DNA of 45,469 nt, from contig JAHDWA010000071.1 in NCBI GenBank assembly GCA_023382535.1, positions 1 to 45,469 of the forward strand, written 5' to 3'. This document shows, in pieces, positions 1-45,469 of this stretch; the first letter of the stretch is position 1; each line of letters opens with the position of its first letter. The translations under genes and the position numbers were made by a program. The DNA comes from Anaerolineae bacterium (GTDB lineage Bacteria > Chloroflexota > Anaerolineae > 4572-78 > J111). Below the pieces are notes generated by a model that worked only from the letters and a program-made list of their open reading frames with translations, ran no database searches and had not been told where the DNA came from.

Positions 1-337
1 CAAATTGGCTCAACTTGGTCTCTCAGCCGTGGTCAACATTGCGCTGTAATACTAATCGCTTAAATAAAATGCACAGTAAAATCGTTATGACCATCACGGC
101 TCCCCCATCCCAAAGTTTATTGGTACTCAGCTTTTAGCGGAGTCACGGTTTCAAATCGTGGTAAGTGCAGCGGTTTAAGTAGCCGGTGCAAGATGAGGAG
201 TCACTTTAATGGGCAAATTCAATAACCTGTCGCGGTGAATTTTTGAAAGAAGTAGTCGGGTATCCCAGCTTGAGTACAAACCCATTTTGACTAGTTACAT
301 CCATCAAAGGATGTAGCAAAGGTTTATTTTTTTTGAA
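1..337. other. gene-free left edge with a weak hairpin
   Basis: No credible coding frame is seen. A small hairpin (TACATCC at 296-302 pairing with GGATGTA at 309-315, six-base loop) is followed ten bases later by a T-rich run (about 325-334). On the plus strand this could be a weak terminator for a gene left of the window. It also lies just past the stop of the leftward hydrolase gene. The spacing between stem and T run is poor, so the call is weak. Confidence 0.3.
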
Positions 338-1195
338 TTATCCGGGAAAGTTTTTATTTTTGCTCAAAAAGTTTAACAAGTGAACCACAAATTGAGCCGG
401 CTCTTCCAGCGGGAAAAGGTGCCCCACATTTGTTACGATTATTCGTTCGCAGTTAGACAAATTTGCGGCGGCCGCTTCCGTGACAATTCTAAACAAGGGC
501 CGGGTTTTTTCACCCCAGGACACACAAACGGGCAGAGTTGTGCGCCGTAAATCTTCTTTTCTCAGGATAGGCGGAGCCAGTTGGGACAACTGTAAGGGGA
601 GCGTATGCGCATTTTCAAGCTGCTGCTGCCTGATCAGGTCCGATTGAGCTTCAAAATAACCCGGCTTCTGAGCGGAACCATCCATCAATTTTTCAACGCC
701 TTCTCTAATATTACCGCCAGCTACAGCCGCGAATACCGGGCCAAACATCTCCTGAGCATCCTGGCCAAATTGCTCGAGCTTCTGCTCATTTTCCACGTAG
801 GAAGGAAAACCGGGTTCATAGATAAACAAACTTTTCAGCAGATCAGGGCGATGGACTGCCACATTCAAGGCAACATCAGCGCCATAAGACCAAGCCACCA
901 GATGAACCGGCCCCAGGGCGAGATTTTCAATAAAGGCGGCCAGATCATGCGCATGAACGCCGATGCCAAACTCATGGGGCTCGGTTGGTAGAGATGACTC
1001 ACCAAAATAGCGCTGGGTCAGGGCAATAGCCTGATAATCGGCCGGCATCGTTTCGTAATGAGGCAACCACATTCGGTAATCCGCTAAAGCGCCGTGAACA
1101 AAAACAACAGGTTCCCCCTGCCCCCTGGTCATATAGGGAATGATTATACCGTTTACGGTCATATAATTGGTTTGATTTTGTTGCATCTGTCTCAT
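338..1195 (-). CDS. alpha/beta hydrolase
   Basis: A 285-aa alpha/beta-hydrolase-fold enzyme, probably a soluble esterase or hydrolase of small molecules; the substrate cannot be told. Visible hallmarks are the oxyanion-hole segment VVFVHGAL (residues ~30-37), the nucleophile elbow AWSYGA (GxSxG-type with Trp at the first position) near residue 103, and the C-terminal VGHLFPLEEP segment carrying the catalytic His. The length is normal for the family and there is no signal peptide. The ATG at 1195 follows a good ribosome site (GGGAGGTG). It starts 17 bases after the CPBP protease gene, so the two are likely co-transcribed from the module promoter at 2122-2191. Confidence 0.9.
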   Translation of the reverse strand: MRQMQQNQTNYMTVNGIIIPYMTRGQGEPVVFVHGALADYRMWLPHYETMPADYQAIALTQRYFGESSLPTEPHEFGIGVHAHDLAAFIENLALGPVHLVAWSYGADVALNVAVHRPDLLKSLFIYEPGFPSYVENEQKLEQFGQDAQEMFGPVFAAVAGGNIREGVEKLMDGSAQKPGYFEAQSDLIRQQQLENAHTLPLQLSQLAPPILRKEDLRRTTLPVCVSWGEKTRPLFRIVTEAAAANLSNCERIIVTNVGHLFPLEEPAQFVVHLLNFLSKNKNFPG

Positions 1196-1212
1196 GGTTT
1201 CACCTCCCTTAC

Positions 1213-2040
1213 TCAGGCGGGTCCTTCTTCGCTATCAGCGGAGCGGTCAGGCGTGAAGAAAATTGGCGGAAAGGCAAAGACAAGATAGGGCACGACTGCA
1301 CAGACCACCATCCAGGCTAGCGCTGCCGAGGTATAAAAAGCCTCGGAGATATTAACCAGTTTGATAACGTGAATGGCAAAGTGCAGTAAGGCTGGCCCCC
1401 AGATAGTTCGCCGGCCGCGATCAAACAGGTAAGCCAATGGCAGCGATGACGCAACAGCCAGGCTAATCGAAGTCAGCGCCAGCGGCAAACTGAGCGAGTT
1501 CAACAGCAGCAAGTGAACGGCCACGAAAGGGATTAGGGAAAGCCAGGCCGCCCGCCAGAAGGTGCGTCCTCTTCGCAGGTGTCCAAAGGCAAAGCCGCGA
1601 AACAACAACTCCTCGGCCAGGCCGTGCTGGGCAAACAGACCCAGCGCCAGCCACATCCAATCACTCCGCAGTGATACCGCTGCTCCGGTGACGAGTGAAA
1701 AGAGAGGAAAAAAGGCTAACAGTCCTAAACTGGCCAGCAATGTGACTCCTATAACTTGCGGGGTGGGGTAGCCTAAACCCAGCCGCTGCACGGCTTGCCG
1801 GATACGGGTTTTGAAAAACAGTCGTTCCACCAGTAGGCTGGTGGCAATAACCAGGGCGCAGACCAGCAGACCAGCTTCACCCCTTAAGCTTCCCAGCCAG
1901 CTCGCCGAGCGATCAAGCACGAGGAAGATCAGAAAAGTTCCCCCCATCACGGCGCCAAACTCTACCCACCGGGCTGGGTTATTCTTCATGGGTATTGGCT
2001 GGTTCGGCGGCGAAATTTCCGTGGAGTGAGGTTGTTTCAT
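1213..2040 (-). CDS. CPBP family intramembrane metalloprotease
   Basis: A 275-aa multi-pass membrane protein of the CPBP (CAAX protease / bacteriocin-processing, Abi) family, intramembrane glutamic-type proteases related to Rce1. The first conserved motif EELLFRG is at residues 143-149 (Glu143, Glu144, Arg148) and a later HFAIHV segment supplies the expected His. About six to eight hydrophobic segments are visible. Natural substrates of most bacterial members are unknown. It is the first gene of a leftward pair with the alpha/beta hydrolase and is preceded by one of three copies of a shared promoter module. A second CPBP gene lies at 8993-9814; the two are not close duplicates. Confidence 0.88.
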   Translation of the reverse strand: MKQPHSTEISPPNQPIPMKNNPARWVEFGAVMGGTFLIFLVLDRSASWLGSLRGEAGLLVCALVIATSLLVERLFFKTRIRQAVQRLGLGYPTPQVIGVTLLASLGLLAFFPLFSLVTGAAVSLRSDWMWLALGLFAQHGLAEELLFRGFAFGHLRRGRTFWRAAWLSLIPFVAVHLLLLNSLSLPLALTSISLAVASSLPLAYLFDRGRRTIWGPALLHFAIHVIKLVNISEAFYTSAALAWMVVCAVVPYLVFAFPPIFFTPDRSADSEEGPA

Positions 2041-2121
2041 GGCTTAATAGTCCTCCAATCATTCATATTTCAATCTCATCTAGGTCTGCACCCTCATCGC
2101 TTTTATTTCTTGCCTGACTTC

Positions 2122-2191
2122 AGTATAGCAGTAAACCAAGAGACCGTCAGTAACCAAAGTATGTATTTTGAGCCGGTAGGGGGTTGATTTT
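2122..2191 (-). promoter_or_regulatory. shared promoter module, copy 1 (drives leftward CPBP-hydrolase pair)
   Basis: Read on the minus strand: an AAAATCAACCCCC box (2191-2179), then ACTTTGGTTACTGACG with a -35-like CTGACG (2150-2145), a 17-base spacer and a TATACT -10 (2127-2122). The same ordered elements occur before the genes at 5399 and 7410. The predicted start lies roughly 75 bases before the CPBP start codon. Confidence 0.72.
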
Positions 2192-2260
2192 GGGAGAAGG
2201 CGACTGCGGAGATGATGGATTCCAGCTTAGGGCGCGGTGATAGGTAGCCCAAGCTGCTGA

Positions 2261-2289
2261 TTGGCAAAATAGGGGTTATCCCTTACAAT
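2261..2289 (+). promoter_or_regulatory. promoter of the MalT-like regulator, probably leaderless
   Basis: TTGGCA (2261-2266), 17-base spacer, TACAAT (2284-2289). The expected transcription start, about seven bases past the -10, falls on or next to the ATG at 2296, and no Shine-Dalgarno sequence fits before that ATG. This points to a leaderless mRNA. Confidence 0.6.
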
Positions 2290-2295
2290 GAGAGC

Positions 2296-5166
2296 ATGTC
2301 CGGCCCGCTGCTAACGACAAAGTTATATATTCCGCGCCAAAGCGCCAAACAGCCCCTTGTGTTGCGGCCTCATTTGACGGCGCGCTTGAACGAGGGGCTG
2401 AACGACCGGCTGACGCTTATCTCTGCCCCGGCCGGCTTTGGCAAGACCACCTTGCTGAGTAAATGGATTCCTGACGCTCAACACTGTGTGGCCTGGCTGT
2501 CATTAGATGCTGGCGATAATGACCCCATTCGTTTCTGGACCTACGGCATCACGGCTTTGCAAATGTTGCAGAACGGCTTGGGCCAAAGTGCCCTATCCTT
2601 GCTCCAGGCTCCGCAGCCTCCTTCGCTTGAATCCATCCTGACCCACCTAATCAACGAGCTGACCACCTTCCCGGATGATTTTGTCCTCGTGCTTGACGAT
2701 TATCACGTCATAGAAAACCCGGCCCTGCATGACAGCCTGGCCTATTTACTCAGTCACCTCCCCCCCAAGATGCATTTGATTCTCACCAGCCGAGCTGACC
2801 CAGCCCTCCCCCTTTCTCGGCTGCGCGCCCGCCGCCAGTTGACTGAAATCAGGGCCGCCGATCTGCGTTTCACCTCCGAAGAGACCGTCGCTTTTTTGAA
2901 TGAGGTCATGGGTTTAGACCTGTCAGCAGAGGATATTGCTGCTCTGGAAACGCGAACTGAGGGCTGGATTGCCGGGCTGCAACTGGCCGCGCTTTCAATG
3001 CAAGGCCGGAGCGACGTCAGCAGTTTTATCAAAGCATTTACCGGCAGCCATATCTACATTGTGGATTATCTGGCCGAAGAGGTATTGCAACGCCAGCCGG
3101 ACAGTATACAGACCTTTCTGCTGCAAACCTCCATCCTGGAACGTATGAGCGGCGCCTTATGTGATGCCGTCACCGGGCGAGATGATAGCCAAGCCGTGTT
3201 GGAAAAGCTGCAACGGCACGACCTGTTTATCATTCCGCTGGACGACGAGCGCCACTGGTATCGCTATCATCATCTCTTTGCCGAGGTGCTGCGCGTCCGC
3301 CTGCAAAAAGCCAATCTCTCGCCAACAGGGGGTGTAGCCGAACTCCATCGCCGGGCCAGCGTGTGGTATGAGCAGCAGGGCTGGATGGCCGAAGCTATGG
3401 AGCATGCCCTGGCCGGCGGCGCCTTCGAGCAGGCCACCCACCTGCTTGAACAATTGGGGTTGATCGTCTTCGCCCAGGGCGCGATGCAGTATATGCTTAA
3501 CAAGTGGCTGGCGCTCCTGCCAGACGAGTTGGTGCGGGTTCGGCCCAAACTCTGCCTTATCCAGGCCTGGCTGCTGTTCACTCGGATGGATCCTGAGGCG
3601 GCGCGTCACCGGCTGGAGGAAGCTGAACGAGCTTTGCGCCAACAGGATAAGTCAGGCGATGACAGGGATGACGCTCGAAATACCCAGGGGGAGATCGCGG
3701 CGACGCGGGCGCTGATCACCACCTATAGTCGCCATTTTGATCCTGATCAGGTCAATCGCTGGGCTAACGAAGCGCTGGCTTACCTGCGCCCGGACAACGC
3801 TACCTATCGGGGAGTAGTGTTCGGGGCTTTGGGGACGGCCGCCATGCAGCAGCTTGATGTGGCGCGAGCAGAACAGGCCTTTACCGAAGCGGCAACGATC
3901 AGCCGGGCCGCCGGCCATGAGTACATCGCCCTTGCCACCGTGGCCCACCTGACCAATATTCAGCGGGCCGGGGGCGCTCTCAGCCGGGCCATCCTCACCT
4001 GCCAACAAGCCCTTGCCTGGGCCGCCGAGCATGGCGCAGAGACGACCTTCGCGGCGGGGACTATCTGTATCAATTTGGCCGACCTGCTGCGCGAGCGCAA
4101 TGATCTGGACGCAGCCTTGCGCTATGCTAATGCCGGGGTTGCCTGTTCTCATCAGGGTGCTCACCTCTTCCTTTTCATCGTCGGTTCCCTGGTGCTGGCG
4201 CGGATCAAACAAGCTCTGGGCGATCTGGCCGGTGTCTTTGAGTTAGTGGACCAAATGCGGCGATTAGCGGCAGGTCACTATCAGGTTGACTGGGTCTTGG
4301 CCTTGTTGCCAGCAGTAGAGGCCCACCTCCGCCTGGCGCAAGGCGACTTGCCGGCAGCGACCCAGTGGGCACATCATACGGATTGGGCCGAGACGTTGCC
4401 CCCCCATTTTCGCGGCACCCATCATTTCGTCTATGCCTACGAATACGGCGGTATGACCCGCGCCCAAGTGCTGATCGCCCAGGCCTGGTCTCATCCTGTC
4501 ACCCCTTCGGTAGCAGGTTCAGCCCGAACCGAGCAAGCTGCTATCCATCATGACTTTTTGCCCGACGTGATTGCCTACCTTGATCGTCGAGGCCAGGTGG
4601 CCGAGGCCAGAGGGCTGATGTGGCTGCGCATCAAGGTGTACGCCCTCCAGGCGCTGGCCTACCAGGCCCTGGGCGACACGGCGCGAGCTGTGGAAAGGCT
4701 GGAACAGGCACTCCCCCTGGCCGAGCCGGAAGGCTACATCCGTATCTTTATAGACGAAGGCGCACCGATGGCCGAATTGCTACATCAGGCAGCGAGGCGA
4801 GGCCTTGCTCCAAACTATATAAGTAAACTATTGACTGGATTTCCGGCAAAGGAGCAGCCTCAGCCGGAGGTTTCGCCGGGGAGCGGCGGACTGCCGGGTA
4901 CGGAGCACCCGGCGGAGGGGCAAATAGCTATTTCTTCTCCTGTGCCCCTCCGCACCCCTGCACCCCTGCTCGTTGAGTCATTGACTCCCCGCGAACTTGA
5001 AGTACTTCAGCTCATGGCCGCCGGCCACTCGAATCAAGAGATTGCGCGGGCGCTGGTCGTCTCCGTAGGCACGGTCAAAAAGCACCTCAATAACATCTTT
5101 GGTAAACTCGACGCCACTAGTCGCACCCAGGCGGTAGCGCGGGCAAGAGAACTCCACCTGCTCTAA
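2296..5166 (+). CDS. MalT-like LuxR family transcriptional activator
   Basis: A 956-aa large ATP-binding LuxR (LAL/MalT-type) regulator. The N-terminal STAND NTPase has a Walker [10 protein letters not shown] at residues 44-52 and a Walker B-like [10 protein letters not shown] near 135-144. Then come winged-helix and TPR-like superhelical segments (~250-830), a low-complexity linker (~850-890), and a C-terminal LuxR helix-turn-helix (~896-956, starting [15 protein letters not shown]). In the MalT family, an inducer and ATP drive oligomerisation and promoter activation; the inducer here is unknown. It sits among hydrolase genes that share one promoter module, so it is the obvious candidate controller. 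The linker carries an 11-base inverted repeat. Start: ATG at 2296, apparently leaderless. Confidence 0.93.
4912..4953. repeat. inverted repeat inside the regulator linker
   Basis: GCGGAGGGGCA (4912-4922) is perfectly repeated in inverted orientation as TGCCCCTCCGC (4943-4953). It lies in the Pro/Gly-rich linker between the TPR part and the DNA-binding domain, next to a CCCCTG-rich run. It reads through in frame, like a small hairpin repeat inserted into the gene. Confidence 0.7.
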
Positions 5167-5184
5167 AAGCAGGAATTCAGGAGA

Positions 5185-5240
5185 CTCATAGGAACTCAAG
5201 CAGCTTTAAGTTCCTACAAGTTCCTTTGAGTTCCTATGAG
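5185..5240 (+). terminator. long hairpin after the regulator gene
   Basis: A perfect 15-base stem: CTCATAGGAACTCAA (5185-5199) against TTGAGTTCCTATGAG (5226-5240), 26-base loop. There is no strong T run afterwards (ATTTCA), so it may be a stabilising or weakly terminating hairpin. The right side contains three 10-base steps of AGTTCCT (5209-5236). Confidence 0.6.
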
Positions 5241-5284
5241 ATTTCACCCCGGTAATACAGCATCACCCTATTACCTCTTTCTTC

Positions 5285-5346
5285 AAAAATCAACCCCCAA
5301 ATACAACTTTTGGCAACTGACTCTGCCCCTGGTTGATGGCTATACT
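5285..5346 (+). promoter_or_regulatory. shared promoter module, copy 2
   Basis: AAAAATCAACCCCC (5285-5298), ACTTTTGGCAACTGACT with -35-like CTGACT (5317-5322), 18-base spacer, TATACT (5341-5346). It is nearly identical to copy 3 from the ACTTTTGGC segment through the -10. It drives the beta-lactamase-like gene with a leader of roughly 45 bases. Confidence 0.78.
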
Positions 5347-5398
5347 GGAACTATCCAATTCAAATGAGTTTAATCCATTTTTTAGGGGGATCAATATC

Positions 5399-6574
5399 AT
5401 GGCTGCAGTAAATGTATCACCTATCGGGACAAGTAAACAAGACCCATCTCTGGTTGAGATTCACGGGGTGTGCCACGACCGGTTCAGCCGGGTGCGGGAC
5501 GTACTGGTGCAGAACCTCGCCACGGGTGATGACATTGGCGCGTCGGCGGCGGTTCTTATTGACGGCGAGCCGGTGGTGGACATTTGGGGCGGATATTTCG
5601 ATGGGGCGTTCACTCGTCAGTGGGAACGCGATACGATCATCTGCACCCATTCGACCACCAAAACCATGACGGCCATGGCGGCGCTCGTCCTCGCCGATCG
5701 GGGCATGCTCGATCTGAACGCGCCGGTAGCGGAATACTGGCCTGAATTTGCGGCCAATGGCAAGGGCAAGATCGAAGTTCGCCAGCTCCTCGGCCACACC
5801 TCCGGCCTGGCCGGCTGGACGGAAGATGTGACTTGGGAAGATGTCTATGATCTGGAAAAATCAACCGCCTTGCTGGCGAAACAGGCCCCCTGGTGGGAAC
5901 CAGGTACGGCCAGCGGTTATCACGGCCTGACCCAGGGCCATCTGGTCGGTGAGGTTATCCGCCGTATCACCGGCCAAACTCTCGGCCAATATTTCGCGGC
6001 CGAAATCGCCGGGCCTCTCGGCGCTGACTATCATATCGGCACCGGCCCCCAATACGACCACCGTGTCGCTCCCTTTATCCAGGCCGTGCCTGAGGGAGGT
6101 ACCAACGGCAACTGGATGCATGATCGCGTGGCCACGAATCCGAATCTCAGCCCGGTCACTTCCTCGAGTATCCCCTACCGCCGGGCCGAGATCGGCGCTG
6201 CCAATGGGCACGGCAATGCCCGAGCGGTCGCTACCATCCATTCCATCCTGGTTGCTGAGAAAGTCAACGGCGTGCGTCTGTTATCTGAAGCCGGGCGGCT
6301 AAAGGTGCTCGAACAGCAATCCGATGGAATAGATCTCGTGATGGATATTCCTGTTCGTTGGGGGCTGGGCTTTGCTTTGGAATCGGCGGTCTTCGAGAAC
6401 AGGCTGGGTCATCGGGTAGCCTATTGGGGTGGTAACGGTGGGTCATTGGGCTTTGTTGATTTCGATGAGCGGATGGCGGTTAGTTTCGTCATGAACCGCT
6501 GGATCGAGGGGCCTTACGAACAAGTCCGTAATCAACGCATCCTGAAGGCTGCTTACGACAGTCTGGCGGGGTAA
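5399..6574 (+). CDS. serine hydrolase, beta-lactamase / family VIII esterase type
   Basis: A 391-aa enzyme of the class-C beta-lactamase-related superfamily (Beta-lactamase domain; includes EstB-type esterases and D-aminopeptidases). The catalytic SxxK is STTK at residues 85-88, the Tyr motif is YHG at 174-176 (YxN-like), and a C-terminal WGGNGGS segment stands where the KTG/HTG strand is expected. There is no signal peptide, which argues for a cytoplasmic esterase or amidase rather than antibiotic resistance. I chose the ATG at 5399 because TTAGGGGGATC lies just before it. An upstream in-frame ATG at 5333 would fall inside the promoter. A terminator-like hairpin follows at 6598. Confidence 0.9.
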   Translation: MAAVNVSPIGTSKQDPSLVEIHGVCHDRFSRVRDVLVQNLATGDDIGASAAVLIDGEPVVDIWGGYFDGAFTRQWERDTIICTHSTTKTMTAMAALVLADRGMLDLNAPVAEYWPEFAANGKGKIEVRQLLGHTSGLAGWTEDVTWEDVYDLEKSTALLAKQAPWWEPGTASGYHGLTQGHLVGEVIRRITGQTLGQYFAAEIAGPLGADYHIGTGPQYDHRVAPFIQAVPEGGTNGNWMHDRVATNPNLSPVTSSSIPYRRAEIGAANGHGNARAVATIHSILVAEKVNGVRLLSEAGRLKVLEQQSDGIDLVMDIPVRWGLGFALESAVFENRLGHRVAYWGGNGGSLGFVDFDERMAVSFVMNRWIEGPYEQVRNQRILKAAYDSLAG

Positions 6575-6597
6575 GTCCGTCTTGAAGGATACCACTC

Positions 6598-6643
6598 AGG
6601 CAGGGGTTGTGACTGCCGGTCCAACGCCTGCCTCTTGTTTTTT
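6598..6643 (+). terminator. terminator after the beta-lactamase-like gene
   Basis: Stem AGGCAGG (6598-6604) with CCTGCCT (6627-6633), 22-base loop, followed by CTTGTTTTTT. The short stem and T-rich tail fit a Rho-independent terminator. Confidence 0.6.
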
Positions 6644-6705
6644 CAATCTCAAGCGAAAAGGTTATCATAAATAGACTCTCGTCTTTTTTCCTCGATAGGG
6701 GGTAA

Positions 6706-7194
6706 ATGCAGCTTCTTTTCCGGCTCGGAATACTCGCCGCTGCCTGGCTTGGCAGCATCATTGGCCTAATCTTGGTCTTACCATTGGGTTTGATCGTCGC
6801 GGAGTGGCTTATCTTCCCTCTGGCGCTGGTTATCGCCGCCCTTTTAGCTGCTCTCGGCGCGGGTTGGACCGGTACCTTCCTGGCCCGCGATCAGACGCGA
6901 ACCAACCTCGTACCGGTTATTAGCCTCACGGAGGCTGTAGCTGTCGGAGTCGCGTTAATTTTCTTGATGATGGTCAGGTTGGGGATGGCCAGCTTTGGAC
7001 CGCTGATCTTCCCTGCAGTGATTTTTAGCCTGATCCTGACTCTTAGTGCGAGTGCCGCCACGTGGCGTTTCCGCCATCCAAAGCAGGCCAGCGGAGGCGA
7101 AGTCAAACTGACGGTGATATTGCTGGTGCTGGCTGTGGTCAGTGTACCGGGCGTGATTTTCCTGGCCTCGCTCTTTGGTTTGGCCGGCGCATAA
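6706..7194 (+). CDS. small integral membrane protein, unknown function
   Basis: A 162-aa protein I do not recognise. It is strongly hydrophobic, with about five membrane-spanning stretches (residues ~4-30, 33-55, 70-90, 93-115 and 135-160) joined by short polar loops such as ARDQTRTN and RHPKQASGGE. GATAGGGGG just before the ATG is a good ribosome site. It stands between two genes that share a promoter module but lacks that module itself, and it is closed off by a clear terminator. It may depend on read-through from the beta-lactamase-like gene or on its own weak promoter. Confidence 0.75.
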   Translation: MQLLFRLGILAAAWLGSIIGLILVLPLGLIVAEWLIFPLALVIAALLAALGAGWTGTFLARDQTRTNLVPVISLTEAVAVGVALIFLMMVRLGMASFGPLIFPAVIFSLILTLSASAATWRFRHPKQASGGEVKLTVILLVLAVVSVPGVIFLASLFGLAGA

Positions 7195-7236
7195 CAACGC
7201 TGTCGGCAAGTTAACAAATCTACTGATCTTCAAGCA

Positions 7237-7268
7237 AAAGAGCCTTGGCTAGCACGAGGCTCTTTTTT
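7237..7268 (+). terminator. Rho-independent terminator
   Basis: AAAGAGCCT (7237-7245) pairs with AGGCTCTTT (7257-7265), 11-base loop, and the stem runs into TTTTTT. It ends the membrane-protein transcript just upstream of promoter copy 3. Confidence 0.88.
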
Positions 7269-7285
7269 ATTTCCCTGTTTCTCCC

Positions 7286-7358
7286 AAAAATCAACCCCCT
7301 TCAACCCTTCAAATACCACTTTTGGCAACTGACTCAGCCCCTGGTTGATAGCTATACT
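7286..7358 (+). promoter_or_regulatory. shared promoter module, copy 3
   Basis: AAAAATCAACCCCC (7286-7299), ACTTTTGGCAACTGACT with CTGACT (7329-7334), 18-base spacer, TATACT (7353-7358). The box lies 29 bases before CTGACT, against 18 bases in copy 2. The 11-base difference is one DNA turn, so the elements keep the same helical face. Confidence 0.78.
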
Positions 7359-7409
7359 GGAGTTATCCAATCTAATGAGTCCAATTCATTTTTCAGGAGG
7401 AACCATATC

Positions 7410-8960
7410 ATGGCTACAGCAGCTATATCACAAAATATAGATACAATCGTTCAGACCACGCGCGGAGCGGTGCGTGGCACGTGGGAGAATGGCATCGCCG
7501 TGTTTCGGGGCATTCCCTATGCCGAGCCTCCGGTCGGAAAACTGCGGTTCAAGCCGCCGGTCCCGCGTCAACGCTGGGAAGGAATACGCGATGCCACCCG
7601 TTTCCGCGAGATTGTGCCACAGACAGATCAAAGCCCCATTGACGCGCTGGGTCTGCCAGAGGGTGTCCCCCAAGGGGACGACTGTTTGAACTTGAATGTG
7701 TGGACCCCGGAACCAGGGCGAGCCTCGCTGCCGGTGCTGGTCTGGATCCATGGTGGCAGCTTCAAATGGGGGGCCGGTTCATGTCCCGGATATGATGGGG
7801 CGACCTTCGCCCGCGAGGGCATTGTGACCGTCACCCTCAACTACCGGCTCGGCGCTGCCGGTTTTTTGTATGTCGGCGACCGTCCCGGCTCGGGCAACTT
7901 CGGGCTGCTTGATCAGATCGCGGCGCTCCAGTGGGTGCAGGAAAACATTGCCGCCTTCGGCGGCGATCCTGCGCGAGTTACGGTTGCGGGGGAGTCCGCT
8001 GGGGGCTTCAGCATCGGCCAGCTTCTCGCCGCACCTGCGGCCCGCGGGCTTTTCAATCGAGCGATTGTGCAAAGCGGTGGTACCCAATTACACATCAAGG
8101 CCGAGGCCGCTTCGATCATCGGCGCTGAGGTACTGAGGCGACTGGGCGTAAGTCCCCAGGACGACGATGCGTTCGCGGCAGTCACCTCAGCTCAATTGTT
8201 GGCTGTGCAGCGTGCAGTGGAGCCAGAAATCTTTGCGTTGGTGGCTAACAGCCCGGTCACCCTGGACCTGCTGCCGCGCTTATTCGTCGTCTTCGTACCT
8301 ACTTATGGCACCGATGTGCTGCCCGAACGCGCGCTCCTGCCTATTGGGCGCGGCGTAGCACGAGATGTAAACCTGATGGTGGGCTGGAACGCGGATGAGA
8401 CGATGGTATTCTATCCGACACGTGAGGCTCAGCAAGGCATGCTGAAGCTTATTGAAGAAGCGGCTGATTTCGCCTTCTCGCCTATAGGGAGATCAGGTGT
8501 GAAGGTGCTTGAGCGCTATCAGGTAAGCCGGTCAGGGACGGACCTTGCCGACGCCGTCGTGCCTTTTGTGACCGATATGTTGTTTGGCATTCCCTCCATC
8601 CGCCTGGCCGAGACCGCCCAGCCGCACAACCCGCACACGTATATGTACCGCTTTGCCTGGAAAGGCAGCATGGGTGCAGTTCATGGACTGGAGATAGGAT
8701 TCATGTTCGACAGCATGGAAAAGGCACGGAACGTGGCCACTGCTTTAGGCGCACCCAATCCGCCTCAGGCGCTCGCCAGGACGATGCATGGCGCGTGGGT
8801 GAATTTCATCAAGACCGGCTCGCCGCAGCATCCCAACCTGCCCGAGTGGCCAGCCTATGACCCGATTCGGCGGGCGACCATGCAGTTCGACATCGAGTCT
8901 CGTGTTGTGGATGATCCCGACGGCGAGGAGCGCCGGTTGTGGGATGGAATCCAGTACTAA
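7410..8960 (+). CDS. type-B carboxylesterase / lipase family protein
   Basis: A 516-aa carboxylesterase of the cholinesterase / p-nitrobenzyl esterase family. Visible are VFRGIPYAEPPVG (residues 31-43), DCLNLNVW (91-98), the oxyanion loop HGGSF (114-118), the nucleophile motif GESAGG (Ser196), the acid in GWNADE (Glu330) and the His in AVHGLEIGF (His425), so the catalytic triad is complete. There is no signal peptide and the length is typical. I use the ATG at 7410, preceded by CAGGAGGAACC; a longer frame from 7245 would run through the promoter module. The second CPBP gene follows 32 bases later, probably in the same transcript. Confidence 0.92.
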   Translation: MATAAISQNIDTIVQTTRGAVRGTWENGIAVFRGIPYAEPPVGKLRFKPPVPRQRWEGIRDATRFREIVPQTDQSPIDALGLPEGVPQGDDCLNLNVWTPEPGRASLPVLVWIHGGSFKWGAGSCPGYDGATFAREGIVTVTLNYRLGAAGFLYVGDRPGSGNFGLLDQIAALQWVQENIAAFGGDPARVTVAGESAGGFSIGQLLAAPAARGLFNRAIVQSGGTQLHIKAEAASIIGAEVLRRLGVSPQDDDAFAAVTSAQLLAVQRAVEPEIFALVANSPVTLDLLPRLFVVFVPTYGTDVLPERALLPIGRGVARDVNLMVGWNADETMVFYPTREAQQGMLKLIEEAADFAFSPIGRSGVKVLERYQVSRSGTDLADAVVPFVTDMLFGIPSIRLAETAQPHNPHTYMYRFAWKGSMGAVHGLEIGFMFDSMEKARNVATALGAPNPPQALARTMHGAWVNFIKTGSPQHPNLPEWPAYDPIRRATMQFDIESRVVDDPDGEERRLWDGIQY

Positions 8961-8992
8961 AACGGCCGAGCGATGGGTGAAAAGGAAAACCT

Positions 8993-9814
8993 ATGAACAG
9001 CATCAGCTCAATCATCAAACGTCACCCGCTGGCAACCTTCTTTATCCTGGCCTATGCCTGTTCGTGGTGGTCGGTGCCCTTCGACGGTACGCAATTTGCC
9101 TTCGGGCCATTGATGGCCGCCATCGTCGTCTCCGGGCTGATAGGCGGCAAAGTGGAATTCAGGGAATGGGTTCGCTGCTGCCTACGCTGGCGGGTAGGGA
9201 TTGGCTGGTACGCCGTGGCGTTATTACTCCCGTTTGGGATCAATGCCACCGCGGCGATGCTAGCGGTCCTGCTCGGCGCACCATTTCCGAGCGCCACCCA
9301 GCTCAGCCGCTGGCCCGAATTATTCATCGTCTTCGTGCTTTATCTGGTCGCTTTCGGCCCGCTGGGCGAGGAGCCGGGTTGGCGCGGCTTCGCCATGCCG
9401 CGGCTGGCCGCACGACACTCGGCGCTTGTCGCGAGTCTGGTTCTGGGATTGGCAGTAGCAATTTGGCATCTGCCGCTGGTGTTCGTGGGTAAACAACCAG
9501 CGGTAATCTTGGGGGCGACCTTCGCGGCCCAGATCATGTACACCTGGCTGACCAATCATGCCCACGGCAGCGTGCTGATCGTGATGGTCGCACATGCCGT
9601 GCAGGGCGCCTGCGGGGAGTACTTCGGCCCGATGTTCTCCGGGGCAGGCGCGACGCTCCAGATCTGGCTGCTCGTCGCGGTACAAGTAGCGGTCGCTCTC
9701 ATCCTGGCTGCTCTGACCGGGCCGGAACTCGCCCGCGAGCCGTCCCCGCGAGTTGAACTGGTTCAGGTCGAACCGCCGCTGCGACCCTCGCCCGGTAGGC
9801 CAGAGGGTCATTGA
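8993..9814 (+). CDS. CPBP family intramembrane metalloprotease (second copy)
   Basis: A 273-aa multi-pass membrane protein of the CPBP/Abi family with the variant first motif GEEPGWRGF (Glu126, Glu127, Trp130, Arg131), typical of the EExxWRG subgroup, and later His-containing segments WHLPLVF and VAHAVQGA. About seven hydrophobic segments are seen. The C-terminal ~35 residues are polar and Pro/Arg-rich. It starts 32 bases after the carboxylesterase stop and probably shares its promoter. Its different motif subtype argues against a recent duplication of the gene at 1213. Confidence 0.87.
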   Translation: MNSISSIIKRHPLATFFILAYACSWWSVPFDGTQFAFGPLMAAIVVSGLIGGKVEFREWVRCCLRWRVGIGWYAVALLLPFGINATAAMLAVLLGAPFPSATQLSRWPELFIVFVLYLVAFGPLGEEPGWRGFAMPRLAARHSALVASLVLGLAVAIWHLPLVFVGKQPAVILGATFAAQIMYTWLTNHAHGSVLIVMVAHAVQGACGEYFGPMFSGAGATLQIWLLVAVQVAVALILAALTGPELAREPSPRVELVQVEPPLRPSPGRPEGH

Positions 9815-9850
9815 AACAAACTTGGCAAAGGAATAAACCGCTACCTTCCT

Positions 9851-10099
9851 ATGACGTCCAAACCTCAACCCCACACTGGCTTGACCCTCTATCAAATCAG
9901 GGTCAAGGGGCATCTGCCCGACTATTGGTCAGACTGGTTTGGTGGGCTAACCCTGATCCTGGATGCCGAACGAGGTGAAACACTTCTGTCTGGCCCGGTT
10001 GTTGACCAGGCCGCCTTGTATGGCATTTTGCTCAAATTGCACAACCTGAATCTGTCGCTCCTGTCGGTAAACTGCGTCGAGGCCGAAGCTCAAGAGTAA
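9851..10099 (+). CDS. small conserved-looking protein, 82 aa
   Basis: An 82-aa soluble protein. The core reads like a compact alpha/beta domain: QIRVKGHLPDYWSDWFGG (residues ~15-32), TLILDAERGETLLSGPVVD and a C-terminal LLSVNCVEA strand. I recall similar short proteins (xIxVxGxLxxxWSDWF...G.V.DQAAL.G.L) in many actinobacterial and Chloroflexota genomes, annotated as hypothetical. No function is known to me. It starts 36 bases after the CPBP gene on the same strand and could be the last gene of the carboxylesterase transcript. Confidence 0.75.
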   Translation: MTSKPQPHTGLTLYQIRVKGHLPDYWSDWFGGLTLILDAERGETLLSGPVVDQAALYGILLKLHNLNLSLLSVNCVEAEAQE

Positions 10100-10904
10100 A
10101 CGGAACTGCAAGCGTCAGAATAAAAGATAAATAACCACTCCTAAATTTCTGGCAGTTTCCCAATTAATTTCTATCAGCCCAAGGAAAGGTGCTTGGGGAG
10201 ATGATTGAGAGGTATGATTGCAGAGCGTTTACCTTCATCCTCTCACCTCTACGACTGCTTCTATGAGCACAAAACCCTCTGTTTCTGGGAGTTGACTGTC
10301 CCCCTGATTGACCTTACCACACCTCTGAAAAATTCATCCAGCCATTTTAGCCTTCCAATAGCCCACCACAAGGGCCTCGTATTTCGTCGCTTCCTGTCAG
10401 TCGAGTGTATTTTCCGACTTTTTTATTGAGAGCGCTGCATTCTCCACTCTGCTAGGTATGAAGGAAACGATCGTGGCCTGCCACCTGAGTTGACTCGCTC
10501 TGAGAGTCAAGGATTGCTTTTCTATGCCCGGTAGGATTCCCGTTTTCCGCCTCATTCTTTTCAGCTTGATATTCATGATCAACCAAGGCAAATCAGTAAT
10601 TGGGGATCGTCAACTGGCTTTTGCCCAACTCGCTGAAATATGCCAGGCATCCAATGACGGGTGGATGGAGTGTTGGTCTCACAAAAATGAGCTTCCAAAA
10701 AATATGTTGACAATATTTTGCTCTGAAACGGACAAAAATCAGCCAAAATCGGCTCAAAAACAGCCTAAAACTGTCCCCCTCATATCATTTGGGACTCGTT
10801 GTGTCAAGATATTAAGCATTATGATGACAACCTGTGTTGTTAATATGGCGACTGTTTGGACATTCCAGTCTAGATGACGTTATTGGCAAATGCCTGCTAC
10901 TATG
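10100..10904. other. long AT-richer spacer without a credible gene
   Basis: About 800 bases. Short open frames on both strands (for example 10524-10877 plus and 10397-10591 minus) lack ribosome sites and recognisable domains. Features seen: a small hairpin CCCAAG/CTTGGG (10178-10197) without a T tail, and a pair of ACTGTCCCCCT words (10296-10306 and 10769-10779 area). The base composition differs from the flanking genes and may be old mobile-element or rearrangement debris. Confidence 0.45.
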
Positions 10905-11400
10905 TCAATTGATAATGGATGCCGGCTTGGTTAAGCGGACCACGTTGGCCCAGGAAGAGTTCGTTATTGCTGTCTCCCCTTCCGCTTCGCAAGATGAGTC
11001 TCTAGGCCCATGACGAGTCTTACCATCCAAGGGAATCGTTCGGGCTTTTCTGAGTCGCTCTTGTGATGCTGTTCCTGGCGTTCTAGGAGGGGAGATGATG
11101 TCCGGCTTAGGACCTCGTAGCGACGGAGCCGAAGATCGAATTCTCGACCGGGACCCCGCGTTGGGCAAAGGCGGGGTTGTAGGCGACATCGTCAAGGATA
11201 CCGGAGTTACCTCTGGGTTTACGATGCGGGGTTGCTCCCAAACCTTGCGGACGGTGTTGAGCTAAGCGCCCACGCCAGCCGGAAGCCGGGCTAGCAAGCC
11301 AGCGTGTTTGAGCAGGGTCAGGTCCGCCATCGGGGCAAAGCTGCTGTCGGAAATGTCTATCACTTCGCCGGGACCATTGGCTCACTCGCTACGAACAAGT
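10905..11400 (-). pseudogene. decayed coding region, possibly a transposase remnant
   Basis: The minus strand has protein-like stretches scattered over all three frames. One stretch (about 11380-11270) includes VIDISDSSFAPMADL and ends at an in-frame stop. Another includes AYNPAFAQRGVPVENSIF. A third has RLRRYEVLSRT followed by a basic tail ending KRKGRQQ. Frame switching with no long intact frame is typical of a degraded gene. The DSSFA segment resembles the second-Asp region of some DDE transposases, but this is a weak resemblance and the family is not established. Confidence 0.35.
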
Positions 11401-11465
11401 AATCCAAGACCGCCTGGGTGAGATACTTCCACTTTTATCGGCTTATTTGTTATCGTGAAAGTTAT

Positions 11466-11849
11466 CTACTGACCAACATAAGCTATGACATCAACCTGAA
11501 TTAGGATACCTCCGGCCAACTGAGCACCTATCGTGGTCCGAACCGGTTTTGGGTCGGGAAAGTAGGCCGCGTAAACCCTGTTATAGCGATCAAACAGACT
11601 TAGATCACCTAAATAAACCGTCGCCTTCACTACATCCGCCAGACCAGCTCCTCCGGCCTGCAAAATAGTTTGGATGTTCTCTAAAGCTCGTGATGTCTGC
11701 TCTTCAATTGTACCGTCTATCATTCTGCCGGTTTCAACTTCCAGAGGACCCTGGCCGGATACAAAAACAAAATCGCCTACCTTCAATCCTTTCGAATAAG
11801 GACTGGTAGACATAACTTCATGTTCAACTGTAATTCGCTGTTTTGGCAT
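11466..11849 (-). CDS. ridA: RidA family protein (YjgF/YER057c/UK114)
   Basis: A 127-aa RidA-family protein. The family hydrolyses reactive enamine/imine intermediates, classically those released by PLP-dependent threonine/serine dehydratases. Conserved features are the SPYSKGLKVGDFVFVSGQ N-terminal strand region, EEQTSRALENIQTIL, VVKATVYL and the PVRTTIGA segment with the substrate-binding Arg. It is the last gene of the leftward cluster, whose first gene (28747-29724) is a threonine/serine dehydratase homologue, so a functional link is plausible. Other RidA members act in pyrimidine and amino-sugar breakdown. A GGATAGGATT stretch precedes the ATG at 11849. Confidence 0.93.
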   Translation of the reverse strand: MPKQRITVEHEVMSTSPYSKGLKVGDFVFVSGQGPLEVETGRMIDGTIEEQTSRALENIQTILQAGGAGLADVVKATVYLGDLSLFDRYNRVYAAYFPDPKPVRTTIGAQLAGGILIQVDVIAYVGQ

Positions 11850-11887
11850 TGTTCAAAATCCTATCCAAGAAATTTGTATTACCAGCA

Positions 11888-11968
11888 TTTAAAATAGGTT
11901 TTCCCGCTTTCGCCGCAGTGATAGCCAGATCTGCGTGGGAGGGAGCAGGGGGGGCAATGCTAACCGCA
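11888..11968 (-). pseudogene. fragment of a Gfo/Idh/MocA-type dehydrogenase
   Basis: Between the URO-D and RidA genes the minus strand encodes AVSIAPPAPSHADLAITAAK and then AGKPIL. This matches the family segment V.IATPP..HA.LA.AAA.AGKHVL just before the EKP motif of NAD(P)-dependent sugar dehydrogenases. The frame lacks a start, the nucleotide-binding GxGxxG part and everything after, so it is a relic of about 27 codons. It shows that a gene once lay here. Confidence 0.55.
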
Positions 11969-12982
11969 CTATAAAACTGAAGATTCCTCAGCCGCCCGGC
12001 GAATCGCTTTTAAATTTACTTCCGGGCTGCGGCCGTTGATGGTGCAAGTTGGGGTTAAGATCAATCCTCTGCCCTCAGTTTGAGCAATAGCCCGACGTGC
12101 TTCTGTTAGTACATCCTCCTCTGTACCTTCGAGTAAGGTCTTTATCGAGAGTCCTCCAGCCAGAGTTTTATGGGTCATCTGGCGAGCCTCCGCCAAACTG
12201 GGACCACTGTCAGCGTAATTGTCCCAGTTTAGGACATCAACGGGATAGTCAGCCGCCAAGTCGAACATTACATTCTGCCGGCACACATGGAGTATCGTTA
12301 GCTGTGATTTGCCAACCAGCGCCTCTAAGACCGGCAGATCATAGGCCGCGCCAAATTCCTCAAATTCGGCTCGACTCAACAAGTCAGAGGTAGCCATCTG
12401 AGTCGCGAAGAAAATCCCGGTGGCCCCTGCTTCCAGGCAGGCTAAAGCATAATTGCGCACTACATCACGAATGATTGATAGCCCGGCATGGAGCTGTCGA
12501 GGCGCTTCTCGTAAATCTTGAACCACCGGATCTCGCACCATGGCGGTACGACGCAGCATATTGGCAATGCTAAGCGGCGCATAAATTGTCATAACGATTG
12601 GTACCTCTTCATCGAGGCCGTCCTTTAAGTAACGAATCGCTTCTAGCTCCCGACCTAGTGCTCCCGTGGTCACCTCTAATCGAGGCAGTGTTTCCCACTC
12701 ATCCACGCTTACAACCGCCGCATCCACCCATTCCGGATGCATGGTATCATCCCGACTGAAGCGGATCGTTGGTCCCCAATCCTGAGCCGGATAAATTCCG
12801 GTTGGGGTAAGTTTGATTAGATCCAGATCAAATTTTTTTGCTAAGGTCAGGGTCAACTCAGCCAGTCGCCGGGGCGACCATTCTTGCACCGCATAATGCC
12901 GCCAAAAGCTAATGGGCACACGATCAACTTCGTCACCTCGCCCGGCTGCTGCGACTCTTTCCCACTTGGTCATCGGTTTCAT
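11969..12982 (-). CDS. uroporphyrinogen decarboxylase (URO-D) family protein
   Basis: A 337-aa TIM-barrel protein of the URO-D superfamily, which includes true HemE and many corrinoid/CoM-type methyltransferases. Typical features are the N-terminal KWERVAAAGRGDEVDRVPISFW, the FDLDLIKLTP strand, TGIFFATQMATSDLLS and the later LTILHVCRQNVMFD and VLNWDN segments, ending with LILTPTC. In a catabolic cluster without heme genes it is more likely a methyltransferase-like or other URO-D homologue than HemE. The ATG at 12982 has only a weak ribosome site. It starts 19 bases after the LLM gene stop, so translation may be coupled. Confidence 0.85.
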   Translation of the reverse strand: MKPMTKWERVAAAGRGDEVDRVPISFWRHYAVQEWSPRRLAELTLTLAKKFDLDLIKLTPTGIYPAQDWGPTIRFSRDDTMHPEWVDAAVVSVDEWETLPRLEVTTGALGRELEAIRYLKDGLDEEVPIVMTIYAPLSIANMLRRTAMVRDPVVQDLREAPRQLHAGLSIIRDVVRNYALACLEAGATGIFFATQMATSDLLSRAEFEEFGAAYDLPVLEALVGKSQLTILHVCRQNVMFDLAADYPVDVLNWDNYADSGPSLAEARQMTHKTLAGGLSIKTLLEGTEEDVLTEARRAIAQTEGRGLILTPTCTINGRSPEVNLKAIRRAAEESSVL

Positions 12983-13001
12983 AGTTAATGCCTGTTATAG
13001 T

Positions 13002-13916
13002 TTAACTGTGGAAGCGCGGAAAAATCTCATCGGCCAGGAAACGCATCTGTTCCAGGTGTTCCTGTTGACTCTGATGCTCGAACTGGCAGATAAAATGTTC
13101 CAAACCTACTTGAGCCAATTCACTCAGCTCACTCGCTATCTGCTCCAGACTCCCGGTCAAGGCGATGGGGCTGGCTCCCGGCCATCGCTCACCGGCTGTC
13201 CCCCTTGACTTCTGGGCAGCCATCGCCGGGCGCAGATCGATCGTCCGACGCATCGTTATCCCAATAGGTCGTCCATTGTCCAGGGTTCGCAGCCTTTCTA
13301 TAGATTCGGCTAATGGGCCCGGCAGGAGGTCGTCGGCGTGCCAGGCATCTCCCAGGCGGGCTACTCGCCGGAGGGCCGCCTCGGAATTACCCCCGACCCA
13401 AATGGGAATTCCTTCCGGTCGAACTGGCCTGGGTTCGAAAATAACGTCCGAAAAATGATAAGACTCTGTTTTGATCTCAGGTTTTTCTTGCGTCCAAAGC
13501 GTTCTCAAAACAGTCAAGCCTTCGTCCAAAAGCTGCCCCCGGCGGTGAAAGTCCACCCCCATCGTTTGAAATTCTTGCTCAATCCAACCGACGCCCACCC
13601 CAATGATCAACCGGCCGCCGGTTAAAACATCAATGGTTGCCGCCTGCTTGGCCACGGTGATAGCGTTTCGGTAAGGCAGAATCAAGACCGATGTCCCCAA
13701 TTGGATCTTCTGGGTGGCTCCCCCCAAAAAAGCCAGGGTGCTCAGTGACTCAAAGAGCAAGCCAAAACGAGGTTTATCTCCTGGGACAAGGATATGGTCG
13801 GTGACCCACACGGAATCATAGCCAAGCCGTTCGGCTTCCAGGGCTATTTCAATAATCGCCTCACGGGATGGACGAACGCCAAAAGGAAAATTCGGCAGGC
13901 AGACACCAAATTTCAT
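13002..13916 (-). CDS. LLM class flavin-dependent (F420-type) oxidoreductase
   Basis: A 304-aa luciferase-like monooxygenase-fold protein, TIM barrel, closest in style to the F420-dependent subgroup. Signature segments are GYDSVWVTDHILVP (residues ~35-48), LGTSVLILPYRNAITVAKQAATIDVLTGGR (~74-105), GVGVGWIEQEF and PIWVGGNSEAALRRVARLGDAWH. The substrate is unknown. I start at the ATG at 13916, six bases after GAGAGGAG; the longer frame uses a TTG two codons upstream. It begins 12 bases after the binding-protein gene. A paralogue lies at 27863 and a fragment of a third at 30244. Confidence 0.9.
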   Translation of the reverse strand: MKFGVCLPNFPFGVRPSREAIIEIALEAERLGYDSVWVTDHILVPGDKPRFGLLFESLSTLAFLGGATQKIQLGTSVLILPYRNAITVAKQAATIDVLTGGRLIIGVGVGWIEQEFQTMGVDFHRRGQLLDEGLTVLRTLWTQEKPEIKTESYHFSDVIFEPRPVRPEGIPIWVGGNSEAALRRVARLGDAWHADDLLPGPLAESIERLRTLDNGRPIGITMRRTIDLRPAMAAQKSRGTAGERWPGASPIALTGSLEQIASELSELAQVGLEHFICQFEHQSQQEHLEQMRFLADEIFPRFHS

Positions 13917-13928
13917 AAGCAACTCCTC

Positions 13929-15017
13929 TCAATTGCTTAACAAATCTTTTGTAAAACCTAAAAACTTAAGCTCTCTTCCTTCGACCTTGTAAATTCCAAT
14001 TTCAGGATTTAAGATGTCGCCATTCTGATCAAAAGTTAGAGTTCCTGAAAGCCCGGGAAAATCTCTGGTTGCGGCAATTTGTTCAAGTACCTGCGCGCGA
14101 GTCGGACGATCAGACCTGGTATTTTTTAAAGCCGCGAGCGCGATCTGGGCCGCATCGTAAGCTTCCACCATATAAACGGTAGGCTCCTCGCCATATCGCT
14201 TAACATAGCGCTCTACCATTTCCCCGGCCTTTTTCTTAACCTTGGGGTCGGCACAGACGTTGGTATAATAAGGTCCTTCCACGTCATAATCCCATGTGGC
14301 AAAGTAAGGAAAAGGTTTTAAGCCATCCGTCGCAAAAAATGTCGTCATGACACCAGCCTCGCGGAGTTGCCGGGCGATGATAACGGCCACTTTTTCAATA
14401 ACGACAAAAAAGATGAGATCAGCCTCAACAGCGGCCAACTGCTGCACGGCATCGCTGTAATCATCCTTGCCGCGCTGCACCCCGACAAAGACCGGAATCT
14501 CAGCGCCAAGTTCCAGGGCCACATCTCGGAAACCCTCCGCCATGGGTCGGGTGAAATTTGAGCCGTCATTGACCACCGAAATTCGGCGCGCGCCCAGTTT
14601 CTGCACCGCAAAGCGGGCCGCATCCCGGTAATGGGGAATATCGCTCGTCACCACCCGGAAGAAGGTGCGCCAGCCGCGCTGGGTGAGGGTGGGGTTAGAA
14701 GCGGCCGTCGCCATATGCGCCAGCCCACCTTCATTGAATACCGGCCCTGCCGCTAAATTGGTATCGGAATTCATCGGGCCAACAACAGCTACGACGTCCT
14801 CGTCGGCAACCAACTTCTGAGCAATGGCGATGGCTTTATCAGGTTTAACTTCATCATCCTCAACGACCAGTTCTACCTCAAACGGCAGCTCTAACGCCGG
14901 CAGGATCTCTTCCACCGCTAGCTTGACGGCCTGCAACTGGGAGATGGCATGGCGACTCTCAAACCCTGATGTTGGCAGGACACAACCAATTTTGACTTTG
15001 TGATTCGTTCGACTCAT
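13929..15017 (-). CDS. leucine-type (Peripla_BP_6) binding protein without signal peptide
   Basis: A 362-aa periplasmic-binding-protein type-1 fold of the branched-chain amino-acid/amide-binding family: KIGCVLPTSG (residues 8-17), the AVKLAVEEI helix, VAVVGPMNSDTNLAAGPVFN, GARRISVVNDGSNFTR and FPGLSGTLTFDQNGDI. Unlike normal transport partners it starts MSRTNHKVKIG with no hydrophobic leader. AAAGGAG lies before this ATG, so the start is firm. No LivH/M/G/F-like genes are in the window. It may be a cytoplasmic ligand sensor in the manner of AmiC, or an exported protein that lost its leader; the first is an inference. Confidence 0.88.
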   Translation of the reverse strand: MSRTNHKVKIGCVLPTSGFESRHAISQLQAVKLAVEEILPALELPFEVELVVEDDEVKPDKAIAIAQKLVADEDVVAVVGPMNSDTNLAAGPVFNEGGLAHMATAASNPTLTQRGWRTFFRVVTSDIPHYRDAARFAVQKLGARRISVVNDGSNFTRPMAEGFRDVALELGAEIPVFVGVQRGKDDYSDAVQQLAAVEADLIFFVVIEKVAVIIARQLREAGVMTTFFATDGLKPFPYFATWDYDVEGPYYTNVCADPKVKKKAGEMVERYVKRYGEEPTVYMVEAYDAAQIALAALKNTRSDRPTRAQVLEQIAATRDFPGLSGTLTFDQNGDILNPEIGIYKVEGRELKFLGFTKDLLSN

Positions 15018-15041
15018 TTGATTAACTCCTTTTTTGATTCG

Positions 15042-15809
15042 TCAAAAGCCACGGCGTGGGCCACCCATGACGTGAATAACCTCACCGTGAATATAACTGG
15101 CTTCATCGGAAGCCAAAAAACAGATAACATTAGCCACTTCCTCGGGTTGTCCCACCCGGCGGAGGGGGATCAACGCGGCCAACCTGTCCATATACTCCTT
15201 AACGGCAATTCCTTTAAGCTCCGCCGTCCGGACCGACATACCGATTTCGATGGCGCCCGGCGCGACAGCATTGACGTTTATATTGTAGGGACCTAATTCC
15301 ATAGCCAAGGTTCGTGTCAGACCCAGCAGACCGGCCTTGGCTGAGGCGTAATTAGCCTGGCCATTCACCGAACCATAGGCTGAACCCGAAGACATATTAA
15401 TGATCTTGCCATAGCGCTGTTCCATCATAAAAGAAGCCGCCGCTTGACTGCAGAGAAAGGATCCTTTCAAACTCACGTCCACGACCAGGCGCCAGTCCTG
15501 CTCGGACATCTCGAGCAGAGGCCGATCTCGCAGTGCGCCGGCATTATTAACCAGAATATCAATGTGTCCGAATTCGGCCACCGTGGTGCGAACCATTTGC
15601 TGGACCTCAGCGCGGTCGGTCACATCCACCTGAAGCGCCATCGCCTTTCGGCCAGCCGCCTCAAACTGCGCTGCCAGGGCCTGCGCTCCCTGACTATCTA
15701 TGTCAGCCAGCACGACAAAGGCGCCTTCGCTGACAAATTTGCGTGCCGTTACGGCCCCAAGCCCCTGGCTGGCTCCGGTAATAAGCGCTACCCGATCGTT
15801 TAAACGCAT
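15042..15809 (-). CDS. SDR family NAD(P)-dependent oxidoreductase
   Basis: A 255-aa classical short-chain dehydrogenase/reductase. It has the cofactor motif TGASQGLG (residues ~12-19), NNAG (near 88-91), a catalytic Ser in NMSSGSAYGS and Tyr-x-x-x-Lys as YASAK (~154-158), and the PG turn in VAPGAIEIGM. Asp at the end of the second strand (VLADID) suggests NAD preference. It follows the second SDR by 17 bases and precedes the binding protein by 24, in one transcript. The pair of SDRs suggests successive oxidation of an alcohol intermediate. Substrate unknown. Confidence 0.92.
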   Translation of the reverse strand: MRLNDRVALITGASQGLGAVTARKFVSEGAFVVLADIDSQGAQALAAQFEAAGRKAMALQVDVTDRAEVQQMVRTTVAEFGHIDILVNNAGALRDRPLLEMSEQDWRLVVDVSLKGSFLCSQAAASFMMEQRYGKIINMSSGSAYGSVNGQANYASAKAGLLGLTRTLAMELGPYNINVNAVAPGAIEIGMSVRTAELKGIAVKEYMDRLAALIPLRRVGQPEEVANVICFLASDEASYIHGEVIHVMGGPRRGF

Positions 15810-15826
15810 TGTGGTTATCCCATCCT

Positions 15827-16570
15827 TTAATAAGTCAAAAAGCCGCCATCTACATAAAGAATATGACCGGTCACGTAGTCTGCTTCGGCGGAAGCTAAAT
15901 AGACGACAGCACTGCCAATATCTCGCGGGGTAGCTAAACGGCGCATGGGAATCATCTCTTGGTACTGCCTCAGTCGTTCAGGGTCTTGGAAGTTCCGGCC
16001 CGTGTCGGTGCTGCCCGGTCCCACTGCATTAACGTTAATTCCGTACATCGCCAGATCGTAAGCCATAGCTTTGGTGAGCATGGCAACCCCACCTTTTGAA
16101 GCTGCATAAGCAGCCGAGTCAGGAAATACAATCTCTGACTCTATAGAAGCAATATTTACAATCTTGCCCTTCACTCCTGCCTTTAAAAAATAGCGCACGA
16201 CCGCTTGCGAGCAAAGAAAGGGTCCTTTCAAGTTGATCCCCATCAGCCAGTCCCACTCTTCTTCGGTCATGTCCACCAGCGCCCTTTGGCGGATTACCCC
16301 GGCATTATTAACCAAAACATCAATCTTACCGAAGGCAGCCAGGGTTTCTGCCACCATTTGTTCCACTTGCAGGCGCTTGCTTACGTCAACCTTGAGAATG
16401 AGAGCCTGGCGTTCCAACTCACCAATCAAGCGCCCCGTTTCTTCGGCCTCCTCATTTAGAACATCGGCAACGGTTATGTTTGCTCCCTCTTCGGCCAGGC
16501 GCAGGGCAATGCCCCGGCCAATCCCCCGGCCGGCACCGGTGACAATCGCGACCTGATCCTGCAAGCGCAT
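15827..16570 (-). CDS. SDR family NAD(P)-dependent oxidoreductase (second)
   Basis: A 247-aa classical SDR. It shows TGAGRGIGRG (residues ~11-20), TVADVLNEE (acidic end of strand 2, suggesting NAD), NNAGVIRQ, NIASIES for the catalytic Ser region, and YAASK for Tyr/Lys, then NAVGPGSTDT. I start at the ATG at 16570 preceded by CAGGAGAG; an upstream extension of 13 residues lacks support. A perfect 30-base palindrome stands 28 bases upstream, separating it from the family-5 binding-protein gene, so its expression may be lower than that gene's although co-transcribed. Confidence 0.92.
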   Translation of the reverse strand: MRLQDQVAIVTGAGRGIGRGIALRLAEEGANITVADVLNEEAEETGRLIGELERQALILKVDVSKRLQVEQMVAETLAAFGKIDVLVNNAGVIRQRALVDMTEEEWDWLMGINLKGPFLCSQAVVRYFLKAGVKGKIVNIASIESEIVFPDSAAYAASKGGVAMLTKAMAYDLAMYGINVNAVGPGSTDTGRNFQDPERLRQYQEMIPMRRLATPRDIGSAVVYLASAEADYVTGHILYVDGGFLTY

Positions 16571-16598
16571 AAATTTCTCTCCTGAGGATGGTTTTCTA

Positions 16599-16628
16599 AG
16601 GTGCGCCAAACGCGCGTTTGGCGCACCT
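16599..16628 (-). repeat. perfect 30-base palindrome in the operon
   Basis: The half-site AGGTGCGCCAAACGC (16599-16613) is followed directly by its exact inverse (16614-16628). In RNA this is a very stable hairpin. On the transcribed strand no U run follows, so it is better seen as an mRNA-stabilising, processing or partial-termination element behind the solute-binding-protein gene. Confidence 0.8.
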
Positions 16629-16666
16629 CAGGCCCAAAAAGGTTGTCCGAACTAATGCTGCTTTAG

Positions 16667-18496
16667 CTAACGAGCAAATTTAGCGCTGTAGATATAGATT
16701 CGCTCGTTGGGTGAGGGGGTCCAGTCAACGCGGTTGCTCACTCCATAGTAGTCCACCTGGAAATAGAGGAACATCAAAGGAACTTCTTCGCGCATATATT
16801 CCTGCAATTCATAGCACTGCTGTTGACGTTGGTCACTATCAACGGTACTGATGAGCGTGTCAAACATAGCATCAAATTCCTCGTCGAGCCATTTGCCGGG
16901 AGCCCAACCCGAGCCGCTGTACCAATCTGATAAATCACCCTGGCAGTTGAAGCCCGTCCCTGCGCCGAGAAAATACATATCGCCGGTCAAGGTACTGTTG
17001 CCCAACTGGTCAGCGAAGGTTGACCACTCCATCGGCTGCACTTCGACATTGACCCCAATTTTCATCAAGTCAGCAGCGATAGCCTGAGATAAGGCCAGGT
17101 CTTGGACGTAGCGTCCGTTGGGGGATTGCAGGGTCAGACTTAAGGCATCCCCTGCGGCATTTTCGACAACCCCATCCCCATCGCGATCTTCGTAACCGGC
17201 CTCTTTTAATAAAGCTATCGCCCTTTCCGGGTCATAAGGATAGGGTTCGACGCCGGGAGCCTGGTCGGGCGGATTGGCAAAGGTCCCCGTCCGCCGCCCG
17301 TTGCCGTTCAGCAAACTATCAATAATTGTTTGAAAATCTACGCCATAATTTAAGGCCTGGCGCACCCGCTTATCTTGCATTGCCTCGTTGCCATAAAAAA
17401 CAAAGCCAATAAAGATGCGCCGCAGACCTTCTACCGTCAGCACCCGTCCAAATTCCGAGTCAATTTCGCCCTGGAGATCGGGCGGCACATTGACGATAAT
17501 ATCGGCTGTACCCGTGTTCAATTCGGCAATGCGAGATGAGGCTTCCGGTACAGCCCGCCAGACAACCTGCTTGATTTCAGCCGGGCCAGCCCAATAATCG
17601 TCGTAAGCTTCGACGGTGATTTGGCTGCCTTTTTGCCACTCCACAAACCTATAAGGACCGGTGCCGACAGGATTAAGAGCTGCCTCTTCTAACGGGGTAG
17701 CCTCATAATACTCTTGGGGAACGATAAACATTTCTTTCAAAAAGGTGGGCAGATCAGGAACAGGCTCCGTGGTGTAAATGCGCACGGTCAAGTCGTCCAC
17801 TACTTCAGCCCGATCATATTTGATATTGCCAAAAATCCATGGCACCGTGCCGCTGGCCCCCACTTCCGGGTCTACACCGCGATCAAAACTGTAAGCCACA
17901 TCATTCGCATCAACAACTTCGCCGTTGTGGGCGGTAACTCCCTCCTGAATGGTGAATTCCCAGGTTAGGTCATCTACTGCTTCCCAACTGGTTGCCAAAT
18001 GAGGGACTACGTTGCCCTCTTCATCCCACATCACCATCAGGTCGAATACAGCCAGCAAGACATTGTTCTCCGGGATCTGAGTACGAAAATAAGGGTCAAG
18101 AGTGGTTGGATCAATCCCTTGCAGCACCACCAGCGGGGCTTGGTCGGCGGCAGGTTGGGCTGCCGTTGCCTCAGCCGCCTCTTCACCTAACATCGCCTGC
18201 GCCTCCGCAGCACCGGGAATACATAATTTCCAGCCGGGTTCAATGACATCTACGTTGGTGATACTGGCATAGCTGTTGTCGCCGGCAGCTTTAGCATTGG
18301 TGGCGTCGGCAATAGCCTGAAAAGCCAGCGCGTTGCCGTAGAACTTTTCGGCGATTTTCGACAGCCAGTCATCGGCCTGGACGACCACATCAGACTCACA
18401 AGCCACCTCCGTTTGGGCCAGAGTTACCAGGGGGGCCAGCGTCCCCAAAATTACCGATAAAACGATCAAGGTTAGCACGTTGCCTAGCTTCTTCAT
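16667..18496 (-). CDS. ABC transporter family-5 solute-binding protein with N-terminal LysM-like domain
   Basis: A 609-aa exported peptide-type binding protein (SBP_bac_5; dipeptide/oligopeptide/nickel class). Residues 1-28 are a signal peptide (KK, hydrophobic core, LAQ). Residues ~36-94 read as a LysM-like domain: VVVQADDWLSKIAEKFYGN, AFQAIADATN and IEPGWKLCIP match the usual pattern of a GDTL.xIA..FYG start and a PG..L.IP end. Cys33 and Cys92 flank it. The binding domain starts near 118 (LVVLQGIDPTTLDPYF) and contains the DANDVAYSFDR and PVGTGPYRFVEW family motifs. LysM usually binds GlcNAc polymers, so envelope anchoring or glycopeptide capture is an inference. I start at the ATG at 18496 (GGAGGAAAAG before it). 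It is a paralogue of the gene at 26059. Confidence 0.9.
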   Translation of the reverse strand: MKKLGNVLTLIVLSVILGTLAPLVTLAQTEVACESDVVVQADDWLSKIAEKFYGNALAFQAIADATNAKAAGDNSYASITNVDVIEPGWKLCIPGAAEAQAMLGEEAAEATAAQPAADQAPLVVLQGIDPTTLDPYFRTQIPENNVLLAVFDLMVMWDEEGNVVPHLATSWEAVDDLTWEFTIQEGVTAHNGEVVDANDVAYSFDRGVDPEVGASGTVPWIFGNIKYDRAEVVDDLTVRIYTTEPVPDLPTFLKEMFIVPQEYYEATPLEEAALNPVGTGPYRFVEWQKGSQITVEAYDDYWAGPAEIKQVVWRAVPEASSRIAELNTGTADIIVNVPPDLQGEIDSEFGRVLTVEGLRRIFIGFVFYGNEAMQDKRVRQALNYGVDFQTIIDSLLNGNGRRTGTFANPPDQAPGVEPYPYDPERAIALLKEAGYEDRDGDGVVENAAGDALSLTLQSPNGRYVQDLALSQAIAADLMKIGVNVEVQPMEWSTFADQLGNSTLTGDMYFLGAGTGFNCQGDLSDWYSGSGWAPGKWLDEEFDAMFDTLISTVDSDQRQQQCYELQEYMREEVPLMFLYFQVDYYGVSNRVDWTPSPNERIYIYSAKFAR

Positions 18497-18594
18497 CTTT
18501 TCCTCCATCAATTTCTTTATAAATTAATCTGAAGCACCGAGTTTGCTAAGTTCTATAATTCTTTGTGATCGCCCCCCTTTCGATATGTATTTCT

Positions 18595-19638
18595 TCAGGA
18601 AATGTCTAAAGGCGTCCGTAACAACTCCGACAACAGGGTGACGATTTGTTCCATATCCTCCAGTGCGGCCACTTCCCAGGGACTGTGGGTATAGCGGGTG
18701 GCGTAGGTGAGCAGTCCGGCGGGAATCCCCCGCGCCATAAACTCGCGGGCATCGCTGCTGTAGCCCTGGAACACAGCCAATTGATACGGAATGTTGGCCT
18801 GGCGAGCTACTCTTTTCAAGTGCTGAGCGACAGCAACGTCATAGTGGAGCTGCCGGTCTTTGATCAGGATGACCGGCCCGCCGCCCAGCCGGGTTGGCAA
18901 ATGCTCGGAGTCTACCGTAGGAATATCTCCGGCCAGTCCAATCTCCAGGCCCACGACCAGATCAAAACCGTGCTCGGCCAGGGAAGTTGCTCCGATCAGG
19001 CCGATTTCCTCCTGAATCGTGGCGCCGAAGTAGAGATCATAGCGCAACTCGTCAGGGTTGAGCCGCTTGAGCAGTTCAGTCATGATAGCCAGACCAGCTC
19101 TGGCATCGAGCGCTTTTGCGGTAACATAGTGCCCCAAGCGAATCAACTCGGAAGCAAAAATAATCGGCGAACCGACCTCAACCCCCAGCGTCTCCACCTC
19201 GGCCTGGCTGGTTGCGCCAATATCTACAAACAGGTCGGCCCAATCGAGCCGGGTCTTTTCCGCTTGCTGGGGGGTGCGCACATGGCCGGTAGACAGACCG
19301 ATCAGTCCGTCAATCCAACCCTCAGTACCCTTCACTTTAACCCGCTGCATCTGCAGCCACGGACTTGGCGGCGATTGTGTCTCCGAACCCCACACCCCTT
19401 GCGTGACCCGTAAAAATCCGCTGGCTGTGACAGATTTGACCATGAGGGCAATTTCATCAGCGTGGGTTTCAATCAACAGTTTGGGGCCATGGCCAGGAAG
19501 GTGGGCCAGCAGGTTGCCCACTGGAGTCAGGGTCAACTCAGCCCGATCCCAATCCCGGCGCAGCATGTCCATAATGGGTTTTTCATGTCCGGCCGGTCCA
19601 TAGGCGTCACAATACCGCTTGAGTGTTTCAAACAGCAT
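18595..19638 (-). CDS. M42 family metallo-aminopeptidase
   Basis: A 347-aa dinuclear-zinc aminopeptidase of the M42 family (glutamyl aminopeptidase / deblocking / TET type), a cytosolic enzyme that trims short peptides and forms dodecamers in known members. Metal and catalytic motifs in order: THADEI (residues 58-63), KALDARAG (bridging Asp), TIQEEIG (catalytic Glu pair), GLEIGLAGDIP and RYTHSPWE (last His). The substrate-imported peptide role fits its place 54 bases after the AstE-like gene and upstream of a peptide-binding protein. The ATG at 19638 is chosen because CAGGAGGAG lies before it; a nine-residue extension is not supported. Confidence 0.92.
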   Translation of the reverse strand: MLFETLKRYCDAYGPAGHEKPIMDMLRRDWDRAELTLTPVGNLLAHLPGHGPKLLIETHADEIALMVKSVTASGFLRVTQGVWGSETQSPPSPWLQMQRVKVKGTEGWIDGLIGLSTGHVRTPQQAEKTRLDWADLFVDIGATSQAEVETLGVEVGSPIIFASELIRLGHYVTAKALDARAGLAIMTELLKRLNPDELRYDLYFGATIQEEIGLIGATSLAEHGFDLVVGLEIGLAGDIPTVDSEHLPTRLGGGPVILIKDRQLHYDVAVAQHLKRVARQANIPYQLAVFQGYSSDAREFMARGIPAGLLTYATRYTHSPWEVAALEDMEQIVTLLSELLRTPLDIS

Positions 19639-19692
19639 AGGGGAACTCCTCCTGCCTGATGACACGTTTGTTGGTCACTCCGTTTTCCTTTC

Positions 19693-20712
19693 CTAAACCA
19701 AAGGAGGCACCACGCCAATTTTACCGGCAAAGCCGCCCGGCCTGATGGCAGGCGTACTGTTAACGGTCAGTACCACTCCGCCCGCGGGGGCGCGCAACTC
19801 CTCCAGCAACGTTCCATCGAAATCATAAACCCGGCCAAAAAGCCCATCCTGCTCAATCCATTCCCCGACCATCACCGTGCGTTCAAAGACTCCGCCCTCC
19901 TTTGAAAGCATGATGATGCCTTTCTCCAAACGCACCGGCTGGCCGGCCCAGGGGACAGGCTCCCCGGGGATCATCCCCAGGTGCTTCAGGGCGTTCAGCA
20001 GCGAGTTGAAGCCGGCTGCAAGCGCTCGCTCATCCTCTTCGCCCCGGTCCCCAACTTCGAGGACCATGCCGGGCCGACCAGTCAGAACGGCTGCGCCTTG
20101 GAGCGTGTTGCCCCCTAACCAGGACCCGCTGGCATCTACCACTTCGATGAAGGGAATACCCAGGGCGTAAGCCAGGTCCAGGGTTTTCTTGTCTAACTCC
20201 GGGTCGCCTTTCGTTGAAGTGATCACATAAGGGGCCATATATTCGTCAAACTCGCCGCCATGGCAGTCAATCACGGCATCGGCCTTGCTGATAACCTCTT
20301 CCAGCAGGGTGTGGGCCAGAACCTCGCTCAACGTTCCATCCTTTTTGCCGGGAAACGTGCGGTTCAAGTTCTTGTTATCTACCGGGTTGGTGTAGATATG
20401 GTGGGCGCAGAAGGCGGTCACATCCGCTGCCAGCACCACCAGCACTGTGCCCGACAACTCTTCCGGGTTGAGGCTTTGCCATAACTTGACGGCGCTGTTG
20501 CGGGCGGCGTACTCCGAAGCATGAATCGCCCCAATGACGGCCAGGGTTGGACCGGGGTTTTTGCCTTCGGCAATTCCCAGCGGAATAAAAGTTTTGACCA
20601 TCTCGGCCGCGGCTGAGTCGGCTGACTCGGGCATGTTGGCCGGAAAAGCCCTGGCGGCTGCTTTTTCGAGTTTAGCCTCCACTGGAATTTTGATGACTCG
20701 TTTGCTTGGCAT
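19693..20712 (-). CDS. succinylglutamate desuccinylase / aspartoacylase-like zinc hydrolase
   Basis: A 339-aa member of the AstE/AspA family (M14-like zinc carboxypeptidase fold), which cleaves N-acyl amino acids or related amides. Zinc ligands are visible in GAIHASEY (His64, Glu67) and DCHGGEFDEY, with NLNRTFPG between them. The C-terminal beta domain reads PAGGVVLTVNSTP. There is no signal peptide, so it is cytosolic. The substrate is unknown; in this cluster it could remove acyl groups from imported N-acylated amino acids. AAGGAAGG precedes the ATG. It lies 35 bases after the M14 peptidase gene, in the same transcript. Confidence 0.9.
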   Translation of the reverse strand: MPSKRVIKIPVEAKLEKAAARAFPANMPESADSAAAEMVKTFIPLGIAEGKNPGPTLAVIGAIHASEYAARNSAVKLWQSLNPEELSGTVLVVLAADVTAFCAHHIYTNPVDNKNLNRTFPGKKDGTLSEVLAHTLLEEVISKADAVIDCHGGEFDEYMAPYVITSTKGDPELDKKTLDLAYALGIPFIEVVDASGSWLGGNTLQGAAVLTGRPGMVLEVGDRGEEDERALAAGFNSLLNALKHLGMIPGEPVPWAGQPVRLEKGIIMLSKEGGVFERTVMVGEWIEQDGLFGRVYDFDGTLLEELRAPAGGVVLTVNSTPAIRPGGFAGKIGVVPPLV

Positions 20713-20747
20713 GAAAAATGAACCTTCCTTTCTGAAAATAAAATTGA

Positions 20748-22436
20748 TTACTTTAGGATAATTTCTTTGGCGTCATAACCAGCGCGTGGACAACCCGCCC
20801 GGATGGTTAGAGATGTTCCTGGCTCAGCCTGGATAACCCAGTGTATCCCTCTCCGGGGCGTTCCCCAGGGGTCACCCCAGGGGAGCCACTCCATCCGGCG
20901 CTCTGATCGCCCAGCGAGATGGCCAACTTCCCGCCTGGCCGGACCATCGAGTATGCGCAGTTTGTCTCCCTGGAGTTCGGCCCATACGGGCGGAGCCGCC
21001 CCGGTTAGCAAGGCCTGCTGGGTTAAGTAGGTGGCCAGGAAACCCGCATTGCTGATGGAGGCGTGGATGGTATAGATGTCGCTTCCTTGATGCTCAACAT
21101 TAATTTCTCCAACTTCGAGCCGGGGCAGAGTGGCAGCATGGCGCAATACGAAACGGGCCTGCTGCTCAGCGATGGACTCGACCCGGTCTTGGGGTGGGTT
21201 ACGAAAAACGTAAACCCGGTTCCAGCCGCCTATTTCTATCTGACCCAGTTGGGGATGGTCGAAAGGCAGCCACGGCATAAAACCATTGGGAACCTGACGC
21301 TCTACCCAGTGGAGCACTCTGGCCATAATTTCGTCCGGCCACGGAATCCAGTTGTAAAAGGGGACTTTCTCTACCCCAACCTCTCGAAAAAGATTCCAGA
21401 TTTCGGCGGTGAAGGTAGGGATGCCCAACTCCTCATAGGTAAAGTCCATCAACATGCCGCCCCGAACACTGATCCCGGTAGGAGTAAAATCATTGTAGAT
21501 GGAGATGACCGGGTAGCCGGTTTCTTCAGTCCCCAACGCTCCCAATATTTCGTGCAGTTGCAGGTCGCCGGGGGGAAAGGCGCTATCCGGTTTGGAAGCG
21601 AAAGGGCGCAGCAAGACGCCGCCATGGGTATGATAGCTCATCACCCCGGCAATGTTGGGATGGGCCAGAAACCAATCTACTACGGCCCGGGTTTCCGGCT
21701 CCGAAGTGGGATAAGGGCCAGCGCCATATTGCTGCCGCTCTGGCTGCCAATGAGTAGGGTAATTGCGATTAAGGTTACCGTCGAGGGGTTTATGCTCAAA
21801 CAACATGCTCGCTCCATCCCAGGCGCGGAAGAAACCCTCGGGCAGCAAGCGGTAATACGGCCCGTCATCTTCTTCGTCGGGAGCACGCAGCGTCAGCAGC
21901 CAGCTGTCCAGTTTCGAGACCTTCCATTCACCGTGCGGGTCGGGTATCCGCATCTGTGTGATCAGGCCATCCCCGTTGGCGTCGGCGTAGTAAAATCCCG
22001 GCCCGGGTTGCTCTTCGCCCGGTAGATAACGGCCATTGCCCACCCATTGCAAGCGCCGATTGAGGACGATGTCAACGCCATCTGGATTGACGATGGGTAA
22101 AATATAAAAGACAACTCGTTGCAGCAGGGAAAAAATTGTTGGATCATGAGCCGCACCCCCTTCCGCCAGTTTCCAGGCCAGATAGAGAGCGATGGAGATG
22201 CCAACCACTTCATCGGCGTGGGTGGCCGCATCTACATAATAGCCGGGGCGCTGCTCCGGCTGAGCGGTACGGAAATCGGTGACTTCCAGCAGAAGTAAAT
22301 CCCGTCCTCGATGGGTCTGGCCCAGGCGATGCAATCTGACGAATTCGGGCAACATCTCGGCCAATCGGCGAGATGCCAGGTTAGCCTCCTCCGAAGTAAA
22401 AAACTCACTAAAAGTCAGATTGACACGAGCGGACAT
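20748..22436 (-). CDS. M14 family zinc carboxypeptidase
   Basis: A 562-aa protein whose first ~390 residues form an M14 carboxypeptidase domain: HRLGQTHRGRDL (residues 36-47), the zinc motif THADE (His73, Glu76), NPDGVD, NLNRNYP, the third ligand in SYHTHGG, and the catalytic Glu in TFTAEIWN. The C-terminal ~150 residues look like a beta-sandwich accessory domain, ending in a basic ERRMEWLPWG region. No signal peptide is seen, unusual for secreted M14 enzymes, so it probably acts on imported peptides. It is followed by the AstE-like gene and preceded by the DppC-like permease gene (45 bases). Confidence 0.9.
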   Translation of the reverse strand: MSARVNLTFSEFFTSEEANLASRRLAEMLPEFVRLHRLGQTHRGRDLLLLEVTDFRTAQPEQRPGYYVDAATHADEVVGISIALYLAWKLAEGGAAHDPTIFSLLQRVVFYILPIVNPDGVDIVLNRRLQWVGNGRYLPGEEQPGPGFYYADANGDGLITQMRIPDPHGEWKVSKLDSWLLTLRAPDEEDDGPYYRLLPEGFFRAWDGASMLFEHKPLDGNLNRNYPTHWQPERQQYGAGPYPTSEPETRAVVDWFLAHPNIAGVMSYHTHGGVLLRPFASKPDSAFPPGDLQLHEILGALGTEETGYPVISIYNDFTPTGISVRGGMLMDFTYEELGIPTFTAEIWNLFREVGVEKVPFYNWIPWPDEIMARVLHWVERQVPNGFMPWLPFDHPQLGQIEIGGWNRVYVFRNPPQDRVESIAEQQARFVLRHAATLPRLEVGEINVEHQGSDIYTIHASISNAGFLATYLTQQALLTGAAPPVWAELQGDKLRILDGPARREVGHLAGRSERRMEWLPWGDPWGTPRRGIHWVIQAEPGTSLTIRAGCPRAGYDAKEIILK

Positions 22437-22481
22437 GCTAAAACTCCCCCTTGAATTTGCTCTTAATTGTCCGTGGCCGCA

Positions 22482-23405
22482 TCAAAGGCGCAGGCGGGGG
22501 TCCAGGTAATCGCGCAACCAGTCGCCAAACAGGTTGATACATAAAATCGTCAGCATAATTGCCAAGCCGGGAAAGGTGACAATCCACCAGGCTACCGTGA
22601 TGTGCTCGCGCCCTTCGGCCAGCATGCCACCCCAGGTAGGCACTGCCGGCTTGACCCCAAGCCCCAGAAAACTCAGGGCTGCCTCAGCCAGGATAGTGTT
22701 GGCAACGGCCAGGGTAGCAATAACAATGGTAGCCGCCCAGGTGTTTGGCAAGATATGGTGGAAGATGATGCGCGGACTCTGAGCACCAATCGCCCTGACT
22801 GCGTCAATGAATTCACGCTCTCGCAGAGCCAGGGTCTGCCCCCTAACCACCCGGGCGTACGGCACCCAGCCCCACACCGCCAAAACGATGATGACGTTCA
22901 ATAAGCCAGGGCCTAACACGGCCAGGAAGGCAATTGCCAGCAGCAGAAATGGGAAGGCCAGGGTGATGTCGGCCAAACGCATTATTACATCGTCAATCCA
23001 TCCCCCCATATACCCGGCCACCAATCCGATCATCATGCCAAGCGTGCCGGAAATGACCACGACCGTAAAGCCGACGACCATCGAGACCCGAGAACCATAG
23101 ATAACTCGGCTCAATACGTCCCGTCCCAGAGAGTCGGTCCCCAGCAGATGTTCGGGCACACCGCGTTCGATCCAAACCGGCGGCTTGAGCCGATTGACGA
23201 CATTGATTAAAGTGGGGTCGTGCGGGGCTAACCAGGGAGCGCTAATGGCCAACCCCACTACCGTTATCAAAACCAGGAGGGCCACGGCAACAAGGGGCGC
23301 TTGCCAGAGTCGCCGCAAGAATTGACTAACAGGATTTTTCTGCCAGGTATTTTCTCGCATAGATAGGGGTAGTTCGCCGCTGACCGAAAGACTCGACATG
23401 ATCAT
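22482..23405 (-). CDS. ABC transporter permease, DppC/OppC type
   Basis: A 307-aa inner-membrane permease of the peptide/nickel class. An N-terminal cytoplasmic stretch and first helix (LVAVALLVLITVVGLAIS) are followed by the OppC-type N domain with DPTLINVVNRLKPP and LLGTDSLGRDVLSRVIYGSRVS, five more helices, and the EAA loop (EFIDAVRAIGAQSPRIIFHH) that contacts the ATPase. ATG at 23405 begins directly after the DppB-type stop codon, so translation is coupled. No partner ATPase gene is in the window. Confidence 0.94.
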   Translation of the reverse strand: MIMSSLSVSGELPLSMRENTWQKNPVSQFLRRLWQAPLVAVALLVLITVVGLAISAPWLAPHDPTLINVVNRLKPPVWIERGVPEHLLGTDSLGRDVLSRVIYGSRVSMVVGFTVVVISGTLGMMIGLVAGYMGGWIDDVIMRLADITLAFPFLLLAIAFLAVLGPGLLNVIIVLAVWGWVPYARVVRGQTLALREREFIDAVRAIGAQSPRIIFHHILPNTWAATIVIATLAVANTILAEAALSFLGLGVKPAVPTWGGMLAEGREHITVAWWIVTFPGLAIMLTILCINLFGDWLRDYLDPRLRL

Positions 23406-24347
23406 CTACCGCCTGGCCGGGCCGCTCGATAAGCGAATTCTGGGGTCAAGATAGGCATAGGAGAGATCCACGAGCAGATTGACTCCGACGAAAATAAGGG
23501 CAAAGACAATGACCGCAGCCTGGACGAGGGGGATATCTTTGGTATTGATGGCCTGAACTACGAGCCGGCCCATACCCGGCCAGGCAAAGATCGTTTCGGT
23601 AATAACGGAGCCGCCCAGAAGAAAGCCAATCTGAAGACCAATAAGAGTAATCACGGGAATCATCGCATTCTTCAAGGCATGTTTGGACAGAACGCGCCAC
23701 TCGGATAACCCCTTGGCCCGGGCGGTACGAATATAATCGTGGCCCAGCACTTCGAGCATGCTAGAGCGCACCATGCGGGCAACCAGCGCCACCGAATAGG
23801 AAGCCAGGGTGATCGCCGGCAGAACGAGATGTCGCCAGGTTCCCCGGCCCGATACAGGGAACCATTTAAATTCGACAGAAAAAAGTAGAATCAGCAGCAA
23901 GCCCAGCCAGAACACCGGCATCGCCTGCCCCACCAGGGCGGCGACCATCGAAATATGATCTATGAAGGTGCCGCGATAGGTGGCTGCCACAATACCCACC
24001 GGGATACCGACAATCAGGCTAATGAGCAGGGCGGTTAAGCCCAACTGGAGTGTCGCCGGCATAAATTCGACAATGAGTTGCAGGTTGGGCACACCGTGAT
24101 AGTACGATTTACCCAGGTCGCCCCGGACAACCCCCGACATATAATCCAGGTATTGGACAATTATGGGGCGATCAAAACCCATCTGGCGGCGAAACTGATC
24201 AATTTGCTCTTCGCTGAGACCCCCGCTTTGACCGAGCAGCAGGTAAGTGGGGTCGCCCGATAGGAACAGGACGCTAAAGGCGATAAACGTCACCCCAATA
24301 ATTACCACTACGGATTGCAGCAGACGCCGGGTCATATAAGCGGCCAT
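23406..24347 (-). CDS. ABC transporter permease, DppB/OppB type
   Basis: A 313-aa six-helix permease. It has the N-terminal MTRRLLQSVVVIIGVTFIAF helix, the family motif DRPIIVQYLDYMSGVVRGDLGKSY, and the EAA loop DYIRTARAKGLSEWRVLSKHALKNAMIP. It ends with YAYLDPRIRL, as normal for DppB/GsiC-type proteins. GGGGAG lies just before the ATG at 24347. It forms a heterodimeric channel with the next gene. The two family-5 binding proteins of the cluster are the likely partners; substrate unknown. Confidence 0.94.
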   Translation of the reverse strand: MAAYMTRRLLQSVVVIIGVTFIAFSVLFLSGDPTYLLLGQSGGLSEEQIDQFRRQMGFDRPIIVQYLDYMSGVVRGDLGKSYYHGVPNLQLIVEFMPATLQLGLTALLISLIVGIPVGIVAATYRGTFIDHISMVAALVGQAMPVFWLGLLLILLFSVEFKWFPVSGRGTWRHLVLPAITLASYSVALVARMVRSSMLEVLGHDYIRTARAKGLSEWRVLSKHALKNAMIPVITLIGLQIGFLLGGSVITETIFAWPGMGRLVVQAINTKDIPLVQAAVIVFALIFVGVNLLVDLSYAYLDPRIRLSSGPARR

Positions 24348-24374
24348 ATTACTCCCCTGCAGTATAAAAAATTC

Positions 24375-24584
24375 TCAAACTTCCGGTTGGGATAAAGAGG
24401 CCCGAAATACGGCGGCAGGCTCCGCGTAACGCGCTTCGGGCAAACGCAAGCGCTGCACCAGGCCGCGCACTTTGGGATAAATCTGTACCAGCGCTGCTTG
24501 CTCCTCGGTAGTAAGGGTGAGATTGGCGGACCTTAATAACTGATCAACCAATGTCGTAACCTCAATATTTTCCATTTCCTTCAT
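24375..24584 (-). CDS. AtzG-like small amidase subunit
   Basis: A 69-aa protein. Its layout resembles AtzG/DUF4089 proteins: a helical N-terminus (VTTLVDQLLRSANLTLT), a TEEQAALVQIYPKVRGLVQ helix, then a C-terminal PEARYAEPAAVFRA tail. AtzG forms a GatA-GatC-like complex with AtzE, the 1-carboxybiuret amidase. The match is by pattern and position: it starts two bases after the stop of an AtzE/GatA-type amidase. ATG at 24584 is preceded by AGGAGAA; the later ATG at 24575 has no room for a ribosome site. Confidence 0.75.
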   Translation of the reverse strand: MKEMENIEVTTLVDQLLRSANLTLTTEEQAALVQIYPKVRGLVQRLRLPEARYAEPAAVFRASLSQPEV

Positions 24585-24586
24585 CG

Positions 24587-25984
24587 CTAATAATTCTCCT
24601 GCACCATCTGGGGTCGTTGGTGATGCCAAGCAGTGATTTGCTGGTAGGCATTTCCCACGGCCAATAATTTTGGTTCTGCAAAGGGTTTACCGACGATTTG
24701 CATACCGATTGGCAGGCCATCGCTGGAAAACCCACACCCTAACCCTAATGCCGGGTAACCCAGGAGACTCCACAGACTGGTAAAGCTGGGTGTGGTGAAA
24801 TGGTCCCAGTCTTCAGCTACCGGGGCCGTCGAAATTGTACAGGGCACGATCACCACATCAACCTCGGCCAAAGCCGCCGCACATTCGACCTGAACCAGCG
24901 AACGGAGACGCTGTGCCTGAAGATAGTCTGCGGCGGTAAGCAGGCTGCCGGTTAAGATACTCTGCCGCGTCGCCGGGCCGTAAAGCTCCGGGCGCCGTCG
25001 CAAATCCGGCTCGTGGTAAGCATAGGCTTCCGCAAAAGTGATGGTCCACCAGGCGGCGTATGCTTCGGCCAAATGGGGCAGGTGAAGATCTAAAATCTTC
25101 GCTCCGGCTGCTGCCATCTCGTCCACCGCGGTCAGTACAGCCGCCTTTACTTCAGGATTCAATTCGGGAGCCGTAAAGAAGTAGTCGTGGGGCAGACCAA
25201 GACGGACATTGTCCAGTAAAGCGGGCAGACCTGCCGTCATATCGGGCACGGCAGTGTTCACTGTATTGGGATCACCGGGATCATAGCCTGCTATAGCCTG
25301 CAAGATCAAAGCGCAATCATGGGCAGTGCGAGCCAGCGGGCCAACGGTATCGAGACTGTAGGCCAGCGGCACACAGCCCCCTTTGCTGACCCGGCCAAAG
25401 GTGGGCCTGAGCCCACTGATCCCACAATAAGCTGCCGGTACCCGGATAGAGCCGCCTGTATCGGTGCCCAACCCTCCCAGAGCTAAACCGGCGCTTACCG
25501 CGGCAGCGGTTCCGCTGCTGGAGCCGCCGGGAATGCGTGACAGATTCCAGGGATTCTTGGGGATCGGAAAGCCCAGAGCCGGGTCGGGTTGTCCCAGGGC
25601 AAATTCGTACAGACCTGTTTTGCCCAGGATAACAGCACCCACCTCGCGAAGTTTACGGACGACAGTGGCGTCGGCCCGTTCTGCCCAGGCCGGATCGAGT
25701 ACTTTACTGTTTGCCGTCGCTGGCGCGTCAGCCGTTGCCAGGTTATCCTTGATGACAAGGGGGATACCGTGTAAGGGACCCAGGTCAAGGCCCTGGGCCA
25801 GTTGGAGGTCTGCCTGGTCGGCCGCTGCCCTTGCGGATGTCTCGCAAAGGGTAATGAAGGCAGCGATACTGTTTTGAGTGGAGTAACAGTGTGCTAACAG
25901 GGCGTCGGTCAGCCCGGCAGAAGTGATACGGCCACTGCGTAACCAGCTTGCCGCTTCCACTATAGTTTGAGGGAGATCTGTCAT
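24587..25984 (-). CDS. amidase signature family enzyme (AtzE/GatA-like)
   Basis: A 465-aa amidase-signature hydrolase with the full Ser-cisSer-Lys triad: Lys79 in VIKDN, the Gly/Ser-rich PGGSSSGTAAAVSAG with the cis-Ser near 155, and nucleophile Ser179 in TDTGGSIR. There is no signal peptide. The family cleaves C-N amide bonds (amides, biurets, carbamates, Gln-tRNA). Together with the adjacent AtzG-like gene it looks like a two-subunit AtzE-AtzG enzyme rather than GatA, because no gatB is present. It lies between a peptide-type binding protein and permeases, so it may act on the imported compound. Confidence 0.93.
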   Translation of the reverse strand: MTDLPQTIVEAASWLRSGRITSAGLTDALLAHCYSTQNSIAAFITLCETSARAAADQADLQLAQGLDLGPLHGIPLVIKDNLATADAPATANSKVLDPAWAERADATVVRKLREVGAVILGKTGLYEFALGQPDPALGFPIPKNPWNLSRIPGGSSSGTAAAVSAGLALGGLGTDTGGSIRVPAAYCGISGLRPTFGRVSKGGCVPLAYSLDTVGPLARTAHDCALILQAIAGYDPGDPNTVNTAVPDMTAGLPALLDNVRLGLPHDYFFTAPELNPEVKAAVLTAVDEMAAAGAKILDLHLPHLAEAYAAWWTITFAEAYAYHEPDLRRRPELYGPATRQSILTGSLLTAADYLQAQRLRSLVQVECAAALAEVDVVIVPCTISTAPVAEDWDHFTTPSFTSLWSLLGYPALGLGCGFSSDGLPIGMQIVGKPFAEPKLLAVGNAYQQITAWHHQRPQMVQENY

Positions 25985-26018
25985 TCTCTCGACACCGCCA
26001 TTGGTTGATTAAGAGAAG

Positions 26019-26048
26019 GGCGGGAGACTTGAGTTTTAGCCTCCCGCC
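26019..26048 (-). repeat. hairpin after the binding-protein gene
   Basis: GGCGGGAG (26019-26026) pairs with CTCCCGCC (26041-26048), 14-base loop, between the binding-protein stop and the amidase start. No U run follows on the transcribed strand. Like the hairpins at 16599 and 44408, it could stabilise the upstream message or lower downstream expression. Confidence 0.65.
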
Positions 26049-26058
26049 TTGGTGGTTG

Positions 26059-27786
26059 CTACTTGGCCCACTTTAAGGTCGAAAAATTATTACGCCCGTT
26101 CGGATACGGAGTCCACTCGATTCGATGGCTCATCGCGTACGGGTCAACATCGTTATATAAGAAGATCACGGGTGCTTCTTCATACAGGATTTCCTGCAAC
26201 TTGTAGCAGAGTTCCTGTCGCTTATCCGGATCAACCGTTTGAGTGAGTTCAAGAAAGGTATCATCATACTCGTCATTTTTCCATTTTCCCGGCTGCCACT
26301 GGGTGTGGTTGGAGAAGTCCGAAGCGTCCGCCTGGCAACCATAGCCACCTTTAGCTGCCTGGAACCATAGTTCGCCCGTGGCTTTGGCATCGGCCAGCAT
26401 GCCGATGTAGCTGCCAAATTCCATCGTCTCAACATCCACAAAAACGCCGATTTTTTGCAGATCAGCCGCAATGGCCTGAGCTACCTCAAAATCCTTAACC
26501 CAGGCGCCTTTCGGTGTCTGTAGGGTTAGCTCAAGGCGATTGCCATCCGGCCCTTCAACAAAGCCGTCCCCATCGCTGTCCTCAAAGCCAGCTTCTTGCA
26601 GGAGGGCGCGAGCTTTTTCCGGGTCATAGGGATAGGGGTTAATGGTTGGCGCAATATTGGGCGGGTTAACAAAGCTGCCGCTTCGTTTAGTGCGTCCCGC
26701 CAGGAGATTATCAATGATGGTCTGGACATCAACCCCGTAATTTAGGGCCTGGCGCAGCGCCTTGCTCTCTATAGCCGGATTGTTATAAAAGACAATACCG
26801 TTGATGACGCGGGTTAAACTGGGTACATTGACCATCCGTCCCATGTTGGAATCAATCTGATCCTGAAGGTCCGGAGGAGGGGCCAGCCAGAGCATGTCTG
26901 CCGCGCCCGTATTGAATTCGGCAATCCGCGTTGAAACCTCAGGCACGATCCGAAAAATAACCTTTTTAACTTCTGGCGCGCCGGCCCAGTAATCTTCGTT
27001 AGCCTCTAACGTATAGTGGTCACCCTTCTGGGATTCGGCCGCAATGAACTTGTATGGTCCGGAACCCACTGGTTCCCGGGCCAATGTTTCCAACGGCGTA
27101 GACTCATAGTGTTCTTGAGGCAGAATAGGCCACGTCCACAGGAAATCCGGTGGAAATCCACTGATACCATCGGTATGAAGGTGAACCGTTTGGTTATCAA
27201 TAGCCTCGGCCTGCTTAAGGCGATAGTTGCCGGCCAGCCACAAAAAGTGGCCCTTGGCTTGGACCTCGGGATCCAGCACGCGATTAAGGCTATAGGCGAC
27301 GTCATTGGCGTCAATCACTTCGCCATTGTGGGCTTTGAGTCCCTCGCGAATCTTGAACTCCCAGACAGTATCTTCAACCTGTGACCATTCGGTCGCTACT
27401 CCCGGTTGAAGTTCGTCGGCTTCGTTTTTGGTTAAGAGGGTATCAAAAACATCACGGATAACTATAAACGCACCCGCGTGATGAGCGGGGTCGAGGGTGT
27501 CAACATCTGCGCCCAAAATGACCACGACGGGGTCCTGTTCTGTTTTGGATTCACTAACGGCTGCTTCGGTCTCAGTTTCGTTCGTGGTTTCTTCCTGGAC
27601 CTCGCTGGCAGGTGCTTCCTCGACTTTGGCCTCATCTGCCGCGGGCTGCGCGGCTGCCTCCTGTTCAGAGACCGGCGGCTGAGATGGTTGCGCTGCCGCG
27701 CATGCGGTTATGAGCGCAGCTATCATCACCCCCATCAGCAACGATAATGCCGGCAACAATGCCAGACGTAACTTTAGGGCTTTCAC
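26059..27786 (-). CDS. ABC transporter family-5 solute-binding lipoprotein
   Basis: A 575-aa SBP_bac_5 protein, peptide/nickel class, the extracytoplasmic receptor of the DppBC-like importer. The N-terminus KALKLRLALLPALSLLMG and lipobox LITAC (Cys29) mark a lipoprotein. A Glu/Ala/Gln-rich tether (~30-80) follows, then VVVILGADVDTLDPAHHAG and the family motifs HNGEVIDANDVAYSLNRVLDP and PVGSGPYKF. I start at the GTG at 27786, nine bases after AAGGAGG; a 19-residue upstream extension would overrun that site. It is closely similar along its length to the LysM-bearing paralogue at 16667 but has no LysM. Confidence 0.93.
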   Translation of the reverse strand: MKALKLRLALLPALSLLMGVMIAALITACAAAQPSQPPVSEQEAAAQPAADEAKVEEAPASEVQEETTNETETEAAVSESKTEQDPVVVILGADVDTLDPAHHAGAFIVIRDVFDTLLTKNEADELQPGVATEWSQVEDTVWEFKIREGLKAHNGEVIDANDVAYSLNRVLDPEVQAKGHFLWLAGNYRLKQAEAIDNQTVHLHTDGISGFPPDFLWTWPILPQEHYESTPLETLAREPVGSGPYKFIAAESQKGDHYTLEANEDYWAGAPEVKKVIFRIVPEVSTRIAEFNTGAADMLWLAPPPDLQDQIDSNMGRMVNVPSLTRVINGIVFYNNPAIESKALRQALNYGVDVQTIIDNLLAGRTKRSGSFVNPPNIAPTINPYPYDPEKARALLQEAGFEDSDGDGFVEGPDGNRLELTLQTPKGAWVKDFEVAQAIAADLQKIGVFVDVETMEFGSYIGMLADAKATGELWFQAAKGGYGCQADASDFSNHTQWQPGKWKNDEYDDTFLELTQTVDPDKRQELCYKLQEILYEEAPVIFLYNDVDPYAMSHRIEWTPYPNGRNNFSTLKWAK

Positions 27787-27862
27787 TTGAACATTTCCTC
27801 CTTCTTTGATTAACCTGCTAAATTTATAAAATACAACCCCCAAACTAATATGGAAATAAGTA

Positions 27863-28744
27863 TTATCTCCGTGACTGCAAACCAGCCACCTCTGCTACCC
27901 GCTCCATCTCGGAGCGACAGGTGCTGAGATCGGGTGTATCGAGTGGAGGATCTATGATGATCTGGTGAACGCCTAACTCTTGATGGCGGGCCTGGGTTTC
28001 AGCATCAATAGGATATATCTTGCCAGGCCGGGCAATAATCTGGATCGAAGCCGGGTCACGCTCGTAGGCGGTACAATAAACTTTTAATTTCTTTATTCCC
28101 AGCTCCAACTGCTCAAGGGAGATTTGCGTTGGATTCCAACCATCGCCTAATTGTGCTGCTCTTTTCAGGACTACATCACTGTGACCACCCCACAGGATCG
28201 GAATAGTAGACTGAACAGGGCGGGGATACATCTTGCAGCCGGAGACCTGGTAGAATTCTCCCTGAAATTCAACCGTTTGACCTGTCCAGAACAGACGCAT
28301 CAACTGGACCATCTCCACTGTGCGCTTGCCCCGGTTGGCAAAGGAGACCCCGATGAGATCAAACTCCTCCTTCATCCAACCGACACCAATCCCAAATAAA
28401 ACCCGGCCTCCGCTCAGATAATCAAGCGTCGAAAGCTGTTTGGCCAAAAGGATGGGATGGCGCAGCGGCCCAACCAACACCGACGTGCCAAGTTTTAGGC
28501 TGGGCGCAGTGGCTCCAACCCAGGTCAAAACTAGAATTGGGTCAAGCAAGTTGGAATTCGCCGGGGAAGGCCAGCGATTGTCGGGAGCATAGGGGTAAAA
28601 CGAGTTTACCTGTTCGGGCAGCACGACATGATCCCCCAGCCAAACCGAATGATAGCCAAGTTCTTCAGCCCAGCGAGCGACGGTCATGATTCGATCCAGG
28701 CTCACGTTAGGGCCTGAAGCCGGTAAACGCACCCCAATTTCCAT
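27863..28744 (-). CDS. LLM class flavin-dependent (F420-type) oxidoreductase
   Basis: A 293-aa luciferase-like TIM-barrel oxidoreductase: YHSVWLGDHVVLPEQ (residues ~32-46), LKLGTSVLVGPLRHPILLAKQLSTLDYLSGGR (~80-111), FGIGVGWMKEEFD and TIPILWGGHSDVVLKRAAQLGDGW. The subgroup usually uses F420 rather than FMN, but this cannot be proven from sequence alone. AGGAGAATAAG precedes the ATG and the gap to the dehydratase stop is two bases, so they are co-translated. A fragment of a close paralogue is found at 30244-30498. Confidence 0.9.
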   Translation of the reverse strand: MEIGVRLPASGPNVSLDRIMTVARWAEELGYHSVWLGDHVVLPEQVNSFYPYAPDNRWPSPANSNLLDPILVLTWVGATAPSLKLGTSVLVGPLRHPILLAKQLSTLDYLSGGRVLFGIGVGWMKEEFDLIGVSFANRGKRTVEMVQLMRLFWTGQTVEFQGEFYQVSGCKMYPRPVQSTIPILWGGHSDVVLKRAAQLGDGWNPTQISLEQLELGIKKLKVYCTAYERDPASIQIIARPGKIYPIDAETQARHQELGVHQIIIDPPLDTPDLSTCRSEMERVAEVAGLQSRR

Positions 28745-28746
28745 AG

Positions 28747-29724
28747 CTATCTCTTATTCTCCTGCGGGATTTCACCCTGTAAAATTTTCACCAACTTATC
28801 CGTATCAATGTTTCCGCCCGAGACAATGCATACCACTTTCCCGCTGCCAGCCTTGCCCGTGAGGGCGGCGGCGACCGATACCGCGCCTGCCCCCTCAGCC
28901 ACAATCCGATTGCGCTCGACCAGGAGTTGAATGGCCGCGGCGACCTCGGCCACTGACACGACCACCGAACCGTCGAGCAGCCGGCTCGCCAACGGCCACA
29001 TTTCCTGAAGCACAACCGGAGCGCCGATGCCGTCCACGAAGCTGGGCTGACGTTGGATTTCTTGAGGAGCGCCAGCAGCCAAAGAGGCGGCCAGGGGCGC
29101 CGCTGTCTCGACCTCGCAGGCATACACCCTGGTCTCTGGCTTGAGAGCCCGCAGGGCCGACGCAATCCCACAGCTTAATCCGCCACCCCCAAAAGGGATC
29201 ACGACGGCCTCCACGTCGGGAAGGTCCTCCCAGATTTCGAGACCAATGGTCCCGCTGCCCGCTATCATGGCCGGCTCGCTGACAGGGTGGATGAAAAGTC
29301 CTTCCATCCCAGGATAGGTGTGGGTCACGAGGATTTGGATCCATTCGTCGTAGGGCAGCTTAACAATTATCCCCCCCAGATGTTCAATCGCCGCCAGTTT
29401 GGTCTGGGGGGCGTGATCGGGCACAACGACCGTGCAAGCTATCCCCAGCCGGGCGGCATGCCAGGCTACGGCCTGGGCCATGTTGCCGGCGCTCACCGTC
29501 CAGACTCCCTGGTTCAGTTGTTGTGGGTCAGCCAGCAGCATGGCATTGCCCGCCCCGCGCAGCTTGAACGAGCTAATCGGCTGGAGGGTTTCCAGTTTAA
29601 GAAAAATCTCTGCCGGAGCATCAGCGACATTGAGCCGGACAAGGGGTGTGCGGACAACTACGTCTGCGATGCGCTTCTGTGCAGCCAGAATCTCGCTAAA
29701 AGGAAGCGATTTAAGTGGAATCAT
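28747..29724 (-). CDS. threonine/serine dehydratase family PLP enzyme
   Basis: A 325-aa fold-type II PLP enzyme, catabolic threonine/serine dehydratase or related racemase/lyase. The PLP Lys is Lys54 in SSFKLRGAGNA; the phosphate-binding loop is PFGGGGLSCGIA. There is no C-terminal ACT domain, as in the short biodegradative or hydroxyaspartate-type enzymes. The product enamine/imine is the classic substrate of RidA, whose gene closes the same cluster. It is the first large gene of the leftward array. Its ATG at 29724 has only a weak ribosome site (TTGAG), while a three-codon minigene with a strong one lies just upstream. Confidence 0.88.
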   Translation of the reverse strand: MIPLKSLPFSEILAAQKRIADVVVRTPLVRLNVADAPAEIFLKLETLQPISSFKLRGAGNAMLLADPQQLNQGVWTVSAGNMAQAVAWHAARLGIACTVVVPDHAPQTKLAAIEHLGGIIVKLPYDEWIQILVTHTYPGMEGLFIHPVSEPAMIAGSGTIGLEIWEDLPDVEAVVIPFGGGGLSCGIASALRALKPETRVYACEVETAAPLAASLAAGAPQEIQRQPSFVDGIGAPVVLQEMWPLASRLLDGSVVVSVAEVAAAIQLLVERNRIVAEGAGAVSVAAALTGKAGSGKVVCIVSGGNIDTDKLVKILQGEIPQENKR

Positions 29725-29767
29725 GAGTTAATCTCAAGGCTGATTTAACCTCAACTGGGATAATTTG

Positions 29768-29792
29768 CTAGCCTTTCATGGCGTCACTCCTT
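29768..29792 (-). other. three-codon minigene (M-K-G-stop) with strong ribosome site
   Basis: AAGGAG (29792-29787), seven bases, then ATG AAA GGC TAG (29779-29768), 43 bases before the dehydratase start. It may be a leader that influences translation of the dehydratase, or the first codons of a gene lost by deletion. Confidence 0.35.
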
Positions 29793-30243
29793 CTTAGATC
29801 AAATCGCAAAAGCTCCAAGATAGTGCCCATGACTGATTAACCTCCCGCTTTTGAGGTGTCCAATCCCTTAATACAAGCGAAAAACGGAGTCACAAAGGGT
29901 TGTAGTTACAAAAGGAGATCGAAGCTGGGGATACTAAACAATTTAAAAACGAGTGGATAGTTTTGTAAGCTACCTCACTCGTTTTAGCTGAGTATACCTG
30001 GCGCCAGAATGAGACAGCTAACCAGGTGTTTACGATAGACTTTTGAATTTGACCAGTATGCCGTGCAGCCCGGGGAGTGATTACAACAATCAGAGGTATG
30101 GTAATCTAAAACTGTTCCGTTTGCCAGGTTATCTTGTTAACCAAGCTTAAGTCTAATTATAATAATACTTCCGCACACAGAACAAGGCACAGTTGGGTCA
30201 ACTTGTAGACCCGGTTGGTATCATCTCATTACCAAAAACCCCG
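29793..30243. other. spacer upstream of the leftward operon
   Basis: No gene is seen. The segment should hold the promoter of the leftward 29.7-11.5 kb cluster, but I could not fix a convincing -35/-10 pair. It contains the hairpin at 29946-29985. Confidence 0.5.
29946..29985 (-). terminator. terminator hairpin, inverted partner of 30752-30789
   Basis: AAAACGAGTG (29946-29955) pairs with CACTCGTTTT (29976-29985), 20-base loop. Read leftward it ends CTATCCACTCGTTTTTAA, matching the rightward hairpin near 30.77 kb. It would stop leftward transcription from the LLM fragment. Confidence 0.65.
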
Positions 30244-30498
30244 TTACAAATGGTTGAGCGGCCGGGGCTGGAGACCGCATATCTCGGCGACACGCTCCAT
30301 TTGCTCGCGTAGAATTTTGAAGCCCGGGTCCTCGTTGAACTTAACGGGCGAGTCCATAATGAGATGGTCAACCCCTAATTCAATATGTCGCGCTTGGCTT
30401 TCAGCATCAATCTTGTAATTATCCCCCGGCCGGGCAATGATCAATACAGAGTTGGGATCACGCCAAGAGGCCTGGCCATACTGCTTTAGCTTATTGCT
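30244..30498 (-). pseudogene. C-terminal fragment of an LLM-class oxidoreductase
   Basis: About 84 codons homologous to the C-terminus of the LLM gene at 27863: SVLIIARPGDNYKIDAESQ aligns with SIQIIARPGKIYPIDAETQ, and MERVAEICGLQPR aligns with MERVAEVAGLQSR. The homology extends upstream (KLKQYGQASWRDPN) and then stops at an in-frame TGA (30499-30501). The first ~210 residues are missing, so this is a relic of a duplicated or displaced copy. Confidence 0.85.
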
Positions 30499-30916
30499 TC
30501 ACTAGGGCTACTCCAAAATCTATTTAACTCAGACCGACATTGATACTATTCGGGTCTCCAATGTGACCCGATTGCATCTTGTACGGCTTTTTCTGTTGTT
30601 GTTATAATTGAGATCAAACTTCATACTAATAAAGTTGTGGCCAGTTAAGCAGCCTGGAGATCAAATCACGCCTTACTTCGGAGCATTGGGTTCCATCTCA
30701 TTCTGGAGCCCTTGCAGAACTGGGTCCACAATTAAACTGGCTACACTTAAGCGAGTGAGATGGCGATAAGGCTATCCACTCGTTTTTTTGTCCATTTTTG
30801 ATCTCCTCGCCGGTGTCAATTCTGTTACTGTCCTGTTGGTTATGCTGGTAACTGGCCGGCCTTGTCTTCCTAATTACCCGAATATCGGCTCACCTGGAGA
30901 GAAAGTATCAATTCTG
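30499..30916. other. spacer before the ureohydrolase gene
   Basis: No coding sequence is recognised apart from an unlikely upstream extension of the ureohydrolase frame from 30788, which would begin inside the terminator. It contains the terminator at 30752-30789. GGAGAG at 30897-30902 lies 14 bases before the start codon at 30917. Confidence 0.5.
30752..30789 (+). terminator. Rho-independent terminator (rightward)
   Basis: CGAGTG (30752-30757) pairs with CACTCG (30777-30782), followed by seven T. The stem, the CTATCCACTCG right arm and the T tail match the minus-strand hairpin at 29985-29946. Confidence 0.75.
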
Positions 30917-31903
30917 ATGATGGAACCGCCTTACGCGCCCATTGACTCGCTGCAATCTCCCCGTTTTGTCGGGGTGCGAACCTTTGCCCGCTTGCCGGCC
31001 CTCCAAACTTTAGAGGGTGTGGATTTTGCCATTGTCGGTATCCCCTTTGACACAGGCGCGACATTTCGAGTGGGAGCCCGTTTTAGCCCGGAGGTCATTC
31101 GCAGCGCCTCAGCCTTATTACGGGCTTACAACCCTTCCCTCGGTATTCAGGTATTTCCCCGATTTTCCGTGGTGGATTACGGCGACGCGCCGGTGGTGCC
31201 GGGTTATATTGAGGATAGTTACGAGCGAATCAGCGCTTTTTTACACCCCATCCTGGCGGCCGGGGTGGTTCCGATTAGCCTGGGCGGGGATCATTCGATC
31301 AGCCTGGGCGAGTTGCGGGCCGTCGCGGCCGTACATGGCCCGGTGGCCCTCATTCAGTTTGACGCCCATACCGATACCTGGGACAGCTACTTTGGCCATA
31401 AGCATACGCACGGCACGCCGATGCGCCGGGCGGTCGAGGAGGGACTGCTGGACCCCGGCCGCTCGATCCAGGTGGGCATGCGCGGGTCGTTATGCTCGCC
31501 CGATGATTTGGCCGAGGCGCGGGCCTTAGGCTTTACGGTAGTCACGATGGACGAGCTGCGCCAGCATGGCCCTGACAGGGTGCTGGGCCAGATTCACGAG
31601 CGGGTTGGCCAGGGACCGGCCTTTATGAGTTTTGACATTGACTTTGTGGACCCCGCTTTTGCGCCCGGCACCGGCACCCCCGAAGGGGGCGGGCCGACCA
31701 GTACCGAGGCCCTGGCGCTGCTGCGGGGCCTGGCGGGGGTCCATCTGGTCGCCGCGGACGTGGTTGAGGTTCTGCCGGCTTACGATCCGGCCGGCGTGAC
31801 GGCGCTCCTTGGGGCGAACGTGGCCTATGAGCTGCTCTCGCTCCTGGCGCTGTGGAAACAAACCCAGCAGGGCCGTGAGACTCGACCGGACCTTCATGGC
31901 TGA
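30917..31903 (+). CDS. ureohydrolase (agmatinase/arginase family)
   Basis: A 328-aa binuclear-manganese ureohydrolase. All metal motifs are present: GGDHSIS (His126), DAHTDTWD (Asp149, His151, Asp153) and SFDIDFVDPAFAPGTGTPE (Asp240, Asp242). This style is closest to agmatinase / guanidinobutyrase / related guanidino-acid hydrolases, which release urea; the exact substrate cannot be told. ATG at 30917 (MMEPPYAPID) is chosen because the family N-terminus begins around here. The MFS gene overlaps its end by eight bases, which suggests translational coupling and a transport link. Confidence 0.92.
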   Translation: MMEPPYAPIDSLQSPRFVGVRTFARLPALQTLEGVDFAIVGIPFDTGATFRVGARFSPEVIRSASALLRAYNPSLGIQVFPRFSVVDYGDAPVVPGYIEDSYERISAFLHPILAAGVVPISLGGDHSISLGELRAVAAVHGPVALIQFDAHTDTWDSYFGHKHTHGTPMRRAVEEGLLDPGRSIQVGMRGSLCSPDDLAEARALGFTVVTMDELRQHGPDRVLGQIHERVGQGPAFMSFDIDFVDPAFAPGTGTPEGGGPTSTEALALLRGLAGVHLVAADVVEVLPAYDPAGVTALLGANVAYELLSLLALWKQTQQGRETRPDLHG

Positions 31904-33143
31904 GGAAAGGCTTGCGGTCGCCCGAAAATCGGTATGGCGGGTGCTCCACCAGTGGCGCGAGGCGCTGCTGCGGCGAGAGATCCTGGCTATCTGTCTTTTC
32001 ATCTTCATCACCGATATGATCCTCGGCTCGATGCGGCCGGTCCTCTCGCTCTTTGCCACCAGTTTGGGCGCTTCGCTGACCCTGGTCGGGACGCTGTCCC
32101 TGGTGGTTGGGCTAACCCAATTAAGTTCCGGCGTTATTATTGGTACCCTCTCGGACCGCCAGGGACGTAAAGGTGTCCTCATGGGTGGCATGCTGTTCCT
32201 GGGGCTGGCCGCTCTGCTGATGGCCTTGACCACGAACCCCTATCTCCTGCTGCCGATCCAGGTGCTTTTGGGGCTTGGTTTCGTCTCCACCATCACCGTG
32301 GGTTTGGCTTACACCGCCGATGTGGTTACGGACGGGGACCGCAACGTGACCTTTGGCCTGGTGACGACCACCATGGGCCTTGGCTATGCCGCCGGTTCGG
32401 CCCTCGGGGGGAGAGCGGCCGAGATGGGTGGATACCCGGCGACCTACCTTTTGGCGGCGGCACTGGCGGTCACCGGTTTCCTGATAACCTGGGCCTGGCT
32501 GCCCAGCCGGCCAGCCGGCCTTAATTTAGCCAGCAGAAGGACAGCACCTTTAGCCCAACAAATCAGGGCCATGATTGCCAATCCGGTCATTCTGGCGGTA
32601 TGTACCGGCGGCCTGTTGATCCACTTGATGTTTGGCGGGGTCGTGGTGGCCTTTTTCCCACTTTATGCGCACGGATTAGGTATTAGTCAGGCTGTCATTG
32701 GCTCAATCTTTGCTGTCCGCGCCCTGGCTTCGACCCTGGCTCGTCTGCCCGGGGGAACCCTGGCGACCCGGTTTGCCGGTCCCCGCATCCTGCTCGTGGC
32801 CCTGGTTCTGGCTATGCTCGTCGCCCTGGCCCTGCCGCAACTTGAAGGTGCTGCCACTTTAACCGGCTTACTTCTTATCGAAGGAGTGGCTTACGGCCTG
32901 TACTTCACCATTGCCCAGGCGACCATTGCCGGGTACGCCGGTGCGTCCAGCAGGGGAGCAGCCCTGGGCATGTACGGTACGGTAACCGGCGTCGGCGATA
33001 GTCTGCTGCCGTTCTTTTTAGGGATAGTGGCCGATGCCTTTGGTCTTTACATCGTGTTCTATGTCGTCGGCGCTCTGGTTGCCCTCGGCGCTGGTCTTAT
33101 GGCTCGAGTAGCCCTACCAATATCCACAAATACAGGAGAGTGA
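31896..33143 (+). CDS. MFS family transporter
   Basis: A 415-aa major facilitator with about twelve membrane helices. The loop 2-3 motif is GTLSDRQGRKGVLMGG (canonical GxLSDRxGRR-type). The second half carries a related GGTLATRFAGPRILL segment. The ATG at 31896 overlaps the ureohydrolase stop by eight bases; a frame reaching back to 31809 is just overlap. It may carry the ureohydrolase substrate or product. The next gene's ribosome site (GGAGAG) is inside its last codons. Confidence 0.9.
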   Translation: MAEERLAVARKSVWRVLHQWREALLRREILAICLFIFITDMILGSMRPVLSLFATSLGASLTLVGTLSLVVGLTQLSSGVIIGTLSDRQGRKGVLMGGMLFLGLAALLMALTTNPYLLLPIQVLLGLGFVSTITVGLAYTADVVTDGDRNVTFGLVTTTMGLGYAAGSALGGRAAEMGGYPATYLLAAALAVTGFLITWAWLPSRPAGLNLASRRTAPLAQQIRAMIANPVILAVCTGGLLIHLMFGGVVVAFFPLYAHGLGISQAVIGSIFAVRALASTLARLPGGTLATRFAGPRILLVALVLAMLVALALPQLEGAATLTGLLLIEGVAYGLYFTIAQATIAGYAGASSRGAALGMYGTVTGVGDSLLPFFLGIVADAFGLYIVFYVVGALVALGAGLMARVALPISTNTGE

Positions 33144-33153
33144 CCCCAACATT

Positions 33154-34083
33154 TTGAGACGCCACTTTTCAGGAATTGGCTGGTTGGCGATCGTCGCCGG
33201 AGTGCTCGTTTTTAGCACCGATGGAATTATGTTTCGCCAGATTACGCTGCCGCCGCTCACGATAGCCTTTTGGACTCAGGCCATCGCCGCGGTCATCCTG
33301 CTAACCTGGCAGGGGCGAGCCTTGCACCGCTACCCGCGGCTGCTGCAAAACCAATCTACGCTTTACCGTTTGTTGGTGCTGGGGATATTAAGAGCTATGG
33401 ACACGGTAGCTTTTATTAGCGCCGTTTTTCTGGCGCCAATTGCCAAGGTTATCGTCGTGGCCTATCTCTTTCCTATCTATACCATGCTGCTGGCCTACCG
33501 CTTTCTGGGGGAACGAATGACGATGGGTTCGATCGGCGCAGCCTTGACTGCTCTGCTGGGCATTATCGTCTTAGTTTTGCCCGAATTGGGGCCAGCCTCG
33601 ACCGGGGACCTGCCCGGCCTGCTGCTGGCCGGTTTTGTCAGTTTTAGTGTGGCGATCAAGCGGGTGCTCCTCAAAAGCTTTGATCCAGTTATCCCCAGCC
33701 GCCTCATCTTGCTGGTTGAGGCCTCGCTGGGAGCGCTTATCCTGGCTCCCTTCTTTTTGTTCGGGGATAGACCGGAGAGTATTTCGGGCCAGAATATCAT
33801 GTTCATGGTTCTGGCCGGTGTGCTCTACGGCGTAGTCGCCCACACCTTAATGCTAACCGGTTTGCGGGTGGTGCCAGCCGGTTCAGCCGCTGTCGTGGGC
33901 TACTTAGAGCCGGTATCGGCTTCACTTTTAGCCTGGTGGTTGCTGGGTGAATCTGTCTCGACCTATACTTTTATCGGCGGGATGCTTGTTCTGGCCGGGA
34001 GTTTAACCGTGATGCTCAACCAGATGCAGAAAGAACGAAGTGTCCCCCTTCCCTACCAGGGCCTTCCCCCCGAGGGTGGATAA
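33154..34083 (+). CDS. EamA/DMT family transporter
   Basis: A 309-aa ten-helix drug/metabolite-type transporter with two EamA halves. The first half begins GWLAIVAGVLVFSTDGIMFR and contains FLGERMTMGSIGAALTALLGIIVL. The second half contains LEPVSASLLAWWLLGESVS and ends IGGMLVLAGSLTVML, both classic for EamA. The start appears to be TTG at 33154, following GGAGAG within the MFS gene. It is co-transcribed with the ureohydrolase and MFS genes. Substrate unknown; amino acids or metabolites are usual. Confidence 0.88.
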   Translation: MRRHFSGIGWLAIVAGVLVFSTDGIMFRQITLPPLTIAFWTQAIAAVILLTWQGRALHRYPRLLQNQSTLYRLLVLGILRAMDTVAFISAVFLAPIAKVIVVAYLFPIYTMLLAYRFLGERMTMGSIGAALTALLGIIVLVLPELGPASTGDLPGLLLAGFVSFSVAIKRVLLKSFDPVIPSRLILLVEASLGALILAPFFLFGDRPESISGQNIMFMVLAGVLYGVVAHTLMLTGLRVVPAGSAAVVGYLEPVSASLLAWWLLGESVSTYTFIGGMLVLAGSLTVMLNQMQKERSVPLPYQGLPPEGG

Positions 34084-34110
34084 TTTAACGTTAAGAAAGA
34101 GGAATACGTG

Positions 34111-34958
34111 ATGAGCTTGGTTACCAGAGACATTCGCCACAACTGTGAAGGCCGGGTTGAAAAGCTGCGCCGGAAAATGGCCGAGCAGCAGCTCGATGGC
34201 ATCTATCTTTCCGCCGGGCCAACCATGTTTTACTTTACGGGCTTTAGCGGCTGCAGCAGTGGCTGGCCTATCTGGTTGACCGGCGTGGTCATCCCGAAAA
34301 AGGGTCCCGCTGTTGCTATCATGAACAGCATGCACCGGGATATCGCCGCTTATGCTGATACCTGGGTGACTGATGTCCGTATCTACGAGGATGGTCAAGA
34401 TGTCCGGCCAATCTTGCGCCAGGCGCTGCAAGACGCCGGCCTGATCAGCGGGCGTTTAGGCAGCGAGGCCAGGCTGTGGAGCGCCGAACGAAACCTAGTG
34501 GCCAGGGCTGCCCCCCAGGCCGAACTGATTGACGTCCAGGAGGCGATTGACGATCTACGTATGATCAAGGACGAGTTGGAGCTGTGCCTGCTGCGGAAAG
34601 CTTGTGAGGCCAGCACGGCGGGCTTTCAGGCCTGCCACGAAGCAGCCAGGGTCGGTACGCCAGGCATTGAAGTGGCGGTGGCGGTGACTACTGCCATGAT
34701 CGCCAATGGGACCGTGGCTAACCCCAACCCTGGCGGATAGGGCATGGAATTGGTTTGGCTCCCCTTCACGAGCAACCCCTGCTCCAATACGGCTCCAAGG
34801 TGGTCCTACAACCGGGGATGGTCTTCACCATTGATCCTGCCTGCACTACCCTCACCCAGAGCGCGATCTGCCCATTACCATCGAGGATACCCTCCTCGTT
34901 ACCGAAGATGGTTATGAAGTTTTGACGCCTTACCTAACCAAAATTATTACCAATTAAA
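34111..34958 (+). pseudogene. M24 (Xaa-Pro aminopeptidase/creatinase-type) peptidase, deleted and frameshifted
   Basis: An intact N-terminal creatinase domain (RVEKLRRKMAEQQLDGIYLS to ELELCLLRKACEAS) runs to a stop at 34740. Coding resumes in another frame with RIGHGIGLAPLHEQPLL and PGMVFTIDPA, then shifts again (~34855) to DLPITIEDTLLVTEDGYEVL and ends at 34958. These are the last parts of an M24 domain. The middle with the metal-binding Asp pair (about 100 residues) is gone at ~34.73 kb. The gene therefore cannot make an active peptidase. AAGAGGAA precedes the ATG at 34111 (GTG at 34108 also possible). Confidence 0.88.
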
Positions 34959-34977
34959 AGAAAGGAACAACAAGCTA

Positions 34978-35004
34978 TGAATGAACGTGATTTACGTGGT
35001 TGAC
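34978..35004 (+). other. eight-codon open frame overlapping a convergent gene end
   Basis: AAAGGAACAACAAGCT then ATG and MNERDLRG-stop. Its last bases overlap the stop codon end of the leftward dehydrogenase gene. It looks like the start of a gene that was cut off where two unrelated blocks joined. Confidence 0.35.
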
Positions 35005-35948
35005 AGGGTGATGACATACTGAGGTTTTCCGGCCAAAAAAGCTTCGACATTTTGAACACATAACTCGCTCAGACACTCAAAGGCTTGGCGGCTGGAACCC
35101 GCACTGTGGGGAGTTAGCAAGACATTCTCTAGTTTCAATAAGGGTTCAGTGACATCCGGCGGCTCCTCACGTAAGACATCCAGCGCCGCAGCCCGGATTT
35201 GCCCCGTTTCCAGAGCTGTCAATAAAGCTGTTTGATCAACCACCCTGCCTCGGGCCGTATTGATCAAAATGGGCCGTCGCTCCATCTGGGCAAATTCTTT
35301 TTGACCAATCAAACCGGCTGTTTCGGGGGTCAAGGCAATATTAAGCGAGATAACGTCACTCTCTCGAAGAAGGGTTTCCAGCTCTACAAAAGCAAGATCC
35401 AGGGCAGTCGCCCGTTCCGGCGAAGGCCGGCGGGTGTAAGCGATTACTCTACAGCCCAATGCGAGAGCATATTCGGCCACCCGCGTTCCAATACGGCCCA
35501 GGCCGATGATCCCAAAGGTCTGCCCACGCAGTTCGGGGGTATTGAAGGCTTCCCAGGAATAGTCCCCGGCCCGGACGTGGTGGTCGGCTTCACCAAGCCG
35601 ATGGGTAAAGTAAATTGCCGCGGCGATGGTATGCTCGGCAATGGCCGTGGCCGAGCAGCCGGGCGCATGGCAGACGGTGATACCCAACTCTCGAGCGGCC
35701 TTCAGGTCCACATTATCAAAACCAGCCGACCAGAGTGAAATCATTTCCAGATGTCTGGCCGCCTTCAGTAAGTCGCCATTGAGGGGGACTTCGTAGAGGA
35801 GGGCAACGTTAACATCCTCCAAAAGTCCCCGCAAGGCTGCTCGGTTTGCAGGAAGCTGTTGGTGAAATTTCAAATCGCCATGGGCAGCCAGGCGGGCTTG
35901 CTGATTATCATTCAAGGAAATGGCGCCCAGCACCATAATCTTTTTCAT
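34992..35948 (-). CDS. D-2-hydroxyacid dehydrogenase (NAD-dependent)
   Basis: A 318-aa D-isomer-specific 2-hydroxyacid dehydrogenase. It has the NAD-binding GLGRIGTRVAEYALALG, an Arg in NTARGRVVDQ, a Glu in DVLREEPPD and catalytic His in PHSAGSS; WSAGFDNVD marks the substrate loop. It interconverts a D-2-hydroxyacid and a 2-oxoacid (glycerate/hydroxypyruvate-like enzymes are common). ATG at 35948 follows AGAGGTTTAGGG; the 40-residue upstream extension overlaps the neighbouring gene and is rejected. It follows a LarA-type racemase homologue by 11 bases, which could supply the D-isomer. Last gene of the ROK-headed operon. Confidence 0.93.
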   Translation of the reverse strand: MKKIMVLGAISLNDNQQARLAAHGDLKFHQQLPANRAALRGLLEDVNVALLYEVPLNGDLLKAARHLEMISLWSAGFDNVDLKAARELGITVCHAPGCSATAIAEHTIAAAIYFTHRLGEADHHVRAGDYSWEAFNTPELRGQTFGIIGLGRIGTRVAEYALALGCRVIAYTRRPSPERATALDLAFVELETLLRESDVISLNIALTPETAGLIGQKEFAQMERRPILINTARGRVVDQTALLTALETGQIRAAALDVLREEPPDVTEPLLKLENVLLTPHSAGSSRQAFECLSELCVQNVEAFLAGKPQYVITLSTT

Positions 35949-35959
35949 CCCTAAACCTC

Positions 35960-37183
35960 TTAGCTCGTATGCTCGCCGCCGCCAAGCTGAATGGTTCCAT
36001 AGGGCAGCACGACGACCCGGGTCCGGCCTGGGTATTGCGCTTCCAACATCTTGACGAGACTCGGCCATTCCTTAAAGAGCAAAGTGCCATCCGGGCAGAA
36101 GCGTTGGATGTCTGCCTGGGTTAGGTTGGGCGAATAGACAATCAAACGCCGGCCCCAGGCTAACTCCGGGCTATAGGCAAACCCCTGGCGGGTGTTGATG
36201 GAATGAAAACCATACCCTTCGGAGGCAGCCATTGTGACCACGACCGTGCCGTCCGGCTGGACGAGTTGCTCGCCAATCCCATAACCGGGATTGAGCGCGT
36301 TAAACCCTAGCATCAGTTCGGTATCTTTGGGATAGGCATTGAAAACGGCTACATCCATTTCGCGGGGCAAGTCGGTCGCATAGACATGCCGTGCCAGCGC
36401 CACCGCGGCTCGATGGGCTTCAATTGGATGGCCGGCAAAAACACCGGCAATATCACGCTGCGAATTAATCACCACATTGATGGCCATCTCCAGACCGGCC
36501 CGGAGGGCAATATCCTCAAAATCGGCCCGGCAGAAATTCCCCTCAAGCCGGCCCAGGCCCACCGGTCCTTCGGCAACCGTGCGCCCGTGAATCACCGCCA
36601 AAGTTTCCACTCCGGCCAGGCCAATCCCGACAACTTTTGCTCCGCCACCAAAGCCGGCATCCTCGTGCGGCACTACTGTGCCAATAGCGATTTTCAAGTC
36701 GGCTTCGACAAAATCCCGGTTCATGAGGATGGGGGTGCCCCGTTCCGACATGCCCAGCGAAACCAGGTTTTCGTAGGGATGATGGTTCCGCACCTCGACC
36801 GTTTCCACGATGTGTTGGCCCAACTTTTTAACAGCGTCTTCCCGCGTATTGGGCCGGTGTGAGGCCGAACCGATCAAAATGCGGACCCGCTCTCCGGGAA
36901 TACCGGCGGTTTCCAACTCGGCCAACAGCGGCGGCAGCAAGCGGTGGAGAGGGGTGGGGCGGGTGATGTCCTCGACGACAATAACGGCATTCTGCCGGTG
37001 CTGCGCTAATTGGCTGAGCGGCGCCGAAGCAATCGGGGTTTTGAGCCGGTCGCCAACCTCTTTGTCTGACAGAGCAGGCGCATCCTGCATCCGCGCCTCA
37101 AGCACATCCCAGGAAGCTGGAAAAGTCAACTCGATTTGATAATCCCCGTGCCAGGCCGCCCAGGGTATCTGAATTGCTGCCAT
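35960..37183 (-). CDS. LarA family nickel-pincer racemase/epimerase homologue (DUF2088)
   Basis: A 407-aa LarA-type protein. The catalytic set known from lactate racemase lines up: EDITRPTP with Asp72 and Arg75, SASHRP (His109), VVPHEDAGFGGGAK (His173, Lys183, the Lys that ties the nickel-pincer cofactor) and VIHG (His199). The family racemises or epimerises 2-hydroxyacids, and many homologues act on substrates other than lactate. LarB, LarC and LarE for cofactor synthesis are not in the window. GGAGGGGG precedes the ATG at 37183. The dehydrogenase gene follows by 11 bases, so racemise-then-oxidise is a natural reading. Confidence 0.9.
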   Translation of the reverse strand: MAAIQIPWAAWHGDYQIELTFPASWDVLEARMQDAPALSDKEVGDRLKTPIASAPLSQLAQHRQNAVIVVEDITRPTPLHRLLPPLLAELETAGIPGERVRILIGSASHRPNTREDAVKKLGQHIVETVEVRNHHPYENLVSLGMSERGTPILMNRDFVEADLKIAIGTVVPHEDAGFGGGAKVVGIGLAGVETLAVIHGRTVAEGPVGLGRLEGNFCRADFEDIALRAGLEMAINVVINSQRDIAGVFAGHPIEAHRAAVALARHVYATDLPREMDVAVFNAYPKDTELMLGFNALNPGYGIGEQLVQPDGTVVVTMAASEGYGFHSINTRQGFAYSPELAWGRRLIVYSPNLTQADIQRFCPDGTLLFKEWPSLVKMLEAQYPGRTRVVVLPYGTIQLGGGEHTS

Positions 37184-37203
37184 AACCCCCTCCAAATTTC
37201 AGT

Positions 37204-38907
37204 TTAAGCCGTGGCGAGTTCCGCAATCTCTCCAATGGTCAAGGCCCGCCGGTAGAGGCGCAAATCGCTCATAGATCCTTTGAAATAATCATAAGCCCCA
37301 AAACCAATTTGTAAGGGCTGTTCGTTATCCAGATTATACCCGCCGGAACGAATGCCAGCAGCAGAGGCGACCAGATTACCATCAACATAGAGTTGTAAAA
37401 CATCGCGATGTTTGATGGCGGCGAGGTGATGCCAGCCGGCCGGAAAGACATGGTCCCAGGTAGCCAGCTTACCCGCTTCGATCGAATAAACCCGCCCGGA
37501 GGGCAGCGTGCCGGCAAACAGCCGGCCCTGATAAACAGCCATTGACCAGACCCGCCGCAGCGAGGTCGCGGTTGCATCCAGGTTGCCGACGAAGGTAAAG
37601 TCTCGACCATCCATCCGCCAGACATTGGCCATCGGCAGAGAGCCGATGTAAACTTTGCCGTTATAAAGGGCTGTCGCCATCAGCTCTCGTTCATAACCTA
37701 CCCGGCCCTCTTTGGTGATGGGCGTCCACGTTTTTTCACCGTCGTACCGATAAACCTCCGCTTCGGGCCAGGTGCCGATATAGAGCTGGCCGCCACAAGT
37801 CACCGCTGAATAGGATTGAATCGCTTTCTCCGGGCGGCCGCAATGAGTCCATTCGGCGCCGCCTTCGTAACGGTAAACGGGGCCGCCGTTGATGAGGGCA
37901 TACAGGTGGTCGTGATAAACGGCGAAGCTGAGGATGCGCTCATCCGGCCCGATATACTTCCAGTTCTGGCCGCCCTCATAGACAAAAGCCCCGCGGCGAT
38001 GATGGCTGGTGCAGTAGAGATTGCCGCGGTAAACCGTCAAGCCGATGACATCGTCGGCTTTGCCGGTGCTGAAGGCGGAGGTGGCCACGCCTTCGGGGCT
38101 TTTGGCATGCACGTGCTGGCTAAAATCGGGCAGGCGGTCATCTTCGGGCGTGGCGTCTTCCGCCCCGGGATGACCACAGAAAACCCAACGGCCGTCCGCC
38201 TCAAGCCGGTAAACCTGACCACCGGGGATGCGATTGGGCAAATCACCCAAATCTGACCCTTGCCCGATGTAACGTCCCAGGCCGCAGTAAATCTGGCCGT
38301 CAAACTCAACGATAGAGCTAATGGTATTGCAGCCCTGCGGATTCCCCAGGTCAAGCCACTGCCCATTGCCTTCATACCGCCACAGATGGCCCATTTCCTG
38401 CGCCCCAATTTCCAGGGTGCTGGCATAAAGCGCGCCGCCGGCCACGGTCAAAGCCATGATTTGGACGGCGTTGCCGGGACGGCCACAGTCGGCCCAAGCC
38501 CGGTCGAAGCGGGCATTATCAATCCCAAAATGGAGATTGCGGTAGTTAGGCTGGGCGGTCGAAGTGACGCCGGTGCTGCTCAGAATATAAAGCTGCATGC
38601 CCCGGCGGGTGTGCGGATCAAACTTACTGACAATGTTGCCAACCACGTCGCTGCGATTGGCCTCGGTATAAACCCAACCGGCAATAGAAAAGTCTTCCGT
38701 ACCCAGGTTCAATGCAGGATGGTGTTCGACTTCCAGGTAAGCATCTTTGCCATTGAACATGGCCGCCCCTGACCTTCCCGCCGGCCCCTCAGCACCCAGC
38801 TTGACCCCATGATTGCGCACACTCAGGCTATGACCGGCTCGGTCTTCAAAATCCTGCCTCAAGGGCCAGTGCGCAATCAAACCATTAGCCAGCGCTTCGT
38901 AAGACAT
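37204..38907 (-). CDS. LamG domain interrupted by a seven-bladed beta-propeller
   Basis: A 567-aa protein. Residues ~1-130 are the first part of a concanavalin/LamG domain (LIAHWPL, FNGKDAYLEVEHHPALNLG, DFSIAGWVY). Residues ~136-482 hold seven repeats of a blade pattern, such as VYRYEGGAEWTHCGRP followed by YSAVTCGGQLYIGTWP. Residues ~485-567 finish the LamG domain (GWHHLAAIKHRDVLQLYVDG, then LYRRALTIGEIAEL). The propeller is thus nested inside LamG, and the blade set is closed by an N-terminal half (RAWADCGRPG) and a C-terminal half (RVYSIEAG). No signal peptide is seen. Carbohydrate or sugar-acid binding is likely; an enzyme activity is not evident. GAGGAGG lies before the ATG. Confidence 0.85.
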   Translation of the reverse strand: MSYEALANGLIAHWPLRQDFEDRAGHSLSVRNHGVKLGAEGPAGRSGAAMFNGKDAYLEVEHHPALNLGTEDFSIAGWVYTEANRSDVVGNIVSKFDPHTRRGMQLYILSSTGVTSTAQPNYRNLHFGIDNARFDRAWADCGRPGNAVQIMALTVAGGALYASTLEIGAQEMGHLWRYEGNGQWLDLGNPQGCNTISSIVEFDGQIYCGLGRYIGQGSDLGDLPNRIPGGQVYRLEADGRWVFCGHPGAEDATPEDDRLPDFSQHVHAKSPEGVATSAFSTGKADDVIGLTVYRGNLYCTSHHRRGAFVYEGGQNWKYIGPDERILSFAVYHDHLYALINGGPVYRYEGGAEWTHCGRPEKAIQSYSAVTCGGQLYIGTWPEAEVYRYDGEKTWTPITKEGRVGYERELMATALYNGKVYIGSLPMANVWRMDGRDFTFVGNLDATATSLRRVWSMAVYQGRLFAGTLPSGRVYSIEAGKLATWDHVFPAGWHHLAAIKHRDVLQLYVDGNLVASAAGIRSGGYNLDNEQPLQIGFGAYDYFKGSMSDLRLYRRALTIGEIAELATA

Positions 38908-38962
38908 TTAAGAGTTCCTCCTCGTTTTGGGTTAAATTAAGTTTTCATCCACCTTAAGCTAA

Positions 38963-41038
38963 TCAGGTGGGTTCATTTTTGCTGAGGCGATATTTGCGGC
39001 AAAGGCGCAAAACATGGCGCAACTGGGAGCGGGTCAGGCCATCGTGGCTCTCCAAGCCCGGGCCAGGCCATTCATAGCCGATGGGCACGTAATAGGACTC
39101 TAATGCCCCAGCAGCGTGCTCAACCCGGTTCCAGGCCACCCCGGCAGCTTCGTCGTCATGACGAAAAAGGGCATCATGATAAGCCAATAGTTCGACCATC
39201 AACATCATGGTATCAAAACCATAAACCAGAGACCGCTTGGCTTCATCAAGTCGTAACTCAAAGGGGCTCTCCGGGGTTAAATTTCGTTCTTCTTGCGGGT
39301 TCACCCCTTGCCCGGCAGGTTTGACGGCTGTCTGGGCCGCTCTTATTCTTTCTTTGGCCCGAATATCACCGAGAATGGCTGCGGCAGCCTGCATGAGTTG
39401 CAGCGAACGGCGACCACTGCTAATGGCTGCGGCAGCCGAGGCAAAGTGTTCGTTGAGAGGCAGCGGCTCCGGCGGGGGAGCGCCATCCCAGGCCAGAAGT
39501 TGAGATAAGATACTTGACGGTCCCCAGGCCCGCCACTGAGCGATAGATAACCAGGCCTGTTCCACGTAGGCGTATACCTGCTGCATCGCCTCGGCGTAAG
39601 GGCCGTAGCGATGGGCAAAGTATTCCTGCAAAAGCAGGCTACCGTCAGTCGAAATATCCCAGGCAAGCTGGGCGTGCAACAATTGGGTGATTGTCCTTAA
39701 CCCCCAGTTAACCAGCGGTACGTGCATATAGGTCAAACCTGCCGTACCGGCCCTCACGTAATCTGGAATGTCTCGCTGCATCCGGGTGGTGAAGAGAACC
39801 GGCAGATCTTGCCATTTTGAAACATTGTAATATTCACCGATAATCACCGGCATGGCCGGGCGATGCTTCAGCCAACAGGTTAAAGCAGTGTGGTAATGAA
39901 CATTTCTGTCACACGCTGTATCGGCCAGGTCATGCGCGTAACAACGGCTAATGGGATAGAAGAGGCAATAATCTCCGGCCTCAAGCAGATTCGCCGGAAA
40001 CGGCCGCTCCGGTCCGGCCAGGGTGGCCGTACCCTCATAGGCGCAAACCGCCAGTTTGACCTCATGATCAAGCCTCCTCTGGCGGCGCATTTCATCCAGG
40101 AAATTACGCAGTCTCGACAGAAAATAGAGCGTTTGATCCGTGGCATTGCCCAACGATTGGCAACCTGGACAGGCACAGGTGCTCCCCCAGGTATCGAAGC
40201 CCCAAATGTCAATAATATCGGCTTCTCGCCACTCCTCCATCAGCTTCTTAAGAATCTCCTCACCGAGAAACTCAATCAGGTCTTCCTGAGAAACGCAGAA
40301 TTGAGTTCGTAAGGCCGATTCTTTACGCCGTTCGCCATGGGCCGGCAAACCATACCAGGGCTGGTGCGCTTCCCATAATGTCTCGCCTGACATTAGACGG
40401 CGGTCTGGGTCGAGCATTGTTTCAAAGATATGACCGCCAACACGGGGGGTCATACCCAGCTTACGGCCCAGCGGCCCTGTGGCCGGCCGCCAGCCGTAGA
40501 CGTTCAGGCGATTACGAGCCATCCACAGCAGTAATTCGGCGGACTCCATGGAAGCAAAGGCAAAATCAAAGCCTCGCCACGGCAGGGCCGGCTGCCCCTC
40601 AAGGGGGTGCAGGGGTAGCGCCAGTTCGTCTCTTGGTGCAGGCGCGTGCTCCCCTGTGGCGCCGGGCGCGTACCAGCGCCATCCTTGCAGCCGGAGCAGT
40701 TCATAAACTCCGTACACCAGCCCGGCCCGATCTTTACCCTGAATGACAACTCCCTGCTCCGAGGGTCTGATAGCAAACCCGCCGTTTTCGGCTGCACCGG
40801 GTTCGATTTTGAGTTCAATCGTCAAGCCGCTTCCCGGCGGGGCAGCCAGGAAGTAAATTTCAACGGCTCTCAACGTTCGGGCCAGGTAACGCTTCAGTTC
40901 AAGCGCCATAAAGGCCGAAGTACAGCGGCAAGCCCGGGCCTGGTCGCGCCGAAAATTGATACTTCGTTCTTCGTTGGCCCAAAGCTCTACTTCTTTTTCA
41001 GCATTTTCATAAGGCACGGTAATAAAAATTGTTTGCAC
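38963..41038 (-). CDS. DUF4838 / alpha-glucuronidase-like glycoside hydrolase family protein
   Basis: A 691-aa protein. The N-terminal ~130 residues resemble the GH20/GH67-type non-catalytic domain (FAIRPSEQGVVIQGKDRAGLVYGVYELL and GWRWYAPG). A DUF4838-type barrel follows (NRLNVYGWRP, the Cys motif CACPGC, VKLAVCAYEG, MPVIIGEYYN, GLTYMHVPLVNWG). The family is suspected to be glycosidases, but activities are mostly unproven. No signal peptide is seen. Start is probably GTG at 41038 with a weak ribosome site, 29 bases after the cupin stop; a later start would cut the N-terminal domain. Likely cleaves an imported uronide or oligosaccharide. Confidence 0.82.
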   Translation of the reverse strand: MQTIFITVPYENAEKEVELWANEERSINFRRDQARACRCTSAFMALELKRYLARTLRAVEIYFLAAPPGSGLTIELKIEPGAAENGGFAIRPSEQGVVIQGKDRAGLVYGVYELLRLQGWRWYAPGATGEHAPAPRDELALPLHPLEGQPALPWRGFDFAFASMESAELLLWMARNRLNVYGWRPATGPLGRKLGMTPRVGGHIFETMLDPDRRLMSGETLWEAHQPWYGLPAHGERRKESALRTQFCVSQEDLIEFLGEEILKKLMEEWREADIIDIWGFDTWGSTCACPGCQSLGNATDQTLYFLSRLRNFLDEMRRQRRLDHEVKLAVCAYEGTATLAGPERPFPANLLEAGDYCLFYPISRCYAHDLADTACDRNVHYHTALTCWLKHRPAMPVIIGEYYNVSKWQDLPVLFTTRMQRDIPDYVRAGTAGLTYMHVPLVNWGLRTITQLLHAQLAWDISTDGSLLLQEYFAHRYGPYAEAMQQVYAYVEQAWLSIAQWRAWGPSSILSQLLAWDGAPPPEPLPLNEHFASAAAAISSGRRSLQLMQAAAAILGDIRAKERIRAAQTAVKPAGQGVNPQEERNLTPESPFELRLDEAKRSLVYGFDTMMLMVELLAYHDALFRHDDEAAGVAWNRVEHAAGALESYYVPIGYEWPGPGLESHDGLTRSQLRHVLRLCRKYRLSKNEPT

Positions 41039-41067
41039 CAGCCAGGCCTGTTCCGTTGCAGCCGCGA

Positions 41068-41400
41068 CTACACCGGCCCGTGACTCCAGATTACTTTGAT
41101 CGGCCCGCTGTCGGGATTGCGTTTGATGGAATGGGGAACTCCTTTGGCCGCGATAAAGGCACTGCCGGGACGGATATCAAACTCTTCATCGCCAACCCTG
41201 GCCTGGCCGCTGCCTTCAACGACATAGAACCCTTCCTGATCATCGTGGATACCCGGCTCATTGTAGGTATCCCTAAAATAAATGGCGATCCCCAGCGAGT
41301 AACCGTTGACCGCCCCCTGCTCCGGCCCGATAAGCTCGGCTCCACTATGGTGCGTATCGCTGGTTTGTGTTACCTGATCTTCGTGATTATGGATTGTCAC
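41068..41400 (-). CDS. cupin domain protein
   Basis: A 110-aa single-domain cupin. Metal-binding motif 1 is GIHDDQEGFYVVEGSG (H-x-x-x-E-type with an Asp/Gln replacing one His) and motif 2 is AAKGVPHSIKRN. The first motif has only one His, so the metal site is incomplete or altered. Cupins in sugar and sugar-acid operons often act as isomerases, mutarotases or small-ligand sensors; no reaction can be assigned. It is the first structural gene after the ROK regulator (87-base gap) and precedes the DUF4838 gene. Confidence 0.88.
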   Translation of the reverse strand: MTIHNHEDQVTQTSDTHHSGAELIGPEQGAVNGYSLGIAIYFRDTYNEPGIHDDQEGFYVVEGSGQARVGDEEFDIRPGSAFIAAKGVPHSIKRNPDSGPIKVIWSHGPV

Positions 41401-41487
41401 TATTTATTCTCCCGTTAGATGATTTGATTTTACCAGGACTTACGCGGTTGGGTGGTCCAGTGGCGGAGCCAGGTTGACCGCAAAAGG

Positions 41488-42759
41488 CTAAATTGCATCA
41501 ACAGCATAGCTCTCATTTACTTCGACCGAAACGCCGGGTTGAGGAGCGAGCAAGCCGGCGTTAATCATAGCCCAGGTGGCATCACCGATGGCCGAGGCTT
41601 CCAGGCCGAGTTTGGCCGGGACAATCCGCACTCGACGCGCATGGACTTCAAAGGCTCGCAGCTTAACCGCCTGGCGCAGGGGTTCAAGCAGCGTCTCGCC
41701 CGCGGTCTCCGCGACACCCCCGCCGACGATGACGATCTCCGGGTTGAGAAAATTGACGACGTTAGCGATGCCCATGCCCAAATAACGCCCCGTTTCATTC
41801 AGAATGCTCCGGGCAAAATCATCGCCCAACCTGGCGGCTTTGACCACGGTAGCAACGGTTACATCCTCCAGCTTATCTCTGACGAGGGTGCGGATAGAGG
41901 AGGCCGCGCCTTGCTTTAAGCCTTTGATCGCCCGCTCTACAATCGCCGGCCCTGCCGCCAATCGTTCCAGGCAGCCGTAATTGCCGCAGCGGCAGAGAGG
42001 TCCATCCTCGTCCACCGTCATATGCCCAATTTCTCCGGCAACGCCGTCAGCGCCCCAATATAATTGTTCACCGATGACAATACCCGAGCCAATACCGCTG
42101 CCCACATTGATACAAATCAGATTCCGGGCGCCCTTGCCGGCCCCGAAATGAGTTTCTCCTATGGCCAGCGCGGCGCTTACATCGAGGATATGAATGGGCA
42201 GATTAAGCTGCTCTCTTAACAGGGTGCGTAACGGCACCTGTTCCCACCCCAGGTTGACCGCTTTGACCACCATCCCATTCGCGGCGTCAATCATGCCGGG
42301 TACAGAAATACCCAAGCCCACCAGGGCTTCAGCAGGCATCCCCGAAACGCGGATTACCTCTTGGGTCGCTTCATGGATGAGCCGCGCTCCCTCAGCTCCA
42401 TCAATTTCTCCCTGGTACGTATGGACAATTTTGGCAAGCGGGCGAGCATCCAAATCGGTGATTACCGCGACCAGCCGGTTTGCCCGCAGGTCAACCCCCA
42501 CGGCGGCAAAAGCGTTTGGATTAAATTTAAATAATTTCGGTTTCCGGCCCCCGGCGGAACTGCCAATACCATCCTCTTGAACCAGTCCCAAATCAACCAA
42601 TTCCTCCACAATGGAAAAAGCGGTGGCGGGGGTTAGATGGGTTAAACGGGCCAAGCTCACCCGCGAAACTGGTCCGTTCTCCCGGATGAGTTGCAGAATG
42701 GCGGACCGATTCATTTGCCGGACCAGATGTACGTTGCCAGATTTCAACTTATTGCCCAT
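41488..42759 (-). CDS. ROK family transcriptional regulator
   Basis: A 423-aa ROK repressor of the NagC/XylR/Mlc type. The N-terminal winged helix reads VHLVRQMNRSAILQLIREN and SLARLTHLTPATAFSIVEEL. The ROK sugar-kinase-like domain follows: GVDLRANRLVAVITDLDA, the zinc motif CRCGNYGCLE and the phosphate loop INVGSGIGSGIVIGEQ. DNA binding is usually relieved by a sugar or sugar acid. I prefer the ATG at 42759 (MGNKLKSGN), which gives the normal short lead before the helix-turn-helix; an upstream ATG at 42843 adds 28 residues of unlikely sequence. It is divergent from an ABC importer and heads the leftward operon. Confidence 0.92.
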   Translation of the reverse strand: MGNKLKSGNVHLVRQMNRSAILQLIRENGPVSRVSLARLTHLTPATAFSIVEELVDLGLVQEDGIGSSAGGRKPKLFKFNPNAFAAVGVDLRANRLVAVITDLDARPLAKIVHTYQGEIDGAEGARLIHEATQEVIRVSGMPAEALVGLGISVPGMIDAANGMVVKAVNLGWEQVPLRTLLREQLNLPIHILDVSAALAIGETHFGAGKGARNLICINVGSGIGSGIVIGEQLYWGADGVAGEIGHMTVDEDGPLCRCGNYGCLERLAAGPAIVERAIKGLKQGAASSIRTLVRDKLEDVTVATVVKAARLGDDFARSILNETGRYLGMGIANVVNFLNPEIVIVGGGVAETAGETLLEPLRQAVKLRAFEVHARRVRIVPAKLGLEASAIGDATWAMINAGLLAPQPGVSVEVNESYAVDAI

Positions 42760-42899
42760 GTGTGCAAACTGACTTCTGTGATTATCTTGCCTATTTTCGG
42801 CCAAGTAAATCCACAGGTATAAATCTTTTATTATTATAGTCATTAAAATAAGTCAAAGTGTAACACGAAGTTTTATTGCTGTCAAGGGCAAATTGAGTC

Positions 42900-42928
42900 T
42901 TGCAATTAAAGAAAATGTGTGTTATACT
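42900..42928 (+). promoter_or_regulatory. promoter of the ABC importer
   Basis: TTGCAA (42900-42905), 17-base spacer, TATACT (42923-42928): a good sigma-70-type promoter, giving a leader of roughly 170 bases before the binding-protein ATG. Confidence 0.72.
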
Positions 42929-42941
42929 CGGCTCATTCCCA

Positions 42942-42963
42942 TATAGTTTTTATAACTACTATA
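42942..42963. promoter_or_regulatory. candidate ROK operator (inverted repeat)
   Basis: TATAGT (42942-42947) and ACTATA (42958-42963), ten-base AT-rich centre, starting 13 bases after the -10. The place and AT-rich dyad fit a repressor site for the adjacent ROK regulator. Confidence 0.5.
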
Positions 42964-43108
42964 AAATGTTTGGTCGAAGGGTCAGCTATAGCCGATCTTA
43001 CCGGCGAGATGGAGGTGCTGATTGAAAAAATCTCTATCGAGCAGTTGAAGAAATTTTATTTAATCTGGCAACATTATTAGTTGGTTATGTCCATAGGAGG
43101 AAGAAGTC

Positions 43109-44389
43109 ATGTCAACGAAATGGGAGAATGTCTCCATCCGCGGGTCACTCCGGGGCCAAAATCAGCGGGCGATTCTTTTTCTGGCGATTATCACCGCCCT
43201 CTTGGTGTTAGGTGCTCAGTGTGGCGCACCGGCCGCTCCTGAAAGAGTTGTCGAAACCGTCGTCGTCAAAGAAACCGTCATTGTTGAGAAAGAAGTGATT
43301 GTAGAGAAAGAAGTTGTGGTCACGGCTGCGCCGGTTGCGGAGACGGAGACAGAGCCGGCAGACCTTTCGGCCATCATGGGCGCCCAGCTAAACTTTATTG
43401 GCTGGTTAGGTTATGAAGATGCCGAAGCGTTCAAAGATTTTTACGATGAGACCGGGATTGTTCTCAACGCCACTTATCCCAGCAATCTGGAAGAGGTCAG
43501 CAGCCTCTACAAGGCGGGAGGCCCTGGCAGCTACGATATCGGCGTTGGCATGAACCGTTACATTATGGTTATGTACGACCAAGGGATTCTGGAGCCTCTG
43601 GATGAATCCAAGTTACCCAACCTCAAAGAGATGCTGCCCGTTTTTCAGGATGAGAATTGGTGGGGACGGATTGACGGCAAACTCTACGTTGTCCCGGCTT
43701 TTGTTGGCTTTGACGCCATCTGCTACCGGGCCGACCTGGTGCCAGAACCGGATTGGAATTTCTACCAGAAAGAAGAGTATATCGGCAAATACGGCATGAC
43801 CAACAATCCCCTGGGCAGCATGTACTTGTGGGCGATGACTTTAGGCAAAAGCCTGGATGCCAGAACATGGACGCAGGATGACCTGGCCGAGATTAAGGCG
43901 CTTGGGATGGAGCAATTTAAGAATGCCAAGACCATTGTTAACGGCGAAGGCGAGACCCAAGATTTGCTCATCCGCGGCGATATTGTGCTGAACAACAATT
44001 GTCATGAGGGTATTGCTGCCCGCGCTCGCGAAGCCGGCGTTGATGTGGTTGCCGTTGTCCCGGAAGGGCCGGTGAAAATGTGGGCGGATTATTATTTTAT
44101 TTATAAGGATTCCAAGAATGTAGAAGCTGCCCACGCCTGGATCAATCACGCGATAGGCGCGGAAGCTATGGCCCACATGACCACGGCCATGGGCTTTGCG
44201 CCTCCCAACGAAAAGGCCTATTCCCTCATTGATCCTGAACTGGCCAAAAAACTGGGCTGGCCGAATGTTAATGAATTGATCAAAAATGCCCCCCTCAGTG
44301 TATTGCCCGACCCTGATGCCCAACCGCCTAATGTCACCGTTGATGAAATGTACAAGGCCTACGACGAGATTGTAAGTTCAAGCAATTAA
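43109..44389 (+). CDS. ABC transporter substrate-binding protein, family 1/PotD-like
   Basis: A 426-aa exported binding protein. Residues 21-37 are a hydrophobic leader; Cys38 in LVLGAQCGAP may be lipidated, though Gln at -1 is unusual for a lipobox. A repetitive Val/Glu/Lys tether follows (VVVKETVIVEKEVIVEKEVV, ~48-70), a style common in Chloroflexota receptors. The domain then reads INFIGWLGYED-like (here LNFIGWLGYEDAEAF), PSNLEEVSSLYKAG, DENWWGRIDGKLYVVPAFVGFDA and AHAWINHAIGAEA, like spermidine/putrescine or sugar-acid receptors. AGGAGG precedes the ATG. Paired with the ATPase gene downstream; ligand probably linked to the divergent catabolic operon. Confidence 0.92.
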   Translation: MSTKWENVSIRGSLRGQNQRAILFLAIITALLVLGAQCGAPAAPERVVETVVVKETVIVEKEVIVEKEVVVTAAPVAETETEPADLSAIMGAQLNFIGWLGYEDAEAFKDFYDETGIVLNATYPSNLEEVSSLYKAGGPGSYDIGVGMNRYIMVMYDQGILEPLDESKLPNLKEMLPVFQDENWWGRIDGKLYVVPAFVGFDAICYRADLVPEPDWNFYQKEEYIGKYGMTNNPLGSMYLWAMTLGKSLDARTWTQDDLAEIKALGMEQFKNAKTIVNGEGETQDLLIRGDIVLNNNCHEGIAARAREAGVDVVAVVPEGPVKMWADYYFIYKDSKNVEAAHAWINHAIGAEAMAHMTTAMGFAPPNEKAYSLIDPELAKKLGWPNVNELIKNAPLSVLPDPDAQPPNVTVDEMYKAYDEIVSSSN

Positions 44390-44407
44390 GCCCCCAGGAT
44401 GAATTGC

Positions 44408-44450
44408 CCGGAAGGCAGAAATCTGCTTCGATGCAGGTGCTGCCTTCCGG
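44408..44450 (+). repeat. hairpin between binding-protein and ATPase genes
   Basis: CCGGAAGGCAG (44408-44418) pairs perfectly with CTGCCTTCCGG (44440-44450), 21-base loop, followed only by TTTCT. It may cause partial termination or protect the binding-protein message, so the receptor is made in excess over the ATPase. Confidence 0.78.
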
Positions 44451-44478
44451 TTTCTAAGGCGAGAAGGTTACTGGACCC

Positions 44479-45469
44479 ATGAGTCAAACCGTATCTTTTA
44501 CAGGGGTAACGAAATACTTTGGTGAGGTTAAGGCCCTGGATAACATCAACCTTGAAGTTCAACCCGGTGAGTTCCTGTCGCTGCTGGGGCCGAGCGGTTG
44601 TGGCAAAACAACTTTACTACGCATCTGCGCTGGATTGGAAACTCCGACAAAGGGACGAATTTTTTTGGAAGGCAAGGATGTGACGGATGTCCCCGCCTAT
44701 AAACGCCCGGTCAACATGGTTTTTCAGCGCTGGGCGCTTTTTCCGCACAAAACTGTGGCTGAAAATGTAGCCTTTGGTCTCATCGTGAAAAAGGTTCCGC
44801 GCGCCGAGACTGCCAGGCAGGTGCGTTTCATGCTGGAACTGGTAAAAATGGCGGGGTACGAAGATCGTTATCCCAAGCAACTCAGTGGGGGCCAGTCCCA
44901 ACGGGTCGCCCTGGCCCGGGCCCTGGTTATGCAGCCCAAAGTATTACTGATGGACGAACCCCTTGGCTCCCTGGATTTAAAGCTGCGCCGGGAGATGCAA
45001 ATCGAACTGATTAATATTCATAAACGTTTGGGCACGACTTTCGTCTATGTTACTCACGACCAGGAAGAGGCGCTGACGATGTCGGACCGGATTGTGGTCA
45101 TGAGCCATGGCGTCATCGTCCAGGATGGAACCCCAACGCAGATTTATCAAAAGCCCAATTCTGTATTTGCCGCCCAGTTCATCGGCGAGACCATCCTGTT
45201 CAAAGGCAGAGTCGAGGCCCAGGATGAAAGGTACAGCCGGGTTGCGGTCGGCGCCTTTACCCTCGTTTGCCCCCGAAAAGACGACTTGCAGCTTAACCAG
45301 GAAGTTTTTGTATCAATCCGGCCGGAGCGAGTTCGGATTGCCCACGCACCCGGCAATGGCCTCGATAATCATCTTGAAGGTCATATTGTCAATACAATTT
45401 TTAAAGGACCGGCCGTGTACTATCAGGTAGAGATACCGGGCGGCCAACTTATTACGGTTCAACAGAATT
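44479..45469 (+). CDS. ABC transporter ATP-binding protein, PotA-like (cut by window end)
   Basis: The first 330 residues of an importer ATPase; the frame is open to the last base. It carries Walker A GPSGCGKT (37-44), the Q-loop VFQRWALFPH (Gln83), signature LSGGQSQR (135-142), Walker B VLLMDEP with Glu160, and the H-loop VTHDQEEA (His193). A TOBE-type C-terminal domain follows (GETILFKGRVEA, then VSIRPERVRIA). This is the PotA/CysA/MalK class. ATG at 44479 lies 89 bases after the binding-protein stop, with a hairpin between. The permease genes should follow outside the window. Confidence 0.94.
   Translation, partial: MSQTVSFTGVTKYFGEVKALDNINLEVQPGEFLSLLGPSGCGKTTLLRICAGLETPTKGRIFLEGKDVTDVPAYKRPVNMVFQRWALFPHKTVAENVAFGLIVKKVPRAETARQVRFMLELVKMAGYEDRYPKQLSGGQSQRVALARALVMQPKVLLMDEPLGSLDLKLRREMQIELINIHKRLGTTFVYVTHDQEEALTMSDRIVVMSHGVIVQDGTPTQIYQKPNSVFAAQFIGETILFKGRVEAQDERYSRVAVGAFTLVCPRKDDLQLNQEVFVSIRPERVRIAHAPGNGLDNHLEGHIVNTIFKGPAVYYQVEIPGGQLITVQQN

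Follow-up and report, generated by a model that had tools for sequence, protein, structure and literature searches.

The MalT regulon of E. coli is scattered. In the excerpts of the sources used here, MalT of E. coli and Klebsiella is an oligomerising STAND protein that binds cooperatively (PMC7567727, PMC10427625), and MalT of Actinoplanes sp. SE50/110 is the closest described case to the present locus, with a dyad TCATCC-N5-GGATGA overlapping the -35 of 17 start sites and many targets outside maltose metabolism (PMC7567727). Monomers of PimR, a SARP-LAL regulator of Streptomyces, are likewise described as binding cooperatively in the part of the source compared (PMC5930380). MalT-like STAND regulators are numerous in the bacteria considered here, with first-look candidates often in tens per genome, and no paper on their sites in these bacteria was found in the open-licence literature.

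The locus lies in a stretch of 45,469 nucleotides, analysed at its full length and referred to below as the window. We hold with good confidence that a promoter module repeated there serves the neighbouring MalT-like regulator as its operator-promoter, through which the regulator would activate a local hydrolase/CPBP regulon.

The module, its letters and its geometry

Three ordered copies of the module had been claimed around the regulator gene in an earlier note on this DNA, and all of them are present at the places given there, flanking that gene (Table 1). The spacing between ACTGAC and TATACT, given there as 17-18 bases, had to be corrected to 18, 19 and 19 bases in copies 1-3. The downstream genes are unrelated, as the note had stated, and encode a CPBP/Rce1-like protein, a beta-lactamase-family protein (PF00144) and a carboxylesterase; the carboxylesterase gene possibly forms one operon with the second CPBP/Rce1-like gene.

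Table 1 Features of the window, with positions counted from its first base
Feature	Coordinates	Strand	Details
Alpha/beta hydrolase (PF12697)	338..1195	-	next after CPBP gene
CPBP/Rce1-like membrane protein (PF02517)	1213..2040	-	first gene after copy 1
Module copy 1	2122..2191	-	A box 2191-2179; B site 2167-2146, ending ACTGAC; inverted third site GGTTTAC 2137-2131; -10 TATACT 2127-2122
MalT-like LuxR regulator, 956 aa	2296..5166	+	P-loop near N-terminus; TPR_MalT (PF17874); C-terminal LuxR/GerE HTH (PF00196) with recognition helix
Perfect 15-bp inverted repeat	5185..5240	.	arms 5185-5199 and 5226-5240; between regulator stop codon and copy 2
Module copy 2	5286..5346	+	A box 5286-5298; B site 5300-5321; inverted third site GGTTGA 5331-5336; -10 5341-5346; directly 3' of regulator gene
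Beta-lactamase-family serine hydrolase (PF00144)	5399..6574	+	first gene after copy 2
Module copy 3	7287..7358	+	A box 7287-7299; B site 7312-7333; inverted third site GGTTGA 7343-7348; -10 7353-7358
Carboxylesterase (PF00135)	7410..8960	+	first gene after copy 3
Second CPBP/Rce1-like protein (PF02517)	8993..9814	+	
82-aa protein, no Pfam match	9851..10099	+	

By its domains the regulator appears to be of the MalT-like LAL (STAND) type, with putative ATP- and inducer-dependent DNA binding. The MalT TPR region (213 bits against a cut-off of 45) and the HTH at residues 894-949 (68.3 bits against 23.5) were matched, and the N-terminal NTPase and winged-helix part is MalT-like (residues 20-397 match E. 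coli MalT 8bob, E 6.9e-64), with PF25873 listed for P0001. The general AAA_16 and NACHT models gave matches under their cut-offs.

The sequence AAAATCAACCCCC has three zero-mismatch matches in the 45,469 bases, every one inside a module copy. When copies 2 and 3 were used to build a score (core, box and TATACT), copy 1 reached 45.2 and the best other window position 23.0, after shifted readings of the module copies (28.4, 25.1 and 24.3) were set aside; maxima on five shuffled windows were 20.7-23.4. Copies 2 and 3 share 92% identity across 62 bp and 79% across the following 61 bp, a similarity that spans the leader and reaches the first codons. They are a single duplicated promoter-plus-leader, which leaves copy 1 as the only independent witness and brings the witnesses to two, not three. 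That all three copies stem from a single promoter which was duplicated and came to drive other genes, and reflect recent ancestry with no selection for binding, would agree with the leader and first codons common to copies 2 and 3, but copy 1 retains the boxes, -35 and -10 despite diverged spacers and leader, and other genomes carry the same layout before unrelated targets; we consider this explanation very improbable.

Further conserved letters are AATAC ahead of the CTTT(T)GG block and GGTT(G/T)A ahead of the -10. The distance from the A half-site to B (AATCAACC to AATAC) is 22, 12 and 23 bp in copies 1-3, a difference of about one helical turn, with A lying 12 bp before B in copy 2 and one turn farther out in copies 1 and 3. 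From the start of B to the -10 there are 40, 41 and 41 bp, within the class range of 39-42 bp, and B abuts a TGAC-like -35. As their third site the window copies have an inverted GGTTKA before the -10, an arrangement also found at loci L070, L159, L162, L172, L219 and L028. We regard the module and this geometry as established.

The A box looks like a further copy of the proximal site, a point missing from the earlier note. A reading of the dyads as terminators was rejected because each is followed, at a constant distance, by a -10 and a gene.

A three-site plan beside MalT-like regulators

The interpretation in the earlier note is supported and generalises, in that many MalT-like paralogues, as the note had not seen, have a common promoter plan: a half-site A, 12/13 bp, a dyad-like B abutting a TGAC-like -35, about 22 bp, a third site, and a -10 at fixed distance. 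The window copies match this plan at B and the -10; A is one helical turn farther out in two of them, and the third site is inverted, with no direct repeat 22/23 bp beyond B as in the plan.

Among the regions that follow 109 MalT-like regulators, direct repeats at 12, 13, 22, 23 and 35 bp were present in 40, 26, 30, 29 and 30, whereas other spacings gave 5-17. The coding-DNA control peaked at multiples of 3 (up to 27/104 at 21 bp) and gave 10, 7, 8, 5 and 12 of 104 at the same five spacings. A three-site score of at least 18 was reached in 52/108 regions downstream of regulators and in 0/89 upstream, compared with 6/233 after other ORFs, 1/324 shuffles and 1-4/108 at six wrong spacings, two of which also permit 35 bp (2/108 and 3/108; the remaining four gave 4, 3, 2 and 1 of 108). 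Two spacing controls on 183 regulators, both permitting totals near the real 35-bp repeat, gave 12/183 and 3/183 at this threshold. The -10 count was 64/84.

A letter-free version of the module was found at 72/183 regulators and 1/183 coding controls, with -10 offsets taken from overlapping data and given identically to shuffles and coding control; the strict module test was failed by 111/183. These 183, which also served for the unrelated-target and spacing tests, omit 11 loci with open frames <400 aa; the wider set comprises 194 proteins chosen by HTH match, with MalT-like domains checked in part of it. Recurrence of the layout beside MalT-like regulators with unrelated targets can be counted as shown in these genomes. 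Homologues of the 82-aa protein lie at most 1 kb downstream of the regulator in 65/183 (the same 11 loci omitted).

Site letters and the neighbouring regulator

Among 396 genomes of one Anaerolineae class the core was matched with 0-1 mismatch four times, three of them directly downstream of MalT-like regulators; the fourth, in G136, is an exact core site with TATACT, and the 16 kb read around it contain no MalT-like ORF. The earlier note had named, as one outcome that would count against it, a module far from the regulator, in regulator-less genomes and before many unrelated genes; given those three matches, this did not occur. A contig scan returned a single match, flanked by the gene of a MalT-like regulator on one side and a MerB-like gene on the other, and an exact module search of the 396 genomes gave no match beyond the one already found. 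With up to 2 mismatches the core was hardly commoner (36 matches) than its reversed control (33, hand-summed), so weight is placed only on the 0-1-mismatch matches.

When a three-copy matrix was run over the regions downstream of 108 other MalT-like regulators, five of those with a KKH helix took ranks 3, 4, 5, 8 and 11, the window being first (10 KKH vs 98 others, p = 0.002); rank 2 went to a KGH regulator, and the other five with KKH fell at ranks 20-83. The proposal of a local regulon with a readable motif is supported. On 71 fresh regulators (15 KKH vs 56 others, loci with open frames <400 aa omitted) the effect was weak (p = 0.037) and counts above thresholds were not significant. The KKH helix alone, tried as a predictor of a window-type site, was rejected as too coarse on fresh regulators.

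Site letters followed the regulator's HTH (partial Spearman 0.57) and not its N-terminus (0.05). On unrelated-target pairs the value was 0.51 against a permutation maximum of 0.16, with target homology controlled and phylogeny not fully so; to this extent we count the letters going with the HTH as shown. The window-type box AATMAACC followed 13/49 K[KR]H regulators and 8/143 others (p = 0.0002). It was absent within 330 bp in 18/29 KKH regulators, the window counted, and present in 5/12 KAH regulators, counts of neighbouring helices to which orthologous loci may contribute; the box and helix counts include the 11 loci with open frames <400 aa, L159 and L219 among them. One box-to-minus-10 pattern fell short of significance (p = 0.054).

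These letters weigh against a module that answers to some other factor, be it an unlinked regulator or an alternative sigma factor, with the MalT-like protein a bystander: they go with the neighbour's HTH when the rest of the protein and target homology are controlled for, and regulator-specific letters are not expected from a common sigma factor. Related core sites with promoters do occur where the stretch read contains no MalT-like ORF (L064 in G136; L065-L067 in G326, G201 and G270), and we give this explanation a small chance. We lean towards a lock-and-key code that could be read from sequence, in which the class would hold many paralogous MalT-like regulators beside three-site promoters of shared geometry, with private spelling set by few recognition-helix residues.

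As separate observations, the points against the module as the adjacent regulator's operator are the weak KKH separation on fresh data, the strict-test failures (111/183), the KKH regulators lacking the box (18/29) and KAH regulators having it (5/12), G136 without a MalT-like ORF, and the inverted third site.

Proposed mechanism and comparison with known systems

In the activator model, regulator monomers activated by ATP and ligand would bind cooperatively to half-site A, site B and the third site, all roughly on one helix face. The right arm of the dyad-like B would abut a poor -35 (ACTGAC) and the third site would lie just before the -10, so that bound regulator could assist RNA polymerase at a promoter with its -10 at fixed distance and turn on the local hydrolases and CPBP membrane proteins. 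Binding, cooperativity, activation over repression and a small-molecule inducer are what we infer. The same operator might instead serve a repressor, sitting on the -35 and before the -10 and blocking polymerase until an inducer releases it. B abutting the -35 and a third site between -35 and -10 would allow this, but in the parts of the source compared, the MalT proteins of E. coli and Actinoplanes activate transcription from sites that lie at or over the -35 (PMC7567727), and a poor -35 would be expected of an activated promoter; repression is unlikely in our view.

If the DNA next to a regulator's gene reveals the site of that regulator, many regulator-site pairs would follow without experiments, base-recognition rules of the LuxR/GerE helix-turn-helix would become directly testable and regulons of uncultured bacteria predictable. 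A true lock-and-key code would give each regulator its own targets and, beyond this locus, would offer a large natural data set from which LuxR-type specificity could be decoded.

Among known systems, PimR operators resemble the plan in having three direct repeats in the target promoter; in the excerpts compared they are heptamers at about 11 bp, with the main operator clear of the -35, and DNA is read by the SARP domain, PimR lacking the LuxR HTH of the window regulator (PMC5930380). MalT boxes of E. coli and Klebsiella resemble it in being repeated sites at the -35, several per promoter, in the excerpts used (PMC7567727, PMC10427625). The MalT box GGGGA(T/G)GAGG with at most 1 mismatch had 4 matches in the window and 0 in the modules, with 9.5 expected by chance, and the window targets belong to CPBP, hydrolase and esterase families, with no maltose or maltodextrin genes, in contrast to the classical MalT regulon. 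The description 'undescribed' holds for the motif and clade in the literature searched but not for the arrangement, a local MalT-gene regulon with a dyad over the -35 being published for Actinoplanes, in the excerpts used (PMC7567727). The Actinoplanes dyad has other letters, and the A and third sites are absent from the description compared (PMC7567727). In Actinoplanes sp. SE50/110, as proposed for the window, the regulon of a MalT-like regulator surrounds the regulator's gene; in the same portions of the source, its region is larger, at 51 genes, and its function was tested by deletion and overexpression (PMC7567727).

Promoter module around the MalT-like regulator

All three copies of the promoter module claimed in the earlier note were found where it had placed them (see table), and the module is real. 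Its interpretation as a local regulon of the MalT-like regulator was supported and widened, in that the window's candidate operator falls within an array architecture that is linked to such regulators across the class; binding by the regulator is putative, as is activation. The regulator contains the MalT TPR region and the GerE HTH, and among solved structures it matches E. coli MalT best. Its best organism-named relative in the protein search was P0010, from an Anaerolineae bacterium (56%).

Module copies and other located features (window positions unless a genome is named). All copies have the A box AATCAACC inside AAAATCAACCCCC and the -10 TATACT; distances in bp.
Feature	Position	Strand	A to B	B site	Inverted third site	B to -10	Detail
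Copy 1	2122..2191	-	22	AATACATACTTTGGTTACTGAC	GGTTTA	40	before CPBP/Rce1-like protein, then alpha/beta hydrolase
Regulator gene	2296..5166	+					956 aa
Inverted repeat	5185-5240						between regulator stop and copy 2
Copy 2	5286..5346	+	12	AATACnnCTTTTGGnnACTGAC	GGTTGA	41	before beta-lactamase-family hydrolase
Copy 3	7287..7358	+	23	AATACnnCTTTTGGnnACTGAC	GGTTGA	41	before carboxylesterase, second CPBP protein, 82-aa protein
Leaders and first codons	5360-5420, 7371-7431						79% identical
82-aa protein	9851-10099	+
L064 (G136)	7835	-					exact core site, then TATACT
L069 (G127)	8908, 13645, 16738	+					three tandem AATAC-type modules

When scored against copies 2 and 3 together with the box and the -10, copy 1 reached 45.2, compared to 23.0 for the top non-copy place in the window and 20.7–23.4 for five shuffles. 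Copies 2 and 3 were produced by a duplication extending through the leader into the first codons, and therefore count as one witness. The two genes sharing these 5' ends are unrelated; apparently one promoter was duplicated together with its 5' end, and the duplicate was captured. The inverted repeat before copy 2 is perfect over 15 bp with a 26-bp loop, and is perhaps a terminator.

No Pfam match was obtained for the 82-aa protein. Its homologues lie within 1 kb downstream of 65/183 MalT-like regulators, so many such regulators may have it as a target or partner.

Arrays beside MalT-like regulators

Direct repeats (7/8 bases equal) were counted downstream of a first set of 109 MalT-like regulators, including that of the window, each with at least 150 bp downstream. 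Repeats occurred at spacings of 12 bp (40 regions), 13 bp (26), 22 bp (30), 23 bp (29) and 35 bp (30), against 5–17 regions at the remaining spacings from 6 to 40 bp, 1–14 in upstream regions and 3–12 in shuffled ones. A three-site score of at least 18 was reached by 52/108 downstream regions, compared to 0/89 upstream regions, 6/233 regions after other ORFs, 1/324 shuffles and 1–4 of 108 at six wrong spacings.

The wider set comprised 183 regulators (194 from the HTH match in the examined loci, minus 11 with short open frames), and the three-site array was present in 58. In these arrays, 64/84 occurrences of TANNNT at 28–70 bp fall 39–42 bp from the B start, and 35/41 of GAC at 17–20. With a letter-free finder using repeats, dyad and -10, 72/183 scored higher than the 99th percentile of shuffles, 61/183 exceeded the shuffle maximum, and 1/183 coding controls passed. 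Against the general reading, the strict module test was failed by 111/183 regulators, whose target may lie elsewhere, whose site may be degenerate, or which may have no such site.

Site letters and the regulator HTH

Site letters follow the regulator HTH. Across 52 arrays, HTH identity correlated with site similarity (Spearman 0.61; 0.57 after controlling for identity over the first 400 aa, 999-permutation maximum 0.12), and the N-terminus gave 0.05 with the HTH controlled. Target homology was controlled using the 1,255/1,653 pairs from 58 arrays without homologous downstream ORFs, where the correlation was 0.51 (permutation maximum 0.16); closest HTH neighbours with unrelated targets had 0.70 of the site in common versus an average of 0.48. 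By recognition-helix letters, TCCCCA accompanies TKS (8/8), TCACCA accompanies TKN (14/18; the other 4 gave no call) and TCACCC accompanies IKS in a single case (L136). Among 36 KGH helices, repeated CAATAC/CCATAC was found with 13 and CAACAC with 9.

The window-type box AATMAACC follows 13/49 K[KR]H regulators versus 8/143 others (p = 0.0002), and was found in 1/191 coding stretches on either strand. Against this reading, it was also present at 5/12 KAH regulators, and absent within 330 bp in 18/29 KKH regulators (window included). Six box carriers (L070, L159, L162, L172, L219 and L028) have a window-like inverted GGTTKA before the -10. On visual inspection, the regulator with the closest HTH by score (L158) has its box 21 bp before B, an arrangement similar to copies 1 and 3, and two boxes in 12-bp steps occur at L070. 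In the first set the three-copy matrix set KKH regulators apart (p = 0.002), with a KGH regulator at rank 2; in 71 fresh regulators the separation was only weak (p = 0.037), with scores above 12 in 2/15 KKH versus 5/56 others.

Other genomes and published operators

The ordered-module scan of the genome collection gave one match. It belongs to an Anaerolineae MAG and is flanked by a MerB-like gene on one side and, upstream on its own strand, by a MalT-like regulator. The core was searched in 396 genomes of the class of this MAG, allowing up to two mismatches; the 36 matches, spread over 31 genomes, are mostly chance, since reversing the pattern as a control gave 33. Four matches had 0–1 mismatch: L034, L038 (in the same MAG) and L059 sit directly after a MalT-like regulator, and L053 (G136) was without one in the 16 kb examined. 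The exact core site of G136 (L064), with its TATACT, is therefore an exception to the rule.

The L069 modules surround a MalT-like gene split over two reading frames, and form a second multi-copy local regulon resembling the window's. A related promoter type, TACAACTTTTGG-AATGAC, precedes similar genes at L035, L036 and L037 (in L065, L066 and L067). The stretch examined there lacked MalT-like ORFs; small response-regulator-like ORFs lie nearby.

In open-licence literature, searches pairing Chloroflexi, Anaerolineae or Chloroflexota with either MalT or LuxR brought up no paper on such sites. Elsewhere, Actinoplanes MalT is described as having an activating effect on 40/51 genes around its own gene, via TCATCC-N5-GGATGA overlapping the -35, and the E. 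coli MalT box is given as GGGGA(T/G)GAGG (PMC7567727). Four MalT sites in malPp800 and cooperative binding by oligomerised MalT are described in PMC10427625, a MalT box overlapping a Vibrio promoter in PMC8265627, and a PimR operator of three heptamer repeats, with a SARP domain as reader, in PMC5930380.
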